DNA of 64,000 bases from Nitrosovibrio tenuis (GTDB lineage: Bacteria > Pseudomonadota > Gammaproteobacteria > Burkholderiales > Nitrosomonadaceae). Positions 1-64,000 of the stretch are shown here, one piece after another (the first letter of the stretch is position 1; each line of letters opens with the position of its first letter). The notes beneath the pieces are model-generated. The model was not told the DNA's origin. It saw only the letters and a program-made list of their open reading frames with translations, and searched no databases. The stretch spans positions 310,001 to 374,000 of the forward strand of contig NZ_FOBH01000003.1 of assembly GCF_900109785.1 (NCBI RefSeq). The letters are read 5' to 3'. The translations under genes were made by a program, and so were the position numbers.

Positions 1-134
1 GTCAGGAACACCAGCGGCGGGCCGGCGACGAAAAATTTCGCCATGCGCTGCCTTGCTGTTCTTTCCTTAATTCCTACTTCGGCTCGTTCCTCAGCGCGTC
101 CTTCGGTTCGTCCCTGCTCTGCTTTCTTAGTCAT
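1..134 (-). CDS. ABC transporter permease, PotB-like (5' end only)
   Basis: Partial gene leaving the window on the left. Read on the minus strand from the ATG at 44, the product begins MAKFFVAGPPLVFL, turning hydrophobic as expected for the first membrane segment of a polyamine-type permease. The same frame stays open back to an ATG at 134 that overlaps the potA stop, which would add 30 highly charged residues. The ATG at 44 has an AAGG about 9 nt upstream; the ATG at 134 has no visible ribosome binding site. Position directly after potA supports the PotB role, moving polyamine through the inner membrane. Which start is used is undecided. Confidence 0.55.
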   Translation of the reverse strand, partial: MTKKAEQGRTEGRAEERAEVGIKERTARQRMAKFFVAGPPLVFL

Positions 135-1212
135 GGAGGAAAATACCCGCATCGTGACGCCATGAAACGCCGACCAGATCGCCCACTTCAAAAAACGTTG
201 CTCTTCCCGGCGCCGAATTCGGCAGTAAAGCCTCGATATGAGTGCCATTGGAGAGTTCCACGATATAAGTCGTTACGTCGCCTATATATAGAAAATCGTG
301 CACTGTGCCTAGAAAGTGGTTTTTTAACTGTGCCCCGTTCGACGGATGGGAAATGCGGACCTGTTCTGGGCGAATGGCCATTACGCCTTTGTCACCGGGT
401 TTTACACCTTCTTTCCCGGCAGTTATGACTTCCCCCAACTCTCCTATATCAAGTTTCAGATGCGAAGGTGCCGCTTCCATCACCTGCGCATCCATCATGC
501 TGATTTTGCCAATGAAATCTGCAACAAAACGGTTTCTCGGAAAACCATAGATCTTGGATGGTTCATCAATTTGTTCGACATTGCCGCGATTCATCACGGC
601 GATCCGATGTGATAGTGCCAACGCTTCATCCTGTGCATGGGTGACAAACACGAACGTGATGCCGATCTCCTTTTGAAGATTGATGAGTTCAATCTGCATT
701 TCCTCGCGCAACTTGGCGTCCAGTGCGCCGAGCGGTTCATCCAGCAATAATAGCCGGGGGCGGTTGACAAGCCCTCTGGCAAGCGCTACCCGCTGTTTCT
801 GGCCGCCGGACAACTCATGTGGAAAGCGGTTGGCGAAGCTTGGCAGGCGCACATCATCCAGGGCCTCCGTGACTCTGGCTCTTATTTCCTGCGGGGGCTT
901 GCCCGCCATCCTGAGCGGGAAAGCGATATTGTCCGCTACAGTCATATGGGGGAACAGCGCGTAGGTCTGGAACACAGTGTGGACGGGGCGTTTTTCCGGT
1001 GGGGTACCGACCATATCTTCGCCGTCCAGCAGAATCTGGCCGGAATCCGGAAGATCGAACCCGGCTATCATCCGTAACAGCGTGGTTTTACCGCAGCCGG
1101 AAGGGCCGAGCAGAGTGAAAAATTCACCTGCCTCAATGCTGATACTGACATGATCGACCGCAGTGTAGTCGCCAAAGTGGCGCGTCACGTCTCGGATTTC
1201 CAGTAGCGCCAT
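127..1212 (-). CDS. potA: Spermidine/putrescine-type ABC transporter ATP-binding protein
   Basis: 361 aa cytoplasmic ATPase that would power uptake of polyamines or a related solute. Visible in order: Walker A GPSGCGKTT (around residue 37), ABC signature LSGGQKQRVALARG (around 134), Walker B LLLLDEPLGALD (around 155) and the switch His in VFVTHAQDEA. A C-terminal TOBE-type domain follows (about 270-361), typical of PotA/MalK-type subunits that bind substrate or regulators. Length is normal for PotA. It is followed on the same strand by the start of a permease gene, giving the usual potA-potB order. Substrate assignment rests on family resemblance; putrescine, spermidine or another cation could be the ligand. 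Confidence 0.88.
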   Translation of the reverse strand: MALLEIRDVTRHFGDYTAVDHVSISIEAGEFFTLLGPSGCGKTTLLRMIAGFDLPDSGQILLDGEDMVGTPPEKRPVHTVFQTYALFPHMTVADNIAFPLRMAGKPPQEIRARVTEALDDVRLPSFANRFPHELSGGQKQRVALARGLVNRPRLLLLDEPLGALDAKLREEMQIELINLQKEIGITFVFVTHAQDEALALSHRIAVMNRGNVEQIDEPSKIYGFPRNRFVADFIGKISMMDAQVMEAAPSHLKLDIGELGEVITAGKEGVKPGDKGVMAIRPEQVRISHPSNGAQLKNHFLGTVHDFLYIGDVTTYIVELSNGTHIEALLPNSAPGRATFFEVGDLVGVSWRHDAGIFLHD

Positions 1213-1531
1213 GGTCTATCAGTTGCCGTGCCAATTAAAAACGGAATTTTATCAAAATAATTATTGGATTAGCTGGATTACAGCCATCATGCCGGTGCCG
1301 GACCGTCCAGGGATGGGGCGGGTCGCAGGATTATGCGCGTCGCGAATCTGGAACGGGGCCTGGAACTGGGCCCTGAGCTCAGCGGCGCACGGAGATCCCG
1401 TTCCGCTGAGACCCCGTTCGTGATGGAGGTTGACTGGCAAAGGAAGTGAGGATGCTAACGAAAGCACGGCAAGGAGGATCGTGCCACCGGCCATACGGCC
1501 ATCACTTACGGAATGCTAAAGACCTGATGCA
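1213..1531. other. Intergenic region between potA and ubiB
   Basis: 319 bases between the potA start and the ubiB stop, both on the minus strand. It should hold the potA promoter. Apart from one hairpin (1378-1410) I see no recognisable gene or motif. Confidence 0.5.
1378..1410. other. Perfect 8-bp inverted repeat (hairpin)
   Basis: CTCAGCGG at 1378-1385 is the exact reverse complement of CCGCTGAG at 1403-1410, and an inner ACGG/CCGT pair extends the stem. It lies downstream of ubiB and upstream of potA. There is no T-run on either side, so it is not a typical intrinsic terminator; it may stabilise an mRNA end or attenuate readthrough. Confidence 0.35.
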
Positions 1532-3046
1532 CTATTGCAAGATCTGCCACAGAAGCAAAGCCATTAGCAGCAGCGCCAGAATGGTCAGCGAGCGGCTCTG
1601 GCGTCTTTGTTCCATTAACAATCCGGTTAATTTTTCGTCCATTGCCTGTGCACGGCTTTCGTGCAGGGCGTGATGCAATAAACGTGGAAATTGCGGCATG
1701 ATTACCGCCCAACCGGACGCCTCCTTGCGGAGCCGGCGAGTGAGTCCGCGCCAGCCAAGCTGGTCCGACATCCAGTTCTCCAGGTATGGTTTGGCGGTTG
1801 TCCAGAGATCGAGATCGGGATCAAGATCGCGGCCCAGGCCTTCTATATTCAGCAGTGTTTTTTGCAGCAATACCAGCTGCGGCTGGATTTCAACATTGAA
1901 TTCGCGTGATGTCTGAAACAACCGCAGCAATATCCGGCTGAAGGAAATCTCCTTCAGCGGTTTATCGAAGATGGGTTCACAAACGGCACGGATTGCACTT
2001 TCGAACTCGTCAACCCGTGTGTTCCTTGGCGCCCATCCGGCTTCGATATGGGCTTCCGCCACACGCTTGTAGTCGCGCCGAAAAAACGCCAAAAAATTTT
2101 GCGCCAGATAATTCTTGTCCTCGTCAGTCAGCGTTCCCATTATGCCGAAATCGACCGCAATATAACGGCCATCGCTGCCAACGAAGATATTGCCTGGATG
2201 CATATCGGCATGGAAATATCCGTCCCGGAATACCTGAGTAAAGAAAATTTCAACCCCCACCCGTGCAAGCCTGGGTATATCCAGGCCCTGTTCGCGCAGT
2301 TCCGCCACGTGGCTGATGGGCGTGCCTTTTACACGTTGCATAACCATGACGCCGGAATAGCAGTAGTCCCAGTAAACTTCCGGTACCAATAACAGTGGAG
2401 AGTCGAGGAAATTCCGCCGTAACTGGCTGCAGTTGGATGCTTCACGCATGAGATCCAGTTCATCGCTCAGGTGGCGTGCGAACTCGTTCACTACTTCACG
2501 GAGCTTCAGGCGCTTGCCGTCAGGCCAGAGCGCTTCAACCAGCCAGGCGCCGGTTTCCATTAACGCTACATCATGTGCGATTATGGGGGCGATGCCCGGG
2601 CGCAGCACTTTCACCGCAACTTCGGTACCATCGTGCAGTACCGCCAGATGGACCTGGGCAATCGAGGCGCTCGCTACCGGTTCGGCGTCGAATATAAGGA
2701 ACACCTCATGGACGGATTTTCCATAGATCAGTTCCAGCGTTTTAAGGGCGATGTGAGACGGAAAGGGGGGAACCCTATCCTGCAATTTCGCCAGTTCATC
2801 GGCAATGTCCTGCGGCAGGAGATCGCGGCGGGTAGAAAGCATCTGGCCGAATTTGACAAAAATCGGACCCAGCGCTTCCAGCGCCAGACGGAGGCGTTCG
2901 CCACGTGCTCTGTCCAGCCGCCGCCAGAACGTGGCGGCCTTGACGACAGGCCGCACAAAACGTAAACGCTCATGGCCTAGAAAAAATTCATCGAGGCCGA
3001 AACGAAATGCTACAGCGAGTATCTTGAGGAGACGAAAGAAACGCAT
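1532..3046 (-). CDS. ubiB: Ubiquinone biosynthesis protein UbiB (ABC1/ADCK-type atypical kinase)
   Basis: 504 aa member of the UbiB/COQ8 protein-kinase-like family, a membrane-associated ATPase needed for ubiquinone synthesis. Visible: the KxGQ motif in [14 protein letters not shown] (around residue 63), the nucleotide-binding lysine in VAVKVLRPG (around 145), the catalytic-loop-like [10 protein letters not shown] (around 280) and metal-binding VDFGIMG. The C-terminus is a hydrophobic anchor ([14 protein letters not shown]) following a charged stretch, as in the family. ubiJ lies 171 bp upstream on the same strand, the usual partnership for late aerobic ubiquinone steps. Start is the ATG at 3046. 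Confidence 0.93.
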
Positions 3047-3217
3047 TTATTCTTATGAACGGTTAATTCGTCCGTAATTGTCCGCGATTTACCAGCGGAG
3101 GTAGCCCGCGCCTTCGAGATGAGACGAGTAATACAATCACATGAACCGCACCGCTGTCTCTCCATGCTTGCGGTTCGTCCAGGTAATCCGCCGTTTATTG
3201 AGGAGTCGAGGAGTCTG

Positions 3218-3793
3218 TTATTTCGCGGCTAGCGCATTTACCCGCTGTTCCAAATGAGCCGCCTCATTCTGTAACGCGTCCACTTCACGGATAAATTCGT
3301 GCAGCTTGGCGGGTTTCGCGAGCAGAGGCTGCTCTTCCGTCCAATATTCCATCAGCGTCTGCAATAAATTTCGGATCGTGTCTGTATGCCAATGCACCAG
3401 GCTCTGACCAGCCTGCGCTACGCGATGGGCAAGAATGTCACCCATTACAACGCTCAAGTCCTGCTCCGCGTCCCAGTGCAAATTCTTTCCCACGCGGATA
3501 ATTTCTTCGGCGAACTCGCTATCGCCTGAAATCCGGATCTCACGGTATGCATCTTCATCACGGGCAAGCAAACGCGGCAATAAGCCGGGGACGAGCGTAA
3601 CTACAGCATCGTCCGGCGTACCTTTTGCCGCGGGAGATATCTCGCCGCTGGCCTGTACGGTCAGGGCGAGATCAGGGAAAGGAGGCAGCCGAAAACGCGC
3701 TGTCTTGCCAGCACAGGGCTGCAGCCGTTTGCGTGCCCAGCTTTCTCCACGGAGCAAGTGGTTAAACGGGGCTATCGCAACGGATGCGAGCAC
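3218..3793 (-). CDS. ubiJ: Ubiquinone biosynthesis accessory factor UbiJ (SCP2-like lipid-binding)
   Basis: 191 aa. The N-terminal ~110 residues resemble the SCP2 sterol-carrier fold of UbiJ, including LVPGLLPRLLARDEDAYREIRISGDSEFAEEI, cut here between two strands of the fold. The C-terminal ~50 residues (FIREVDALQNEAAHLEQRV) form a short predicted coiled coil, also typical. UbiJ binds ubiquinone intermediates and scaffolds the Ubi complex in the cytoplasm. It lies upstream of ubiB on the same strand. The start is GTG at 3793 with a poor ribosome binding site, so the exact N-terminus is uncertain. Confidence 0.85.
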   Translation of the reverse strand: MLASVAIAPFNHLLRGESWARKRLQPCAGKTARFRLPPFPDLALTVQASGEISPAAKGTPDDAVVTLVPGLLPRLLARDEDAYREIRISGDSEFAEEIIRVGKNLHWDAEQDLSVVMGDILAHRVAQAGQSLVHWHTDTIRNLLQTLMEYWTEEQPLLAKPAKLHEFIREVDALQNEAAHLEQRVNALAAK

Positions 3794-3811
3794 GGGGGAA
3801 GCTTAAAAAAT

Positions 3812-4693
3812 TCAGGCGACTTGTTGAATTCCTGCCAGCAACCAGACGGCTTCGGGATCTTTAAGATTCTTCTGCACATGCCAGATTTCATCGAATGCTT
3901 CCGGCAATGATTTGGGCGATTCGCTCAACTGTCCATTAAACCGGACGCTCGCAATTGCCGTATCATTTTCGGTCACGACTTCAAGCAAGTCCGCATTGAT
4001 GTTCAGTACCTCGGTTCTCTGAGGCTCGTTGCCGCGCTCGCTGATCTGCATGCTGATCTCGGCGAACATTTCAGGCGTTGTATACTCCCGGATGTCGCTC
4101 AGGTCGCGCGCATCATTGGCCGCTTGCAGGCGGATGAAAGAAGTCTTCGCATTACGCAGGAATGGTTCAACCTGGAAATCCGCGGGAATATTTGCGGCAC
4201 TGCCGGGAACAGGCGCGGTCTGCGCGCGCACCGACGAACTCCCCGCGTTTTCTGCGGGTGCCGTTGCGGGGCCGGTTGCCGGCGCGCTTCCGGCAGAGCC
4301 GGAGCCCATACCCGAATATTGCATGGGTCGCGCCGAATGTTGTTCCTGACGTGGCTTGCGCAGCATACGAACCACAAAGAAAATCGCTGCCATCAGAGCG
4401 GCGAGCATCAGCACATCCATCATTTTAATGCCTTCGAATGCGCCGCCCATGAACAGCGCCGCCAGCAATCCGCCTGCGGCCAAACCAGCGAGCGGTCCCA
4501 TCCATTTACTGCCTCCCGCGGCTGCGGGCGCGGCGGAAGGTGTCTGCGCATGTTTCGGAGCCGCCTGAGGGCTTATGGCTTCACGTTGCTTGCCAACACT
4601 TTGGCCGCCCCCGAAGCGTTTCGCTTCTGCATCAAAGGTACCCAGCCCGAAGCTAAAAATCGCCAAGGTAAACAGGGTCAATATTTTCTTCAT
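3812..4693 (-). CDS. Tim44-like domain protein, signal-anchored
   Basis: 293 aa. N-terminal hydrophobic signal or anchor (ILTLFTLAIFSFGLGTFDAEA), a Ser/Pro/Ala-rich linker, two Gly/Ala/Leu-rich hydrophobic segments (about 65-85 and 90-110), another low-complexity linker, then a C-terminal Tim44-like domain (about 170-293: FQVEPFLRNAKTSFIRLQAA, ending WLLAGIQQ). Bacterial Tim44-domain proteins are widespread in betaproteobacteria, but their role is not settled. It is the first gene of a minus-strand run ending in ubiB, 18 bp upstream of ubiJ, so it may be cotranscribed with the ubiquinone genes. No functional claim beyond the domain. Confidence 0.8.
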   Translation of the reverse strand: MKKILTLFTLAIFSFGLGTFDAEAKRFGGGQSVGKQREAISPQAAPKHAQTPSAAPAAAGGSKWMGPLAGLAAGGLLAALFMGGAFEGIKMMDVLMLAALMAAIFFVVRMLRKPRQEQHSARPMQYSGMGSGSAGSAPATGPATAPAENAGSSSVRAQTAPVPGSAANIPADFQVEPFLRNAKTSFIRLQAANDARDLSDIREYTTPEMFAEISMQISERGNEPQRTEVLNINADLLEVVTENDTAIASVRFNGQLSESPKSLPEAFDEIWHVQKNLKDPEAVWLLAGIQQVA

Positions 4694-4962
4694 GAAGGTC
4701 TCCAGAGACAGGGGTTAAAGTGGAAAGTATAACACCATCGGATAGTCCGAATGGGTGAAGAGTATCATGAAATTTACTGCTAAAAATTGGAAGAATGCTA
4801 TTTATATGCGGGTAAGCGCATCGGTCAGCCTGCGGGGGAGCAGGGTGTGGCCTATACTGATTTCGGCGGGTATTGGGTGTAAGCGAGATCCAGAATCCGC
4901 TGATAAATTGGATCCAGGGGTCTATTGACGGATTGTCCCTGCTCTGCCAGGAGGATATATCT

Positions 4963-5898
4963 GTGGAGAAAATTCAACGCATCCTTGTTACAACGGATTT
5001 TTCGCCTCGCGCCGGCAGGGCAATACGGCGTGCGGCTCAATTGGCGGCGGAGCATAAAGCCGAACTGTATCTTTTACATGTCCTTCCCACAATCCCGCTT
5101 AAAGCCATCAGGCGACTTATGGTCGAGACCCTGCCGGAAGCGGAACAGAGACTTTATGAACAAGCCAGGACAGCACTGCAACACGAGGCGGAAACACTGG
5201 CAAAGCGTGACATCCCGGTCAAGCATCACGTAGCGATTGGCAGGGCGCACATTGAGATCAACCGCTATGCAGAGTCCCACCGCGCCGATCTGATTGTGAT
5301 GGGCGACCAGGGCGAAACATTCGTTCAGGAACTTTTTTTGGGTACGACCGCCTCAAAAACGCTTCGTACCGGACGTCATCCCCTTCTGATAACCAAACAG
5401 GAACCAAAAGGCCCCTATAAGCACGTGCTGGTGCCGGTGGATTTTTCGCAGTCGTCTCTGGATGCGCTGGACATGGCGTCAAAAGTGGCGATGCAGGCAT
5501 CCATTCACGTGCTGCATGCAGTGGAGGTGCCCTTCGAACAAAAAATGAAGCATACCGGCCTCTACGAGGAATGGGTTGATCTCCACCGTAACGGGATATT
5601 AAATCGTGCCCTGCAAGGTATCGAAAAAATCGTTGAAGACTATGCGCGTAATCATATCCAGGTGACTCCTGTCATCGAGCATGGCCCCCCATCCGCCATC
5701 ATCCGGGAAAAAGCGCGATCTCTCGATATCGATCTGATTGCCATCGGCAAGCGCGGCGAAACGGAACTGGACGATGCATTATTCGGATCGGTGACCAAGC
5801 ACGTTCTCTACGAGACCACATGCGATATGCTGGTGGTCAGCCCGCCAGCTCCGCAGAAATCTCCAGAACCGCCGAAACCGCCGAACCCGTATAAATGA
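4963..5898 (+). CDS. Tandem universal stress protein (UspE-like)
   Basis: 311 aa from a GTG at 4963, chosen because AGGAGG lies at 4949-4954, 8 nt upstream; the frame is open further upstream, but those starts lack such a site. Two Usp domains in tandem, about 1-145 and 150-300. Each shows the ATP-loop pattern G-2x-G-9x-G(S/T): GDQGETFVQELFLGTT and GKRGETELDDALFGSV. The product is likely cytoplasmic and nucleotide-binding. Its stop overlaps the acetate kinase start (ATGA), so the two are translationally coupled. Usp genes next to ackA and phosphoketolase hint at regulation by energy state, but that is inference. The last ~17 residues are Pro/Lys-rich. Confidence 0.88.
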   Translation: MEKIQRILVTTDFSPRAGRAIRRAAQLAAEHKAELYLLHVLPTIPLKAIRRLMVETLPEAEQRLYEQARTALQHEAETLAKRDIPVKHHVAIGRAHIEINRYAESHRADLIVMGDQGETFVQELFLGTTASKTLRTGRHPLLITKQEPKGPYKHVLVPVDFSQSSLDALDMASKVAMQASIHVLHAVEVPFEQKMKHTGLYEEWVDLHRNGILNRALQGIEKIVEDYARNHIQVTPVIEHGPPSAIIREKARSLDIDLIAIGKRGETELDDALFGSVTKHVLYETTCDMLVVSPPAPQKSPEPPKPPNPYK

Positions 5899-7019
5899 CG
5901 ATTTTAACGGTAAACACCGGTAGTTCATCGGTTCGTCTGGCGGCGTTTACCCGGGATGGGGGAACGCCAAGGGAGATAGCGAACGCACGTGATGACCTCT
6001 CCGCAGGCGAGCCACAGGCTATGCTCGGTAAATTCCTGAAGGAGCATGGGCTCGCGAAAATAAATGCAGCCGCACATCGTGTGGTTCATGGGGGACGCAA
6101 GCTGACCACATCCTGCTTGCTCGACCAGGAAGTGGAGCAGGAAATCGACCGCTTGGCGCCGCTTGCGCCATTGCATAACCCGATCGCCCTGCACTGGATA
6201 CGGGCAACACGCGAGGCGCTGGGTGCGGGCATTTCTCAGGTTGCAGTGTTCGATACGGCATTTTTTACGGCTCTGCCGGAAATTGCGCGGACTTATGCCA
6301 TTCCGCATGAGCTTGCCAAAAAGCACGGCCTGTACCGCTATGGCTTTCATGGGCTGGCGCATCAGGCTATGTGGCTGGGATGGCGTGACCTGAAACCGGA
6401 CACTTCGAACGAAGGAGCGGACGGGAGGGAAAGGATTATTTCTATGCAGCTCGGCGCCGGCTGCTCGATTACGGCAATCGAGAACGGAATGCCGCGGGAT
6501 ACGTCCATGGGGTTTTCACCTCTGGAAGGATTAATGATGGCGACGCGCTCGGGTGACATCGATCCCGGTCTGATCACCTATTTGCAGCGTCAGGAAGGCC
6601 TGGCGCCAGAGCAATTGGACGAGTTGCTGAATGAGCGCTCCGGTCTGCTGGGGTTATCTCAACGCAGCGGCGACATCCGGCAACTGCTGGAATCCGTGGA
6701 TGTGTATTCCAGGCTCGCAGTAGACCTGTATTGTTATCGGGCGCGCAAGTACCTCGGCGCTTATTTCGCGGTACTGGGCGGCGCTAAAGCCATTATTTTT
6801 GGCGGAGGCGTGGGCGAGAATGTGGCGGCAATCCGCGAAAAGATCCTGGCTGGCATGCAGTGGTGCGGGATCGAAATCAATCGGAAGAAAAACCACGACT
6901 CCACCGGCATATCGCGCATCAGTAGCGATGCGAGCCAGGTTGAAGTGTGGGTTATTCCGGTGGACGAGGCGGCAATCCTGGCGCGCGAAGCGGCAAGAGT
7001 ATTGGACCATCCCGGATAA
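5895..7019 (+). CDS. ackA: Acetate kinase
   Basis: 374 aa. Catalyses acetyl phosphate + ADP to acetate + ATP, or the reverse. N-terminal VNTGSSSVR, then HRVVHGG, the FHGLAH segment (the family usually has FHGTSH), QLGAGCSITAI and GGVGENVAAIR near the C-terminus, all ASKHA-fold acetate kinase signatures. Slightly shorter than the ~400 aa norm. It overlaps the stress protein by 4 nt and is followed 72 bp later by phosphoketolase, which makes acetyl phosphate, so the pair forms a pathway from sugar phosphates to acetate and ATP. The FHGLAH variant is a small departure worth noting. Confidence 0.92.
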   Translation: MTILTVNTGSSSVRLAAFTRDGGTPREIANARDDLSAGEPQAMLGKFLKEHGLAKINAAAHRVVHGGRKLTTSCLLDQEVEQEIDRLAPLAPLHNPIALHWIRATREALGAGISQVAVFDTAFFTALPEIARTYAIPHELAKKHGLYRYGFHGLAHQAMWLGWRDLKPDTSNEGADGRERIISMQLGAGCSITAIENGMPRDTSMGFSPLEGLMMATRSGDIDPGLITYLQRQEGLAPEQLDELLNERSGLLGLSQRSGDIRQLLESVDVYSRLAVDLYCYRARKYLGAYFAVLGGAKAIIFGGGVGENVAAIREKILAGMQWCGIEINRKKNHDSTGISRISSDASQVEVWVIPVDEAAILAREAARVLDHPG

Positions 7020-7091
7020 TTCCACCGCGTACAGGTCTATTCCACGGGCGTACTAGCCATGCAAGCGGTTAGACGTTTTAAGGAGAATCCC

Positions 7092-9503
7092 GTGAATCAA
7101 GCTCAGCAGGTAACCGAAACTGAAAGCGCGCCATTGGACGCCGACGGATTACGCAAGATCCATGCATACTGGCGCGCGGCAAATTACCTCTCGGTCGGGC
7201 AAATTTATCTCCTCGATAACCCGTTGCTCAAAAAGCCTCTCACGCTCTCGGACATCAAGCCTCGCTTACTCGGCCATTGGGGAACCACACCCGGGCTTAA
7301 CTTTATTTACGCGCATCTGAACCGCATCATAAAAAAACATGATCTGGATATGATCTATATAGCCGGTCCCGGCCATGGCGGTCCGGCGATGGTCGCCAAT
7401 ACCTGGCTGGAGGGTAGCTACAGCGAGTTTTATCCCCGCGTCTCCAGGGATGCAAAGGGAATGCAGCGGTTATTCAAGCAGTTCTCCTTTCCCGGTGGCA
7501 TCCCGAGTCACGTGGCTCCTGAAACGCCGGGTTCGATTCATGAGGGGGGAGAGTTGGGGTATGCGCTCGCGCATGCTTTCGGGGCGGCTTTCGACAATCC
7601 TGATCTGGTCGTCGCCTGCGTGATCGGCGATGGCGAAGCTGAAACAGGGCCGCTTGCCGCGTCCTGGCACTCCAACAAATTTCTCAATCCGGCCCGCGAC
7701 GGCGCCGTATTGCCTATCCTACACCTCAATGGGTACAAGATCGCAAGCCCAACGGTGCTTTCGCGCATCAGCCACGAGGAACTGGAAGACTTGCTACTAG
7801 GTTATGGTTATCAAACCTATTTTGTTGAAGGCTCTGATCCGGCAGTCATGCATCAAGCGATGGCAGGCACGCTGGATACCGTGATCGGCAAAATCCGGTC
7901 AATCCAGGCTGAAGCACGTGCCACTGACATGGCTTCTGCGATAACGTATCCCCGTTGGCCCATGATCGTCCTGCGCAGTCCCAAAGGATGGACCGGCCCC
8001 AAAGAAGTTGATGGTAAAAAGGTCGAAGACTATTGGCGATCGCACCAGGTGCCTATCGCGAAGATCGGCTCGAAGCCGGAGCATCTGAAGCTGCTTGAAG
8101 ACTGGATGAAGAGTTACGGGCCGGACGAGCTATTCGATGTGGACGGCATCCTCGTGCCCGAATTGGCAGCGCTTGCGCCCGAGGGAAAGCGCCGTATGGG
8201 AGCCAACCCTCACGCCAACGGCGGCCTGCTGCTGAAAGACCTCGAAATGCCGAATTTCCGCGACTACGCTATCGCTGTGCCAAAACCCGGGTCCACGGTG
8301 GCCGAGTCCACTCGGGAGATGGGAAAATTTCTCCGCGACGTGATGAAACTCAACCTGGGTAGTCGTAATTTCCGGGTGATGGCGCCCGATGAGACGAGTT
8401 CGAACCGGCTCGACGCCCTGTTCGAGATGACGGAACGAACATGGGTAGCGAAAACGCTGCCTGAGGATGAGCATCTCTCGCCCGACGGACGGGTAATGGA
8501 AATCCTCTCCGAGCATATATGCCAGGGCTGGCTTGAAGGCTATCTGCTCACTGGCCGCCATGGCCTGTTTTCATGCTATGAGGCTTTCATCCATATCGTC
8601 GACTCCATGTTCAATCAGCACGCCAAGTGGCTTAAGGTAACCAGTCGGGAAATTCCTTGGCGCGCTCCGATTGCCTCGCTCAATTATTTGCTGACGTCGC
8701 ATGTGTGGCAGCAGGATCACAACGGTTTTTCCCATCAGGATCCCGGTTTTATAGATCACGTGGTCAACAAGAAGGCGGACATCATCCGCATTTACCTTCC
8801 GCCGGACACCAACACGCTTCTTTTCATTACCGACAAATGCCTGCGTTCGCGTAATCTCATCAATGTCATCGTGGCGGGCAAGCAACCCGAACTGCAATGG
8901 CTTGACCTTGATGCCGCCATCAAACACTGTACCGCTGGCATCGGTATCTGGACCTGGGCCAGCAATGACCTGGGCGATGAGCCGGATGCGGTGCTGGGCT
9001 GTGCGGGGGACGTTCCAACACTCGAAACATTGGCTGCGGTTGACCTGCTGCATCACCATGTACCCGAACTCAAGGTGAGGGTGATCAACGTGGTTGACCT
9101 CATGACCTTACAGCCGCAGCAGGAACATCCGCACGGGCTTTCGGATCGAGACTTCGATACCTTGTTCACCACATGCAAGCCGATCATTTTTGCCTATCAT
9201 GGCTACCCCTGGCTTATTCATCGCCTGACTTACCGCCGTACCAATCATGAAAATCTGCACGTGCGGGGCTATAAGGAAGAAGGAACCACCACGACCCCGT
9301 TCGACATGACGGTGCGAAATGACCTGGATCGCTTTCACCTGGTAATGGATGTGATCGACCGCGTACCGAAGCTCGGCTATAAAGCGGCTTATCTCAAGCA
9401 ATTGATGCGCGACAAGTTGATCGAGCACCAGCAGTACATTACCCATTATGGCGAGGATATGCCGGAGATCAGGAATTGGCACTGGCGTTCGTCCGATTCG
9501 TAA
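7092..9503 (+). CDS. xfp: Xylulose-5-phosphate/fructose-6-phosphate phosphoketolase
   Basis: 803 aa from GTG at 7092, chosen for the AAGGAG at 7080-7085; an upstream ATG at 7059 would add 11 residues. Thiamine-diphosphate enzyme cleaving xylulose-5-P (and often fructose-6-P) with phosphate to acetyl phosphate plus a sugar phosphate. Visible: [14 protein letters not shown], the cofactor motif [28 protein letters not shown] in the central domain, and the C-terminal [11 protein letters not shown] typical of the family. Length matches the ~800 aa norm. It sits directly after ackA. In an autotroph it could link the Calvin cycle or pentose phosphates to acetyl phosphate without pyruvate; that role is inference. 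Confidence 0.95.
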
Positions 9504-9899
9504 TCAGCAGGCATTGCCGGGCTGCTGGGGCCGAACATTTAAGACCATTTCCGGACCTGATGGGGCGCCCACCCGATGGACATTCTGGTGGACATTCTCT
9601 TTTCGCCCGGCCACGTTTCACCAATGGCGGGCGATCCCTGCAAGCATCTTGTCACGGCCGACGATTTGGATCAACATCGCTTCATCTACCTGGAATGGTC
9701 AATTTCGGAAGTGGGCTCAGCATCGGAGCGGGTTCGATCACGCGTGGAGCCGAGCTCATGGTAGGTCGCTCGCATGGTCCGGGCAGGCCACTGGTAGGAG
9801 CCTGGCAGGCGACTGGCACGCAATTCCGAGTGATCGGGCTGATCCGGATTTAGCTAGAGCACTAGAACCATTCCAGGTTGCTGCAACGGAGGAATATTG
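9504..9899. other. Intergenic region, no gene recognised
   Basis: 396 bases between xfp and the next gene. Several overlapping open frames exist on the plus strand, none with a convincing start or family resemblance. A near-identical 13-bp direct repeat, GGCAGGC(C/G)ACTGG, lies at 9782-9794 and 9804-9816. GGAGG at 9888-9892 is the ribosome binding site of the following gene. Confidence 0.5.
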
Positions 9900-10517
9900 A
9901 TGATATTCGTCATCAATGTAACTGCAATCTATGCTTCATTTTCGTTGAATCACATGAATGCAATATATTGGGGCGCTATCCTGCCTGTATTATATGCAAT
10001 CGTTGTGGCGCCTCACGCTTTGATCGGCAGGCCTGGCATGCCGCGCGCTGCCATAACGAAAGCGCTTATTGCCAAATGGAATAATGCGGATGATTTGAGC
10101 CGCTATATTATTCAGTACTGGATGGCGCTGGCCTATCCTTCCACGTCCTGGAAAAAGCGCCGCAATAGCGTAACTTTGTATCTCACATCCTTTTTTCTGT
10201 GCGCTTGTTATTTTGCCAAGGAGTCATTCGTAGCCGGCCTGATCATGTTCCTTGCCGGATATGTTCTATACCAGATGAGCCTCAGGGTCGACAGGCCGCG
10301 ACTGGTATATGCCAATCCCGAATTCAGGGTTGGCGGTAATGATGAGTCTTCACGAAGAGAGTGGGAACTTGCCGCGATGTCAATCATTGCATTCGCTGAT
10401 CTATACCCTGATGATGGGACGCTGAAAGAGTCCGCAAATCAGGTTTCCGAAGATGGCGACGTGAAGTTTCTGCTAGCACATCATCGTTACGACCATGGTG
10501 CAAGTTGGGCCAGTTAA
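9900..10517 (+). CDS. Hypothetical inner-membrane protein
   Basis: 205 aa; ATG at 9900 chosen over an adjacent TTG because GGAGG at 9888-9892 is 7 nt upstream. Two hydrophobic stretches near the N-terminus (MIFVINVTAIYASFSL and IYWGAILPVLYAIVVAPHAL) and two in the middle (VTLYLTSFFLCACYFA and VAGLIMFLAGYVLYQM) suggest four membrane segments. A soluble acidic C-terminal tail of about 75 residues follows. I do not recognise the family. It lies between phosphoketolase and PEP synthase, 39 bp before the latter, so it is probably cotranscribed with them. Confidence 0.7.
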   Translation: MIFVINVTAIYASFSLNHMNAIYWGAILPVLYAIVVAPHALIGRPGMPRAAITKALIAKWNNADDLSRYIIQYWMALAYPSTSWKKRRNSVTLYLTSFFLCACYFAKESFVAGLIMFLAGYVLYQMSLRVDRPRLVYANPEFRVGGNDESSRREWELAAMSIIAFADLYPDDGTLKESANQVSEDGDVKFLLAHHRYDHGASWAS

Positions 10518-10556
10518 GTTGGACGGTTGAAGGGGACGACCCGAACAGGAGTAAGA

Positions 10557-12959
10557 ATGGCTGATTCAGCGTACGTGATAGAGTTTGACAAGCTGCGTAT
10601 GACCGATGTGAGTCGTGTCGGTGGCAAGAATGCTTCGCTTGGAGAAATGATCAGCCAGCTCACACAGGCGGGAGTTCGGGTTCCCGGCGGTTTTGCGACG
10701 ACCTCCGCTGCATACCGCGATTTTTTAGCGCACAACGGCCTTGCACAGCGTATCGAGGAAGCACTCTCGACTCTGGATACCGGCAATGTCGAAGTGCTGG
10801 CGGCAACTGGCGCGCAAATTCGCGCCTGGATAAGGGAAACACCATTACCCCAGGGACTTGAAAGGGATATCGCCGCCGCGTACGAGGGGATGAAGCGGGA
10901 AGCTGGGACCGGCGATTTTTCCATGGCGGTGCGTTCTTCCGCAACCGCCGAAGACTTGAGCGACGCCTCCTTTGCCGGGCAGCAGGAAACCTTCCTCAAT
11001 ATACACGGACTGGACAATTTGCTGGAAGCGGTCAAGAACGTGTTTGCCTCGCTCTACAACGACCGCGCAATTTCCTACCGAGTTCACAAAGGCTTCACTC
11101 ATTCCGAGATAGCGCTATCCGTCGGCGTGCAACGGATGGTGCGCAGCGACATCGGAGCTTCCGGCGTGATGTTCACGCTGGACACCGAAACGGGTTTCGA
11201 ACAGGTTGTTTTTATAACTGCTTCTTATGGCCTGGGTGAAACGGTAGTGAAGGGGGCTGTGAATCCCGATGAGTTCTACGTTTATAAACCCGCGTTGACG
11301 CAGGGCAAGGCGGCAATCTTGCGGCGCAACCTTGGCTCCAAGCTCATCAAGATGCAGTTTACCCCCCATCGCGAAGTCGGCCGTTCGGTTGAAACAGTGG
11401 ACGTGGATGAGGCTGAGCGCAAGCGGTTTTCCATTACCGACGCGGATGTGGAGGAACTGGCCCGCCATGCGCTCGTTATCGAGCGGCACTATAAAAGACC
11501 GATGGATATCGAATGGGGAAAGGATGGCGCGGATGGAAAGTTATACATCCTGCAAGCACGGCCTGAGACTGTGCAGTCGCAAGCCAGGATGGACACGCTG
11601 CGGCGCTACCGCCTGAAGGGTAAATCAGAAATATTGGTGTCGGGTCGAGCCATTGGGCAGAAAATCAGTAGTGGCCCGGTCCGGCTGATCCCGAGCGCAA
11701 AGGAAATGTCCAGAGTACGGGAAGGCGACGTACTGGTGACCGATATGACCGATCCCGATTGGGAGCCGGTGATGAAACGTGCTTCAGCCATAGTCACCAA
11801 TCGGGGCGGACGTACGTGCCATGCGGCGATTATTGCGCGTGAACTGGGGATTCCGGCAGTGGTGGGCTGTGGCAACGCTACCAGCGTGTTACCTGAAAAC
11901 GAGATGGTCACGGTATCCTGTACGGAGGGCGACATCGGCAATATTTATCGAGGCACTCTCGAGGTTGAAGTGATCGATCTTGAGCTGGAAACAATGCCGA
12001 AGCCTCCTGTCAAGATCACTATGAATGTCGGCAATCCTGAGTTGGCATTCGCCTTTCAGCGTATTCCCAATGATGGCATAGGGCTGGCTCGGCTGGAGTT
12101 CATCATTGCGCGAATGATAGGGATACATCCCAAGGCTGCACTGAATTATGCCGATCTCCCTCCGGACCTGAAGCAGCAGGTGGAAAACCAGAGCGCGGGC
12201 TACCACGATTCTGTCACTTTTTATGTGGAGAAATTGACCGAGGGCATCGCCATGCTAGGTGCTGCGTTTTTTCCCAAGCCTGTAATCGTGCGAATGTCGG
12301 ACTTCAAATCCAACGAATACTCCAGCCTCATTGGCGGGCAGCAATACGAACCGAAAGAAGAAAATCCGATGCTCGGCTTTCGGGGTGCGTCGCGTTACGT
12401 GGCAGAAAGCTTCCGGGACTGTTTCACGCTGGAATGCCGGGCACTCAAAAAAGCGCGTGACGAGATCGGGCTCACCAATCTTGAAATCATGATTCCCTTT
12501 GTGCGAACGCTGACCGAGGCTAAACGCGTGGTGGAGTTGCTTGCTGAGAATGGCCTGAAGCGTGGGGAAAACGGATTACGGCTCATCATGATGTGCGAAG
12601 TTCCTTCTAATGCACTGTTGGCGGATCAATTCCTTGAATACTTCGATGGCTTCTCCATTGGGTCCAACGATCTTACGCAACTCACCCTTGGACTGGATCG
12701 GGATTCCAGCCTCATCGCCGAATTCTTCGATGAGCGCGATCCGGCGGTCAAAGCCCTGCTCCGCTCAGCCATTCAGTCATGTCGCAAAGCCGGGAAATAC
12801 GTGGGAATTTGCGGGCAGGGGCCGTCTGATCATCCGGATCTGGCCCTGTGGCTGGTGAAGGAAGGGATCGAGAGCCTGTCGCTCAATCCCGATTCGGTGG
12901 TGGAAACATGGTTATATCTGGCAGAAGAGGCAAAGAAGACCGGTATGACCGCAAGTTAG
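10557..12959 (+). CDS. ppsA: Phosphoenolpyruvate synthase (pyruvate, water dikinase)
   Basis: 800 aa from ATG at 10557, preceded by AGGAGTAAGA; the upstream in-frame TTG at 10527 is unlikely. Converts pyruvate + ATP + water to PEP + AMP + phosphate, the entry to gluconeogenesis. N-terminal ATP-grasp domain ([29 protein letters not shown]), phospho-histidine domain [20 protein letters not shown] with the catalytic His at residue 422, and a C-terminal PEP-binding barrel ([31 protein letters not shown]). Length matches the family. Its neighbours xfp and ackA point to a central-carbon cluster. Confidence 0.95.
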
Positions 12960-13138
12960 CGGCAGGACGCGCATTCGCTGCTAATGACGACCCCAGGGAA
13001 GGCACCAGGAAGTTCAGAGGGGAGCTGTCCCGTGGCGATAAACCAGAGGGTGTTTGTGCGCTGTCGCACGGTAGAGTTTGCCGTTACCGTGTATCTTTTT
13101 GGTACAGCAATATCGCTGTATTGACGAAAGGAGCCATC

Positions 13139-13459
13139 ATGGGACACCATTCCATATTGAAAAGTAAAACGGCGCTATCATTGTTGGGCGCAGTCTTTTT
13201 AAGTATGGCGGGTTTAGTTCATGCACAGATCAAAACGCCCGGCCAGGGCGATTCGATGCAGAGGCCGTCAGATTCAATGCAACCCCCCGTAATTCCGGGA
13301 AAACCTTTTGAGAAAGGCACAACCCGAGGGGAAGAAGCAGAAAGCAAGAACCGCTTTGACAAGAACGAGGCAGAAGCCGCCCGCCACAAATTGAATACCA
13401 ACCAGGGTTATGGCAGCAAACGCGATGGCGGGTCTGACTCAGGTTCTGGCGGTTATTGA
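13139..13459 (+). CDS. Small exported low-complexity protein
   Basis: 106 aa from ATG at 13139 with GAAAGGAG just upstream. Residues 1-30 form a clear Sec signal peptide (TALSLLGAVFLSMAGLVHAQ, cleavage probably after VHA). The mature part is hydrophilic: Gln/Ser/Pro-rich (QRPSDSMQPP), then a charged stretch (KNRFDKNEAEAARHKLN) and a Gly/Ser-rich tail. No enzyme motif. Likely periplasmic. Function unknown; the frame is open much further upstream but only this start has a signal peptide and a ribosome binding site. Confidence 0.7.
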   Translation: MGHHSILKSKTALSLLGAVFLSMAGLVHAQIKTPGQGDSMQRPSDSMQPPVIPGKPFEKGTTRGEEAESKNRFDKNEAEAARHKLNTNQGYGSKRDGGSDSGSGGY

Positions 13460-14076
13460 CGAGCTGCTTGGAGCACTTACCGGCGTCTCTACGTCATTCT
13501 GCATCAGATTAATCTCGGGGGACGCCGCTTTTTCTTCACAAATCCTGTGCTTCATGCCCCCCACCTCCCGACAGGATTGCTTCAACTTAAAAATCCCAAT
13601 TCAAGCTATTCCTTATCCCAAGCATATACCTGACGCAATTCAAGCCCAGCCATATTCATTCCTTATATCCCATATTCAAGTGGTCCCAGCAAGTAACCAT
13701 ATAAGTCATTGTAAGGATTAGTTATTATTCAAATGTCCTGTATCGCCGTCTTCCATTTCCTGGCGGAGCCGGCCCCCTCGATTGCCCGCCCGATCCCCCC
13801 AGCGGGCCCCGAAGCTGCAACGGTAATTCCCGGCTGAAGCCGGAAGCCACCTCCAACCAACAAATTTACGGTTTCACAAATTAATCACATCTATGTGACG
13901 TCTTCTTCACATACGTTGTGGCAGTCTGCTTACCATGAGTTATACGATAGAGCAAGGGTCTATACTAAAAATTCTGAGGACGGAAGGAATTCATGAGTTC
14001 GTGTGCTTCGATTTCTGTCTGCCAGTAACTCCACGGTAGTTATTTTAAATATATGCTGATCTAACGGAGGGATGCA
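13460..14076. other. Long non-coding stretch with one palindrome
   Basis: 617 bases without a convincing gene. The only clear structure is a 14-bp palindrome at 13885-13898. GGAGG ahead of the ATG at 14077 belongs to the next gene. Base composition shifts from mixed to AT-rich toward the right. Confidence 0.5.
13885..13898. promoter_or_regulatory. Palindrome TCACAT-CT-ATGTGA (possible operator)
   Basis: TCACAT at 13885-13890 and ATGTGA at 13893-13898 are perfect inverted repeats around CT, roughly 180 bp before the gene at 14077. The half sites recall CRP/FNR-family operators, but their order (TCACA first) and spacing are not the standard CRP site. Binding is speculative. Confidence 0.25.
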
Positions 14077-14475
14077 ATGAAACAGTCGCTTTTTCATGTT
14101 CTGATGGTTTGCCTGTTTCTCCCGGTATTATGGGTAATCGCTGTTTCATTGAATAATTTTGGCTTTCCCTTAATGGAGCAATACCAGGACATTAGATTAT
14201 TTGTTGCTCTTCCGTATCTGCTGCTTGTTATTGCCGCGTTATACGGGAGCAGCTGGATTGCCGAACGCGTATCCCGGTTACTAGTGGCAAAGTTCGGAAG
14301 ACCTGAAGACAAAGTTGAGAATGTCGATCAGATGTGGGCAGAGAAGTACTTCGACGAGAATGTCATGGAAAAGAAACGTTCCATTTTCATGAAGAACGTG
14401 GATGGCTGGCTGAAAGACAATATCCTGGCCAGAATCATTTTCGGCCTTATCATCGGGGCGGTACTGGTGATGTGA
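14077..14475 (+). CDS. Hypothetical inner-membrane protein
   Basis: 132 aa; ATG at 14077 preceded by GGAGG. Hydrophobic segments at about 5-27 (VLMVCLFLPVLWVIAVSL), 42-60 (LFVALPYLLLVIAALYGSS) and 115-132 (ILARIIFGLIIGAVLVM), with a charged cytoplasmic or periplasmic loop between the last two. No family recognised. It stands alone, followed by a probable terminator at 14657-14691. Confidence 0.65.
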   Translation: MKQSLFHVLMVCLFLPVLWVIAVSLNNFGFPLMEQYQDIRLFVALPYLLLVIAALYGSSWIAERVSRLLVAKFGRPEDKVENVDQMWAEKYFDENVMEKKRSIFMKNVDGWLKDNILARIIFGLIIGAVLVM

Positions 14476-15050
14476 TGTTGGAAATCCCGGAGAATCATGA
14501 ATAAGAGACTCGGGATAGCATAATGACAATGCGGCCGGGGCACCGAAGCAACACGCTGTCATAAGCTGGAAATATTGTTGTGGCAAGATCATTTACGGTA
14601 TTTACATCACCCCTTCTGTAAACATCTTGGCCATTATCTCCTCCGGTAATGGTCCTGGCCCGGTAACGGTAACGCCGCCCCGGGCCTTTTTGCAGGAACG
14701 CGGCGATAAGCGGACGCATGACATCTATTTAGTATTCGGATATCCGAGCCTATCCAAACAGTCCCCTGAACTCAAGCAATTGCATGGATGGCCGTAGATT
14801 AGAACAAACAGCCATGCCGGGCGGGACGGTGAGCCCATGCGTCAATGTTTACCATTTTTACCAAACTTTCGTTACGATCTAACTTGAGAGTTGAATGATT
14901 CGAACCATCGATTGACGTTTGCATAAGCCAACAATAACCCCACTGATTCTTAGGTGTACCTCTGTCCAATAGCATAATGCCTCAATTCGTATGATATTGA
15001 TCGTGCTGCCAATGTGGGCAGTCATTACTTTTATCTATCGGGGGCGGCAT
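14476..15050. other. Non-coding stretch with a terminator and an IS-end-like motif
   Basis: 575 bases. It contains a GC-rich hairpin with T-run (14657-14691) and, at 14952-14970, a 19-bp motif matching 17 of 19 bases with the right end of an inverted-repeat element at 26370-26388. Nothing else recognisable. Confidence 0.5.
14657..14691 (+). terminator. Rho-independent terminator
   Basis: GGCCCGG (14657-14663) pairs with CCGGGCC (14680-14686), followed by TTTTT. About 180 bp downstream of the membrane protein gene ending at 14475, which it probably terminates. Confidence 0.6.
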
Positions 15051-15248
15051 ATGTATTTCATACTTTACAAAAGTGTTGATGATAGCCAATGGTATTGGCA
15101 ATGCCGGGCAGACAACCATGAGCCGGTTGCGGATGGCGCAGAGGGATACGTAAATAAGGAGGACGCGCTATATGGGATCAAAAGGGTGAAAGGAAACGCG
15201 GCCACAGCAGGAATCTACGACGACTACCTGGCAAAATGGATAGTTTGA
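15051..15248 (+). CDS. DUF1508 (YegP-like) small protein
   Basis: 65 aa from the ATG at 15051; upstream frame positions lack family similarity. The sequence YFILYKSVDDSQWYWQCRA, then a Gly-Tyr and KEDALYGIKRVK fit one copy of the DUF1508/YegP fold, a small alpha/beta domain often found as one or two copies. Function is not established. It stands alone and is followed 20 bp later by a hairpin terminator. Recognition is from the motif pattern only. Confidence 0.75.
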   Translation: MYFILYKSVDDSQWYWQCRADNHEPVADGAEGYVNKEDALYGIKRVKGNAATAGIYDDYLAKWIV

Positions 15249-15632
15249 AGAGCTGCCTGATTTTATGACCCGCCTCGAGCGGGTTTTGTTGCCGGAGAGA
15301 TTGCTATTTCTACCCCATCCTGCCAGTGCGGAGGAAAGGGATCTGATACAAGTACTTATCTTATGCTTGACACATTCCTTTCACGGAAGAATTGTCGTGG
15401 CTCGCCTTCCCCTTACACTGTTCCCCGCCAACCACAGCATATCATTTAGCGCGGGAATAACTGACAGGCGGTCTTTTTCGCTGAAACGGATTATCAGTTC
15501 TTTCATATGTCCTGATGGCAGCGGCCAGGGGTGTATGTTAGCCCAGGCCACGTGCCCGTTGGACTGAAAAGTTGGTAGCCAACCCCTCACAGCAGGATTT
15601 TACGAAAAGACTATCCGAGATTCTAGGGAAGA
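15249..15632. other. Intergenic region
   Basis: 384 bases between the DUF1508 gene and a small minus-strand gene. Apart from the terminator at its left edge, open frames on both strands overlap here, but none has a ribosome binding site or a recognisable product. Confidence 0.45.
15268..15290 (+). terminator. Rho-independent terminator
   Basis: ACCCGC (15268-15273) and GCGGGT (15279-15284) form a stem around CTCGA, followed by TTTGTT. It lies 20 bp after the DUF1508 gene. Confidence 0.7.
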
Positions 15633-15893
15633 CTATGATTGTATTGGGCGATTCCCATAATAGTTTTCCATCCACTTGCGTTTATCGTATGCCACGCCCA
15701 GACCTTCGTGCTCCATAGGGGCACTTGTTTTACGAGATCGGCTCGTCCAATCCTGTAACTCCGCCAACGCCTTGGACAATTTGAGATACAGCGGGCAGAG
15801 CCGGGGTGATCCGCTGAAGCTAATGAAGGTTCCGATGCAATCGTTCAAGAAAGAGAGTGCCCCTGCAGTGGCGCGTCCAACTATTTTACGCAT
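15633..15893 (-). CDS. Small hypothetical protein
   Basis: 86 aa, read from ATG at 15893 because AGGAG lies 5 nt upstream at 15903-15899. The product starts MRKIVGRATAGALSFLND, moderately hydrophobic, and ends in a charged segment with KRKWMENYYGNRP. No motif or family recognised. The good ribosome binding site is the main support; it could still be a chance frame. It stands alone between long non-coding stretches. Confidence 0.45.
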   Translation of the reverse strand: MRKIVGRATAGALSFLNDCIGTFISFSGSPRLCPLYLKLSKALAELQDWTSRSRKTSAPMEHEGLGVAYDKRKWMENYYGNRPIQS

Positions 15894-16327
15894 GAATTCT
15901 CCTGAATTCGGGTTGCTCACCGGCAACCCAACGGTACGTATATATTACATATTCTGGTGGCCCTGCCTATTGAACTCTGGTACTACTTGGAGACCTCGCC
16001 TGCTGGAACTGATTAAACCTGAAACAATCCGGCAAACTACTGTTTAGACCGTCGCAATGATTTCGATTTAGGTCGGATCAACCTGTAACCTATTAAAGTT
16101 GTGCAATAATATCCCCTTGCCAAGTTGCCTGTGCAGCGGATCTGTATTTAGGTGCCGCGTAATGCCAATTCGTGATGCGCCTCACTTCAAATTCCACCGG
16201 GAAGTATTGAAATAACGCCTGATCGATCGACCCAGGTAGCGGAATAGTTAAAAAAGCCCGGCCTAGCGTAGTCACCGGAAAGACCCTGCTGTCCCTCTGT
16301 AATGTGCTGCCTCCCAGACGAGCGATC
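15894..16327. other. Intergenic region upstream of the sensor kinase
   Basis: 434 bases between divergent genes; must hold the promoters for the small minus-strand gene and for the kinase operon. I see no operator, RNA gene or repeat in it. Confidence 0.45.
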
Positions 16328-19300
16328 ATGACGATCCAGAAATTGAGTTTTATCTTCTATCTCGTGACAGCGATATTAATTTCGCTGCTCACCCTTTTCA
16401 TCGGGCTTCGTTTCTTCGAACAGCGGGAGTTAGAGCATTTCCGGGAGACACGCTATGAATCATTTCTTGCAGCCGACGAGCTGCGCCAGTCATCCGATGA
16501 TCTGACGCGCATGGCCCGCGCATATGTCGACACCGGCAATCCCAAGTATGAACGAATGTATTGGGACATACTTGCGATCCGCAATGGTGAGAAGGCACGG
16601 CCGCTGCACTATGAACGGAGTTATTGGGATCTCGTTATCGGCGATCCCGACTTCCAGCCCTCCCCGGGAGGCCGAAAAATTTCTTTACGAACGTGGATGG
16701 AGGAGCTTGGATTTACCGAGGCAGAGTTTGCAAAGCTTGCGGAAGCTCATAGGGAGGATAACCATTTGGCGGTATTGGAAAGCACGGCACTGAATGCGAT
16801 GAAGGGGTTCTTTCAAGGCCCTGATGGCCAATTCAACGTGAGGGGAGACCCTGACCCCGAGCTGGCCCGCCGCCTCTTGAACGACGAGAACTTTTACAAG
16901 AAAAAGGTCAGGACCATGCGGCCGCTAAACGAGTTTTATGAATTATTCGACGCGCGCACGCTCAATTCGGTCGCTACCGCCCAGCAGCGCACGGACCTCT
17001 ATGTCTACGCCGTCCTCCTCACGTTCGTCTTCCTCGTGGCCTGGCTCGTTCTTTCGTCCCGCATCGTGTGGCGAAAAGTACAAAATCTGGTGCAACTCGA
17101 AGAAGAGACGAGGAACATCGGAAAAGCGGACTATGTCTCTCAATTCAAGATTGACTCCAATGACGAGATAGGCAATCTTTCCCGTGCCTTTATTGCCGCT
17201 CAGGCCGAGCGCGACCGCTATTTCGACCAGTCTCTCAACTTGCTCGCCATCGCCAACTTTGATGGCCATTTCAAACGCCTGAACCCGGCCTGGTCAAAGG
17301 AATTTGGGTTCTCGCCGGAAGAGTTGCTGTCTCGACCCTTCATTGACTTCGTCGCGCCCGGCTCCCGCACACAGGCTGCAGCAGAACTGGATAAACTCAT
17401 GGCATATTGTGAGGATTCGTTCGAAATCCAGATGGCCTCCAAGGATGGGTCGTTGCGCTGGGTCTTATGGAATATAACCGCCCTACCGGAGGTTCAGGAA
17501 TTCTATATTTCGGGCCAAGACATTACACAAAGGAAGAATGCTGAAATCGACCTGCAAAATGCGCAAAAAGCAGCGGAAGCTGCCAGCCGTGCTAAAAGCG
17601 AGTTTCTGGCAAACATGAGTCACGAGATTCGTACGCCCATGAATGGCGTGCTCGGCACGGTTGACCTGCTTCTGAATACCTCGTTAACCAGGTCGCAGCG
17701 CGAGCTGGCGAGGCTGGCACGCGCAAGCGGCGAGACACTGCTTGCCATAATTAATGACATTCTCGATTTCTCAAAAATCGAGGCGGGTAAATTGACAATT
17801 TCTCCTACGCCTTTTGATCTTCTTGAAACCGTTGAAGCGGTGGCGAGCATGATCGCCATGCAGCCCACCCGGAAGCATGATGTCAATATCATCGTACGTT
17901 ATCCCCCGGCTGTGCCGCGCTACGTGATTGGTGACATGGGGCGCATCCGTCAGGTATTGACGAATTTGACCAGCAATGCCATCAAATTCACGGATAAAGG
18001 TCACGTCCTCATCGATATCGAAACCGATTCGATCGGTGAAGACGGAGCCACGCTGCGTTTCAGTGTCGAGGACAGCGGCATCGGCATCGCGGCAGATAAA
18101 TTGGAGGGCCTCTTCGACAAGTTTACGCAGGCGGATACCTCCACAACACGGCGCCATGGCGGAACAGGCCTGGGACTGGCCATCAGCAAGCAGCTGGTAA
18201 AATTGATGGGCGGGACCATCACGGCCAAGAGCCGTATTGGTATCGGCTCAACGTTCTGGTTTACCCTCCGGCTGCCCCTGCAAAGCAATCGACCGGCAGA
18301 GATCACGCCTCGTGCGGAATTAGCAGGTGTTCGTTTGCTGATTGTGGACGATAACGCAGTCAACCGTCTCGTTCTGCAGGAGCAAGTCCGCGTCTGGAAA
18401 ATGCGTATCGGAAGCTGCTTATCGGGTGTAGAAGCCCTTCGGACGCTACGCGAAGCTCATGCCGCCGGTAATCCCTACCATATTGCCATCCTGGATTATC
18501 AGATGCCCGAGATGGATGGAGAAACGTTGGGCCAAGCCATAAAACGTGACCCGCTTTTGCGTGATATCGAACTGATCATGCTCAGCTCCATGGGACAGGA
18601 AAGCGAAGTTCGGGAGCGTCTCAGGAAGATCGGTTTTGCGGCCTATCTGGTCAAGCCGGCGCGCCAGTCAGAACTATTGTCAACACTCACAAATATCTGG
18701 GGTGCACACTGCGAACGACGCACAATAGACCTCATCGGTGATGCCCAGCCCCTTCCACAAACTCATGAGGTACAAACTGACAGCCCGGAAAGCACATTTA
18801 TTGGCACACGCGTGCTGCTGGCGGAGGATAACATTACCAATCAGATCATCGCGGCGATGATGCTGCGCAGTCTGGGCTGCGAGGTCGACATCGCAGCCGA
18901 TGGCCGGCAAGCAATACAGCGGATAGATGAATTCCCCTACGATATTGTCTTCATGGATGGCGAGATGCCGGAAATGGATGGCTTCGAAGCCACTGCTGCG
19001 ATTCGCCGCCGGTCCGACAGTAAATCTCAGCTCCCCGTCATCGCTGTAACGGCTCAGGTAATGCAAGGCGACAAGGAACGCTGTCTGCTCGCAGGTATGA
19101 ACGATTACATCAGCAAACCGGTGAAACACGAGGATTTCGCCGCTGCCTTAAAACGGTGGTCGCTGAAGAAAGATGAACATGAAGCTGGCCGGGTAGAGAA
19201 AACGCAGAACGAGAAAACAGCTGGTGCCGATTCCTCGCATTTCTTATCTTCCCAAAGCGCTTCGTCTATAAACGCCTCGTCGGTATTGAGCAGCGAGATC

Positions 19301-19657
19301 GTGACGCGCTTGCGCGCATTGGCGCAGGCAACGGAACCAGCCTTGTTCAACCAGATGTTCGCGTCGTTCCTGAGCGACAGTGCTGAACGTATCAGTATCC
19401 TGAGAAGCGCGGCAAACACGGCTGATGCCGAGCGCCTGCAAGCCACCGCTCACGCCATGAAAGGCGCCAGTGCCAATGTGGGGGCTACGCATATGGCAGA
19501 GATCGCCCGGCAACTGGAAGTTTTAGGCAGGACCTCCTCAGTGACCGGAGCCATCGCATTAGTAGAAGCAATGGAAAGCGAGTTTGAACGCGCGAAGAAC
19601 GAGATTAATGCGATTATGGGGCAACTTGACCCATCGCAGGGGGAGACTCAGCCATGA
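16328..19657 (+). CDS. Hybrid sensor histidine kinase with two receivers and an HPt domain
   Basis: 1109 aa from ATG at 16328 (a GTG at 16304 would add 8 residues; neither start has a strong ribosome binding site). Order: membrane segment about 10-28, a periplasmic sensor region of about 190 residues, a second membrane segment (YAVLLTFVFLVAWLVLSS), HAMP, PAS/PAC (about 295-420), HisKA with SHEIRTP and phospho-His 432, ATPase domain (NLTSNAIKFT, DSGIGIA, GGTGLGLAIS), receiver 1 with Asp 723 (LDYQMPEMDG), receiver 2 with Asp 877 (MDGEMPEMDG), and an HPt domain with His 1042 (HAMKGAS). A BarA/TorS-style phosphorelay in one protein. The stop overlaps the next gene (ATGA), so the GGDEF regulator is the obvious output. 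Confidence 0.93.
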   Translation: MTIQKLSFIFYLVTAILISLLTLFIGLRFFEQRELEHFRETRYESFLAADELRQSSDDLTRMARAYVDTGNPKYERMYWDILAIRNGEKARPLHYERSYWDLVIGDPDFQPSPGGRKISLRTWMEELGFTEAEFAKLAEAHREDNHLAVLESTALNAMKGFFQGPDGQFNVRGDPDPELARRLLNDENFYKKKVRTMRPLNEFYELFDARTLNSVATAQQRTDLYVYAVLLTFVFLVAWLVLSSRIVWRKVQNLVQLEEETRNIGKADYVSQFKIDSNDEIGNLSRAFIAAQAERDRYFDQSLNLLAIANFDGHFKRLNPAWSKEFGFSPEELLSRPFIDFVAPGSRTQAAAELDKLMAYCEDSFEIQMASKDGSLRWVLWNITALPEVQEFYISGQDITQRKNAEIDLQNAQKAAEAASRAKSEFLANMSHEIRTPMNGVLGTVDLLLNTSLTRSQRELARLARASGETLLAIINDILDFSKIEAGKLTISPTPFDLLETVEAVASMIAMQPTRKHDVNIIVRYPPAVPRYVIGDMGRIRQVLTNLTSNAIKFTDKGHVLIDIETDSIGEDGATLRFSVEDSGIGIAADKLEGLFDKFTQADTSTTRRHGGTGLGLAISKQLVKLMGGTITAKSRIGIGSTFWFTLRLPLQSNRPAEITPRAELAGVRLLIVDDNAVNRLVLQEQVRVWKMRIGSCLSGVEALRTLREAHAAGNPYHIAILDYQMPEMDGETLGQAIKRDPLLRDIELIMLSSMGQESEVRERLRKIGFAAYLVKPARQSELLSTLTNIWGAHCERRTIDLIGDAQPLPQTHEVQTDSPESTFIGTRVLLAEDNITNQIIAAMMLRSLGCEVDIAADGRQAIQRIDEFPYDIVFMDGEMPEMDGFEATAAIRRRSDSKSQLPVIAVTAQVMQGDKERCLLAGMNDYISKPVKHEDFAAALKRWSLKKDEHEAGRVEKTQNEKTAGADSSHFLSSQSASSINASSVLSSEIVTRLRALAQATEPALFNQMFASFLSDSAERISILRSAANTADAERLQATAHAMKGASANVGATHMAEIARQLEVLGRTSSVTGAIALVEAMESEFERAKNEINAIMGQLDPSQGETQP

Positions 19658-20532
19658 AAATATTAATTGCCGAAGACGATACCACCACGCGCCTGATATT
19701 TGGTGCCACCCTAAGGAAAATGGGACACACTGTGACGGCCGTAGAAGATGGGCAAAAAGCATGGGAGGCCTGGCAGCAGGAAGAATACTCACTGCTCATC
19801 TCCGACTGGATAATGCCTGATATCGATGGCCTGGAATTATGCAAGAGGATCCGAGCCCAGCCCAGCCTGCAATATACCTACATCATCCTTCTTACCTCAA
19901 TGGACGGCAAAGGTAGTTATCTCGAAGGCATGGACGCGGGCGCCGATGATTTTATTACCAAGCCTTTCGATGAGGAACAACTGGCAGCGCGACTCCGAGT
20001 GGCCGAACGAATAATTGCGTTGCACCGGAAACTGCGTATCCAGGCCACGCGTGATCATCTTACCGGTGTGTGGAACCGGGCTGCTATCATGGATTACCTG
20101 CTTGGAGAGGTGGAACGAGCACGACGGCAAAGTACCCATATTGGGGTGATCATTGCCGACCTCGACCACTTCAAGCGAATCAACGACACCTTTGGGCACC
20201 CTGCCGGCGATGCTGTCTTGCAAGAAGCCGCCCGGCGCATGCAGTTGGCCCTTCGTCCCTATGACCGGCTGGGGCGCTACGGTGGCGAAGAGTTTCTCTT
20301 CATAGCCTCAGGCTGTGATTTGAGCCAAACGATGGCGCTGGCTGAACGGATCCGGAGCTTCATGAGCGCGGACCCTATCACAATTCATTCTGGCGAACTT
20401 CCTGTGACTGTGAGCTTGGGGGCGGCGGTCGGTAGTGATCAGGTCGGCGAAGACGCGGCTGCGCTGATCGCCGCCGCTGATGAGGCACTCTACCGGGCAA
20501 AAAAAGCGGGCCGTAATCGGGTTGAATCCTAG
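19654..20532 (+). CDS. Response regulator with GGDEF (diguanylate cyclase) output
   Basis: 292 aa. Receiver domain 1-125 with acidic pocket (AEDD near the N-terminus) and phospho-acceptor Asp 51 in SDWIMPDIDG; Lys in FITKPFDE. GGDEF domain about 135-292 with the active-site variant GGEEF at 210-214, a functional form, and the inhibitory I-site RPYD exactly five residues before it. It should make cyclic di-GMP when phosphorylated and be feedback-inhibited by product. It overlaps the hybrid kinase gene by 4 nt, so kinase, phosphorelay and cyclase form one signalling operon. Similar in layout to PleD/WspR-type regulators. Confidence 0.93.
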   Translation: MKILIAEDDTTTRLIFGATLRKMGHTVTAVEDGQKAWEAWQQEEYSLLISDWIMPDIDGLELCKRIRAQPSLQYTYIILLTSMDGKGSYLEGMDAGADDFITKPFDEEQLAARLRVAERIIALHRKLRIQATRDHLTGVWNRAAIMDYLLGEVERARRQSTHIGVIIADLDHFKRINDTFGHPAGDAVLQEAARRMQLALRPYDRLGRYGGEEFLFIASGCDLSQTMALAERIRSFMSADPITIHSGELPVTVSLGAAVGSDQVGEDAAALIAAADEALYRAKKAGRNRVES

Positions 20533-20894
20533 CATCGGGGCGGATATTTATGAGGAAGCTCCCGTGGTATTGTTGGAAGCGGTAGTCTGCTTTTAAGATT
20601 TGCAGGTGTAAAAGAGAACTACCTCGGGTGCCTGACGGACGCCCTACATCAACGCCTTCTTTGTATTCCGCCGATATTGATGCAAGTCGCCCATCTAATC
20701 CCGACTTTTCTGGTTTGTCTTATCTGGCGAGAAGGGTGAAAAAGCAGGCCAGTTTTGCGAATATTGCCCACATAAGCACGATCTTTTCCAACTACAACGC
20801 CTTGCTGGAAATGTGGAAAACTCGAAATGAAGCAGTCGGCCCGATATTCAGCGCGATTATTTTACGGCACTCCAAGACGGCGGCGGCCTACGTC

Positions 20895-20967
20895 AACCTC
20901 GAACTGACCCATAGAGCAAGCCAGAAAGGAAGCCAATAAACTCTTGGGCCACATCGCCGCTGGGCGA
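20895..20967 (+). pseudogene. Fragment of a P4-type integrase gene
   Basis: The DNA from GAACTGAC at 20901 to about 20967 closely matches the integrase gene at about 21399-21466 (the ELTVEQARKEAHKLLGHIATG region), with a one-base insertion near 20909 that breaks the frame. Only about 70 bp remain. It is left of the attachment core, so it belongs to an older, mostly lost element at the same tRNA rather than to the present island. Confidence 0.6.
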
Positions 20968-20987
20968 AAAGCATAAGCCATTGTTTA

Positions 20988-21045
20988 TTGGTGCCGACAG
21001 AAGGAGTCGAACCCTCGACCTTCTGATTACAAATTCTAATTCTAC
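20988..21045 (-). repeat. Partial tRNA-Thr 3' half (left attachment site)
   Basis: Read on the minus strand this is the 3' part of a tRNA: anticodon-stem region, a T-arm GAGGG-TTCGACT-CCTTC that pairs correctly, acceptor strand TGTCGGC, then ACCA. The 18-bp block 21017-21034 (GACCTTCTGATTACAAAT) is identical to 31394-31411 in the intact tRNA-Thr. The 5' half is missing. It marks the left end of the island. Confidence 0.8.
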
Positions 21046-21055
21046 CCGTTTTACC

Positions 21056-21126
21056 TTGTTTTAACGTGTACGAAAACTCTTTAATCTGCTTGTTTTAATT
21101 TGATTTTTAGCATTATATTGTTTTAA
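21056..21126 (+). repeat. Three direct repeats TTGTTTTAA
   Basis: Identical 9-mers at 21056-21064, 21090-21098 and 21118-21126, between the attachment core and the integrase gene. The position suits binding sites for integrase, excisionase or a bending protein; this is inference. Confidence 0.4.
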
Positions 21127-21152
21127 ACTTCCTCCCACAGTTTGACACATCC

Positions 21153-21197
21153 TGTCTACACTGTGTCTACATGAAAGGGAGTTAAAACGTGTCTACA
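21153..21197 (+). promoter_or_regulatory. TGTCTACA repeats, probable integrase arm sites (left)
   Basis: TGTCTACA occurs at 21153-21160, 21164-21171 and 21190-21197. The first two are 11 bp apart, one helical turn, and the third covers the integrase GTG start. The 20-mer at 21153-21172 recurs with one mismatch at 31301-31320 just inside the other island end, as expected for integrase arm-type sites. Confidence 0.55.
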
Positions 21198-22436
21198 CCA
21201 GCCTCAGCACTCCCCGTTAGGATCACAAAATCTGTCGTGGATAGGCTGAATGCTCCCATAGCAGGGCAGACCTTTACCCGCGACTCCGAACTCAAAGGTT
21301 TTGCGGTCCGCGTTACGACCTCTGGCGCCAAGTCGTTCATTTTGGAAAAACGTATCGACGGCAAGGTGAAACGGCTAACGCTTGGCCGCTATCCCGAACT
21401 GACGGTAGAGCAAGCGAGAAAGGAAGCGCATAAGCTCTTGGGCCATATTGCTACGGGGCGCAATCCTACCGCCGAGAAAAAGCAAAAAGAGCTGCAAGCC
21501 ACAACGCTGCAAAAAGCATTCGATGATTTCCTGCTTGCCAGAAAGAACCTCAAGCCGCGCACACTTTACGATTATCGGCGATTAATGAAAGTTGCTTTCC
21601 CTGATTGGCAAAATAAGGCTCTGGTTGATATCAGTAAGGAAATGGTTGCCAAGCGTCACACCAAGATTGGCGCGGAACATGGCGAAGCCTATGCCAACCT
21701 AGCCATGCGTTTTTTGCGCGCATTGTTCAATTTCTCCATTGCACAGTATGAAGACGGCAGCGGCAATGCCATTTTGCGAGAAAACCCCGTCGTGCGTCTT
21801 ACCCAGACTCGCGCATGGTATCGGGTAGCACGTCGGCAAACTATTATCAAATCTCATCAGCTCAAGCCGTGGTATGAAGGAGTAATGACGCTTAAGAATG
21901 ACAAAGTGTCTCAACAGTCTGCGCTCGTTGCCGATTATCTGCTCTTCCTCCTATTTACCGGGCTACGCCGCCAGGAAGCCGCAACCTTGAAATGGTCCGA
22001 TATCGATTTACGTGGCCGCTCGTTTACAATCAGGGATACCAAGAATCGGGAACCGCTCACATTGCCGCTCACGGATTTTGTTTACAGCTTATTGGAAAAA
22101 AGAAAGGCTACCGCCGATTCTGAGTATGTTTTTGCAGGAGGCGGAAAGGCCGGGCATCTGATTGAGCCGCGTCATCAGGTTCAACAAGTCAGGAATACGT
22201 CGGGCGTTTCCTTTACGTTGCACGATCTGCGCCGCAGCTATATCACGATTGCAGAAAGCATCGATATCTCGGCTTACGCCCTAAAGCGTCTGGTGAACCA
22301 CAAAATGAGCAATGATGTGACGGCGGGCTATATCGTAAATGACGTGGAACGTCTAAGGGAGCCTATGCAAAAAATCAGCGATTATTTGTTGAAATGCATG
22401 GGAGTCAATCCATCTGATGCAAAGAATATCATCTGA
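21189..22436 (+). CDS. int: Tyrosine recombinase / P4-type integrase
   Basis: 415 aa. N-terminal DUF4102-type arm-binding domain (about 1-95: RDSELKGFAVRVTTSGAKSF, LTLGRYPELTVEQARKEA), core-binding domain (about 100-200) and catalytic domain with Arg in LLFTGLRRQEA, the H-x-x-R box HDLRRSYITIAES, the HKM histidine and the tyrosine in TAGYIVNDVERLR. Complete and apparently functional. The start is GTG at 21189 with GGGAG about 10 nt upstream. It adjoins the left attachment core and would catalyse integration at and excision from tRNA-Thr. A TGTCTACA site covers its start codon, suggesting self-repression. Confidence 0.95.
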   Translation: MSTPASALPVRITKSVVDRLNAPIAGQTFTRDSELKGFAVRVTTSGAKSFILEKRIDGKVKRLTLGRYPELTVEQARKEAHKLLGHIATGRNPTAEKKQKELQATTLQKAFDDFLLARKNLKPRTLYDYRRLMKVAFPDWQNKALVDISKEMVAKRHTKIGAEHGEAYANLAMRFLRALFNFSIAQYEDGSGNAILRENPVVRLTQTRAWYRVARRQTIIKSHQLKPWYEGVMTLKNDKVSQQSALVADYLLFLLFTGLRRQEAATLKWSDIDLRGRSFTIRDTKNREPLTLPLTDFVYSLLEKRKATADSEYVFAGGGKAGHLIEPRHQVQQVRNTSGVSFTLHDLRRSYITIAESIDISAYALKRLVNHKMSNDVTAGYIVNDVERLREPMQKISDYLLKCMGVNPSDAKNII

Positions 22437-22451
22437 TGATATTATTAATCC

Positions 22452-22826
22452 ATGGAGCCTGATACGGGACTCGACGCCCTGCTTGATCTTAATGGCTATA
22501 TCGTCGATCAGGATTTGGGATGCTGGATCAAGGTCGAGGCATGGCGGGTCGTGGCAACCCCGGAAATTCCGCACGGTATCCGCTATGCGCTTACGCTCCA
22601 TGAACCCTATGGAAAACGAATCATGGGATACGACAACAGCCATGCCATAAAGCCGCCGAAGAAATTCAAGTATGCGGGGCAGCGGCTAGCGTATGACCAT
22701 AAGCATCGCCACATTTCGGATAAGGGAGTCCCTTACGAATTCAAGGATACTTACCAGCTGCTTGCCGATTTCTTCGAAGAAGTGGATCGTATACTGAAGG
22801 AAATGAAAATATGGAAAGAATTGTGA
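22452..22826 (+). CDS. TumE-like toxin (DUF6516 family)
   Basis: 124 aa, starting 15 bp after the integrase stop. Features of the DUF6516/TumE family: an alternating beta-rich N-terminal half (IVDQDLGCWIKVEAWRV), RYALTLHEPYGKRIMGYDNSH, then YDHKHRH and a C-terminal helix EFKDTYQLLADFFEEVDRIL. Members are proposed toxins of TumE-TumA pairs, possibly acting on RNA. The gene overlaps the next by 16 nt, the antitoxin-like HTH protein, matching the known pair order. In an island, such a pair probably stabilises maintenance. Family assignment is from memory of the motif pattern. Confidence 0.75.
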   Translation: MEPDTGLDALLDLNGYIVDQDLGCWIKVEAWRVVATPEIPHGIRYALTLHEPYGKRIMGYDNSHAIKPPKKFKYAGQRLAYDHKHRHISDKGVPYEFKDTYQLLADFFEEVDRILKEMKIWKEL

Positions 22827-23161
22827 TTGGCATCATGCCGCAAGAAAAAATCCGTGAACGCATGCTGGCAATAGCCAAAGGTGCGTACAAGCCTAAGCCA
22901 GGTGAACCGAAAGTATGGTTTACCTCGATGAAATCCCTTGCTGAAGTCCTGAGTGACGATAACCGTGCCTTGCTCACGATCATTCACGAATCTCAGCCTG
23001 AATCGATTACCGGTCTTGCAACGATTACCGGGCGAAAACCCAGCAATCTTTCGCGCACTCTGAAAACCATGTCTCATTATGGGATTGTGGAAATGCGGCG
23101 CGAGAACCGACACGTGCGCCCCATCGTCAACGCCACCGAGTTCCAAATATTGACTGCTTAA
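22811..23161 (+). CDS. TumA-like antitoxin (winged-helix DNA-binding protein)
   Basis: 116 aa. The central SITGLATITGRKPSNLSRTL and TMSHYGIVEMRRE form a MarR-like winged helix-turn-helix. ATG at 22811 with AAGGA about 10 nt upstream, inside the end of the toxin gene. Antitoxins of this pair usually neutralise the toxin and repress the operon. Similar proteins are often annotated as HVO_A0114-family DNA-binding proteins. Confidence in the DNA-binding fold is high, in the exact pairing moderate. Confidence 0.75.
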   Translation: MERIVIGIMPQEKIRERMLAIAKGAYKPKPGEPKVWFTSMKSLAEVLSDDNRALLTIIHESQPESITGLATITGRKPSNLSRTLKTMSHYGIVEMRRENRHVRPIVNATEFQILTA

Positions 23162-23368
23162 TAAATTGGAGCTTAATGGTCCAGCGTGTCCGTTTGAAAG
23201 CACTGCTCGGACATAGTATGAAAGGGAAGTGAATCATATTATTACCCCTCAGATAGGGATGGAATGATTAAGGTTGTGATTAGAGAAATATGAAAATTAC
23301 ATGCTCAAGTTAATCGAAGCCAATAAAGACCATAATGTTGCGGAGGTCTTGAAAGTGAAAAACAGGCT

Positions 23369-23653
23369 TTAACTCCGAGTTTTGACCAATCCATATTGGT
23401 CAACTAACGCGAACCATTCGTCTGGATCAAGCTCATCACCCATCACGCTCATGTCGTCAGCGCTAGCTTTATCTATCAACTGAACCAGAAAAAATCCCTC
23501 TTCATCCTCATCAAATATCACGTCTTCAACCACGAAGCGCATACCCAAGGGCTTTCTCGTGGAAACATACAAGCCTGTTTCTGGTGGCTGCCTTTTAGCT
23601 TTGCTTTGTCCGATTCGCTCTTCTTTGTTGCCCCGCAGTTTTGCTTGTCCCAT
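23369..23653 (-). CDS. Small hypothetical protein with MGQAKLRG N-terminus
   Basis: 94 aa on the strand opposite to its neighbours. It starts MGQAKLRGNKEERIGQSKAK, a basic N-terminal motif shared by several small uncharacterised bacterial proteins. The rest is acidic with hydrophobic segments (MRFVVEDVIFDEDEEGFFLV, ELDPDEWFALVDQYGLV). No catalytic motif. It is the only minus-strand gene inside the island. Function unknown. Confidence 0.65.
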   Translation of the reverse strand: MGQAKLRGNKEERIGQSKAKRQPPETGLYVSTRKPLGMRFVVEDVIFDEDEEGFFLVQLIDKASADDMSVMGDELDPDEWFALVDQYGLVKTRS

Positions 23654-23752
23654 TTGAAAGCCCCATCATCGGAATTTTTATGGGGCAAGCTTAAGTCAAG
23701 CTCCATGGGATTACAAACATCACTTCCCATCTGCTGGAGAATTTCGTGCAGA

Positions 23753-23842
23753 TTTTTATATTTTTTATAAAAAACTATAAATTCTTTTTATAGAATATCT
23801 GATAACAATAAGCTATTCCTTATCGTTTTTCATATAAAAACG
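23753..23842. repeat. Array of three inverted repeats with 5-nt spacers
   Basis: TTTTTATA/TATAAAAA at 23753-23760 and 23766-23773; CTATAAA/TTTATAG at 23775-23781 and 23787-23793; CGTTTTT/AAAAACG at 23824-23830 and 23836-23842. Each pair is separated by 5 nt. Regular spacing in a region otherwise free of genes suggests protein binding sites, though AT-rich DNA makes chance palindromes easier. Confidence 0.45.
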
Positions 23843-24007
23843 GCTTTTGGCACGTTGATTGCATGACACTGCTCAAAGCAGGAATAAAAAAAACCACAAA
23901 TATTCAACTTCTTATCCGTGATCCTGATAATATTTTTCGACCCTTAAAATTAAGAGTTTGTCAATAGACGGTAACAGGACGTCCTTTTTATTGCCATTTT
24001 TTTCATA

Positions 24008-24040
24008 CTGTCTCCTTCAATTAACAACCTGTGGAGACAG
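24008..24040 (+). promoter_or_regulatory. Inverted repeat sequestering a ribosome binding site
   Basis: CTGTCTCC (24008-24015) and GGAGACAG (24033-24040) are perfect complements with a 17-nt loop. The right arm contains the GGAG that would serve the GTG start at 24046. In mRNA the hairpin would hide the site; as DNA it could also be an operator. Confidence 0.45.
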
Positions 24041-24045
24041 AGATC

Positions 24046-24249
24046 GTGCAAGGGAATTTACTTTCAACTAGAGAAGCTGCTGTTTACTTAAGTGTCAGTG
24101 AAGCATTTCTCGAACGCGACCGCTGGGCCGGAGCAAAGGTGCCTTTCATCAAGATAGGCTCGCGCGCGGTGCGCTACCGCTTGCAAGACTTGGAACGCTA
24201 TATCGAGTCCTGCATTCGCAAATCCACCAGCGATACGGGCCGCAAATGA
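24046..24249 (+). CDS. Excisionase/AlpA-like HTH protein
   Basis: 67 aa from GTG at 24046, chosen for GGAG at 24033-24036; a GTG at 24031 in the same frame would lie within that hairpin arm. The sequence [20 protein letters not shown], then [20 protein letters not shown], is a MerR-like winged HTH of the excisionase/AlpA family, which helps integrase excise elements and regulates island genes. Its stop overlaps the replication gene start (ATGA). Role as excisionase or as rep activator is inference from position. Confidence 0.8.
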
Positions 24250-26186
24250 GCGCGGCGATATGGCCCATTCCCCACCCTGAAGGCGCATACGTTCGGGAAG
24301 ACGGCATTGTCTTTTATCGTGAAGAGGAACCCTTCACTTCCGATATTCTCAGCCGCCATCCCGACTGTCTGGCCGAGCCCATGGCACAGGAATATGCGCG
24401 GTTGTATTTGGCTAAAGGGGAAGAGAAAGCAGAGGCATATCTTAAGGCGATTTCCGCTCAGCTTGTCAGCACGCCTTTGAGCCTTGCAGCGACGGATGAG
24501 GAAATAGATGCGTTTGCCCGAAAGCTAGCGGATCAATTTTTCCGCCTGCAACGCTGGGTCAGCAATTCTGCTATTGCAGCCCTTTTCCTTTGCCATTTGG
24601 CAGAAAGCAAATACGGCGTTAGTCCGCTGGGTAAGGGGGATAAGGGCAAGGCAAAACTTCAATCAGCAAAACCGCTATCGCTACCAATAACGGAACCGGC
24701 AACAAAGCTTCTCACGTCTGTATCAGTATCGGTACCGGTATCGCTACCGGTAACAGGAGGAAAAAGCGCTGGGCCGGGACCGGTATCGGTAACGGATACC
24801 GTTACCGGTATAGGAAGCAAGCTGACTTTCCCAATCTCTGTAACGGTAACCGATACAGACAAACAGGCTCCTGTAACGGTAACAGGAGAATCTAATCCTT
24901 CCTTTCCTGTAACAGTAACAGGGAAATCCAATCTTCCTGTAACGGTAACAGGAGAATCCGATCCTTCGCCTCCTGTATCCGTTACCGATACCGGAATTAC
25001 CCATACGGGAATTCTAGCCCGCCTTGCGGATGAGCACTGGTGGCGTCGGGCATTGCGCAAGGTTCAGGTGCGCAAATTCGAACATGGTGCTATACGGTTG
25101 GGGCTGGTTCACAGCCGCAAGGGCAAGTATGTCAGTGATGAAACGTTGCGAAGGCGGCAGAAACAAATCCGCCGTAACCGGGCCATTCTCGAACACTGCA
25201 TAGCTATCAATGAGGCCGGGCAGGAATATACCCTACAGCAATTGGCCGAGCTTTCGGTATCCAATCCAGAGATTCGCCGTGCGGAATTGATGACCCGCAT
25301 TGCCGGGTTCGATGCAGTGGCTCAATCTCTGGGGCATGTCGGCGTCTTCTATACCATCACTTGCCCCTCCCGCATGCATGCCCGATTGTCTGTATCAGGA
25401 GAAGAAAACCCGAAATACGACAGAACCACACCACGGGAAGCGCAAGCCTATCTGAGCAAGATATGGAGTCGGATACGGGCCAAGCTCGCCCGTACGGACT
25501 TACACATCTATGGCATCCGTGTCGCCGAGCCTCAACACGATGGCACACCGCATTGGCACTTGCTGTTCTTCATGCCAAAAGAACACGTCAAACAAGTCGG
25601 AAGCGTGATACGCGACTACGCCATGCGCGAGGATGGCGACGAACCCGGCGCGGCAAAGCACCGTTATAAAGAGGAACGCATAGACCGGTCAAAAGGCACA
25701 GCGGCTAGTTATATCGCCAAATACATTTCAAAGAATATCGATGGCTTTGGCCTGGATTGCGATATTGATGGCGGAGAGCCCAAGAGTGCGGCTGAACGTG
25801 TAAGAGTATGGGCCAGCACTTGGGGTATACATCAGTTCCAGCAGATTGGCGGGCCGCCTGTAACGGTATGGCGCGAGCTGCGCCGCATGGGCGAGATGGG
25901 AGTAACCGGAGAGCTGAAAGAGCTCAGAGACGCGGCCGATAAGGGCGAATGGGACCGTTTTGTGATGCTGATGGGCGGACCGGAAGCGAAGCGCAAGGAT
26001 TTTCCCATATCGCTCGCTAAGCAGTGGAATGACAAGCCCAACCGTTACAGGGAACCCAAAGGGGAGGAAATCATTGGGATAACCTGGGCAAGTGCAATAT
26101 TCCCTACCCGTATTCATCGATGGACCATTCAGCATAAACGCGATCCGAATAAAATGAGGAGGCCTCAAACCGAAGCTCGGCTATAA
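24246..26186 (+). CDS. Phage P2 gpA-type HUH replication endonuclease
   Basis: 646 aa. The C-terminal half carries the HUH nuclease motifs of P2 gpA-like proteins: metal-binding HWHLLFF (about residue 433) and a two-tyrosine helix [13 protein letters not shown] (about 488). Such enzymes nick one strand at the origin, stay covalently attached and start rolling-circle replication. Between about 155 and 255 lies an unusual Ser/Thr/Val/Pro-rich linker encoded by palindromic DNA repeats of the type CCTGTAACGGTAACAGG. Translationally coupled to the HTH gene. It implies that the island, once excised, can replicate. No structural phage genes accompany it. Confidence 0.88.
24717..25005 (+). repeat. 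Palindromic repeat array inside the rep gene
   Basis: Repeats built from GTAACGG/CCGTTAC. A near-identical 24-mer starting TCCTGTAACGGTAACAGG occurs at 24869, 24905 and 24935, with related copies at 24741, 24838 and 24972. A perfect hairpin CGGTAACGG-ATA-CCGTTACCG lies at 24787-24807. P2-type elements keep their origin inside the A gene, so this may be the origin or Rep-binding iterons. Confidence 0.7.
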
Positions 26187-26493
26187 TCACCTTACATGAG
26201 ATTAGTCCTGCCCCTTGGAGTACTGTCAATAACTGTACGGCAAGAGATTGGACTAAGGCACCTAAGGTAAAAAATAGCCATTGCCGACGACTGTTTTAGC
26301 GGATTCCTCAGATTAAGTGGATTCCTCAGATTAAGATACCCAAGCTACGCAATACCCCTATTGTTTGGCAGGTGTACCTAAGTCCAATATGTGACTGGTA
26401 TTGGAAGCTGTAAGATGTTGCGCTAACGGGCGGTGCATGCGGTCTCGTTGCTACGGGTCAATGAGCTCTCAAAACGTAAATTGCAGATTTTTT
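26187..26493. other. Intergenic region with an inverted-repeat element
   Basis: 307 bases between rep and the next gene. It holds inverted repeats at 26247-26263 and 26370-26388 enclosing about 140 bp, and an 18-bp unit repeated twice at 26301-26318 and 26319-26336. No coding sequence. Confidence 0.5.
26247..26388. mobile_element. Small inverted-repeat element (possible MITE or IS remnant)
   Basis: ATTGGACTAAGGCACCT (26247-26263) is an imperfect inverted repeat of AGGTGTACCTAAGTCCAAT (26370-26388). The right end recurs with two mismatches at 14952-14970. The 142-bp interior has no gene but contains a tandem 18-bp duplication (GGATTCCTCAGATTAAG). Consistent with a small non-autonomous element or an IS remnant; no target duplication was established. 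Confidence 0.4.
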
Positions 26494-27321
26494 ATGGCTG
26501 ATATTAACCAAGTAATGTCTCTGCGATACGACGGTAAGGATGCCGAAAAGCATGAGCTGGACTTGTTTTCACTTGGCGTTTCCCTGCAGGGCTTTGCGCG
26601 CATTTCTTCCCATGCAGGCACTTTTGCTATTACGCACCGTTATTCCAAATACCTTCGTTCCCAAGTTGTGCGGGTAGCCGCGCAAGAAGCCCGAGCAAAT
26701 TGTTACTCGATTGATGTCGTTTGGAACTTTGTTCTACAACATCAAATTCTTTCCGGCTCATTTGGCATGCTAGTCGCTACAATTATCCCGTTGGTATTAG
26801 CGACCGCATCCCGAAAAAAAGATGAAATTCTTCACCTCAAGGATTCGCTCGATAAAGCAATTGAGCGCCTTGCCTCACGAGATCAGCCAACAATGTCGCG
26901 CTTACTTGACACTGTGGATCGACTTGTCATTGACCAACGACGCAACGCCCGACAGGCATTCGAGCCCATTGGTTTATCTTGCAGAACTCTCACCGTTAGC
27001 GCTGGAGGAAAGTCCACCACCTTCGATCAAGCCGATAAGGCAGCGTCAGAATTGTCCCCAAAGGATGAAATTACGGAAATGCTTGTGTTTTCGGTTTTAA
27101 TTACCGAGCTCGACCTCGAACGTTTTACCGGCAAAGCCTATGTGGACCAATTCGCGCCCCCTGATAGGCGCATACCAATAACAATAATGGATCCGACTGT
27201 TCAAACTCAAAATAACGCTTATGCGTCCAGTTTAGCTGCTGCGTCACCACTAAGGGTATTGGCAAAAGGATTACTTAAGGAGGGGAAATTGGTACGCCTC
27301 TTTGTTTCAGCCGCTATGTGA
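26494..27321 (+). CDS. Uncharacterised protein, DUF7946-like N-terminus
   Basis: 275 aa from the ATG at 26494; the frame is open upstream (TTG 26401, ATG 26461), but similarity starts here. The N-terminal pattern RYDGKDAEKHELDLFSLG, then VSLQGFARI, is shared by a family of uncharacterised proteins that I believe is catalogued as DUF7946. A hydrophobic segment (FGMLVATIIPLVLATA, about 90-105) could be a membrane helix or buried core. The C-terminal half looks beta-rich. Members often occur in accessory regions. It precedes kwaA by 64 bp on the same strand, so it may be defence-associated, but that is inference. Confidence 0.6.
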   Translation: MADINQVMSLRYDGKDAEKHELDLFSLGVSLQGFARISSHAGTFAITHRYSKYLRSQVVRVAAQEARANCYSIDVVWNFVLQHQILSGSFGMLVATIIPLVLATASRKKDEILHLKDSLDKAIERLASRDQPTMSRLLDTVDRLVIDQRRNARQAFEPIGLSCRTLTVSAGGKSTTFDQADKAASELSPKDEITEMLVFSVLITELDLERFTGKAYVDQFAPPDRRIPITIMDPTVQTQNNAYASSLAAASPLRVLAKGLLKEGKLVRLFVSAAM

Positions 27322-27385
27322 TAAACCCAACAATTGGAACGTCACACGCAAACCTATATATATACAACAAGAAGCGGGAATCAAT

Positions 27386-27976
27386 ATGCATAAGGGCGGT
27401 TTGGGGGGGAAAATCGAGCTATATATAGTTTCATTATGGTTCTTATTTTTCTTAATTATTGTCATAACCATAGATATTCCGATTTATCTGGAGCCAGACT
27501 GGGAGTTTCTTAATCTTGAAGATGTAATTAGAAAAAATATTATCCCGATTGTCGCTTTCGCCTTTGTCACCGCTGGGCTTTTCTTTTACTTACGATTTGA
27601 ATATAGGATTTCGGGTAGTCAAAGAATCCCTGCAAGAATTACAAAAATTCAGGACGTAAACTACGAACATCTTACTTTTTTAACTACTTATATAATCCCT
27701 CTGATTTGCTTTAACTTAAGCAGCACAAGATATGTGCTAGCTTTGGGCTTGCTGTTGGTTGTTATTGGGGTTATTTACGTCAAAACAGACAAGTTTTACG
27801 CAAATCCAACGCTTGCGATGCTCGGATATCAAATCTATAAAGTCGATATGCATACAAGAACCAATAATGTCGAGAACCTGATTCTGATATCTAAGGATAA
27901 ATTATCGATGAATGACTTAGTTAACTACAAAGAGCTTGACGAAAAAGTTTCTTTTGCCGGGAAAGTAAGAGAATGA
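27386..27976 (+). CDS. kwaA: Kiwa anti-phage membrane protein KwaA
   Basis: 196 aa from ATG at 27386; an upstream TTG at 27302 would add 28 implausible residues. Four hydrophobic segments: YIVSLWFLFFLIIVITI, IIPIVAFAFVTAGLFFYL, TFLTTYIIPLICFNLSS and YVLALGLLLVVIGVIYV, with the family signature YEHLTFLTTYIIPLICF. A soluble C-terminal ~50 residues follows. KwaA is the inner-membrane subunit of Kiwa, which senses infection at the membrane and works with KwaB. Overlaps kwaB by 4 nt. Much more AT-rich than the core genome. Identification is from memory of the family pattern. Confidence 0.88.
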   Translation: MHKGGLGGKIELYIVSLWFLFFLIIVITIDIPIYLEPDWEFLNLEDVIRKNIIPIVAFAFVTAGLFFYLRFEYRISGSQRIPARITKIQDVNYEHLTFLTTYIIPLICFNLSSTRYVLALGLLLVVIGVIYVKTDKFYANPTLAMLGYQIYKVDMHTRTNNVENLILISKDKLSMNDLVNYKELDEKVSFAGKVRE

Positions 27977-28929
27977 ATAAATTAAAAGAAGATATTACCG
28001 AAATTCTTAATTTACGTGGGGTATCAGCAGAGGTCTATTTTGTGTTAAAGGTTTCAGAGGATTATCAAATAAAAGAGGCTGATCTAGATAAAATTTCACA
28101 AATTCAAATTTTAGAGCAGTGCAAAGATTCGATAGGAAAATCCATCCTAAATGAAGAATTAGCGCTTATAAATATTTCTGAAGCGGATTCTAGAACTGAT
28201 GTGATTTATAAATACGATTTAGCTGAAATACCCGAAAAGCTTAGTTGTTTGCAGCAGGTTAAAGACTCAAATAACTTTCCCGAATTTAATTTTGATAGGG
28301 ATAGTCTTTCTGACTTAGAAGGAATTCTTATAGTAATTGGTAACCATGAAAAACAACTTGTAATTTATAAGCATCAATATCCAATTTATTTGCTGAATAA
28401 AAAAGCATTTAATTTGATAAGAATGAAGAATCAGAATAGATTTGAAAAGTTAGATGAAGACGTGTTAAAGATTAATCCAACATTTGAACTCTTATATATT
28501 AATAACCATTATTACGTATTTAATTTGAAATTCCTAGAAAGAGTTTGTGGGTTTCACGAGGCTATAATGAACGGTGCTCGGGCTGGAATAGATATTATCA
28601 ATGCGTCTAATTTAATAGACGACATCACTGTCTTAACTAATAGACTTAGTAATATCAATTTCGCAAAAAAACTCTTAAAAGCCGCCAAAAATTCTCCTGT
28701 TCTAGGAATTATTCCCCTCGAAGATATTGTTGGTTTTGCTAGCAGCCATCCTTTGCTAAAAGGAAAGTTTAAGGTCAATGCTGAGGGAACGAGGTTAGAT
28801 CTAAGAACGAAGGCTTCTCAGGATTTATTCATGAAGTTATTAAATGATGATCTCTTGCATTCGGAGCTTACGAAAAGATTTTATGACAGCGTGGCTAAAG
28901 ATAAAGTTGAAGAATTAGCGCAAGCCTAG
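27973..28929 (+). CDS. kwaB: Kiwa anti-phage protein KwaB (DUF4868)
   Basis: 318 aa, starting in an ATGA overlap with kwaA. The pattern ELLYINNHYYVFNLKFLERV, then CGFHEAI, and the C-terminal KFKVNAEGTRLDLRTKAS followed by a helical end match the DUF4868 effector of Kiwa, described as a DNA-binding effector that cooperates with membrane KwaA against phage. Length matches the family. Strongly AT-rich. Together with kwaA this is a complete two-gene Kiwa system; I see no truncation. Confidence 0.9.
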   Translation: MNKLKEDITEILNLRGVSAEVYFVLKVSEDYQIKEADLDKISQIQILEQCKDSIGKSILNEELALINISEADSRTDVIYKYDLAEIPEKLSCLQQVKDSNNFPEFNFDRDSLSDLEGILIVIGNHEKQLVIYKHQYPIYLLNKKAFNLIRMKNQNRFEKLDEDVLKINPTFELLYINNHYYVFNLKFLERVCGFHEAIMNGARAGIDIINASNLIDDITVLTNRLSNINFAKKLLKAAKNSPVLGIIPLEDIVGFASSHPLLKGKFKVNAEGTRLDLRTKASQDLFMKLLNDDLLHSELTKRFYDSVAKDKVEELAQA

Positions 28930-29057
28930 CCTATTAATAATATATTGTAGTTCGATTTTCTCCCACACATGGCAGATTCTGACTGCCACTGACTTCAGCG
29001 GAGTTCGAACATAGCACGGTCCTGTCAAGTTAGATCTCCAATAATTAGTTGGCATAT

Positions 29058-30437
29058 ATGCAATTAATTAGACCAAGAATTACTGACTATCACGGAATTA
29101 GCAAATGTCAGGCGGATCTGGATTTTGCGATCCAGTTTTTCGATGAAGATATTCCTTTATATGTTGACCCCTTCTTGTTGTGGAAGTCGCCTTCTCAACA
29201 AGATCAAGCGCTGCATACCGCTATTACCAACTCCTTTAACTATCTTAATTACTTACTCAAAAAGAAGCGAGAAACTGACGCTGTAAATATCTTGATTGGC
29301 ATTTCTGAATGCTCAGAAGTAGGGCTTGGCGTCGCGAAAACTAGAAAGGGGAAAAAAATTGGAGAGAAGCAAGCGCAACAGGTATTGAGTTTGTTTCGTG
29401 ATATTCCCGAGTATAGCCAATTCGGCTTCACGCATTTCGAAGCGGTTCAATTATATATTTCGGGCATTAGTAAAGACCGTGTTAGTGATATTGCATGCAA
29501 CTATATCAAATCCTTCTTGATTGATTACACAATCGAGCAGTGTGAAATACATGGAATCCCCATCGAAAGCGTTATTCTTGACGGAATCTATAATTACAAA
29601 GAACACCGGCTAGACATAAATCAAAAAGCTTATCTTCCTGTAAATCCTCAAACCAAAAGTCCAATACTATTTACACCAAAACGATGGCTGCGTTATACGC
29701 CATGGATAAATTTTGATGATTATTTTCGTTCGTATTGCCCAAAAGACGAGATATTTAATCCAGAGGAGCTAGAAGAAAGTAGGGTTAAGGTTCTTAACTA
29801 CAATAGGGAAAATTATGGCGTAGTTGAGGAGTACATTAAGTATAAAGATAAAACGTCTAGAGATTGCAAAAATGATCCTCTGTTCAGCCAAATACCGGTT
29901 CTCTCCGCTAGCAGGAAGCTAAGTGAAATCCTGAAATTAAATACAGGAAAAGAAGACGGTGCAGACTGGAGATATGAGAATCTATCCTCGGAGCTTTTAG
30001 CATCGCTACTCTATCCCCATCTAGATTTTGCGCAAACACAAAGTCGCACAGATTCGGGCCGACATATTAGGGACCTCATTTTTTACAACAACAGAGACCT
30101 AGACTTTTTAAATGATATTTTTACCGATTATGGAAACCGCCAGCTGATAATCGAAATGAAAAACGTTAGATCAATAGAGAGAGAACATATTAACCAGCTA
30201 AATCGATATCTTCACGATGCGATTGGTAGATTTGGTGTATTTCTGACCAGGAATCCACTGTCTAAGCCAATGTTCGAGAACACTGTTGATCTCTGGTCAT
30301 CGCAGCGCAAATGCATTATTGCGCTAACTGATGACGATCTCAAGTTAATGGTGGAAGTTTATGAGAGCAAACAAAGGGCTCCAATTGAAGTTCTAAAGAA
30401 AAAATATGTTCAATTTAAGAGAGCTTGCCCATCATGA
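29058..30437 (+). CDS. PD-(D/E)XK nuclease-like protein of an unassigned three-gene unit
   Basis: 459 aa from ATG at 29058. The N-terminal ~300 residues (LIRPRITDYHGISKCQADLD, VDPFLLWKSPSQQDQ) match no family I know. The C-terminal part shows the spacing of a PD-(D/E)XK nuclease core: Asp 339 in RDLIFYNN, then IIEMKN with Glu 366 and Lys 368, then Gln 380 in the following helix (INQLNRYL). So it may cut DNA or RNA. It starts 128 bp after kwaB and is followed closely by two small paralogous genes. AT-rich like Kiwa. Likely defence function by context; the nuclease call is a motif inference. Confidence 0.65.
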   Translation: MQLIRPRITDYHGISKCQADLDFAIQFFDEDIPLYVDPFLLWKSPSQQDQALHTAITNSFNYLNYLLKKKRETDAVNILIGISECSEVGLGVAKTRKGKKIGEKQAQQVLSLFRDIPEYSQFGFTHFEAVQLYISGISKDRVSDIACNYIKSFLIDYTIEQCEIHGIPIESVILDGIYNYKEHRLDINQKAYLPVNPQTKSPILFTPKRWLRYTPWINFDDYFRSYCPKDEIFNPEELEESRVKVLNYNRENYGVVEEYIKYKDKTSRDCKNDPLFSQIPVLSASRKLSEILKLNTGKEDGADWRYENLSSELLASLLYPHLDFAQTQSRTDSGRHIRDLIFYNNRDLDFLNDIFTDYGNRQLIIEMKNVRSIEREHINQLNRYLHDAIGRFGVFLTRNPLSKPMFENTVDLWSSQRKCIIALTDDDLKLMVEVYESKQRAPIEVLKKKYVQFKRACPS

Positions 30438-30447
30438 AAGGGAAGAC

Positions 30448-30852
30448 ATGAACAAAAGTGATGTAGATAGTTTTGAGAGACTTTCTGGACAGTTAGCGGG
30501 CGTGTATGAAGAAATTTCATTGCTCTCCAAAAAAGCGCCAAACGATGCAGTAAATAAGTTTAAGCTCAAATTTATCAATCAGCTCATTACCGACAGCAAT
30601 GATTTTCTCTCAAATAAATATCGTCCGTTTGACGACTTTTCGAGCTTTGAGGAAGACGACATTCCACAAAATAGTGATGTGATATTTATTGTTTCACAAT
30701 ATTTAAAGTGTTTCGAAAAATTGAAGGCCGATAACGTCAGTTGGAAGCACCACTCATGGTGTTGGAGCGTCAAGGGTAATGAAGGCGATGGTGTAGATGA
30801 GAGTGGTCTTGTTTATATAAAAACAACTCAACCTAAAAAACTGATTGGCTAG
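30448..30852 (+). CDS. Small acidic protein, paralogue 1 of the three-gene unit
   Basis: 134 aa from ATG at 30448, with AAAGGGAAG just upstream and 10 bp after the nuclease-like gene. Mostly helical and acidic. It shares with the next gene the pattern (P-D)AVNK-K-x4-N-L, then FEEDDIPQNSDVIFIVSQY, followed by an aromatic stretch around SWKHHSWCW. No known domain recognised. Close spacing on both sides indicates cotranslation with its neighbours. It might be a sensor, an inhibitor or a structural partner of the nuclease-like protein; none of these is shown. Confidence 0.75.
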   Translation: MNKSDVDSFERLSGQLAGVYEEISLLSKKAPNDAVNKFKLKFINQLITDSNDFLSNKYRPFDDFSSFEEDDIPQNSDVIFIVSQYLKCFEKLKADNVSWKHHSWCWSVKGNEGDGVDESGLVYIKTTQPKKLIG

Positions 30853-30854
30853 AT

Positions 30855-31205
30855 ATGAAAAATAATCCGCTTGTAACTACAACGCAGAAAGTAAAAACTT
30901 ACGACACAACAATGCCGTTATTAGATTCGATGTACCAAGAATTTAAAGAATTATCCAAAAAGAAGCCCGACGCGGCAGTAAACAAGAACAAAATAACTAT
31001 CGTAAATCGCTTACTTCACAAGATGAGATTGATACTAGAAGATGAAGAGTCAATAGAATTTCTCGATCTTATTGATGAAGATGATATTCCACAGGCAAGC
31101 GATGTCACCTTGATTCTATCTCAATACGTTGCCGCCATGAATGGATTTAGGAGTAAATACTATGAATGGAATGGTCATAAAAATCAGTGGCGCACAGAAA
31201 ATTAA
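30855..31205 (+). CDS. Small acidic protein, paralogue 2 of the three-gene unit
   Basis: 116 aa; ATG at 30855, two bases after the previous stop, so translation is probably coupled. Clearly related to the preceding product: KKPDAAVNKNKITIVNRLL and DLIDEDDIPQASDVTLILSQY align with it, then a Trp-containing end YYEWNGHKNQW. The two probably arose by duplication and may form a heterodimer. It is the last gene of the island before the terminator at 31327-31365. Function unknown. Confidence 0.75.
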   Translation: MKNNPLVTTTQKVKTYDTTMPLLDSMYQEFKELSKKKPDAAVNKNKITIVNRLLHKMRLILEDEESIEFLDLIDEDDIPQASDVTLILSQYVAAMNGFRSKYYEWNGHKNQWRTEN

Positions 31206-31300
31206 TCTTATTATGGGCGGCCCACAATGGAGTTTGCCAAACACTAGTAAATGTATAACGGGACAGAATGTGAATCGGGGCCTTATTTATCCCTATTTTA

Positions 31301-31320
31301 TGTCTACACTATGTCTACAT
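31301..31320 (+). promoter_or_regulatory. TGTCTACA repeat pair, probable integrase arm site (right)
   Basis: TGTCTACA at 31301-31308 and 31312-31319, 11 bp apart. The 20-mer differs by one base from 21153-21172 near the left end. Both lie inside the island close to an attachment core, fitting integrase arm-type sites. Confidence 0.55.
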
Positions 31321-31326
31321 AAATAA

Positions 31327-31365
31327 ATGACTTATGCTTTTATACGCATAAGTCATTGTTTTTTT
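31327..31365 (+). terminator. Terminator at the right end of the island
   Basis: ATGACTTATGC (31327-31337) and GCATAAGTCAT (31346-31356) form an 11-bp stem, followed by TGTTTTTTT. It stops island transcription running antisense into tRNA-Thr and, more weakly, could end the tRNA transcript on the other strand. A decayed similar sequence (GCATAAGCCATTGTTT) precedes the left partial tRNA at 20971. Confidence 0.75.
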
Positions 31366-31441
31366 GGGTGCCGACACCAAGATTCGAACTCGGGACCTTC
31401 TGATTACAAATCAGCTGCTCTACCAACTGAGCTATGCCGGC
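31366..31441 (-). tRNA. tRNA-Thr (anticodon TGT)
   Basis: Read on the minus strand: acceptor GCCGGCA pairing with TGTCGGC, D-arm with AGCTCAGTTGGTAGAGC, anticodon loop TTTGTAA giving TGT, variable loop AGGTC, T-arm CCGAG-TTCGAAT-CTTGG. The discriminator base is A, but the genome continues CCC, so CCA is not encoded here. Integration site of the island: its 3' half contains the 18-bp core. Complete and probably functional. Confidence 0.95.
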
Positions 31442-31449
31442 GTTGATAC

Positions 31450-31479
31450 ATTATAGAGATGAGGAAGCGCGGGAGTAAA
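31450..31479 (-). promoter_or_regulatory. Sigma-70 promoter of tRNA-Thr
   Basis: On the minus strand TTTACT (31479-31474) and a perfect TATAAT (31455-31450), separated by 18 nt, with the tRNA 5' end 8 nt after the -10 box. Confidence 0.6.
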
Positions 31480-31511
31480 CCTTGTGGTTGTTGAGAAGGA
31501 CAACCGTGGGA

Positions 31512-31943
31512 CTATTTGACGATCTGAAAGCGTCGTTTGTCGCCACTTTGAGAGCGTTGCGAGCCCTGCGACGAAGATTGCCGCTTGGGGGAATCTTCTG
31601 TACCGGCTTCAGCCACGGCTGTATTGGCATTACCTTCGGGTGGGAAAAGGATGCCCTGCGAGATTTCCTTGGCAAATATTCCCTGGACCGCGTTAACGGG
31701 GACTGAAATTTCCCGCGAAACGCCATTAAACCGCGCCGAAAACTGAATCACATCATTGCCCAGCGTAAGATGATGCGCCGCGTCGTCACTGATGTTAAGT
31801 ATGATCTCGCCGTTTTTCACAAACTCATCCGGGACCCGAGTCTGGTCGTCTACTTTAACGGATAAGTAGGGGGTATAACCGCTATCGGAACACCAATCAT
31901 AAATAGCGCGAATCAGATATGGTTTGGTGGAAAGTTCTTTCAT
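31512..31943 (-). CDS. sspB: ClpXP protease specificity-enhancing factor
   Basis: 143 aa from ATG at 31943, which overlaps the sspA stop (ATGA). The N-terminal ~110 residues (STKPYLIRAIYDWCSDSGYT, LGNDVIQFSARFNGV) are the SspB substrate-binding domain that delivers ssrA-tagged proteins to ClpXP. The C-terminal tail is disordered, Ser/Gln-rich, ending KRRFQIVK, the short basic and hydrophobic motif that docks on ClpX. A longer upstream frame exists, but similarity starts here. Operon with sspA as in most proteobacteria. First chromosomal gene right of the island. Confidence 0.92.
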   Translation of the reverse strand: MKELSTKPYLIRAIYDWCSDSGYTPYLSVKVDDQTRVPDEFVKNGEIILNISDDAAHHLTLGNDVIQFSARFNGVSREISVPVNAVQGIFAKEISQGILFPPEGNANTAVAEAGTEDSPKRQSSSQGSQRSQSGDKRRFQIVK

Positions 31944-32539
31944 TTGCGCATCGCTTTCTCGGAAGCCGTCAATGCATCGATGAACGCGGGCCTGCTGAAT
32001 AACCGTTCGGCAAACTTCAGCAGCGGCGCCGCCTGTTTGGGTAGTTGAATGCCGTAATGATCCAGCCGCCACAGCAGTGGCGCTATTGATACGTCGAGCA
32101 TGGAAAATTCCTCGCCCAGCATATATTTCTGTTTGGCAAACACGGGCGCAATCACAGTCAAATTATCGCGGATCGTGGCCCGCGCCTTATCCGCGGTTTT
32201 CGGGTTACTGTGCCCAACTGCATCAATATGACAGAAAAGCTCTTGCTCAAAGCGATGGAGAAATAACCGCGCGCGCGCGCGCATCACCGGATCTGCCGGC
32301 ATTAATTGCGGATGTGGAAAACGATCATCAATATATTCATTGATGATATTGGATTCGTACAAAATAAGATCGCGTTCGACCAGGACCGGGACCCGGCTAT
32401 AAGGAGTCATGACCGCCAGATCTTCCGGTTTATTGTGCAGATCCACATCAATAATCTGAAAATCCATACCCTTCTCGTACAGCACAATGCGGCAGCGATG
32501 GCTGAACGGACAGGTAGTGGCTGAGTACAGCGTCATCAT
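31940..32539 (-). CDS. sspA: Stringent starvation protein A (GST-fold, RNA polymerase-associated)
   Basis: 199 aa with a thioredoxin-like N-terminal domain (MTLYSATTCPFSHRCRIVL) and an all-helical C-terminal domain, the GST fold. SspA binds RNA polymerase and modulates promoter use in starvation. The PYSRVPVL cis-proline segment and ESNIINEYIDDRFPHP are conserved. A run of alternating CG in the coding strand encodes the RARAR segment. Coupled to sspB and located 61 bp after petC, a common betaproteobacterial arrangement. Confidence 0.93.
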   Translation of the reverse strand: MMTLYSATTCPFSHRCRIVLYEKGMDFQIIDVDLHNKPEDLAVMTPYSRVPVLVERDLILYESNIINEYIDDRFPHPQLMPADPVMRARARLFLHRFEQELFCHIDAVGHSNPKTADKARATIRDNLTVIAPVFAKQKYMLGEEFSMLDVSIAPLLWRLDHYGIQLPKQAAPLLKFAERLFSRPAFIDALTASEKAMRK

Positions 32540-32600
32540 AATGGATTACTTCCCGGCATATTTGGAGCAAATACTTTTGAACGATGAGGGTTGCTTTTAA

Positions 32601-33338
32601 TCAATGGATGTCCCTCCAGTATTCATGTTTCAGAGCATAGGCCAATCCCAACATAACAAATAGGAAGAGCATCACAACGATTCCAATCTGGACACGTTTT
32701 GTAGCCGCAGGTTCACCTAAATAAACCAAATAATTTACCAGATCGGCAACATACGCATCATATTCTGTTTTTGAAAGTGTCCCGGGCTTGTCCAGTTTCA
32801 ATTCGCTGACCTCATGCTTGCCACCATGGCCATCGTCCACCGTTTTTGTCACAAGCGATTGCTCACCCTGCAACTGGTAGAGCACATGCGGCATCGCAGC
32901 TTTGTCAAATACCACATTGTTCCAGCCGGTTGCGGTGGATTCATCCCGATAGAATTTGCGAAGATAGGTATATAGCCAATCCGGACCACGAGAGCGGGCA
33001 ATCACGGATAGATCAGGCGGCGCCACGCCGAACCATTGCTTGGCCTCTTTCTTTTTCATGGCGACCGTCATGAGTTCACCGACTTTCTGTCCGGTAAATA
33101 TGAGATTATCGCTGATTTGATTTTCGCTAAGGCCTAAATCCCTTAACCGGTTGTAGCGCATGAATTCAGCACTATGGCACGACAGACAATAGTTGACAAA
33201 AGTATGCGCGCCGCGTTGTAGAGAAAGCTTGTCGTCTGGACGAAGGGGTGCATGGTCGAGCTTTACTTCAGATCCGCTGGCCAACGCGGCAAGCGGAACC
33301 AGGCACAAAACAAACAAAATATATTTTATTTTTTTCAT
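32601..33338 (-). CDS. petC: Cytochrome c1 of the bc1 complex
   Basis: 245 aa. N-terminal signal peptide, haem c site CLSCH at about residue 52, a distal axial Met in the MPHVLYQL region and a C-terminal membrane anchor (QIGIVVMLFLFVMLGLAYAL). Accepts electrons from the Rieske protein and passes them to a soluble cytochrome c in the periplasm. Overlaps petB by 4 nt (ATGA). Third gene of petABC. Confidence 0.95.
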   Translation of the reverse strand: MKKIKYILFVLCLVPLAALASGSEVKLDHAPLRPDDKLSLQRGAHTFVNYCLSCHSAEFMRYNRLRDLGLSENQISDNLIFTGQKVGELMTVAMKKKEAKQWFGVAPPDLSVIARSRGPDWLYTYLRKFYRDESTATGWNNVVFDKAAMPHVLYQLQGEQSLVTKTVDDGHGGKHEVSELKLDKPGTLSKTEYDAYVADLVNYLVYLGEPAATKRVQIGIVVMLFLFVMLGLAYALKHEYWRDIH

Positions 33339-34582
33339 CCCGTCACTCTTTTCGGTTCAGGCTTGGTTTTATCTATCTTGCTGTACCACGGCATAAGAAC
33401 GAAAAAGGCGAAGTAGATGACCGTGAATATCTGCGCGAGCAACGTATACAGAGGTGTGGGCGATTTCGTCCCGAGCCATCCCAGCACAAAAACGCTTATG
33501 ACAAAGAGCGTGAGGGCGATCTTGAAATAGGGACCCTTGTAGCGAATGGATTTCACGGGGCTTCGATCCAGCCACGGCAGGAGGGCAAAGATAGCGACCG
33601 AGCCACCCATCAGCACGATGCCCCAGATTTTTGCATCCACCCAGAGAAAGTTGACCGTGACCGCCCTCAGCATCGAATAGTAGGGGGTGAAATACCAGAC
33701 GGGCGCGATATGATCGGGGGTCTGCAACGTATTGGCGGGAATGAAATTATTGTACTCTAGGAAATAACCGCCCATCTCAGGCATAAAAAATATGATGCCG
33801 CAGAATACGATCAAAAACCCCACCACACCGACAATATCCTTCACGCTGTAATACGGGTGGAAGGGAATGCCATCCACCGGAATATGCGTTATGGGATCCT
33901 TGTTGGCCTTGATTTCGATACCGTCCGGGTTGTTTGAGCCGACTTCATGCAACGCGATGATATGGACGAATACCAGAGTCACCAGCAACACGGGCAGGGT
34001 CACGACATGATAGGCAAAAAACCGGTTGAGCGCGGCATCCGACAACATGAAGTCGCCCAAGATCCAGTTCGAAAGGGTTTGCCCGATCACTGGGATCGCG
34101 CCGACCATACTGATGATCACCTGAGCGCCCCAATAGGACATCTGCCCCCACGGCAGAATGTATCCGGTAAACGCCAGCATCATCAGGACGAAGAAAATGC
34201 CCATGCCGATCAGCCAGAGAAGCTCGCGTGGCTTGCGATAAGAGCCATACATCATCCCGCGAAACATGTGCAGGTAGACCACTACGAAAAACATGGACGC
34301 GCCCGTGGAGTGCATGTAGCGGATCAGCCAGCCGAAGTCCACATCCCGCATGATGTACTCGACCGATGCGAATGCCATGCTGGCGTCCGGCTTGTAATTC
34401 ATGGTGAGAAAAATTCCGGTAAGAAGCTGATTCACCAGCACGAGCATGGCGAGCGAGCCGAAGTAATACCAGAAATTGAAGTTTTTCGGCGCGTAATACT
34501 CGGAAAGATGAGCCTTCCAGGTGGAAGTCAGGGGAAAACGCGCATCTATCCATTCCATCATTGACTCGAGTCGCTTGCCCAT
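33335..34582 (-). CDS. petB: Cytochrome b of the bc1 complex
   Basis: 415 aa integral membrane protein with about eight or nine helices. Haem-ligand histidines occur in helix B (IRYMHSTGASMFFVVVYLHM) and helix D (FFAYHVVTLPVLLVTLVFVH). The quinol-site motif PEW is represented by PVWYFTPYYSM, a known variant of the family position. Carries the Qo and Qi quinone sites. Starts one base after the petA stop and overlaps petC, so the three subunits are made together. Confidence 0.95.
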   Translation of the reverse strand: MGKRLESMMEWIDARFPLTSTWKAHLSEYYAPKNFNFWYYFGSLAMLVLVNQLLTGIFLTMNYKPDASMAFASVEYIMRDVDFGWLIRYMHSTGASMFFVVVYLHMFRGMMYGSYRKPRELLWLIGMGIFFVLMMLAFTGYILPWGQMSYWGAQVIISMVGAIPVIGQTLSNWILGDFMLSDAALNRFFAYHVVTLPVLLVTLVFVHIIALHEVGSNNPDGIEIKANKDPITHIPVDGIPFHPYYSVKDIVGVVGFLIVFCGIIFFMPEMGGYFLEYNNFIPANTLQTPDHIAPVWYFTPYYSMLRAVTVNFLWVDAKIWGIVLMGGSVAIFALLPWLDRSPVKSIRYKGPYFKIALTLFVISVFVLGWLGTKSPTPLYTLLAQIFTVIYFAFFVLMPWYSKIDKTKPEPKRVTG

Positions 34583-35185
34583 TTATGCGGACTCCTTATC
34601 GGATCCAATCAACAGTTGGGTGTCACTTAAATACATATGGGCCGGAACGACCAGGTTGGTCGGAGCGGGAACGCTTTTGTAAACACGACCCGCGAGGTCG
34701 AACTTGGAGCCGTGGCAGGGGCAGAAAAAGCCGCCCAGCCAGTCAGCACCGAGATCCGCTGGAGCAATATCCTTACGATATACCGGAGAACATCCCAGGT
34801 GAGTACAAACGCCTTCGACCACGAGAATCGCTGGTTTGATCGAGCGTGTATCATTTTTGCAATAAGGAGGCTGCTGAGGTTTTTCCGATTTCGGGTCGGC
34901 CACCTGGCTATCAAGTTTCTTGAGATTAGCCAGCATTTCGGGGGTGCGGTCCAGCACCCACACCACCTTGCCGCGCCATTCCACCAAAAGCAGCATCCCC
35001 GGCTCGATCTTGCTTATGTCAACCTCGACTGGAGCCCCTGCCGCTTTCGCACGCTCACTGGGCATCATGCTCAGTACGAAAGGTGTGGCGACCGCTGCGC
35101 CCGCAATCCCACCCGCGATAGAAGTCGCGGCAACGAGGAAGCGTCTTCTCCCGTTCATTTCCTGTTTTTTATCAATATCTGCCAT
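34583..35185 (-). CDS. petA: Rieske iron-sulfur subunit of the bc1 complex
   Basis: 200 aa. N-terminal twin-arginine-type sequence NGRRRFLVAATSIAGGIAGA serves as signal and membrane anchor. Cluster-binding boxes CTHLGC (about residue 135) and CPCHGS (about 155) hold the 2Fe-2S centre. Transfers electrons from quinol to cytochrome c1 on the periplasmic side. First gene of petABC; its promoter must lie in 35186-35608, shared with the divergent yacG. Confidence 0.95.
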   Translation of the reverse strand: MADIDKKQEMNGRRRFLVAATSIAGGIAGAAVATPFVLSMMPSERAKAAGAPVEVDISKIEPGMLLLVEWRGKVVWVLDRTPEMLANLKKLDSQVADPKSEKPQQPPYCKNDTRSIKPAILVVEGVCTHLGCSPVYRKDIAPADLGADWLGGFFCPCHGSKFDLAGRVYKSVPAPTNLVVPAHMYLSDTQLLIGSDKESA

Positions 35186-35608
35186 ATTTTGCAGTTCCGT
35201 TTTTCGCTTCGGATTCCCGAGATTGGGGCTTAAAAAAACTTAACCATTTTAACATAGTAAGTATTGGAAAATAAACATCCCATGTTAAAACTTATTGATT
35301 GGACGGTAAAAATCGCTATAACTCAACTCGTGAATCAAACGGACCAAAACAAATATTCGAATTACTCTGTCTGTCGCGGCAGAGAGTCGTTTCCAGCTTG
35401 ACCATTAACGGAAGCGACTATTGCCAGGTAGTCTTTTTGTTTTTTAAGCATATAATTTTCTGATCCGGGTTTGCATTATCGCCGCTCTTCCATGGCGCTC
35501 TTCCATGGCGGTTAGCGCATTTTGGGGGGTGTAGGAAGTTGGCTGAGCACTGATGATGACGACAGGCTGAGGTATGTCAGAGTCTAATTGAACCGGGGTT
35601 CACGGAAT
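35186..35608. other. Divergent promoter region petA / yacG
   Basis: 423 bases, AT-rich on the left. It contains a 13-bp tandem duplication, CGCTCTTCCATGG at 35483-35495 and 35496-35508. No gene or RNA recognised. Confidence 0.5.
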
Positions 35609-35842
35609 ATGAAGAAAACCATTGTCAATTGTCCCCAGTGTGGCAAGGTTGTTGTCTGGGAGACCGGCAATCGCTTCCGTCCGTTTTGTTCGGAGCGCTG
35701 TAAGCTGATCGACCTGGGACAGTGGGCGGCAGAGTCCTATCGCATCCCTGAAAACGAAAAGCAGGAAGATGAGCCGCACGAAGACGACAAGAAGGACGAA
35801 AGGAAAGATAAAAAGAAAGACACAAAGAAAGACGAATGGTAA
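35609..35842 (+). CDS. yacG: DNA gyrase inhibitor / zinc-finger protein YacG
   Basis: 77 aa from ATG at 35609. Four-cysteine zinc site: CPQC near the N-terminus and CSERC about 20 residues later, followed by [15 protein letters not shown], the YacG signature. YacG binds GyrB and inhibits gyrase in E. coli. The C-terminal ~25 residues are an unusually long run of Asp, Glu and Lys ([14 protein letters not shown]), longer than in typical YacG. Usually found near coaE and pilin-processing genes; here it stands beside the Nudix and ATPase genes, facing them. Confidence 0.9.
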
Positions 35843-35876
35843 GGCGTTGATTAACGACCAGGTTATTCCCTGGGCA

Positions 35877-36848
35877 TCAGGCGCGGATGCCCCGCATCAT
35901 GGCGATTCCATGGCCGCCATGTTCCCAAGTGGTGCTTAAATCTTCAGGCCGCAAACCACCCAGCGCAAATACCGGGATGGAACAGTTACGGATGAGCGTA
36001 TCGAATTTCCGCCACCCCAGTGTCGAAGATCCAGGATGGCTCAACGTCGGCAATACGGGCCCAAGCACCGCAAAATCCATATTCAACTGCTCGGCTCGAA
36101 AGAGCTCCTCCGCGTTATGACACGATGCGCCACACCAGTCGGTGTCCGGCCGTGTCGCAAGATTCATCAACTCTGAGGAAGGAAGATGTATTCCGTCCGC
36201 GCCGGTCTCTTGGCAAAAGTTAGAGCATGACTGAACGCCGCCCGTATCGCCATCGCCATTTACCAATACCTTGGCGCCATGATGATGCGCGAGGGTAACT
36301 ATTTTACGAGTGAAGTCGCGCAGTGCTTTTCGATCCATTTCTTTCTCTCGTACCTGCAGCAGCCGTATCCCCCCTTGCAGCGCGCGTTCGACCTGGGTCA
36401 GCGCGCCTTTCAGTCCTGTTTCCCCGGCATTGGTGATCGCATATTGCGTGGGCAATCCGAGCGCGCGCAATACCGGTGCGTTTGCGGGAAGCACCGGTTC
36501 AACTTCAACGTTGTTCCAGAATTGCCATGACAGTTCCTGGCTTTCCATTGGCCGAGGTTCGCCGTGCCATTTGATCACGCGAAAAAAGCAGAGGCGTACA
36601 GTGGCGTGGGGATAACTAAAAGTGCGCGTAATCCAGCGATAGGCCTGTACAACGGTAATGCCCAATTCCTCCAATAATTCACGTCCGAGCGCATGCAACA
36701 GGGGTTCGCCTGGCTTTACCTTTCCTCCAGGAAATTCCCAATACCCTGCATACGGTTTTCCTTCAGGCCGGCTTGCCAGAAGAAAGGCGCCATCAGCGCG
36801 GTTAATGATCGCGACAGCGACTTCAACAATGGGAGAATGCAATGGCAT
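35877..36848 (-). CDS. Nudix (MutT) hydrolase fused to a ThiE-like domain
   Basis: 323 aa from ATG at 36848, which avoids overlap with the upstream gene. Residues 1-135 are a MutT-type Nudix domain with box GGKVKPGEPLLHALGRELLE, then ELGI; this hydrolyses oxidised nucleotides such as 8-oxo-dGTP. Residues about 145-323 resemble thiamine-phosphate synthase (ALTQVERALQGGIRLLQVRE, GADGIHLPSSEL, FALGGLRPEDL). Such fusions are common in beta- and gammaproteobacteria; the ThiE-like part may have a different substrate. Lies 19 bp after the ATPase gene on the same strand. Confidence 0.9.
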   Translation of the reverse strand: MPLHSPIVEVAVAIINRADGAFLLASRPEGKPYAGYWEFPGGKVKPGEPLLHALGRELLEELGITVVQAYRWITRTFSYPHATVRLCFFRVIKWHGEPRPMESQELSWQFWNNVEVEPVLPANAPVLRALGLPTQYAITNAGETGLKGALTQVERALQGGIRLLQVREKEMDRKALRDFTRKIVTLAHHHGAKVLVNGDGDTGGVQSCSNFCQETGADGIHLPSSELMNLATRPDTDWCGASCHNAEELFRAEQLNMDFAVLGPVLPTLSHPGSSTLGWRKFDTLIRNCSIPVFALGGLRPEDLSTTWEHGGHGIAMMRGIRA

Positions 36849-36867
36849 GGCGTGTCGAAATCGGCAA

Positions 36868-37740
36868 TCAGATTTGCCGCGTTTCCTCTTTTCCTGCCCA
36901 GTCGCGGACAAATTGCCACGCTACCCGTCCACTTCGGGAACTGCGTCCCAGCGCCCATCGCAGCGCCGCTTCGCGTACCGGCGGGGTCATTTCCCCCATG
37001 CCATAATAAGTGAGCCATTGGCCCACAGCGTCAAGATATTGGTCCTGATCGAAGGGGTAGAAAGACACCCATAGACCGAATCGTTCCGATAACGAGATTT
37101 TTTCTTCGACTGCTTCGCCTGGATGAATCTCTTCCCCGATATGCCTGGTCTCCCGATTGTCCTGCATGGATTCGGGCATCAGGTGGCGGCGATTGGAAGT
37201 GGCATAGACCAAAACGTTCTCCGAGGCCGTGGCGACCGAACCATCCAGTACGACCTTCAGCGCCTTGTAACCAGGCTCGCCGGATTCAAAAGATAAATCG
37301 TCGCAGTAAAGAATGAAGCGCTCGGGGCGTCGGTAGATTTGCTCAACGATATCGTGCAGATCGGTGAGATGGTGTTTTTCCACCTCGATCAGGCGCAATC
37401 CTGACGCCGCATATTTGGTCAGCATTGCTTTGACCAGCGATGACTTGCCCGTGCCGCGCGCCCCCGTCAGCAGGACGTTATTGGCGGGACAGCCCCGCAC
37501 GAACTGATGCGTATTTTGATCTATGAGTTTTTTTTGCGCATCTACTCCCCGCAGGGCGTCGAGGGTAATGTGATGAGGGTGTGCTACAGGTTGTATGAAG
37601 CCTGTCCCGCGGCCGTATTTTCGCCAGCGAAATGCCACGGCGGTATCCCATCCGCTATTGGATTGCTGAGCCGGCAATAGCGCTTCCAGACGGGAAAGCA
37701 GACCTTCAGCCCGCCTGTATAACTTGTCCCAATCGTTCAT
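36868..37740 (-). CDS. DUF815-family AAA ATPase
   Basis: 290 aa from ATG at 37740 (a TTG at 37758 would add six). Walker A in LLTGARGTGKSSLVKAML (about residue 88), Walker B-like FILYCDDLSFESGEPG (about 150) and a sensor-like segment ATSNRRHLMPE. The family sits next to argJ and mutT in many betaproteobacteria. Its cellular job is not established. Here an EF-hand gene separates it from argJ. Confidence 0.85.
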   Translation of the reverse strand: MNDWDKLYRRAEGLLSRLEALLPAQQSNSGWDTAVAFRWRKYGRGTGFIQPVAHPHHITLDALRGVDAQKKLIDQNTHQFVRGCPANNVLLTGARGTGKSSLVKAMLTKYAASGLRLIEVEKHHLTDLHDIVEQIYRRPERFILYCDDLSFESGEPGYKALKVVLDGSVATASENVLVYATSNRRHLMPESMQDNRETRHIGEEIHPGEAVEEKISLSERFGLWVSFYPFDQDQYLDAVGQWLTYYGMGEMTPPVREAALRWALGRSSRSGRVAWQFVRDWAGKEETRQI

Positions 37741-38053
37741 GAATATATAACCTTGCAACTGCTATCACTGAGAAGGTAAAAGATGATCCCGAAGATGATC
37801 CCGATCGTTACACGCGGGCCCATGACCAATTATGTGTGCTAACGCACTGAACCGTTCAGCTAAAAGAGGTGATGATGAGTCCGGTACGTCAAGCGTATAC
37901 CTGGCGGCGGATACCGGAGTTCATATCGTAATGGATTGCTCGCGCGATTGCTAACACAAGATAAAAATCAATTGCTGGATGAGTTACTGCATCGGCAAGC
38001 GAGTGCATTCCAGACACTTGTTAAAACCAAGCACAACATTGAGGAGATAAATC
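37741..38053. other. Intergenic region upstream of the EF-hand gene
   Basis: 313 bases between divergent genes. A 19-codon frame at 37874-37933 with a purine-rich leader is present but unconvincing. GAGGAGATAAATC just before 38054 is the ribosome binding site of the EF-hand gene. Nothing else seen. Confidence 0.45.
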
Positions 38054-38587
38054 ATGAACAATATGCCTAGTAAAAAGTCACTTATGTCTCTCGCCCTGGG
38101 TTCTGCCTTTGCCGCTACGCTCGGTACCGCATCCGTTGTGTCGGCGGGGGACACCCCGTTTGCTGTGCAATCCCTTGATAAAGGTTACATGGTGGCGCAA
38201 GCGTATGAAAAGAAGGATGACTATGGCGGGAAGAGCGATGAATATGGTGAAAAGAGGGGTTACGACAAATCGGGCGAGGGCCGATGTGGAATGTCCATGG
38301 CGGATACCGACAAGGATGGCCGGGTGAGCAGGGACGAGCACGCCCGCCATTGCGAAGTCATGTTCGACAAGATGGACACCAATAAAGACGGATATATAGA
38401 TAAGGATGAGGCAGCAAAAATGAGAAAGATGCACGGCCATCGCCATGGGCATCGGGCCGGTGACCGGTCGGGATATGGAGAGCGCTCGGACTCAGGCGAT
38501 CGGTCGGGCTACGGCGGGCGCTATAACGATTACGGAGAACGGGCGGGTGACCGCGAGCTGCCGCACATGAAACCCATGGGCGAGTAA
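38054..38587 (+). CDS. Exported EF-hand calcium-binding protein
   Basis: 177 aa; ATG at 38054 preceded by GAGGAG. Signal peptide (SLALGSAFAATLGTASVVSA, cleavage near residue 31). Two EF-hand loops: DTDKDGRVSRDE (about 84) and DTNKDGYIDKDE (about 107), both with calcium ligands intact. The flanks are rich in Gly, Tyr, Asp and Arg, with repeats such as GDRSGYGERSDSGDRSGYGG, and a His-rich stretch HGHRHGHR that might bind metal. Probably a periplasmic calcium sensor or buffer. It interrupts the frequent argJ-ATPase neighbourhood. Confidence 0.85.
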   Translation: MNNMPSKKSLMSLALGSAFAATLGTASVVSAGDTPFAVQSLDKGYMVAQAYEKKDDYGGKSDEYGEKRGYDKSGEGRCGMSMADTDKDGRVSRDEHARHCEVMFDKMDTNKDGYIDKDEAAKMRKMHGHRHGHRAGDRSGYGERSDSGDRSGYGGRYNDYGERAGDRELPHMKPMGE

Positions 38588-38729
38588 ATACTTTCTTACG
38601 CAATAAATGGTTGCGCCCAGGTTGGGCTATCCCTACCGCGACGGAAGCGTCGGAGATTACAAGATTTATGCGTCAAATTCGGCTGGTTGCGCGTATGACG
38701 AGGATGCGCGCAACCTGTTCCCTATGTTG

Positions 38730-39968
38730 CTAACTCCGATAGCTTGCGTTGATCGTCACATAATCGTGGGATAAATCGCATGTCCAGATTGTGGCCGACG
38801 CCTGTCCCCGCTGAAGTACGACCCGGATGGTGATTTCAGACTGCTTCATCACTTGTTGACCGTCCTGTTCCCGGTAGCCTCGGGCCCTGCCGCCATTCTC
38901 AGCAACCAGCACATCGTCGAGGTACAGTCGTAGCTTGTTTACATCAAGCCCATCCAGGCCGGCGTAGCCGATTGCCGCCAGTATCCGGCCCAGATTCGGA
39001 TCAGATGCAAAGAAAGCGGTCTTAACCAGGGGCGAGTGGGCAATGGCATAGGCTGTTTTAGTACACTCATCCGATGTTTTGCCGCCCTCGACCCTGACGG
39101 TAATGAATTTGGTCGCGCCTTCGCCGTCACGCACTATTGCTTGCGCGAGCTGTGTCGCAACATCCGTTATCGCCGTTTTCAGGGTATTGAATGCTGCGCT
39201 GGTTTTGTCGGATATAGATGAATTCCCGGCGCGGCCGGTGCTGATCAAAACGAACGCGTCGTTAGTGGAAGTATCTCCGTCCACGGTAATACGATTGAAC
39301 GAATTGTCTGTTGCGTGCCGCACGATTTCTTCGAGAAGCGGTTGGCTCAAATTGGCATCGGTTGCAATGTAACTCAACATTGTTGCCATGTTTGGGCGAA
39401 TCATCCCAGAGCCCTTGGCGATCCCGGTAATGGTTATTGTGGCGCCATCGAGCGAAATCTGCTTGGATACTGCCTTGGGCACGAGATCAGTTGTCATGAT
39501 TGCCTGAGAGGCAGTAAACCAATTGTCCACTTTGAGGTTGGCTATCGCGAGGGGTAAACCGGCGATGATTTTTTCCACCGGCAGCGGTTCCATGATAACG
39601 CCGGTGGAAAATGGCAGGATTTGCCGATTGCTGCAACCGAGCAAGCGTGCCAGCGCCGCACAAGTGGCGTGCGTATGCGCGAGCCCATCTTCACCCGTGC
39701 CGGCGTTGGCGTTGCCTGTATTGATGACCAATGCATGGATCGGGTTGCCAGGATTCTGGTTGGCAAGATGTTCCTTGGCAACTGTTACCGGGGCGGCGCA
39801 GAAATGGTTTTGGGTAAACACGCCGGCAACTTTTGCGGATTCATCCAATACCATCACAAGCAAATCCTTGCGGCCGGGCTTCTTGATTCCGGCTTCAGCA
39901 ATACCCAAGGCTACGCCTTTTACTGGCAGCAATTGTTCCGGTAGTGGGGGTATCAAATTGACAGGCAT
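38730..39968 (-). CDS. argJ: Bifunctional ornithine acetyltransferase / N-acetylglutamate synthase
   Basis: 412 aa from ATG at 39968 (an upstream start at 40013 is possible but lacks similarity). ArgJ transfers acetyl from acetylornithine to glutamate, closing the cyclic arginine pathway. The self-cleavage site is visible in [18 protein letters not shown], cutting before the Thr of ATML to give two chains. Ends in NASYRS as in the family. The other arginine genes argD, argF and argG are about 17 kb away in this window. Confidence 0.94.
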
Positions 39969-40471
39969 AATGACGAAACCGTAATGTAAAAACGTTGATT
40001 CATTCTCAACCAAAACGACACAATGGTATTATTTCGTGGTCTTGCCCGATTTTGATCAAGTACTCTATAAGGAACTCTAAATAAGTCCCGCGCATGCGAT
40101 GCGGCTCTGCCGGAGGGTAGGCGCGAAAGGCAACGACGCGTGGGATGCGACCGCACAGGGCCGAGCAGTGCCTTCCCAGGGGCGCGCGACCCACAGCGGG
40201 AGGCAGTCGCCCAACAATCCATAAGCGTAATCGCCGCATCCCCGACGCTGCCTGATCTCCGTTTTGCGGAGCCCCTCTGGGGATGTTTTGGATATACACT
40301 GCGTTGCGCTTCAAGCTATGACCTGCATTGCGCTTGTGATCATCCGGATTTTACCAGCAACGCGCTCCGCGGAGGACTTGTTCAGGGGTTCCCTGACTCA
40401 TCTTTAGCTTGCGCCTCCGTGTTTCATTTTCATCACGAACAGTATTTTCATAGGGAATTGAGGAGAAATCC
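39969..40471. other. Intergenic region holding an inverted-repeat element
   Basis: 503 bases between divergent argJ and tusA. Most of it is the 326-bp repeat element at 40069-40394. GAGGAGAAATCC before 40472 is the tusA ribosome binding site. Confidence 0.55.
40069..40394 (+). repeat. Non-coding inverted-repeat element, family 1 copy 1
   Basis: Left end AAGGAACTCTAAATAAGTCC and right end GGACTTGTTCAGGGGTTCCCT are imperfect inverted repeats. The right ~60 bp (GATTTTACCAGCAACGCGCT region) matches the element at 51422-51685 closely. The interior (about 40140-40290) matches, in reverse orientation, the interior of the family 2 element at 58164-58548. No gene inside. Looks like a MITE-type element moved by a transposase elsewhere. 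Confidence 0.65.
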
Positions 40472-40699
40472 ATGAATTGCGACAAGGAACTGGATGTGCG
40501 TGGCCTGAACTGTCCCTTGCCTATCTTGCGCACTAAAAAATCTCTGGTCGATATGGCTACCGGCCAAGTGCTGAAAATAGTGGCCACGGATCCCGGTTCC
40601 GTGATTGATTTTCAGGTTTTTGCTGATCAGACGGGCAATGAACTGCTATCCTCGTCAGAAACGGCTGGGGAATTTATGTTCTATATGAAGAAGAAATGA
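40472..40699 (+). CDS. tusA: TusA/SirA-family sulfur carrier protein
   Basis: 75 aa. DVRGLNCPLPILRTKKSL carries the CPxP motif whose cysteine binds sulfur as a persulfide; ATDPGSVIDFQVFADQTGNE completes the small alpha/beta fold. Members relay sulfur for tRNA thiolation, molybdenum cofactor or sulfur oxidation. Good ribosome binding site (GAGGAG). Transcribed alone, directly after an inverted-repeat element. The exact acceptor is unknown. Confidence 0.9.
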   Translation: MNCDKELDVRGLNCPLPILRTKKSLVDMATGQVLKIVATDPGSVIDFQVFADQTGNELLSSSETAGEFMFYMKKK

Positions 40700-40923
40700 T
40701 CGGCGGAGGCGAACTCACTGTGGCCGATCTAGTAATCGATAAACGCCATCAACCCATACCCCGCCATCGCGGGGAACAGGGCGTTTAGCCGGAAAGATCC
40801 GATCGCCACCCTTGGGCGCATCCCAAGGGTTTCAACGGGTTTCACGGCTGTTGTATAGTAAAAACAGCACCGCTTCACTATGAGTACGCCGAGCCTCTTG
40901 ATAGAGTTTTTTGATAGAGTTTC

Positions 40924-41880
40924 TTAGCGAAGTGCGGCGCATGCGTCGGCTGCAGAGGACAGCTTTTTGTATCGCGCCAGCCAAGGCAACGGAACGGGAA
41001 AGGCTGCGTCATTGCGCTGTGCCATATGCGCTGCAACGATGGCGCCGAGCATGATGGAACGGCCGCAACTGTCTCCTCCGGCGCGAATGTTGGCCTCGAT
41101 CGCAATGACGTAATCCGTTGCGTGTTGCGCGATATGAAAGATTACCGGCAGGCCTTCCGCGACGTGGCATGCCCTGCCAAAGCGCTCGGAGGCGGCCACG
41201 CTATCGAGGGCGGGTAAGACAAGTGCCCCCTCGAGCAGCGGTTTAAGGATTTTTCCGGCATAGGGCAGGGCATCCGCCAGGGCTTGGGCAACAGGCAGGC
41301 CCTGCAGCAACTGAAATAGAACCGCCGCTGAACACTGTGCAGCGGTAACCGCCAGATCATTATTATTCGTCACACATACCACTTCCTCGACCCGACCCAG
41401 CAACTCCTCCAGAGTTCCGGCATGCGTTGCAACCAGTGCCGGAAGCGCTGCCAGCGCGGGGTGCTGGTCGTCATTGGCTCCTGATCGGGCAGGGAAATCG
41501 CCTGGATCAAGCGGTAACAGTTTCTGCAACGTCAGCCGGGTAGGCGAATCGATATACCCGACAAATTCGCCGCCCGGTCCAAAGTAGGCACGATATTCCG
41601 TTTGATATTGTATACGGTTGAAATTGCCGTGCCTGGCCAGATGCTCGAGCATAAGCAGGCAGACCTCACCATATGCGGATGAATCACCAGGCTTCTTTGT
41701 CTTGTGCGCGAAATACCCTTTCGTCCCGGCATAGTGGGCCGCCTCGGGCTGTAAAAATACCAATCCTTTGGATTTTCCAATTTCCGCGATACGTGCCGGA
41801 TCGTAAAGCCAATGCAAGCCAAGCCCGGCTGAATCAGCGACAAGCGCACCCAGTATTGCGGCGCTACCTGCACTCTTCAT
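40924..41880 (-). CDS. ADP-ribosylglycohydrolase family protein
   Basis: 318 aa; ATG at 41880 chosen, GTG at 41889 also possible. N-terminal GALVADSAGLGLHWLYDP and C-terminal NIRAGGDSCGRSIMLGAIVA are the two binuclear-magnesium motifs of the DraG/ARH fold. The family removes ADP-ribose from proteins or cleaves related ribosides. The substrate here is unknown; no DraT gene is nearby. The Asp residues of the second metal site are reduced compared with the GGDTDT norm (GGDSCGR), as in several family branches of uncertain activity. Last gene after the exbBD-Trm112 group. Confidence 0.85.
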   Translation of the reverse strand: MKSAGSAAILGALVADSAGLGLHWLYDPARIAEIGKSKGLVFLQPEAAHYAGTKGYFAHKTKKPGDSSAYGEVCLLMLEHLARHGNFNRIQYQTEYRAYFGPGGEFVGYIDSPTRLTLQKLLPLDPGDFPARSGANDDQHPALAALPALVATHAGTLEELLGRVEEVVCVTNNNDLAVTAAQCSAAVLFQLLQGLPVAQALADALPYAGKILKPLLEGALVLPALDSVAASERFGRACHVAEGLPVIFHIAQHATDYVIAIEANIRAGGDSCGRSIMLGAIVAAHMAQRNDAAFPVPLPWLARYKKLSSAADACAALR

Positions 41881-41945
41881 CTGTTTCACTCTTCATCTAT
41901 TTTCCTGTTTTGTTGAGGAAGTACCGGTCCAATCCATTCAGCGGT

Positions 41946-42128
41946 TCACTTAATTTCCACCTCGGGAGGAAATTTTCGTGCCTCATCCTCCAGCATCACG
42001 GGGATGCCGTCCTTAATGGGAAAAGCCAGGCGATCTGCCTTGCAGATCAGTTCATTCTCGTTTTTTTTATATAGCAATGGCCCCTTGCATAGCGGGCACA
42101 CCAGAATGTCGAGCAGTTTTGCGTCCAT
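41946..42128 (-). CDS. Trm112-family protein (YcaR-like)
   Basis: 60 aa from ATG at 42128. [20 protein letters not shown] with the CPLCKG half-site, [19 protein letters not shown] and a short acidic end match the Trm112/YcaR family, small zinc-ribbon-like proteins that often act as methyltransferase partners. It sits after exbD, where lpxK and kdsB commonly flank it in betaproteobacteria; neither is present here. Confidence 0.88.
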
Positions 42129-42199
42129 AAAGAGTCTTACTCCGATGTTGATAGCTTGCTTGAACCCGGCCGGCATTACTTCCTATAATGATTCGGCGC

Positions 42200-42616
42200 C
42201 TATTTGGGGTTTTCCGTACTAAAGGTGATATGGTGGTAACCAGCCAGCCGTGCGGCCTCCATAACCGCTATAACGGACTGATGCGTGGCCTGGGCATCCG
42301 CGTGTATCACAATTATGGGATCGGGCCGGTCACCCGCCGCTGTACGGAGGGCATTGCTGAGCGCCTGGCTGCTCGACAATTTAATAGAAGTGTTATTGAT
42401 CACGTAATTGCCGGTCGCAGTAATCCCAACATCGATAACGTTGTTACGTTCAGGGGGTTGGTCGGATGCTGCTTGCGGCAGGTTGATTTCCAGTTCGGAA
42501 AATTTTGAGTACGTGGTAGTAATCATGAGGAAAATGAGAATGACCAGCAATACGTCGATCATCGGTACCAGATTGATTTCCGGATCTTCTTTTTGCCTAC
42601 CGCGCTGGAAGTTCAT
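42200..42616 (-). CDS. exbD: ExbD/TolR-family biopolymer transport protein
   Basis: 138 aa. One N-terminal membrane helix (INLVPMIDVLLVILIFLMIT) carries the conserved Asp that conducts protons, followed by a periplasmic domain. With ExbB it forms the proton-driven motor that energises TonB-dependent outer-membrane uptake. It follows exbB by 62 bp. A second exbBD pair lies at the right end of the window. Confidence 0.92.
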   Translation of the reverse strand: MNFQRGRQKEDPEINLVPMIDVLLVILIFLMITTTYSKFSELEINLPQAASDQPPERNNVIDVGITATGNYVINNTSIKLSSSQALSNALRTAAGDRPDPIIVIHADAQATHQSVIAVMEAARLAGYHHITFSTENPK

Positions 42617-42678
42617 GGATGATTCGCTATGCTTTGAATAGAAGTTATGCGTTCTCGATAATTTCTAATTGCTGAAAA

Positions 42679-43287
42679 TCAATCCTGCCGTTCGCCATGC
42701 ACTATTTCCACTAATTTCAATGCTTGTAATTCCATTTCCACAACCAGTGAGTCCACCTTGGCACGAAAATAACGATAAAAAATCATGCTTGGGATGGCTA
42801 CCAGGATACCAAACGCGGCATTGTAAAGTGCCACCGAAATACCGTGAGCAAGCTGTGCCGGGTTGCTATTACCGGGCGAATTTGTGCCGAAAATTTCGAT
42901 CATTCCGACCAGGGTTCCAAAGAGGCCCATCAGGGGGCTCAACGAGGCAATCGTTCCCAGCGTAGTGAGATAGCGTTCAAGGTTGTGAGCGACGGCACGG
43001 CCAGCTTCCTCGATCGACTCTTTCATGATTTCGCGCGTGCTCTTGTCGTTTCTCAAACCGGCGGCGAAAATCTGGCCCAGTGGAGAATGCTTTTGGAGGC
43101 GCGCAAGCATATCCTCGCTGACGCCGTTTTTCCGGTATTCGTGCAGCACTTTCGGCAGCAGATCTCTTGGGGTAACTACATTAAGGCGCAACGCCCATAT
43201 CCGTTCACCAATGATGGCTACAGCGACTACGGAAGCGAGGATAATGGGCCAGATCGGCCAGCCGGCAGCTTGAATCAGGGCGAACAC
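42679..43287 (-). CDS. exbB: ExbB/MotA/TolQ-family proton channel protein
   Basis: 202 aa. Three hydrophobic segments: IWPIILASVVAVAIIGERIW at the N-terminus, YLTTLGTIASLSPLMGLFGT and AHGISVALYNAAFGILVAIP; the last two form the conserved MotA_ExbB channel. Pairs with the downstream ExbD. Its promoter lies in 43288-43587, near a cluster of DnaA-box-like sites. Confidence 0.92.
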   Translation of the reverse strand: MFALIQAAGWPIWPIILASVVAVAIIGERIWALRLNVVTPRDLLPKVLHEYRKNGVSEDMLARLQKHSPLGQIFAAGLRNDKSTREIMKESIEEAGRAVAHNLERYLTTLGTIASLSPLMGLFGTLVGMIEIFGTNSPGNSNPAQLAHGISVALYNAAFGILVAIPSMIFYRYFRAKVDSLVVEMELQALKLVEIVHGERQD

Positions 43288-43587
43288 GCCACAATCTCCT
43301 CAACAGGCGATCATAATCAGAGCCGTAATGTAGCTTGCTGATGGAATTTCAGCAACAATTGCTCATGATTTTTTGTCCACAATTGCTGTGGATAAGTTTG
43401 TGGAAAATTTGGAGATAGAGTGGATAAGTTACCCTTTAATAACAGTTTTTTCTGATCAGACTAATTTTAGTCTTTAAAATAAATGTTATAAAACAAGGTA
43501 TTGCTAGATTATTTCAAATTCACACGAGCCTTTTCCGTGTAATTATGCAATTTTGATAGCCGATGTGGATTATTGTAGAATGTCAAA
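43288..43587. other. Divergent exbB / xseA control region
   Basis: 300 bases. Left part holds four DnaA-box-like sites (43373-43427); the right part (about 43430-43510) is strongly AT-rich with a GATC at 43454. No gene seen. Confidence 0.5.
43373..43427. promoter_or_regulatory. Cluster of four DnaA-box-like 9-mers
   Basis: TTGTCCACA at 43373-43381 (plus); on the minus strand TTATCCACA at 43387-43395 (perfect consensus), TTTTCCACA at 43399-43407 and TTATCCACT at 43419-43427. Boxes 1 and 2 form an inverted repeat CCACA-N5-TGTGG. Followed by AT-rich DNA. Possible DnaA titration or regulatory site, or a replication-origin-like region. Confidence 0.55.
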
Positions 43588-44970
43588 ATGAATCTAATCA
43601 TGGAAATGGAGATCGCTCGCGAGGTTTTAAGCGTAAGCGATTTAAACCGCAGTGCCAAGGACTTGCTCGAGCAGGCCTTCCCATTGTTGTGGGTCAGTGG
43701 GGAAATTTCGAATATCAAGCGTTATGGCTCCGGTCACTGGTATTTTTCGCTCAAGGACGAAAGTTCTCAAGTACGGTGCGTCATGTTCCGCGATAAAAAT
43801 CAATACCTGGACTGGGAACCAAGAGATGGCATGCGGGTGGAAGTGCGCGCGCTGGTCACCTTGTACCAGGCGCGTGGAGATTTTCAACTGAGCGTCGAGA
43901 CCATCCGCCGTTCCGGCCGCGGGTCGCTGTTCGAAGCTTTCGAACAACTCAAGGCAAGGTTACGAAAAGAAGGGTTGTTTGACCTTGGCCGTAAAAAACC
44001 GTTGCCGGTTTTTCCAAAGCAGATCGGTATCATCACGTCTCCTGCCGCTGCCGCATTGCATGACGTGTTGTCCACGCTCAAGCGGCGCATGCCTTCCATA
44101 CCGGTCATTGTGTATCCCGCCCCCGTGCAGGGCGCCGGTGCCGGCATAAAATTAGCGGAGGCTATTCGACGGGCGGCGAACCGTGCCGAGTGCGACGTAC
44201 TGATTCTATGCCGCGGCGGAGGAAGTATTGAAGATTTATGGGCATTCAATGAGGAGGTTGTGGCCTACGCAATCGCCGAGTGCTCCATTCCCATTGTTAG
44301 CGGCGTAGGCCATGAGACCGATTTTACCATCTCTGATTTTGTTGCCGACATCCGCGCGCCCACACCTACGGGCGCGTCCCAGCTTGTCTGCCCGGCTCGC
44401 GAGGAATTATCGCATCGTGTTGAGCTCGCGCGGGGACATCTGCGGCGAGAGATGCGGCGCGGTATCGAAAGCCGCATGCAATACAGCGATATGCTGGGGT
44501 GCCGTCTGATCCATCCTGGCAAGCAAATTGATGACAAGTTTGCCCGGCTCCAGCGTTTGCGCGAGCGCCTTGCTCGATCATGGCGACGGGAATCCGAGAG
44601 CAGGCACTGGCATTTGCGTGAGCTTAACCAGCGCCTGACCGTTTTACGACCCGATATTGATCGCATGGTTGAGCGCCAGCATGACCTCCGTTTACGTTTT
44701 CGCCGGGCAATCGATGCCCAACTCGAATCGCGTCGGATGGGCTTGCAACGCCAGCAGGCCAATCTGGCCCATCTTAACCCGGAGTCAGTGCTGGGGCGCG
44801 GGTATAGTATCGCTTATACCGCCGATGGCACGGTGCTGAGAAACAGTGCACAGATTGTCCCGGGTGATACGATCCACGTCACATTTGCCAAAGGATGGAG
44901 CAAGGCAAGCATAGTGGAGAAAGGGGAGGAGAACGGGAGGAGAAAGGGGAAGAGTAATGGGCAGGAGTAA
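43588..44970 (+). CDS. xseA: Exodeoxyribonuclease VII large subunit
   Basis: 460 aa. N-terminal OB-fold nucleic-acid-binding domain (about 15-115: [20 protein letters not shown]), then the nuclease domain ([68 protein letters not shown]) and a long coiled-coil C-terminal part. With XseB it degrades single-stranded DNA from both ends. The last ~15 residues ([15 protein letters not shown]) come from a purine-rich repeat that continues past the stop codon, so the C-terminal end is probably a recent, repeat-derived extension. The ATG at 43588 or 43600 could be the start. Confidence 0.94.
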
Positions 44971-44995
44971 GGGCAGGAGTAAGGGGCGGAAGTAA
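44959..44995 (+). repeat. 12-bp tandem repeat across the xseA stop codon
   Basis: GGGCAGGAGTAA at 44959-44970 and 44971-44982, with a related third unit at 44983-44995. The TAA of the first unit is the xseA stop, so repeat slippage would not lengthen the protein. The purine-rich stretch begins near 44925. Confidence 0.6.
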
Positions 44996-45255
44996 TGGAC
45001 AGGTGATCAGGGAAACTCTGAATAGCGCTCCCTCGCATCCCGTAAGGCCCATTCCGAGGTACACCGGAATTGGAAGAGCGCAAAACTATCCATCGTCCCC
45101 GCCGATTTCGCTTATCCTATCGTTCCAGGCGGGCTTGGAGCACGGGCTTGCAGTTTTTGCCTATGCAAATCAGATCAGGATAATAATCCGGAGTTCATGG
45201 AGCGTCGGTCGGACGCCAACTCCCAAGTTCTCTTCATCAGGAAAATATTTTTTCA

Positions 45256-45630
45256 ATGTCAAGAATCTTTCTCACGCTCGGTGCTGTTAACGCATTTCTC
45301 TGCGTCGTTCTCGGCGCATTTGGCGCACATGGCTTGAAACAGAGGCTTTCCGCTGAAATGCTTGTCGTATATCAGACGGGTGTACAGTACCACTTTTACC
45401 ATGCCTTGGGCCTGGTCGCGGTCGGCCTCATGCTGCTGCATTATCCCGCATCGAAACCCATGAGATTGTCTGGCTGGCTGATGCTTGCGGGGATTGTTCT
45501 CTTTTCCGTCAGTCTTTATGCACTCAGCCTGACCGGCATGCGCGGGCTCGGGGCCATCACGCCGCTCGGCGGCGTCGCATTCCTGAGCGCATGGGCCATG
45601 CTCGCCTACGGGGCCTGGGTCGAAAAATAG
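45256..45630 (+). CDS. DUF423 inner-membrane protein
   Basis: 124 aa with four hydrophobic segments. The start MSRIFLTLGAVNAFLCVVLG, AFGAHGLK and the central TGVQYHFYHALGLVAVGL are characteristic of DUF423/YgdD. Function unknown. It lies before the methyltransferase gene with a 42-bp gap and is probably cotranscribed with it. Confidence 0.88.
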   Translation: MSRIFLTLGAVNAFLCVVLGAFGAHGLKQRLSAEMLVVYQTGVQYHFYHALGLVAVGLMLLHYPASKPMRLSGWLMLAGIVLFSVSLYALSLTGMRGLGAITPLGGVAFLSAWAMLAYGAWVEK

Positions 45631-45672
45631 CCAGCCGCCGGGCATGGCCATTGCGATTATGTCGATTTCATT

Positions 45673-46875
45673 GTGACCCTTTTCTTTTTCGCTCCGTGTC
45701 CGCGCGGGCTGGAATCCGCGCTTGTTGCCGAGCTGGTGCACCTCGGCGCTTCGTTTGTGCAGGAATATGCCGGAGGAGTGCAGTTTCAGGGCGATTGGCG
45801 CACCTGTTACCGCGCAAATCTGCAAAGTCGTATTGCCAGTCGCATTCTGTGGCGGGTAGCAAGCGGACCTTATGCGAATGAAACCGATGTCTATGATGTC
45901 GCTCACGCATCGCCGTGGAATGAATGGTTTAACTCGTCACTCACTATTCGGGTCAACGTCGCCGCCATCAAATGTCCGCTGCGCAGCCTTGATTTCGTCA
46001 CTCTCAAGATCAAGGATGCCATCTGCGATAAATTCCGCGAAACCGCGGGAGACCGCCCCAGCGTAAATACCGTGCGGCCTGATATACGTATTCACGGTTT
46101 TTTCGATGCGCGGAAATTTACCTTATACCTGGACACATCCGGCGATCCGTTATTCAAACGCGGCCTCAGGAAAGTTGCGGGAGAAGCTCCAATACGAGAA
46201 AACCTTGCTGCCGGAATTTTATCCCTGGCAGGCTGGCAACCGGGCATTCCGCTCCTCGATCCAATGTGCGGCAGCGGCACGTTTTTGCTCGAAGCCGTGC
46301 AAATCGCACTGAATATCGCTCCGGGACTGGGACGGAACTTTGCTTTTGAAAAGCTGCGCAATTTCGATAAAGGACATTGGGATCAGCTTAAGGAAGCCGC
46401 TTTGATGCAACAAAAGCCGAAAATACGCCAACCGATATTCGGCAGCGACCTATACGGCGACGCCTTGGCCGCTGCCCGCGAAAACATATCAGCCGCGGGT
46501 TTTTCCGACATCGTTATGCTGAAGCAGGCAAACGTACTGGAAATTTCTGCGCCCGCACCTACCGGTTTTATTGTTACCAATCCCCCCTATGGAGTACGCG
46601 TAGGCGAGCGACAAGGCCTCAACGACTTTTATCCGAAGCTTGGGGATGTGCTCAAGAAAAAATTCAGCGGCTGGAACGCATATATTGTGACCGCTGATTC
46701 GCTTCTGCCAAAATATATACGCCTGACTCCAGCACGCCGTATTCCGCTCTTTAACGGCGCGTTGGAATGCCGCTTACTGGAATACAGGATGGTGGCGGGC
46801 GGGATGCGGAAAACCAGAACAAACAATAAACAGCTGGCATCGGATCAGCCGAATGGAATAAAACAATCGGGTTAG
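45673..46875 (+). CDS. THUMP-domain 23S rRNA guanine-N2 methyltransferase (RlmL N-terminal half-like)
   Basis: 400 aa from GTG at 45673. Ferredoxin-like and THUMP region (about 1-155) followed by a Rossmann methyltransferase domain with DPMCGSGTFLLEAVQIA (S-adenosylmethionine site) and the N-P-P-Y motif in IVTNPPYGVRVGE. Matches the stand-alone homologue of the RlmL/YcbY N-terminal half, which modifies 23S rRNA. Substrate position is not shown by the sequence. Followed at once by dsbB. Confidence 0.88.
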   Translation: MTLFFFAPCPRGLESALVAELVHLGASFVQEYAGGVQFQGDWRTCYRANLQSRIASRILWRVASGPYANETDVYDVAHASPWNEWFNSSLTIRVNVAAIKCPLRSLDFVTLKIKDAICDKFRETAGDRPSVNTVRPDIRIHGFFDARKFTLYLDTSGDPLFKRGLRKVAGEAPIRENLAAGILSLAGWQPGIPLLDPMCGSGTFLLEAVQIALNIAPGLGRNFAFEKLRNFDKGHWDQLKEAALMQQKPKIRQPIFGSDLYGDALAAARENISAAGFSDIVMLKQANVLEISAPAPTGFIVTNPPYGVRVGERQGLNDFYPKLGDVLKKKFSGWNAYIVTADSLLPKYIRLTPARRIPLFNGALECRLLEYRMVAGGMRKTRTNNKQLASDQPNGIKQSG

Positions 46876-46877
46876 TG

Positions 46878-47369
46878 ATGACGCTGGGAATCAGGGCAAG
46901 TTTCTTATTGATATTTCTGGGCTGTGTTTGCCTGATAAGTTACGCGCTTTATCTACAGTTGGTAAAAGACCTCTTGCCTTGCCCGCTCTGTGTCGTACAA
47001 CGAATCGCATACTGGCTCATGGGTTTAACTGCACTATTAGGATTTTTTCACTCCTCCCCGGCGGCACGCCGGATATACGGCGGATTGATGGCAGCTTTCG
47101 CTTGCTTGGGCGCAATAGTTGCATTACGTCAAGCCTGGCTGGTTCGCTATCCCGAGGCGTTCGAATGCGGTATCAGCCCGGAAGAAGAATTTCTGAACGC
47201 CCTGCCGCTTGCTCGATGGTGGCCCAGCATGTTCGAAGCAAATGGAGATTGCGCCGACGTGTCCTGGAAATTCATTTCCCTCACGCTTCCCGATTGGTCG
47301 GCAATTTTTTTTATCATTTTTGGCAGCCTGGCGGTTTATGTGTTGCTAGCCAGGCGTAATTACTACTAG
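46878..47369 (+). CDS. dsbB: Disulfide bond formation protein B
   Basis: 163 aa from ATG at 46878, three bases after the preceding stop. Four membrane helices; first redox pair CPLC in the periplasmic loop (DLLPCPLCVVQRIAYW) and second pair Cys in FECGIS and GDCADV, as required to pass electrons from DsbA to quinone. The EFL-x-LPLARWWP stretch is a usual variant in this clade. Probably cotranscribed with the methyltransferase. Confidence 0.92.
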   Translation: MTLGIRASFLLIFLGCVCLISYALYLQLVKDLLPCPLCVVQRIAYWLMGLTALLGFFHSSPAARRIYGGLMAAFACLGAIVALRQAWLVRYPEAFECGISPEEEFLNALPLARWWPSMFEANGDCADVSWKFISLTLPDWSAIFFIIFGSLAVYVLLARRNYY

Positions 47370-47498
47370 CAACGGAGTTTGCCAGGATAGGCTTTGTCCG
47401 GATTTTTTGATCAAATGAGGCGCCTTAGTTCTTGAAAATCTAGCCAGCAACCCTATTTATACCCTGTGTTTAAACGAAAGGAAGAACGGAACCGATCT

Positions 47499-48377
47499 AT
47501 GAAACGAATTCTTTTATTTTTAATTACCAACCTGGCTATCCTGTTGATGCTGAGCATTACGCTACGGCTGTTGGGGGTAGATCGCATCCTGAATGAGCAA
47601 GGCGGCATAGATTTCAACTCTCTCCTTATCATGGCAGCGGTGATCGGTTTTGGCGGCTCATTCATTTCGCTCGCCATGTCCAAGTGGAGCGCAAAAAATA
47701 TGACAGGAGCGGTGGTGATCGAACAGCCTTCCGATCCGACCGAGCGCTGGCTGGTGGAAACGGTCCGGCGCCATGCCGAGCGTGTCGGTATCGGCATGCC
47801 GGAAGTTGCCATTTATGACGCACCCGACCTGAATGCCTTTGCCACCGGCATGAATCGTGATGACTCCCTGGTCGCGGTGAGCACCGGATTGCTTCACAAC
47901 ATGAGCAAAGATGAAATTGAGGGTGTGCTGGCACATGAAATCAGCCACGTCGCCAATGGCGACATGGTCACACTTGCGCTGATTCAAGGCGTGGTCAATA
48001 CTTTCGTGATTTTCCTGTCGAGAGTGATCGGTCACCTGGTGGACCGGGTTGTGTTCAAAACCGAGCGGGAACACGGCCCCGCTTTCATGATCATGACTCT
48101 GGTGGCGCAAATGGTGTTGGGAATATTGGCGAGCATGATAGTCATGTGGTTCAGTCGGCAGCGCGAGTTCCGCGCCGACGCAGGTGGAGCACAGCTGGCT
48201 GGCCGAAACAAGATGATTGCTGCGCTGGAACGCCTGAAACAATGGCATGAACCCGCACAGTTGCCGGAAAGGCTGGCGGCATTCGGTATCTCGGGAGGCC
48301 AAGGCAGCGTCATGAATCTATTCATGTCGCATCCGCCGCTGGATGTTCGTATCGCAGCGCTACGGGCGACGTCCTGA
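47499..48377 (+). CDS. htpX: Membrane metalloprotease HtpX
   Basis: 292 aa from ATG at 47499. Two N-terminal membrane helices, zinc-site HEISH at 146-150 followed by [11 protein letters not shown], a further membrane pair, and the third ligand in [14 protein letters not shown]. HtpX cleaves damaged membrane proteins on the cytoplasmic side. Ends in [15 protein letters not shown] as usual. A strong terminator follows 14 bp after the stop. Confidence 0.94.
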
Positions 48378-48390
48378 TTCAATTGAAAAT

Positions 48391-48429
48391 AAAAAAACGG
48401 CAGAGCATTGTTGCTCTGCCGTTTTTTTT
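48391..48429 (+). terminator. Strong rho-independent terminator after htpX
   Basis: CGGCAGAGCA and TGCTCTGCCG form a 10-bp stem with loop TTGT, flanked by an A-run on the left and TTTTTTTT on the right. The symmetry means it can also stop transcription arriving from the right. Confidence 0.92.
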
Positions 48430-48545
48430 CGCCCTACTACATGAACAGAATGAGTCTTAATTTAAACTCATCTTGAGGATACGCAAGATAAGTGCTCAGC
48501 TTTGGGATAAGCATTGAGCCTTGAGGCTCTCAATATTGATATGGA

Positions 48546-49523
48546 TCACTCAGTATCGTGATCATCCTTGCTTGGCGGCGGGTTACCGTCATACACCAAA
48601 TTGCGGCGTCGCTGGAGGTAGGCTTCGCGCATGAATTCGTATTTATCCAGCGCAGCTTCATTCAGTGTTTTATCGTTTTCCAGCAACCGGGCGCGTGTAT
48701 CGGCAAAGCGGGTTGATCCTACGACCGGACCTATGAAGGGGGCTACGAAAAAGCTGCCTACCGCAACGGGATCTGAGGCGAAGTCAAACACGAGACCACC
48801 CGCATCGCGGGTCGAACTGGGGCCGAGAACCGGGAGGACGAGGTATGGCCCGGATGAAACCCCGTAGTAGCCCAAAGTCTGACCAAAATCTTCATTTTGT
48901 TTTTCCAGGCCGATATCGCTGGCGATATCCAGCATCCCCCCCAAGCCGGCGGTGGTGTTCACTAGAAATCGCCCACTGCTGCGCAGCGCATTGTTGAACT
49001 TGAGCTGCAGGATATTATTGAACGTGACCGGTATGTCGTTCAAATTGGAGAAAACATTTCCGATGGCCGTTTCGATGGGGTCGGGCATTATCCACTTGTA
49101 GCCTTTTGCCACCGGTTTCAATACATTGGTATCAAGCGTCTCATTAAACGAAAATACCGAGCGGTTCATGGATTCCCATGGGTCCTTTTTATTAACAGCC
49201 GGGTAGCTAGCCGGAGGAGCGCCATTTTTGAATACGGGACCGTTGTATGATTCCGCCCCTTTCTTTCCACCATTATTAGCAGCGCCGCTATTATCAGCGG
49301 ACGCATTTTTATTATTGTTGGTGTTGTTGGATGAGGCACTCCCATTGGACGCGCTGGTACCGGCTGCAGTATTTGAGTCCGCTGCAGTGCTTGAGCTCGC
49401 CACAGGGCTTGCGTTAGTGTTCGCATCACTGGCTGTGGTATTTTTATTAGTCGTAGCGCAGCCGTTGAGAAAAGATGCCAGAAGTAATATTAATAAGCTG
49501 GAAAGTCTGACAGAGCGAGTCAT
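48546..49523 (-). CDS. mlaA: Phospholipid-binding lipoprotein MlaA (VacJ)
   Basis: 325 aa. Lipoprotein signal with lipobox LNGC at about residue 22, then an unusual Ser/Ala/Thr/Asn-rich linker of about 70 residues, then the MlaA domain (DPWESMNRSVFSFNETLDTN, YKWIMPDPIETAIGNVFSNL, YGVSSGPYLVLPVLGPSSTR). MlaA sits in the outer membrane and removes misplaced phospholipids from its outer leaflet, passing them to MlaC. No mlaBCDEF genes are nearby. The long linker is the odd feature. Confidence 0.93.
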   Translation of the reverse strand: MTRSVRLSSLLILLLASFLNGCATTNKNTTASDANTNASPVASSSTAADSNTAAGTSASNGSASSNNTNNNKNASADNSGAANNGGKKGAESYNGPVFKNGAPPASYPAVNKKDPWESMNRSVFSFNETLDTNVLKPVAKGYKWIMPDPIETAIGNVFSNLNDIPVTFNNILQLKFNNALRSSGRFLVNTTAGLGGMLDIASDIGLEKQNEDFGQTLGYYGVSSGPYLVLPVLGPSSTRDAGGLVFDFASDPVAVGSFFVAPFIGPVVGSTRFADTRARLLENDKTLNEAALDKYEFMREAYLQRRRNLVYDGNPPPSKDDHDTE

Positions 49524-49871
49524 GGTTTATTGGAATAAACGTGTTAGCAGGAATTGACCGCCGCCATTATATGGCTATCGAAGCTCAAAATGAACTTTTT
49601 TTTGCAACGCGGAACCTGATTTTTCCTCGTGTTTAGTCTTTCTCATCAAACGTTCTTTTTTGAAAAGGAAATTACTGCACGCTCGCAATGCTTGGGATAG
49701 GCTCTTTGGAGTTTGGAAATAATAAAACGAATTTAAAAGGATAAAAATTAAAAAAGAGGTTAGCCATAATTTTTAACCCTTGCCGAGGCTGTAGATTAAG
49801 TCATCGGACGCAATCGAGGCCCATCTGAGTACATCACATCGATTACCTCTGTTATGGCTATTTCTAGATGA
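49524..49871. other. Intergenic region upstream of mlaA
   Basis: 348 AT-rich bases between murJ (ends at 49872) and mlaA (starts at 49523), both on the minus strand. It should hold the mlaA promoter. No repeat, RNA or gene identified. Confidence 0.45.
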
Positions 49872-51410
49872 TCACGGCGCACCGCGCTGTGAGAAATTCT
49901 TGAGGCGGAAACCGAGCAGCCACAGCATGATGAAATAAGCGGTTGCGCCCATCGCCACAATCTCTGTCAGCCGAAGGACGCGCTGAGAAGTGGAATCTGT
50001 CAGCCATGATGCATCGCTACCCGAGGCGATCCACAACACGCTTCCCATCCCCGCCAGCGCGATCAATATCTTTGCCATAAAAATTGCCCATCCTGGCTGA
50101 GGTTGATAAATTTTATGGCTGCGCAATTTGTAATAGAGCATTCCGGCGTTAAGGCACGCGCCCAGACCGATCGCAAGCGCCAGCCCGGCATGTCGCAATG
50201 GCACAATAAACGCGAGATTCATCAATTGCGTGGCCACAAGCGTAATGAGCGCTATTTTTACTGGGGTTTTGATATTTTGCCGTGCGTAAAATCCGGGTGC
50301 CAGCACCTTAACCAGAATCAGTCCTAACAGGCCCAGGCTATAAGCAATCAGGGCATTGCGCGTCATCCATACATCATGGATGGAAAACTCGCCATGAAAA
50401 AAGAGCGTGGCAACAAGCGGAGTGGCAAGCAGCGCCAATGCCAGCGCTGCGGGAAGCGTAAGAAGCACGGTCAAACGCAAACCCCAGTCGAGCAGGCGGG
50501 AATATTCTTCAGTGCTGTTGTCGGCATAATGCCGGGATAATGACGGCAGTAATATTGTCCCAAGCGCCGCACCTAACAGACCTGCGGGAAATTCCATTAA
50601 CCGGTCGGCGTAGTAGAGCCACGAAACGCTTCCGGTAACAAGAAACGAAGCAAAAATAGTATTGATCAGTAAACTGATCTGGCCAATCGATACGCCAAAA
50701 ACCGCCGGGCCCATTTGTTTGATGACTCTCCATGCACCTGAGTCCTTCGATCTGAGGCGCGGCCGCGGCATTAATTTGATGCGCATCAGAAAGGGCACCT
50801 GAAAAGCCAACTGAAGCACGCCACCAATGAATACCGCCCAGGCCAGCGCCAAGACTGGCGGGTTCATCAGTGGCGCCAGCCAGAGGATGCAGCCGATGAA
50901 TGAGAGATTCAGCAGCGCGGGGGTTAACGCAGGCACGCTGAATTTGCCGTGCGTGTTGAGTATACCTCCCGCCAGCGATACCAGTGAGATGAACAGAATA
51001 TAAGGAAAGGTGATGCGCAACAGTTCAACCGTCAGCTCGAACTTTTGCGGATTGCTTGAAAATCCGGGCGCGCTGACATAGATAATGACTGGTGCGGCAA
51101 TTATGCCGATGAGCGTAATAATAAATAACCCGACGCCCATCAGCCCGGTGATGTGATCGATCAGTCTGCGCGTCTCCTCCTCAGTACGTCGATTTTTATA
51201 TTCGCCCAATATCGGCACGAACGCTTGCGAGAATGCACCTTCGGCAAACAGGCGGCGCAATAGGTTGGGGATGCGAAAAGCGACAAAAAAGGCGTCGGTC
51301 GCGATGCTTGCACCAAAAACGCGGGCGACCAGCATGTCACGCACAAACCCGAGAATGCGGGAGACCAGGGTCATGCTGCTGACCGTAGCGAGAGCTTTGA
51401 GCAAATTCAT
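49872..51410 (-). CDS. murJ: Lipid II flippase MurJ
   Basis: 512 aa integral membrane protein with about 14 helices. The start MNLLKALATVSSMTLVSRIL, GFVRDMLVARVFGAS and FRIPNLLRRLFAEGAFSQAF are signature MurJ/MviN segments. Flips lipid II across the inner membrane for peptidoglycan synthesis. Divergent from rpsT, as is common in proteobacteria; a 264-bp repeat element lies between them. Confidence 0.95.
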   Translation of the reverse strand: MNLLKALATVSSMTLVSRILGFVRDMLVARVFGASIATDAFFVAFRIPNLLRRLFAEGAFSQAFVPILGEYKNRRTEEETRRLIDHITGLMGVGLFIITLIGIIAAPVIIYVSAPGFSSNPQKFELTVELLRITFPYILFISLVSLAGGILNTHGKFSVPALTPALLNLSFIGCILWLAPLMNPPVLALAWAVFIGGVLQLAFQVPFLMRIKLMPRPRLRSKDSGAWRVIKQMGPAVFGVSIGQISLLINTIFASFLVTGSVSWLYYADRLMEFPAGLLGAALGTILLPSLSRHYADNSTEEYSRLLDWGLRLTVLLTLPAALALALLATPLVATLFFHGEFSIHDVWMTRNALIAYSLGLLGLILVKVLAPGFYARQNIKTPVKIALITLVATQLMNLAFIVPLRHAGLALAIGLGACLNAGMLYYKLRSHKIYQPQPGWAIFMAKILIALAGMGSVLWIASGSDASWLTDSTSQRVLRLTEIVAMGATAYFIMLWLLGFRLKNFSQRGAP

Positions 51411-51421
51411 GGATGAGTATT

Positions 51422-51685
51422 AAGGAACCTCTGAATAAATCCTCGCGGGTGCGACGGCGGCTTTGCGGGAGGGGATGCATGAAAGGCGACGAAGCGAATG
51501 GTCGATTCCCTTCGCCAGGAGCCTGACAAAGCAGACCGCCCGCAAAGCCTCGTCCCACGAGGGGTTAGGGTAAAATCGGGCGCCCACTGCGTTGCACTTC
51601 TTGGCGTCGTAGACTCAGGTGCATCTTGTGATCACTTCGATTTTACCAGCAACGCGCTCTGCGAGGACTTATTCAGAGGTTCCCT
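51422..51685 (+). repeat. Non-coding inverted-repeat element, family 1 copy 2
   Basis: Left end AAGGAACCTCTGAATAAATCC and right end GGACTTATTCAGAGGTTCCCT are near-perfect inverted repeats of about 20 bp. The flanks TTAA (left) and CTAA (right) fit a YTAR-like target. The right end matches the element at 40069-40394. No gene inside; starts 12 bp before the murJ start codon, so it carries or displaces the murJ promoter. Confidence 0.7.
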
Positions 51686-51772
51686 AACCCCGAAGAGCCG
51701 GTAAGAGGTTGCATGAACAGCGCGTTCTCCCGGGGGAGTTATGCAACGACCTCAAGTATGCCGATGTTTTCC

Positions 51773-51801
51773 TTGCAATAAACATAAAATATCCGTATCA
51801 T
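51773..51801 (+). promoter_or_regulatory. Probable sigma-70 promoter of rpsT
   Basis: TTGCAA (51773-51778), 17-bp spacer, TATCAT (51796-51801), 57 bp before the rpsT start codon. Confidence 0.5.
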
Positions 51802-51808
51802 CTCGCGT

Positions 51809-51844
51809 CTTCGAAGCCCTAACGGCGACTTCAAAGCCCTAACG
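51809..51844 (+). repeat. 16-bp direct repeat in the rpsT leader
   Basis: CTTCGAAGCCCTAACG at 51809-51824 and CTTCAAAGCCCTAACG at 51829-51844, one mismatch, 20 bp apart. They lie in the 5' untranslated region, where S20 autoregulation acts in other bacteria. Confidence 0.5.
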
Positions 51845-51857
51845 ATGAGGAATCTTA

Positions 51858-52121
51858 ATGGCTAACAGTGCACAAGCCAGAAAACGCGCGAGACAGAACA
51901 TCAGTCAACATCATCGCAACATGAGCCTTCGCTCCGAGTTGCGCACGGCTATCAAGCATGTGAGAAAAGGCATTGCATCAACCGACAAAACAGTTGCCCA
52001 GACCGCGTTCAAGGCGTCCGCCAGCACTATAGATTCGATAGCAGACAAGGGAATCATTCACAAGAATAAGGCAGCCCGTCACAAAAGCCGCCTGTCAGCA
52101 GCCATCAAGGCGATGGCCTGA
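51858..52121 (+). CDS. rpsT: 30S ribosomal protein S20
   Basis: 87 aa, basic and helical. [20 protein letters not shown], then [15 protein letters not shown] and the C-terminal [17 protein letters not shown] are diagnostic. Binds 16S rRNA in the small subunit. GATGAGGAATCTT just upstream provides the ribosome binding site; a terminator follows immediately. Confidence 0.97.
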
Positions 52122-52134
52122 ACAATCACTCGCA

Positions 52135-52163
52135 GAAAAAAGCCCGGTATTCCGGGCTTTTTT
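52135..52163 (+). terminator. Rho-independent terminator after rpsT
   Basis: AAAAAAGCCCGG and CCGGGCTTTTTT pair around TATT, 14 bp after the rpsT stop codon. Confidence 0.92.
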
Positions 52164-52266
52164 GTTTCTGACTTCTTGCGCTAGCGAATCTTGCCCGCAA
52201 GCTGCAAAATTTCCTGCGCAGTCCTGCACCACAGGATCTCATCCGGCAATTATTCAAGAGTACGAA

Positions 52267-53025
52267 TTACGGTTTTTTGACAGCATCCATCAGTGACGAC
52301 AGCAGATCCACCGGTATCGGAAAAATGATGGTATTGGATTTGTCGCTGGCGACATTGGTAAGGGTCTGGAGATAGCGCAATTGCATTGCCCCTCCTTGCT
52401 GGGAAAGAATATGCGCCGCCTGCATCAGCTTGTCGGAGGCCTGTAACTCGCCTTCAGCATGGATCACCTTGGCGCGCCGCTCGCGTTCCGCCTCGGCCTG
52501 CCGGGCAATGGCGCGTATCATGGATTCGTCAATATCGACGTGTTTGATCTCCACGTTCGAAACCTTGATGCCCCAGGCATCGGTTTGAATATCCAGTATC
52601 TTCTGGATATCCATGTTGAGTTTCTCGCGTTCCGCGAGCATTTCGTCAAGCTCATGTTTTCCGAGTACTGAGCGTAAGGTGGTTTGTGCAAATTGACTGG
52701 TCGCGGCCAGAAAATTCTCCACCTGGATGATGGCTCGCTGCGGATCAACCACACGGAAATACACTACCGCGCTGACTTTCACCGAGACGTTGTCCCGTGA
52801 AATCACGTCCTGGCTGGGTACATCCATCACAACGGTGCGCAGGTCAACCCGAACCATTTTCTGGATACCGGGGATGATTATGATCAGGCCGGGGCCTTTT
52901 ACCTTATAGAAACGGCCGAGCATGAACACCACTCCGCGCTCATATTCGCGCAAGATACGAAAAGCGCTGAACAGCACCACCAACAGGATAATGAGGAGGG
53001 TGGCAAAACTGAAATGGACGGGCAT
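52267..53025 (-). CDS. Slipin / stomatin-like SPFH-domain protein
   Basis: 252 aa. N-terminal membrane hairpin or helix ([19 protein letters not shown]), then [20 protein letters not shown] and an SPFH/band-7 domain (about 25-200) with [20 protein letters not shown] and [20 protein letters not shown]. Slipins organise membrane microdomains and partner with NfeD proteases; the nfeD-type gene lies 15 bp upstream on the same strand, the classic pairing. Confidence 0.93.
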
Positions 53026-53040
53026 AACTGTCTCCTTCGA

Positions 53041-54438
53041 TTATTTTTCCACAGGATCTACCTGTAACACCAGACCGTCGATCCCTGTCACACGCACCTT
53101 CTGCCCGCGGACCAGCGGCTGCGTGCAACGCACGCTCCATAATTCACCACGGATGCGCGCCATGCCTTCACCCGGCGTATCTTCCAGGACCTCTCCCACG
53201 GCGCCGAACAGCTCTTCACGTCCACTGACAATAGGGGCGCGGCGCGACTTTAACGCCATGCCGATGACAAAAACGAGAAATGAAGCACTCGCCAGGGATG
53301 TCGCCGCAATCATGGGCCAGGGAATACCATAGCCCGGCATATCAATGTCGATCAGCATCACTGACCCGGCAATGAAAGCAATAATGCCGCCGATCCCGAG
53401 CGCTCCGAAGCTTGGCAAAAAAGCTTCCGCCACCATGAACGCCATGCCGAGGAGAATTAAGGCAAGGCCGGCGTAGCTCACCGGCAGCAACTGGAACGCG
53501 TACATGGCAAGCAGCAGGCAGATGGCGCCGGCCACACCCGGCAGCACAAAGCCAGGATTTGAAAATTCGAAGAATAAACCATAGATGCCGATAAGCATCA
53601 GTACGTACGCCACGCTGGGATTGGTAATGACGGCCAGCGCCCGTGTGCGCCAGTCCGGTTCGACGATCTCCAGTGTGGCTGAGCCCGTGTCAAGGGTAAG
53701 GTTTTGGCCAAGTATGGTCATTCGCCTGCCATTGACCTGTTCCAGTAAATCGGGCACATCGGTCGCCACATAATCTATGACTTTGAGATTCAGCGCTTCA
53801 GATGCTGATAGGCTGACCGCTTCGCGCACAGCCCGCTCGGCCCACTCCGCATTACGCCCGCGCATTTGCGCAAGCCCGCGAATATATGCGGCAGCGTCAT
53901 GGATCGCTTTACGCGACATTGCATTTTTCGTCGACATGTTATCGTCCTTGGCGACATTCTGATCGCGCCCTTCGTCTGGTTTCGGCTCAGGTGAACCCGG
54001 GGGTGGCCTCGGCTTGGTTTTAGGCTCGGGCTCCGAGTCTGGCAAGCCGCCGATCTGTACCGGAGTGGCTGCGCCGAGGTTGGTGCCCGGTGCCATCGCA
54101 GCGATGTGGGTGGCATAAAGAATGTAGGTTCCCGCGCTCGCTGCGCGCGCTCCCCCCGGCGCCACGAAGCCGGCTACGGGCACCGGTGAAGCCACAATAT
54201 CGCGTACGATCTGCCGCATTGACGTATCCAGGCCGCCTGGCGTATCAAGTTGAAGTATTACGAGTAACGCGCCCTCGGCGGCGGCATGTTGCAGGCCGCG
54301 CTCGATAAAATCCGCACTCGCCGGCGTGATAGGCCCCTGTATGTTCAATACCACTACTGGTGCGGCCATAGCGAAAAGTGGCAGCAGAAGCAGCACCGCC
54401 GCCGCGCTGTTGCGCAGAACCCGTGTGAACAATTTCAT
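53041..54438 (-). CDS. NfeD-family membrane serine protease
   Basis: 465 aa from ATG at 54438, where a signal peptide begins; an upstream ATG at 54480 would add 14 residues. ClpP-like protease domain (about 25-215) with the catalytic Ser in ARAASAGTYILYATHIAAMA and the Lys in the SRKAIHDAAAYIRG segment. A Pro/Lys/Glu-rich insertion (SEPEPKTKPRPPPGSPEPKP) interrupts it. Then several membrane helices (about 240-375) and a C-terminal OB-fold NfeD domain. Partner of the downstream slipin; such proteases cut stomatin C-termini in archaeal relatives. Confidence 0.92.
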   Translation of the reverse strand: MKLFTRVLRNSAAAVLLLLPLFAMAAPVVVLNIQGPITPASADFIERGLQHAAAEGALLVILQLDTPGGLDTSMRQIVRDIVASPVPVAGFVAPGGARAASAGTYILYATHIAAMAPGTNLGAATPVQIGGLPDSEPEPKTKPRPPPGSPEPKPDEGRDQNVAKDDNMSTKNAMSRKAIHDAAAYIRGLAQMRGRNAEWAERAVREAVSLSASEALNLKVIDYVATDVPDLLEQVNGRRMTILGQNLTLDTGSATLEIVEPDWRTRALAVITNPSVAYVLMLIGIYGLFFEFSNPGFVLPGVAGAICLLLAMYAFQLLPVSYAGLALILLGMAFMVAEAFLPSFGALGIGGIIAFIAGSVMLIDIDMPGYGIPWPMIAATSLASASFLVFVIGMALKSRRAPIVSGREELFGAVGEVLEDTPGEGMARIRGELWSVRCTQPLVRGQKVRVTGIDGLVLQVDPVEK

Positions 54439-54798
54439 AGTGTCACTATAGATCGTTTCAGTCTGGATTGCCTTCGGCACAAAGAACGTCGTTTATTGCG
54501 CTCTGGCGTCAAACCCTAAATCCGGCAGTTGAACAGGGCGAAGTGATGGGCTTGAGGGAGGAGACCCAACGTGGAGTCGCCATTTCAAAAGAATTGCGAC
54601 GCAGCCATGTGTGCAAAAACCGTTCAGTCCGCCCTGTAGCGGGTTCACCCAAAAGGTGAAGGTTAAGCGGTGCAAAAATTCATTGCGGACTATGGCACTC
54701 AAAAAAGATATACGGCCAACTGCCGGGTTTGCGCTAAAGGGTTGCAATCAATGCTGTTTTAGCGCATAAAGCGCTTTTTATATTGGAAGCGGCGTCTC
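54439..54798. other. Intergenic region holding repeat family 2 copy A
   Basis: 360 bases between divergent nfeD and the decarboxylase. The repeat element occupies 54514-54735. Nothing else seen. Confidence 0.5.
54514..54735 (+). repeat. Non-coding inverted-repeat element, family 2 copy A
   Basis: CTAAATCCGGCAGTTG (54516-54531) and CAACTGCCGGGTTT (54717-54730) are terminal inverted repeats also found at 58164-58548. Inside is a hairpin TTCACC-CAAAA-GGTGAA near 54645-54660, present in inverted orientation in copy B. No gene inside. Confidence 0.65.
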
Positions 54799-56787
54799 AT
54801 GAAGAAACCGATCAGCCGGATTCTTGTCATCAACGACGAGAAACTGATATTGAGGGAACTCATCAAGGGATTGAATGCTGCCGCCAAGTCTCTGGAAAAT
54901 CCGTTGGGTATCACTTTTAGTGGCGTTACCACGGCACGCGAAGCGCTGCAAACCATCCAGGATGACGGCGACATCCAGTCGGTGGTGGTGGACGATACGT
55001 TGTACACGCTGGATACGCCGAAAAACGGCGGAAAAGGTTCGCGCAACCTGCAAATGTCGGCGTTAAAGCTGGTGCAGGAAATCAACCGGTTCCGTCCTGA
55101 ATTGGATATATACATCCTGATCGCGCAGGAGAAAGAGGATGAAGTAGTGGATGCGCTCTTTTCCGAGACTGTTGATGGTTATTTCTACCGGGAAGAGCGG
55201 GATTACCGCGGCATGTATCGCATCCTCAATGCTCAGCTTCAGGAAAAAGCGCGTACGCCCTTCTACGATCAGCTCAAAAATTATGTATTGATGGCAAAGG
55301 ATGCCTGGCATACGCCCGGGCATTCTTCTGGCGACTCGGTCCGCGATAGCCCTTGGGCCAGCGATTTTTATCACTTCGTGGGCGAGCATATTTTTCGCGC
55401 CGACTTGTCAGTGTCGGTGCCCATGCTCGATTCGCTGATGGAGCCTTCCGGGGTGATCGCAGAAGCACAAAAGATTGCGGCAAAAGCATTTGGCGCGCGC
55501 CGCACCTTCTTTGCGACAAATGGCACCTCCACCGCCAACAAGGTTATATTCCAGACGCTGCTCGCCCCAGGCGAGAAGCTGTTACTGGACAGAAACTGCC
55601 ACAAATCGGTGCACCATGGGGTCGTGCTGTCTGGCGCCTATCCGATTTATCTTGATTCGTCGGTAAACAAAAAATTCAGCATTTACGGGCCGGTACCAAA
55701 ACAGACCCTGCTTGAGGCAATTGAAGAACATTCGGATGCACAGGCACTGATACTCACCAGTTGTACATACGATGGCCTGCGTTACGATCTGCCGCCAATC
55801 ATTACGGCGGCTCATGCAAAAGGCATAAAAGTTATCATCGACGAAGCATGGTACGCCTTCGCCCGGTTTCACCCTGCTTTCCGTCCAACTGCGATGGAGG
55901 CGGGTGCGGATTATGCCACCCAGAGCACGCACAAGGTGTTGTCGGCTTTTTCGCAATCCAGCATGATCCACATCAACGATCCCGACTTCAATGAGCACCT
56001 CTTTCGGGAAAATTTCAACATGCATACTTCCACCAGCCCGCAGTACAGCATGATTGCGAGCCTCGACGTGGCACGCAAGCAGGCGATGATGGAAGGGTAC
56101 AAGCTGCTTTCGCGCACTCTGGAGCTGGCGAAGGAAGTACGCGCTCAGATCAATTCCACCGGTGTTTTCAAGGTATTGGATCTTCCTGATCTGCTGCCCG
56201 ACGAAGTCAAGTCGGACAATATCCAGCTCGATTTCACCAAGGTGACTGTGGATATCTCCCGCTGCGGTTTTACAGTCGAGGATTTAATCCGCGAATTGTT
56301 CGAGCGATATAACATTCAGGTGGAAAAATCCACGTTCAATACCCTTACCTTGCTTCTCACCATCGGCACCACCCGTAGCAAAGTTTCGCGTCTCTATGAC
56401 GCGCTCATGCGCATCGCGCGGGAAGGCCGCGCGCCTCGCAGGTTATATCGGATACCTGAGATTCCGCGTTTTACCGAGCTCAAATACCTGCCGCGTGACG
56501 CATATTATTGCGGCGGTGAGCTGATGCCGCTGCTGGACGAGCAGGAACGGCTGAATGATGAGCTGAATGGCAGAGTATGCGCGGATCAAATCACGCCGTA
56601 CCCGCCTGGCATACCCGTGCTGGTTCCGGGACAGGCCATCACGGACGAGGTCGTGCAGTATCTGGTGGGTATGTTGCGTTCGCAAAAACGTGTTGAAGTG
56701 CACGGAATCGTTTACGATGGCTACCTGCCATGCTTGAGATTGCTGACCGCTGCCGAGGAAAAAGGCTTGAAAAAGCTGGTCAAATAG
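54799..56787 (+). CDS. Orn/Lys/Arg decarboxylase (PLP-dependent)
   Basis: 662 aa. N-terminal receiver-like wing domain (1-125: RILVINDEKLILRELIKGLN), then the aminotransferase-fold core with the PLP lysine at 379 in QSTHKVLSAFSQSSMIH and YAFARFHPAF, and a C-terminal domain with EVHGIVYDGYLPCLRLL. Decarboxylates ornithine, lysine or arginine to a diamine; the substrate cannot be read from the sequence. Somewhat shorter than the inducible E. coli enzymes (about 710-755 aa). Its neighbours are arginine-synthesis genes, and a polyamine-type transporter is at the left end of the window, so ornithine or arginine to putrescine is plausible. Confidence 0.9.
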   Translation: MKKPISRILVINDEKLILRELIKGLNAAAKSLENPLGITFSGVTTAREALQTIQDDGDIQSVVVDDTLYTLDTPKNGGKGSRNLQMSALKLVQEINRFRPELDIYILIAQEKEDEVVDALFSETVDGYFYREERDYRGMYRILNAQLQEKARTPFYDQLKNYVLMAKDAWHTPGHSSGDSVRDSPWASDFYHFVGEHIFRADLSVSVPMLDSLMEPSGVIAEAQKIAAKAFGARRTFFATNGTSTANKVIFQTLLAPGEKLLLDRNCHKSVHHGVVLSGAYPIYLDSSVNKKFSIYGPVPKQTLLEAIEEHSDAQALILTSCTYDGLRYDLPPIITAAHAKGIKVIIDEAWYAFARFHPAFRPTAMEAGADYATQSTHKVLSAFSQSSMIHINDPDFNEHLFRENFNMHTSTSPQYSMIASLDVARKQAMMEGYKLLSRTLELAKEVRAQINSTGVFKVLDLPDLLPDEVKSDNIQLDFTKVTVDISRCGFTVEDLIRELFERYNIQVEKSTFNTLTLLLTIGTTRSKVSRLYDALMRIAREGRAPRRLYRIPEIPRFTELKYLPRDAYYCGGELMPLLDEQERLNDELNGRVCADQITPYPPGIPVLVPGQAITDEVVQYLVGMLRSQKRVEVHGIVYDGYLPCLRLLTAAEEKGLKKLVK

Positions 56788-56989
56788 GTAAAGATAACGA
56801 ATGCATGATAAATCATTATCGGCGCACGGCGGCTCATGCCGCCGTCCTGCATTTTGACCCCCAAAAACCTCTTTAAGAGCAGCCTTTCGGGCAGGCGTAC
56901 ACAGGAAATTTTTAGGCGCGACCTTTATCACGTAAGTAATAAGATTTTCCTGAGCAATAACGTCACGAGTCCATATCTGTAGAGATGCT

Positions 56990-58162
56990 ATGTCAAACCT
57001 GATGAACACCTACCTCCGGCTACCCGTCACGTTTACGAAGGGGGAGGGCGTGTGGCTGTGGGACGAAGGAGGCAAGCGGTATCTTGATGCCCTTGCGGGG
57101 GTTGCGGTATGCGGTCTGGGCCATTGTCACCCAAAGCTTGTCAGGGCAATTTGCAACCAGGCGGGTACGCTTATCCATACGTCCAATCTTTACCATATTG
57201 GCAAGCAGGAAAAGCTGGCTAGCAGGCTGGCGGCTTTGTCAGGAATGGATAATGCATTTTTCTGCAATTCGGGCGCGGAAGCAAACGAAGCCGCAATCAA
57301 GCTGGCAAGGCTGTACGGTCATGGAAAAAACATAGATTTGCCCACCATCATTGTGATGGAAAAATCATTCCACGGCCGTACCATGGCGACCTTGACAGCA
57401 AGTGGCAATCGCAAGGTACAGGCCGGTTTCGAACCCTTGCTGACGGGCTTCGCCCGAGTTCCATACAATGACCTGGAAGCAGTATCACAAGTCGCGGTTC
57501 ACAATAAAAATGTTGTAGCCATACTGGTGGAGCCATACCAGGGGGAAGGCGGCGTTAACGTGCCTGAGGCAAATTATTTGCAGGGCTTGCGCCATCTTTG
57601 TGATCAGAATGGCTGGTTGCTTATGCTCGACGAGGTGCAGTGCGGGATAGGTCGGAGCGGCAAATGGTTCGCTTTCCAGCACAGCGGCATCGTTCCCGAT
57701 GTGATAACCCTGGCGAAAGGCCTGGGCTCAGGTGTGCCCATCGGTGCGTGTCTTGCGAAGGGCATTGCAGCGGACGTATTCAAGCCCGGTAACCATGCCT
57801 CCACGTTTGGGGGAAATCCGCTGGCCTGTACCGCTGCGCTGACGACGCTCGAGGTAATCGAGGAAGAGGATCTGCTGAGAAACGCGCTGGAACTGGGCGA
57901 TTTCATGCGTATGATGTTTAAAGCGCAACTGGCAGGCCTGCCGGATATCAACCAAATTCGAGGCCAGGGATTGATGATAGGCATTGAACTTTCCAGGCCC
58001 TGTGGTGACCTGGTACGGGAGGCCTTAAGACAAGGACTCCTGATCAATGTGACCTCGGACAGGGTGGTGCGCCTGTTACCGCCCCTTGTCATGCAACGAA
58101 GCGAGGCAGAGCAGGTAGTAAATATGTTGTCTGCCTTAATCAGGAAGTTTCTGCTGGCCTGA
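56990..58162 (+). CDS. argD: Acetylornithine aminotransferase
   Basis: 390 aa class III aminotransferase. YLDALAGVAVCGLGHCHPKL, FFCNSGAEANEAAIKLAR, the PLP lysine in ITLAKGLGSGVPIGA, and HASTFGGNPLACTAAL are present. Makes N-acetylornithine from N-acetylglutamate semialdehyde. First of argD-argF-argG; the stop codon is one base before a 385-bp repeat element that separates it from argF. Confidence 0.94.
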   Translation: MSNLMNTYLRLPVTFTKGEGVWLWDEGGKRYLDALAGVAVCGLGHCHPKLVRAICNQAGTLIHTSNLYHIGKQEKLASRLAALSGMDNAFFCNSGAEANEAAIKLARLYGHGKNIDLPTIIVMEKSFHGRTMATLTASGNRKVQAGFEPLLTGFARVPYNDLEAVSQVAVHNKNVVAILVEPYQGEGGVNVPEANYLQGLRHLCDQNGWLLMLDEVQCGIGRSGKWFAFQHSGIVPDVITLAKGLGSGVPIGACLAKGIAADVFKPGNHASTFGGNPLACTAALTTLEVIEEEDLLRNALELGDFMRMMFKAQLAGLPDINQIRGQGLMIGIELSRPCGDLVREALRQGLLINVTSDRVVRLLPPLVMQRSEAEQVVNMLSALIRKFLLA

Positions 58163-58645
58163 ACCTAAATCCGACAGTTGACCGCTCATTTTTCAGTTTA
58201 GGACTGTGAGCCACAAGGATTTTTATAATATTTGGCCTTCACCTTTTTGGTGAGTTCGCTACAGGATGGATAGTACGTTTTTGAGTCACATGGCTGCGTT
58301 GCAACTCCTTGGAATGGGAGCGCCCCAAAGCGTTGCCCGAGGGGCCCCACGAAGGGGGAATCGGGCAGCGGCGGGGATGCCGCGGCCGCGCTTATGGATA
58401 CTGGGGCGCCCGGCATCCCACTGCGGGGTCGCATCTTCCTGCGGAAGGCACTGCTCCGTCCCGCGCGGTCGTGCCATTCCGCGTGGTTGCGCCTTGCCCT
58501 GCATCCCAAAAACTGCACACTCCACCCCGTCCAACTGCCGGATTTAGATTGAAGCAGCGTCCAATCGCCGAAAGCGGATCGTGAAGCATTTTTCTCGATT
58601 CATGTTTTGTAGAAGCGGGCTCATCGATCGTTAGTTCACGAATTT
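58163..58645. other. argD-argF gap filled by a repeat element
   Basis: 483 bases; 58164-58548 is the family 2 repeat copy B. The remaining ~95 bp before argF show no clear promoter. Confidence 0.55.
58164..58548 (+). repeat. Non-coding inverted-repeat element, family 2 copy B
   Basis: CCTAAATCCGACAGTTG (58164-58180) and CAACTGCCGGATTTAG (58532-58547) are terminal inverted repeats matching copy A at 54514-54735. Near the left end is a hairpin TTCACC-TTTTT-GGTGAG. The GC-rich interior (about 58340-58480) matches, inverted, the interior of the family 1 element at 40069-40394. No gene inside. Confidence 0.7.
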
Positions 58646-59566
58646 ATGCAAATCAAGCATTTTTTACAGTTTAACGATTTTTGCCGGGAGGAATTCGAGT
58701 ATCTATTCGAGCGCACGCGCTGGATCAAACATGAGTTCAAGCACTACCGGCGCTATTGGCCATTGGAAGACCGCACCCTGGCAATGATTTTCGATAAACA
58801 TTCAACGCGTACGCGATTGTCGTTTGAAGCGGGCATGCACCAACTGGGGGGCGCGGCGATCTATCTCTCGACACGGGATACTCAACTGGGGCGTGGCGAA
58901 CCTGTGGAAGATGCGGCCCGTGTCATTTCCCGAATGGTGGATATAGTCATGATTCGTACTTATGAACATGACATTATCAGGCGTTTCGCTGCCCATTCAC
59001 GGGTCCCTGTGATCAATGGATTGACCGACGAATACCACCCCTGCCAGATCATGGGTGATATTTTTACCTTTATTGAGCAACGCGGGGACATCTCAGGCAA
59101 GACCATCGCCTGGATAGGCGATTCGAACAACGTTTGCAATACCTGGCTCCAGGCGGCCGAAGTGTTCGATTTCAACGTCCACGTCTCAACGCCGCCCGGT
59201 TATGAAGTCGAGCCGGAACGTGCCGGACTTTATGGCACCGATCATTATGAGGAATTTTCCGATCCGCATGACGCGGTGAAGGACGCAGATCTCGTTACTA
59301 CCGATGTTTGGACCAGTATGGGCTTCGAATCGGAAACCGAGGAGCGAAAAAAACATTTTGCCAATTTTCGGGTTGATCCGGAAATGATGGCTTGTGCCAA
59401 GGCGGATACGCTGTTCATGCACTGCCTGCCCGCTCATCGGGGGGAAGAAGTGGCAGCGGAGGTCATTGATGGTCCGCAATCGATCGTATGGGAAGAAGCC
59501 GAGAACCGGCTGCATACACAGAAGGCGCTTATCGAATATTTATTGTTGGGAAAGATAAGAGCATAA
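58646..59566 (+). CDS. argF: Ornithine carbamoyltransferase
   Basis: 306 aa. Carbamoyl-phosphate site STRTR (about residue 51), EYHPCQIMGD (about 130), IGDSNNVCNTWL and the ornithine-site loop HCLPAHRGEEV (about 263). Converts ornithine and carbamoyl phosphate to citrulline. Lies between argD and argG; the repeat element upstream may separate its transcription from argD. Confidence 0.95.
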   Translation: MQIKHFLQFNDFCREEFEYLFERTRWIKHEFKHYRRYWPLEDRTLAMIFDKHSTRTRLSFEAGMHQLGGAAIYLSTRDTQLGRGEPVEDAARVISRMVDIVMIRTYEHDIIRRFAAHSRVPVINGLTDEYHPCQIMGDIFTFIEQRGDISGKTIAWIGDSNNVCNTWLQAAEVFDFNVHVSTPPGYEVEPERAGLYGTDHYEEFSDPHDAVKDADLVTTDVWTSMGFESETEERKKHFANFRVDPEMMACAKADTLFMHCLPAHRGEEVAAEVIDGPQSIVWEEAENRLHTQKALIEYLLLGKIRA

Positions 59567-59623
59567 AACGTAAAGCTATATCCCAAAGTACGCAGTTCAT
59601 GCATTTTTATCAATGAGTCAAAC

Positions 59624-60868
59624 ATGAGAAAAGCAAAAAAAGCCGATGGCGCTGAAGTCAAGAAAGTCGTTCTGGCATTTTCCGGCGGCTTGGATACCTC
59701 CGTCATTCTGAAATGGTTACAGGATACTTACCAGTGTGAGATCGTCACTTTCACCGCGGACATTGGTCAGGGGGAGGAAGTCGAGCCGGCGCGCGCCAAG
59801 GCCCGGCAGTTGGGAGTGAAGGAAATCTTCATCGAAGATCTGCGCGAAGAATTCGTACGCGATTTTGTTTTTCCCATGTTTCGTGCCAATACCATTTATG
59901 AAGGCGAATATCTGCTGGGTACCAGTATCGCACGTCCGCTGATTGCCAAACGCCAGATCGAGATCGCCCGAAAAACTAAAGCAGATGCGGTCGCACATGG
60001 GGCCACTGGCAAGGGCAATGATCAGGTGCGCTTTGAGCTTGGCTATTACGCGTTGCAACCCGATATACGGGTCATTGCGCCATGGCGTGAGTGGGATCTT
60101 ACTTCCCGGGAAAAGCTCCTGAAATACGCGGAACAGCATGGCATTCCGGTGGAAATGAAGAAAAAGGGCGGTTCACCTTATAGCATGGATGCCAATCTGC
60201 TGCATATTTCCTACGAGGGGCGCATCCTGGAAGACCCTGCGCAGGAACCTGAAGAATCAATGTGGCGATGGAGCGTTTCCCCGGAAAAGGCACCCGACCA
60301 GGCGGAATACCTCGATCTTGAATTCAAGCAGGGTGACATTGTGGCCCTGAACGGAAAGAAACTTCCACCCGCTCGCGTTCTCGCCAAGCTCAATCAGTTG
60401 GGCGGCAGGCATGGGGTGGGACGTCTCGATCTTGTCGAGAACCGCTATGTGGGCATGAAATCCAGGGGATGTTACGAGACGCCTGGTGGCGCGATCATGT
60501 TGCGCGCTCACCGGGCAATCGAATCCATCACGCTCGACCGGGAAGTGGCTCACCTGAAGGATGAGTGGATGCCGCGTTATGCCGAGCTGATTTACAACGG
60601 TTATTGGTGGAGCCCCGAGCGCAGGATGATGCAGACGATGATTGACGCATCCCAGGCGCATGTGAACGGCTGGGTACGCGTGAAACTCTACAAAGGCAAC
60701 GTTATTGTGGTCGGGCGTGATTCAAAAACAGATTCGCTGTTCGATCCTCACATTGCCACCTTTGAGGACGACAAAGGCGCGTATAACCAGGCTGATGCGG
60801 AAGGATTCATCAAGCTGAATGCGCTACGGATGCGTATTGCCGCCAACTTGAAAAAGCGAAATAAATAG
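59624..60868 (+). CDS. argG: Argininosuccinate synthase
   Basis: 414 aa. ATP-binding loop [48 protein letters not shown] and [17 protein letters not shown] mark the family. Joins citrulline and aspartate using ATP. ATG at 59624, 57 bp after argF. argH is not in the window. Followed by a 10-bp-period tandem repeat. Confidence 0.96.
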
Positions 60869-60890
60869 CGCTAACGAGATAGAGGTGTCC

Positions 60891-60980
60891 TTTAGTCCAA
60901 GTTAGTCCAAGTTAATCCAAGTTAGTCCAGGTTAGTCCAGGTTAGTCCAAGTTGATCCAGGCTAGACCAAGTGATTCAGG
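60891..60980 (+). repeat. Tandem 10-bp repeat before yajQ
   Basis: Nine consecutive decamers based on GTTAGTCCAA: six well-matched units at 60901-60960, one at 60891-60900 and degenerate ones at 60961-60980. The period equals about one helical turn. It runs up to the yajQ ribosome binding site (AGGAG at 60978-60982) and is non-coding. Confidence 0.9.
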
Positions 60981-60989
60981 AGAGTGCCC

Positions 60990-61475
60990 ATGCCGTCATT
61001 CGACATCGTTTCGGAAGTGGATAAACAAGAAGTCAGAAATGCGGTTGACCAGGTAAACAAGGAAGTCAACACGCGCTTTGATTTCAAAGGATCGGATGCG
61101 CGCGTGGAGCAGGCGGATTACATCCTGACCGTTTTTGCAGATGATGAATTCAAGCTGGGCCAAATACTGGACATCCTCATGGTCAAGCTTGCCAAGCGTA
61201 ACGTTGACGTACGATGCCTGGACAAGGGGCAAGTAGAAAAAATCAGCGGAAACAAGGTCAAACAACAGGTCACGATTAAAACAGGGGTTGAAAGCGAGTT
61301 GGCAAAGAAGATTATCAGGCTCATCAAGGATAGCAAACTCAAGGTTCAGGGCGGCATACAGGGGGACGCGGTGCGCGTTTCCGGGGCGAAGCGCGATACT
61401 TTACAGGAAGCCATACAGCTGGTTAAAAAATCCATCACCGAATTTCCGCTCCAGTTCCAGAATTTTCGGGACTGA
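60990..61475 (+). CDS. YajQ-family nucleotide-binding protein
   Basis: 161 aa from ATG at 60990 (AGGAG 7 nt upstream; a GTG at 60984 is less likely). [44 protein letters not shown] and the C-terminal [10 protein letters not shown] are diagnostic for YajQ/DUF520. Members bind nucleotides; a Xanthomonas member binds cyclic di-GMP and acts in regulation, which is interesting beside the GGDEF regulator elsewhere in the window, though no link is shown. Confidence 0.94.
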
Positions 61476-61569
61476 CTCGCAGCCTCTAGTCTGCGACGGA
61501 CGCCTCATCAGCCGGGTTTCAAATAAGAACCCCTCGTCTTTTCAGCGGAAGCGGGAAGACAGGAGTCTT

Positions 61570-62274
61570 TCAACTCTCTAGTCCGGAAATCCATTTCTCG
61601 TACAAGCGACCAGCAACCTTGTTCAATGCCGGCACTCGCTCGGCTAAATTCGCCTGTATCGCCTCCACGGACTGTACCGATGGACCAAGGTTCGTGGCGA
61701 TTTCTTCAGCCCCGATAGCGCACCAGGTTCTCACCATTTCATCCGTCATCTCGACGTGGCATTGCAGCGCCAAATGGATGTCCAGCGCGAACGCCTGATT
61801 TTTGCAATAAGGGCTGGAAAGCAGATGGGTTGCGTCTTCTGGAATAGTGAAGACCTCGCCATGCCAATGAAAGGCATTGAAGTTTAAAAACTCGCCGAAC
61901 CATGTGCGCGCGATGGGATTACCGGCGACACTGACTTCACCCCAGCCGATTTCCCTGACTGGACCGTTACTTACAGTTCCTCCCAACGCCTTCGCCATCA
62001 ATTGGCCACCGAGACAATGACCCAGCACCGGAACATTGTTCACCACCGCCTGACGGATCAATTCAAGCGCTGGCGCGATCCACGGCAAATCGTCATTTAC
62101 GCTCATGGGTCCACCCATGAACACCAGTCCGCTGAATGGATCGAGGGTTGAAGGCACTTCCTCGCCCGCATCGATTTTGACGAGCTGCCATGGAATGGAA
62201 TGGAGATCAAGAAAGGTGGCGAAATAACCCGGACCTTCAATGGGAAAATGCCTAAAGATTGCCACCGGTTTCAT
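61570..62274 (-). CDS. Class I glutamine amidotransferase (GMP synthase-like domain)
   Basis: 234 aa from ATG at 62274, chosen for GGAAGG upstream and because similarity starts at MKPVAIFRHFPIEGPGYFAT. The nucleophile is Cys in LGHCLGGQLMAKALGG; the catalytic His and Glu are in LQCHVEMTDEM. Stand-alone proteins of this type resemble the amidotransferase half of GuaA and may act as gamma-glutamyl hydrolases or transferases; substrate unknown. Open frame upstream to 62502 does not look coding. Confidence 0.85.
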   Translation of the reverse strand: MKPVAIFRHFPIEGPGYFATFLDLHSIPWQLVKIDAGEEVPSTLDPFSGLVFMGGPMSVNDDLPWIAPALELIRQAVVNNVPVLGHCLGGQLMAKALGGTVSNGPVREIGWGEVSVAGNPIARTWFGEFLNFNAFHWHGEVFTIPEDATHLLSSPYCKNQAFALDIHLALQCHVEMTDEMVRTWCAIGAEEIATNLGPSVQSVEAIQANLAERVPALNKVAGRLYEKWISGLES

Positions 62275-62461
62275 GCGTCTTACCTTCCAGATTAACTTTT
62301 TGTAATAGGCTTGGGAACGCACTTTGCTTCCGGCAATACCGCAGCTAAAAAACAAATGCTGAGCCAGGGCATCGGAAATCAGAAGGTACGCATGGGACCG
62401 AGCAGCTGTGTGCAGAATGATCCATAGGCACGGGACTGTGGCAGCGTAGGAAGGTGATACG

Positions 62462-63058
62462 CTATTTATTGACTCGCCAGGGAGCCACCTCTGCTTCGGC
62501 AATCATTTTATGCCCGGTGACGCGCGTGCCGTCAAAATCCGCCCGCTCACGCGAGCTGACCAGATACGTTCCAGCCTCCACCTGAATTTCAACCTGCCCC
62601 TCGGCCACCGCGACGCTGCCGCCGTCTGCCTGCTTCCTGATACTGAAACGTGTGCCGATATCCTTGATGTACGTTGTACCTACCTTCACTTGCAGTTTGT
62701 CGGCGCTTTTACTTTTGATGTCAAAGTAAGCATTTCCCCGCAGCAATTCGATTCGTGGAGGCTCGGTATTGGTGACAGTAACGGTGCTGTCGGTATCAAG
62801 GCTGATGTCGATGTCCGGTGTTGCCGTTATGGTCAGGCGCTGTCCCGGTATCGTTTGGTGAAGCCGGGTCGCCGTCGGCTTCGCGATGAACCATGACGCG
62901 AAGCCTAAAGACACGGCCGCAACGACTATGGAACAATGCACAAAAAAACGCGACCAACTGAAGGCGTGCGTTTTCGATGTGCTGGGGGGAGTGGGAGTTT
63001 TGGGTGAATGCATCGGCATGCGAAAGCGTAAGCGATACACAATCAGACCATCAGGCAT
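62462..63058 (-). CDS. FecR-like periplasmic domain protein with membrane anchor
   Basis: 198 aa. A membrane segment (SRFFVHCSIVVAAVSLGFAS, about 34-57) follows a short cytoplasmic N-terminus. Then a FecR-type beta-rich domain: LHQTIPGQRLTITATPDIDI, ELLRGNAYFDIKSKS, VKVGTTYIKDIGTRFSIRK, VAVAEGQVEIQVEAG. FecR proteins relay signals from TonB-dependent receptors to a sigma factor; no FecI gene is visible here, but an exbBD pair is adjacent. Start could also be 63019. Confidence 0.8.
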   Translation of the reverse strand: MPDGLIVYRLRFRMPMHSPKTPTPPSTSKTHAFSWSRFFVHCSIVVAAVSLGFASWFIAKPTATRLHQTIPGQRLTITATPDIDISLDTDSTVTVTNTEPPRIELLRGNAYFDIKSKSADKLQVKVGTTYIKDIGTRFSIRKQADGGSVAVAEGQVEIQVEAGTYLVSSRERADFDGTRVTGHKMIAEAEVAPWRVNK

Positions 63059-63134
63059 TCATCAGGTTTCCGCAGGCGATCAATTTCCGGTGAGGAAAAC
63101 TAAAGTCGCGTCGCTACAGAGCGCTACATAATGG

Positions 63135-63557
63135 CTACTGTTGGGAAGGATCGGTAACAAATCCAATTTTTACGAGCCCGGCTTTTGCCGCAATCGACAT
63201 GGCGCGCGCCACATATTCATAATGAACATGTTTATCGGCGCGTATATGAAGCTCGATGTCCGGGTTTTCCTTTACGGATGCGGCAAAGCGCGGCGCCAAC
63301 TGGTCCATGGTGACCGGTTCGCCATTCCAGTAAAGGCTGGCGTCATCGCGAAGGGCGAACTCGATATGATCCGGCTGAGTGATGTTCGGGCTGCTTGCTG
63401 CCTTTGGCAGATCGATTTTAACCGAGTGCGTAAGCAAAGGGGCCGTAATGATGAATATCACCAGCAGCACCAGCATGACATCGACCAGCGGCACTACATT
63501 GATTTCAGCCGTCGGGGTCTGACGATTATTGCCGCTATCCATGCTGCCGAATGCCAT
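63135..63557 (-). CDS. exbD: ExbD/TolR-family protein (second pair)
   Basis: 140 aa. Membrane helix AEINVVPLVDVMLVLLVIFI with the conserved Asp, then KIDLPKAAS and a periplasmic domain with ELHIRADKHVHYEYVARAMS. Its start overlaps the exbB stop by one base (TAATG). Distinct in sequence from the ExbD at 42200-42616, so the organism has at least two TonB-energising motors. Confidence 0.93.
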   Translation of the reverse strand: MAFGSMDSGNNRQTPTAEINVVPLVDVMLVLLVIFIITAPLLTHSVKIDLPKAASSPNITQPDHIEFALRDDASLYWNGEPVTMDQLAPRFAASVKENPDIELHIRADKHVHYEYVARAMSIAAKAGLVKIGFVTDPSQQ

Positions 63558-64000
63558 TATGATCTCCTTTCGCTCGGGGTGATCACCGGGGAAACGACCC
63601 GAAGTGCCCGTTCATCCCCAGCCGAGCTATTCGTTTTGGACCCAACGGCCACCAACACAAAGAGATCATGTGCAAAGGCGTCCAGGCGAGCCAGCCAGAT
63701 GCGGTTGCGGCGTACAAACGTGTTATAGGCCAACACTGCGGGTATGGCCACGGCCAATCCGAGCGCCGTCATGATCAGGGCTTCACCCACCGGGCCTGCA
63801 ACTTTGTCCAGGGTGCCCTGCCCGGAGAGGCCGATTTGAACCAGCGCATGATAAATGCCCCACACCGTACCAAACAGGCCTATATAAGGAGCAGCCGAAC
63901 CAGCTGAGGCTATCACCGTGAGACCATTTTCAACCCGGGTAGCCTCTTGGTCGAGGCCGTTGCGCAGGACGCGTGTAATGAACTCGCTTGCCCCGCCGGC
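63557..64000 (-). CDS. exbB: ExbB/TolQ-family proton channel (5' end beyond the window)
   Basis: Partial: the last 147 residues. The frame stays open to the window edge (for example TRVLRNGLDQEATRVENGL upstream of the GTG at 63916), so that internal start is not the real one. The core SAGSAAPYIGLFGTVWGIYH and PVGEALIMTALGLAVAIPAV is the MotA_ExbB channel domain. Operon with the second exbD and possibly the FecR-like gene. A short polar tail ends the protein. Confidence 0.9.
   Translation of the reverse strand, partial: AGGASEFITRVLRNGLDQEATRVENGLTVIASAGSAAPYIGLFGTVWGIYHALVQIGLSGQGTLDKVAGPVGEALIMTALGLAVAIPAVLAYNTFVRRNRIWLARLDAFAHDLFVLVAVGSKTNSSAGDERALRVVSPVITPSERRS

Follow-up and report, generated by a model that had tools for sequence, protein, structure and literature searches.

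The three-gene unit analysed here consists of a larger gene, A, and two small paralogous genes, B1 and B2 (together the trio), and lies in a stretch of 64,000 nucleotides from Nitrosovibrio tenuis (the window). Its closest described counterpart is a candidate entry of PADLOC-DB 2.0.0, PDC-M36 (models PDLC04597-04600), in which PDC presumably stands for phage defence candidate and whose models we take to come from a 2024 preprint of Payne and colleagues. That preprint is listed among the references of PMC13092281. Our search covered the main texts of an open literature collection; none of them mentions the name PDC-M36, and among the matches listed for 'PDC-M' we found unrelated uses only.

Two groups of described nucleases share individual parts with the trio. 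The type IIS enzymes FokI and BspD6I possess a cleavage domain that resembles residues ~273-459 of protein A in predicted fold and in its PD-(D/E)XK residues. Both Pfam and PADLOC hold models of Shedu (SduA), which, like A, joins an N-terminal module to a C-terminal PD-(D/E)XK domain, with a nuclease fold match of Z 7.6. According to a passage of PMC12904381, E. coli Shedu binds DNA ends through its N-terminal clamp. The trio differs from FokI and BspD6I in sequence (identity 11-13%), in its N-terminal domain and in its B partners, and no methyltransferase was recognised in the surrounding element. From Shedu it differs in having two extra genes and no SduA family match; neither the Shedu models of Pfam and PADLOC nor the Kwa models of the neighbouring Kiwa system matched A, B1 or B2 at E values up to 1. 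The original prediction had called the unit unassigned and like no system known to its author, and this part needs correcting: A and both B proteins match PDC-M36 from end to end, with A covered over its full length by PDC-M36A, the M36B genes adjacent as in the catalogued arrangement, and no tested difference between the two. The unit is therefore already catalogued, its mechanism being unexplained as far as our main-text literature search reaches.

Gene layout and mobile setting

All three genes lie on the plus strand, with 10 bp between A and B1 and 2 bp between B1 and B2 (Table 1). The original prediction had read this layout and these gaps correctly, as the ORF coordinates demonstrate, and it was equally accurate on the terminator, a hairpin followed by a T tract, and on the AT-richness of the unit, with 38-39% GC across the trio against 52-55% at ~16-21 kb and 47-54% rightward of the trio. 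Its description of the small proteins as acidic was too strong, the net charges being a mild -4 and -2. Alternative starts are possible at an upstream TTG (29049) for A and at an ATG (30406) for B1, which would give a protein of 148 aa overlapping A.

Table 1. Coordinates of the trio, of the domains of protein A and of features of the host element within the window
Feature	Position	Strand	Details
Left attachment-like repeat, partial tRNA-Thr copy	20984..21034	.	82% identity to 31361-31411, 51 nt; identity ends at 21034
Element integrase	21189..22436	+	Arm-DNA-bind_3 and Phage_integrase
Phage P2-type replication protein A homologue	24246..26186	+	Phage_GPA E=1.1e-89
Kiwa neighbour (kwaA 27302-27976, kwaB 27973-28929), outside the trio	27302..28929	+	NCBIfam KwaA and KwaB above cut-off
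Gene A (PDC-M36A)	29058..30437	+	459 aa from ATG; PADLOC PDLC04597 E=1.1e-250, residues 1-459
A, N-terminal unnamed domain, residues ~1-235	29058..29762	+	No Pfam match; eight invariant positions
A, C-terminal predicted PD-(D/E)XK domain, residues 273-459	29874..30434	+	Fold match; E307/D339/E366/K368/Q380; PDDEXK_3 E=0.0012
Gene B1 (PDC-M36B, first paralogue)	30448..30852	+	134 aa; PDLC04599 E=8.5e-58
Gene B2 (PDC-M36B, second paralogue)	30855..31205	+	116 aa; PDLC04600 E=2.4e-52
Terminator-like hairpin	31326..31357	+	12-pair stem, then T run
Right attachment-like repeat	31361..31411	.	Overlaps tRNA-Thr 31367-31441, minus strand

The trio lies at the right-hand end of a ~10.4-kb element integrated at tRNA-Thr, in which an integrase, a TumE-like toxin gene, a P2-type replication protein, a DUF7946 protein, Kiwa and the trio follow one another in this order. 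In addition to the attachment-like repeats, 23-nt repeats are present at 21153-21175 and 31301-31323, and the replication protein shares 42-44% identity with phage replication proteins over 58-60% of its length. The prediction of Kiwa next door proved right, KwaA and KwaB both passing the NCBIfam cut-offs. The claim that the unit sits at the end of a defence island holds in so far as Kiwa lies beside it; the setting is a tRNA-Thr-integrated mobile element and not just a defence island.

We noted several further features of the element and its surroundings. The TumE-like toxin gene (22452-22826) lies right behind the integrase, and the DUF7946/DUF7947 protein (PHROG 5147; 26401-27321), between the replication gene and Kiwa, is possibly another cargo gene. 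Short repeats with units of ~18-51 nt cluster at 24667-24996 within the coding sequence of the replication protein. Just left of the element, 20912-20969 repeats a stretch of the integrase (21406-21463) at 83% identity, which suggests that it is left over from a previous insertion at this tRNA. Stretches of seven congeners were fetched at the tRNA-Thr site, of which six could be read across and one shows 1.4 kb only; none of the seven has a match of at least 60 nt to the element except for the tRNA repeat, and the gap between the PPDK gene and tRNA-Thr measures 2.5-8.6 kb in the six congeners versus 18.4 kb here. A hybrid sensor kinase and GGDEF response regulator at 16304-20532, likewise without a DNA match of at least 60 nt in the fetched congener stretches, possibly represent a second insertion.

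Other copies of the trio are also found in mobile contexts, namely on plasmids and near a phage portal gene (L043), and at L068 the trio adjoins an ORF that by eye resembles a phage integrase. On a cyanobacterial plasmid (L029, 6163-7846) and a Methylobacterium plasmid (L030, 6928-7959), the genes immediately upstream of the trio are of umuDC type; since neighbour clustering yielded no third such locus, we dropped UmuC/UmuD as a functional link.

The two domains of protein A and its B partners

The C-terminal part of A has the predicted core fold of the PD-(D/E)XK superfamily. In an AlphaFold model built from 29 sequences (mean pLDDT 81.8), the nearest solved folds to residues ~273-459 are BspD6I subunits and FokI, with Z scores of 11.1-11.9 and rmsd values of 3.4-4.0 over 155-173 aligned residues. 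Foldseek results were weaker: RPB5 RNA polymerase subunits came first (E 0.012), followed by BspD6I (E 0.026), and no match fell below 0.001. Although RPB5 headed this PDB list, its Z score of 8.4 is lower than those of the restriction enzymes, and it was therefore not pursued as a lead; a viral fold library gave weak matches to both restriction enzymes and RPB5. At the sequence level, the match to PDDEXK_3 stayed short of the curated cut-off, profiles of whole A, its N-domain, its C-domain and B returned nothing credible among the sequences of solved structures, and Pfam, NCBIfam and PHROGs assign A, B1 and B2 to no named family. PHROGs 27295 (E 1.4e-25), 30194 and 31260, whose function is not annotated, match A, and some virus families thus carry A domains even though searches of named phages with A or two of its relatives gave no match.

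The residues of the predicted active site support this assignment. E307, D339, E366, K368 and Q380 are invariant across all 27 M36 rows of our alignment (A5); when every row is counted, E307, K368 and Q380 are present in 29/29 and D339 and E366 in 28/29, the odd row, from a distantly related protein whose nuclease is of another type, having a gap there. The predicted catalytic D...E-x-K residues are hence conserved in A, and D339, E366-x-K368 and Q380 stand exactly where the original prediction had placed them, with the invariant E307 as a fifth residue missing from that account. Together with the predicted fold (Z 11-12), these residues make a strong case for the nuclease-like nature that had been proposed for A.

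The N-terminal domain was indeed unrecognisable, with no Pfam family and no credible PDB sequence match for residues ~1-235. The fold search used whole A, and matches to the nuclease domain took up its entire list; model confidence is lowest at residues 28-34 and 88-95, which contain D31 and G91. Conservation was counted among 44 family members, of which 24 belong to the M36 branch and 20 are relatives (rows L007, L020, L025, L026, L027 and L040 of A5 were dropped, L026 and L027 re-entered under the names L050 and L051, and five M36 copies, L005, L012, L029, L030 and L068, lie outside the count). D31, E84, G91, G98, D140, S143, D144 and P207 are identical in 44/44 members, and D37, P38, T158 and P194 in 43/44. 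The N-domains of nine of the 20 relatives were compared with that of the window's A, to which they are 21-27% identical. Strict conservation of acidic residues at such low identity looks like the signature of an active or binding site.

The relatives have the N-domain in common with A of the M36 branch and differ from it in the absence of B genes. In a tree of the N-domain, the proteins with B form one clade (support 100/100) and those without B fall outside it; among relatives with the same nuclease type, B genes are absent in 6/6 loci read. This nuclease type is found at the C-terminus of six of the 20 relatives, the remaining 14 having another or an unrecognised C-terminus (12 proteins of 477-695 aa and two of about 320 aa). 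Ten of 11 longer relatives checked carry G-P-x-D-[YF]-K ... E-[FM]-[KN], one with N for the last K, a pattern fitting another PD-(D/E)XK type. From these comparisons the B pair looks to have been gained on one branch of A, with loss elsewhere as the alternative. The only recurring partners of the solo relatives, besides A, are small clusters (2-4 loci), which by eye look transposase-like or regulator/peptidase-like. The M36-type nuclease domain also occurs fused to an Mrr-type restriction domain (L034, 4554-5603) and, by eye, next to a P-loop-containing frame (L066), and one B-less relative of A lies between ORFs whose starts appear HsdM- and HsdS-like by eye (L084, 2812-9482).

B1 and B2 each match both PADLOC M36B models, so that the DAVNK (DAVNK/AAVNK) and DDIPQ-SDV-SQY patterns, which the original prediction had correctly seen as shared, reflect paralogy. 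The predicted structure of B1 (pLDDT 93) consists of three helices followed by beta strands; its closest fold, the mycobacterial proteasome activator Bpa (Z 8.0, rmsd 3.4, 95 aligned residues, Foldseek E 0.22), scores within what unrelated helical bundles reach by chance, and we draw no function from it. In a tree of 52 B proteins, of which 25 come first and 27 second by position, a B1 side separates from a B2 side with 100/100 support, the exception being the second gene of L019, which groups with the B1 proteins; a constraint uniting the 25 B1 rows in a single clade was not rejected (p-AU 0.417). Judged from their sequences, B1 and B2 are two old subfamilies, separate from each other. We set aside a single B as sole antitoxin because both subfamilies are retained, except at L019 with its two B1-type genes.

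Conservation of the trio as a unit

The trio is real, conserved and travels together in the mobile DNA of quite different bacteria. A close A is present at 34 loci (the window; 22 distinct contigs of L002-L024; L025, L029, L030, L039-L043, L068, L069 and L089), of which 31 are readable once L008 and L040, which meet a contig end, and the relic L069 are subtracted. The original prediction had raised the question of whether the three genes keep their order across genomes, and they do: two B genes lie directly behind A in 31/31 readable loci, so the arrangement is not due to chance. One B1-type and one B2-type frame are found in 29 of these, B type being assigned by gene order for L029, L030, L068 and L089, which are not in the tree; the exceptions are L006, in which B1 is broken in a poly-A run, and L019. 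The B1 frame of L043 is without about the first 40 profile positions, A is incomplete in contigs L007 and L025 and split into two frames in L020, and the L069 relic retains only residues 1-117 of a stop-broken A, with no B within the 3 kb read. Carrier records span nine phyla, a figure to be read with the caveat that bins may hold stray contigs. One contig stretch, for example, is filed under both a Thermodesulfobacteriota and a Saprospiraceae bin (L021 and L022), which is a binning error in at least one of them.

Co-occurrence follows the same pattern. Among 369 genomes of the class, a close A is present in two, the window's genome included, and strong B matches are present in the same two; any match to the A profile occurs in four, and in one genome without a close A part of a larger frame weakly resembles B (E 4e-4). 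Among 398 genomes of the phylum, a close A and B again occur in the same two, including the window's genome, and the A profile has matches in 19 genomes, covering the N-domain in 15 and solely the nuclease in four. Within the genus (23 genomes), full A is confined to the window's own genome, with distant matches in three others. Viral contigs scanned with B1 yielded one locus, again carrying A and B2, and those scanned with B2 none; a DNA-level search of E. coli genomes with the Proteus copy gave no match. Moreover, the pairwise identities of A, B1 and B2 correlate over 21 loci (r 0.90, 0.88 and 0.84; 0/2000 permutations), L019 and L025 having been left out and the remaining absentees having no row. 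The mean identities across loci are 62% for A, 51% for B1 and 45% for B2, indicating that the B partners change faster than A.

The original prediction further asked about proximity to other defence genes. Known defence genes were identified at four of the 34 loci, a raw count and not an enrichment: the window, L041 (type II restriction-modification), L013 (a type I-like restriction subunit) and the L069 relic (restriction genes alongside). The neighbours viewed at L008, L011, L039 and L042 gave no PADLOC match. Neighbours were viewed one by one at 11/34 loci, mostly one or two proteins each. The two PADLOC matches at L023, a UvrD-type helicase and a tRNA methyltransferase, appear to be housekeeping genes, and on the L030 plasmid an Abi-family gene lies ~6.6 kb upstream. 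Of two viral contigs, L039 has flanking proteins without any match, and those of L042 match weakly and over part of their length, one of the matches bearing the annotation putative restriction endonuclease. When flanking proteins of 27 loci were pooled, 150 of the 160 were scanned (10 short proteins, those above 900 aa and two plasmids were left out) and matched 312 families, which are not assignable to single loci.

Possible functions of the trio

We believe that the trio probably functions in defence, and we lean slightly towards PDC-M36 being a mobile anti-phage, or anti-mobile-element, nuclease system that is controlled or directed by a B1-B2 complex. A would be the effector, in which an N-terminal sensing or processing domain is joined to a FokI/BspD6I-like PD-(D/E)XK domain that may cut DNA once triggered, presumably by infection. 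B1 and B2 would descend from one ancestral helical protein and form a mixed complex with A, holding A in check or directing it; in this proposal, the mixed complex would account for the need for both B proteins and for the movement of all three genes as a unit. That B1 and B2 bind A and set when or where it acts is a reasoned guess, for which we see the chances as evenly balanced. The PADLOC candidacy, the predicted nuclease fold, the 31/31 B pairs, the co-occurrence, the correlated identities, the one-clade tree, the mobile context and the restriction genes beside some copies support the anti-phage reading. We count against it the identification of defence neighbours at 4/34 loci, with 11 of the 34 viewed one by one, the housekeeping-like matches at L023, the lone weak B-like match, the ranking of RPB5 ahead of BspD6I in Foldseek and the lack of matches in named phages and, at the DNA level, in E. 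coli.

The main rivals are a toxin-antitoxin module and direct restriction. The original prediction proposed a defence or toxin-immunity module, and its defence half agrees with a nuclease-like A, two paralogous partners, a conserved order and a mobile setting beside Kiwa; toxin-immunity lacks specific support because relatives of A with the same build exist without B. In a toxin-antitoxin or addiction module, A would be a toxic nuclease and B1 and B2 its antitoxins, the trio being kept since loss of the element kills, with phage defence secondary. Such a module would suit mobile elements, a nuclease, short intergenic gaps and the occurrence of two B genes behind each of the 31 readable close A, together with the lack of B at the one relic of A (L069). 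However, two distinct B subfamilies kept together exceed the need for one antitoxin, relatives with the same N-domain and nuclease build do without B (6/6 loci read), and the element already contains a TumE-like toxin gene, so that we regard this explanation as unlikely.

Direct restriction, in which the N-domain and B1/B2 would recognise a DNA sequence, end or modification and A would cut foreign DNA without an infection signal, appears rather improbable to us: the fold match to FokI and BspD6I and the restriction-modification genes adjoining some copies and relatives point towards it, but no DNA-binding domain was recognised and no methyltransferase was found among the element genes scanned, a scan with several small ORFs outside it. 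A non-defence function for the mobile element, such as control of its replication or transfer, would explain copies on an integrative element, on plasmids and on a viral contig with a portal gene, yet the copies have very diverse carriers, and gene clusters other than A and B recur in at most four of the loci compared, two of these being the same contig, which makes this reading very improbable. Finally, an accessory role in which the trio works with KwaA/KwaB is hardly credible, as it draws on adjacency in the window (kwaB ends 128 bp upstream of A) whereas the 10 other loci viewed one by one, a partial look, showed neither a match to a Kiwa gene nor an annotation of one, and Kwa is absent among the matches listed for the pooled flanking proteins (25 of 312 families, 150 proteins).

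Returning to a controlled nuclease system, we tentatively propose, with more doubt than confidence, that the N-domain is an unrecognised domain that acts as an enzyme or senses a ligand, with D31, D37, E84, D140 and D144 as its acidic site, that it founds a broad family of defence nucleases in ~4% of the phylum genomes sampled (15/398), and that PDC-M36 is the branch which gained the B1-B2 regulatory pair. A defence candidate that was listed without explanation gains a testable anatomy, comprising a predicted nuclease site, an invariant N-domain site and two partners that mark the branch, and what B1 and B2 contribute can be judged against the solo relatives. The N-domain, matched by the A profile in those 15 genomes, would merit a family of its own, and if our proposal is true, the gain of B1 and B2 would have made a controlled machine of three parts out of a nuclease encoded by one gene.
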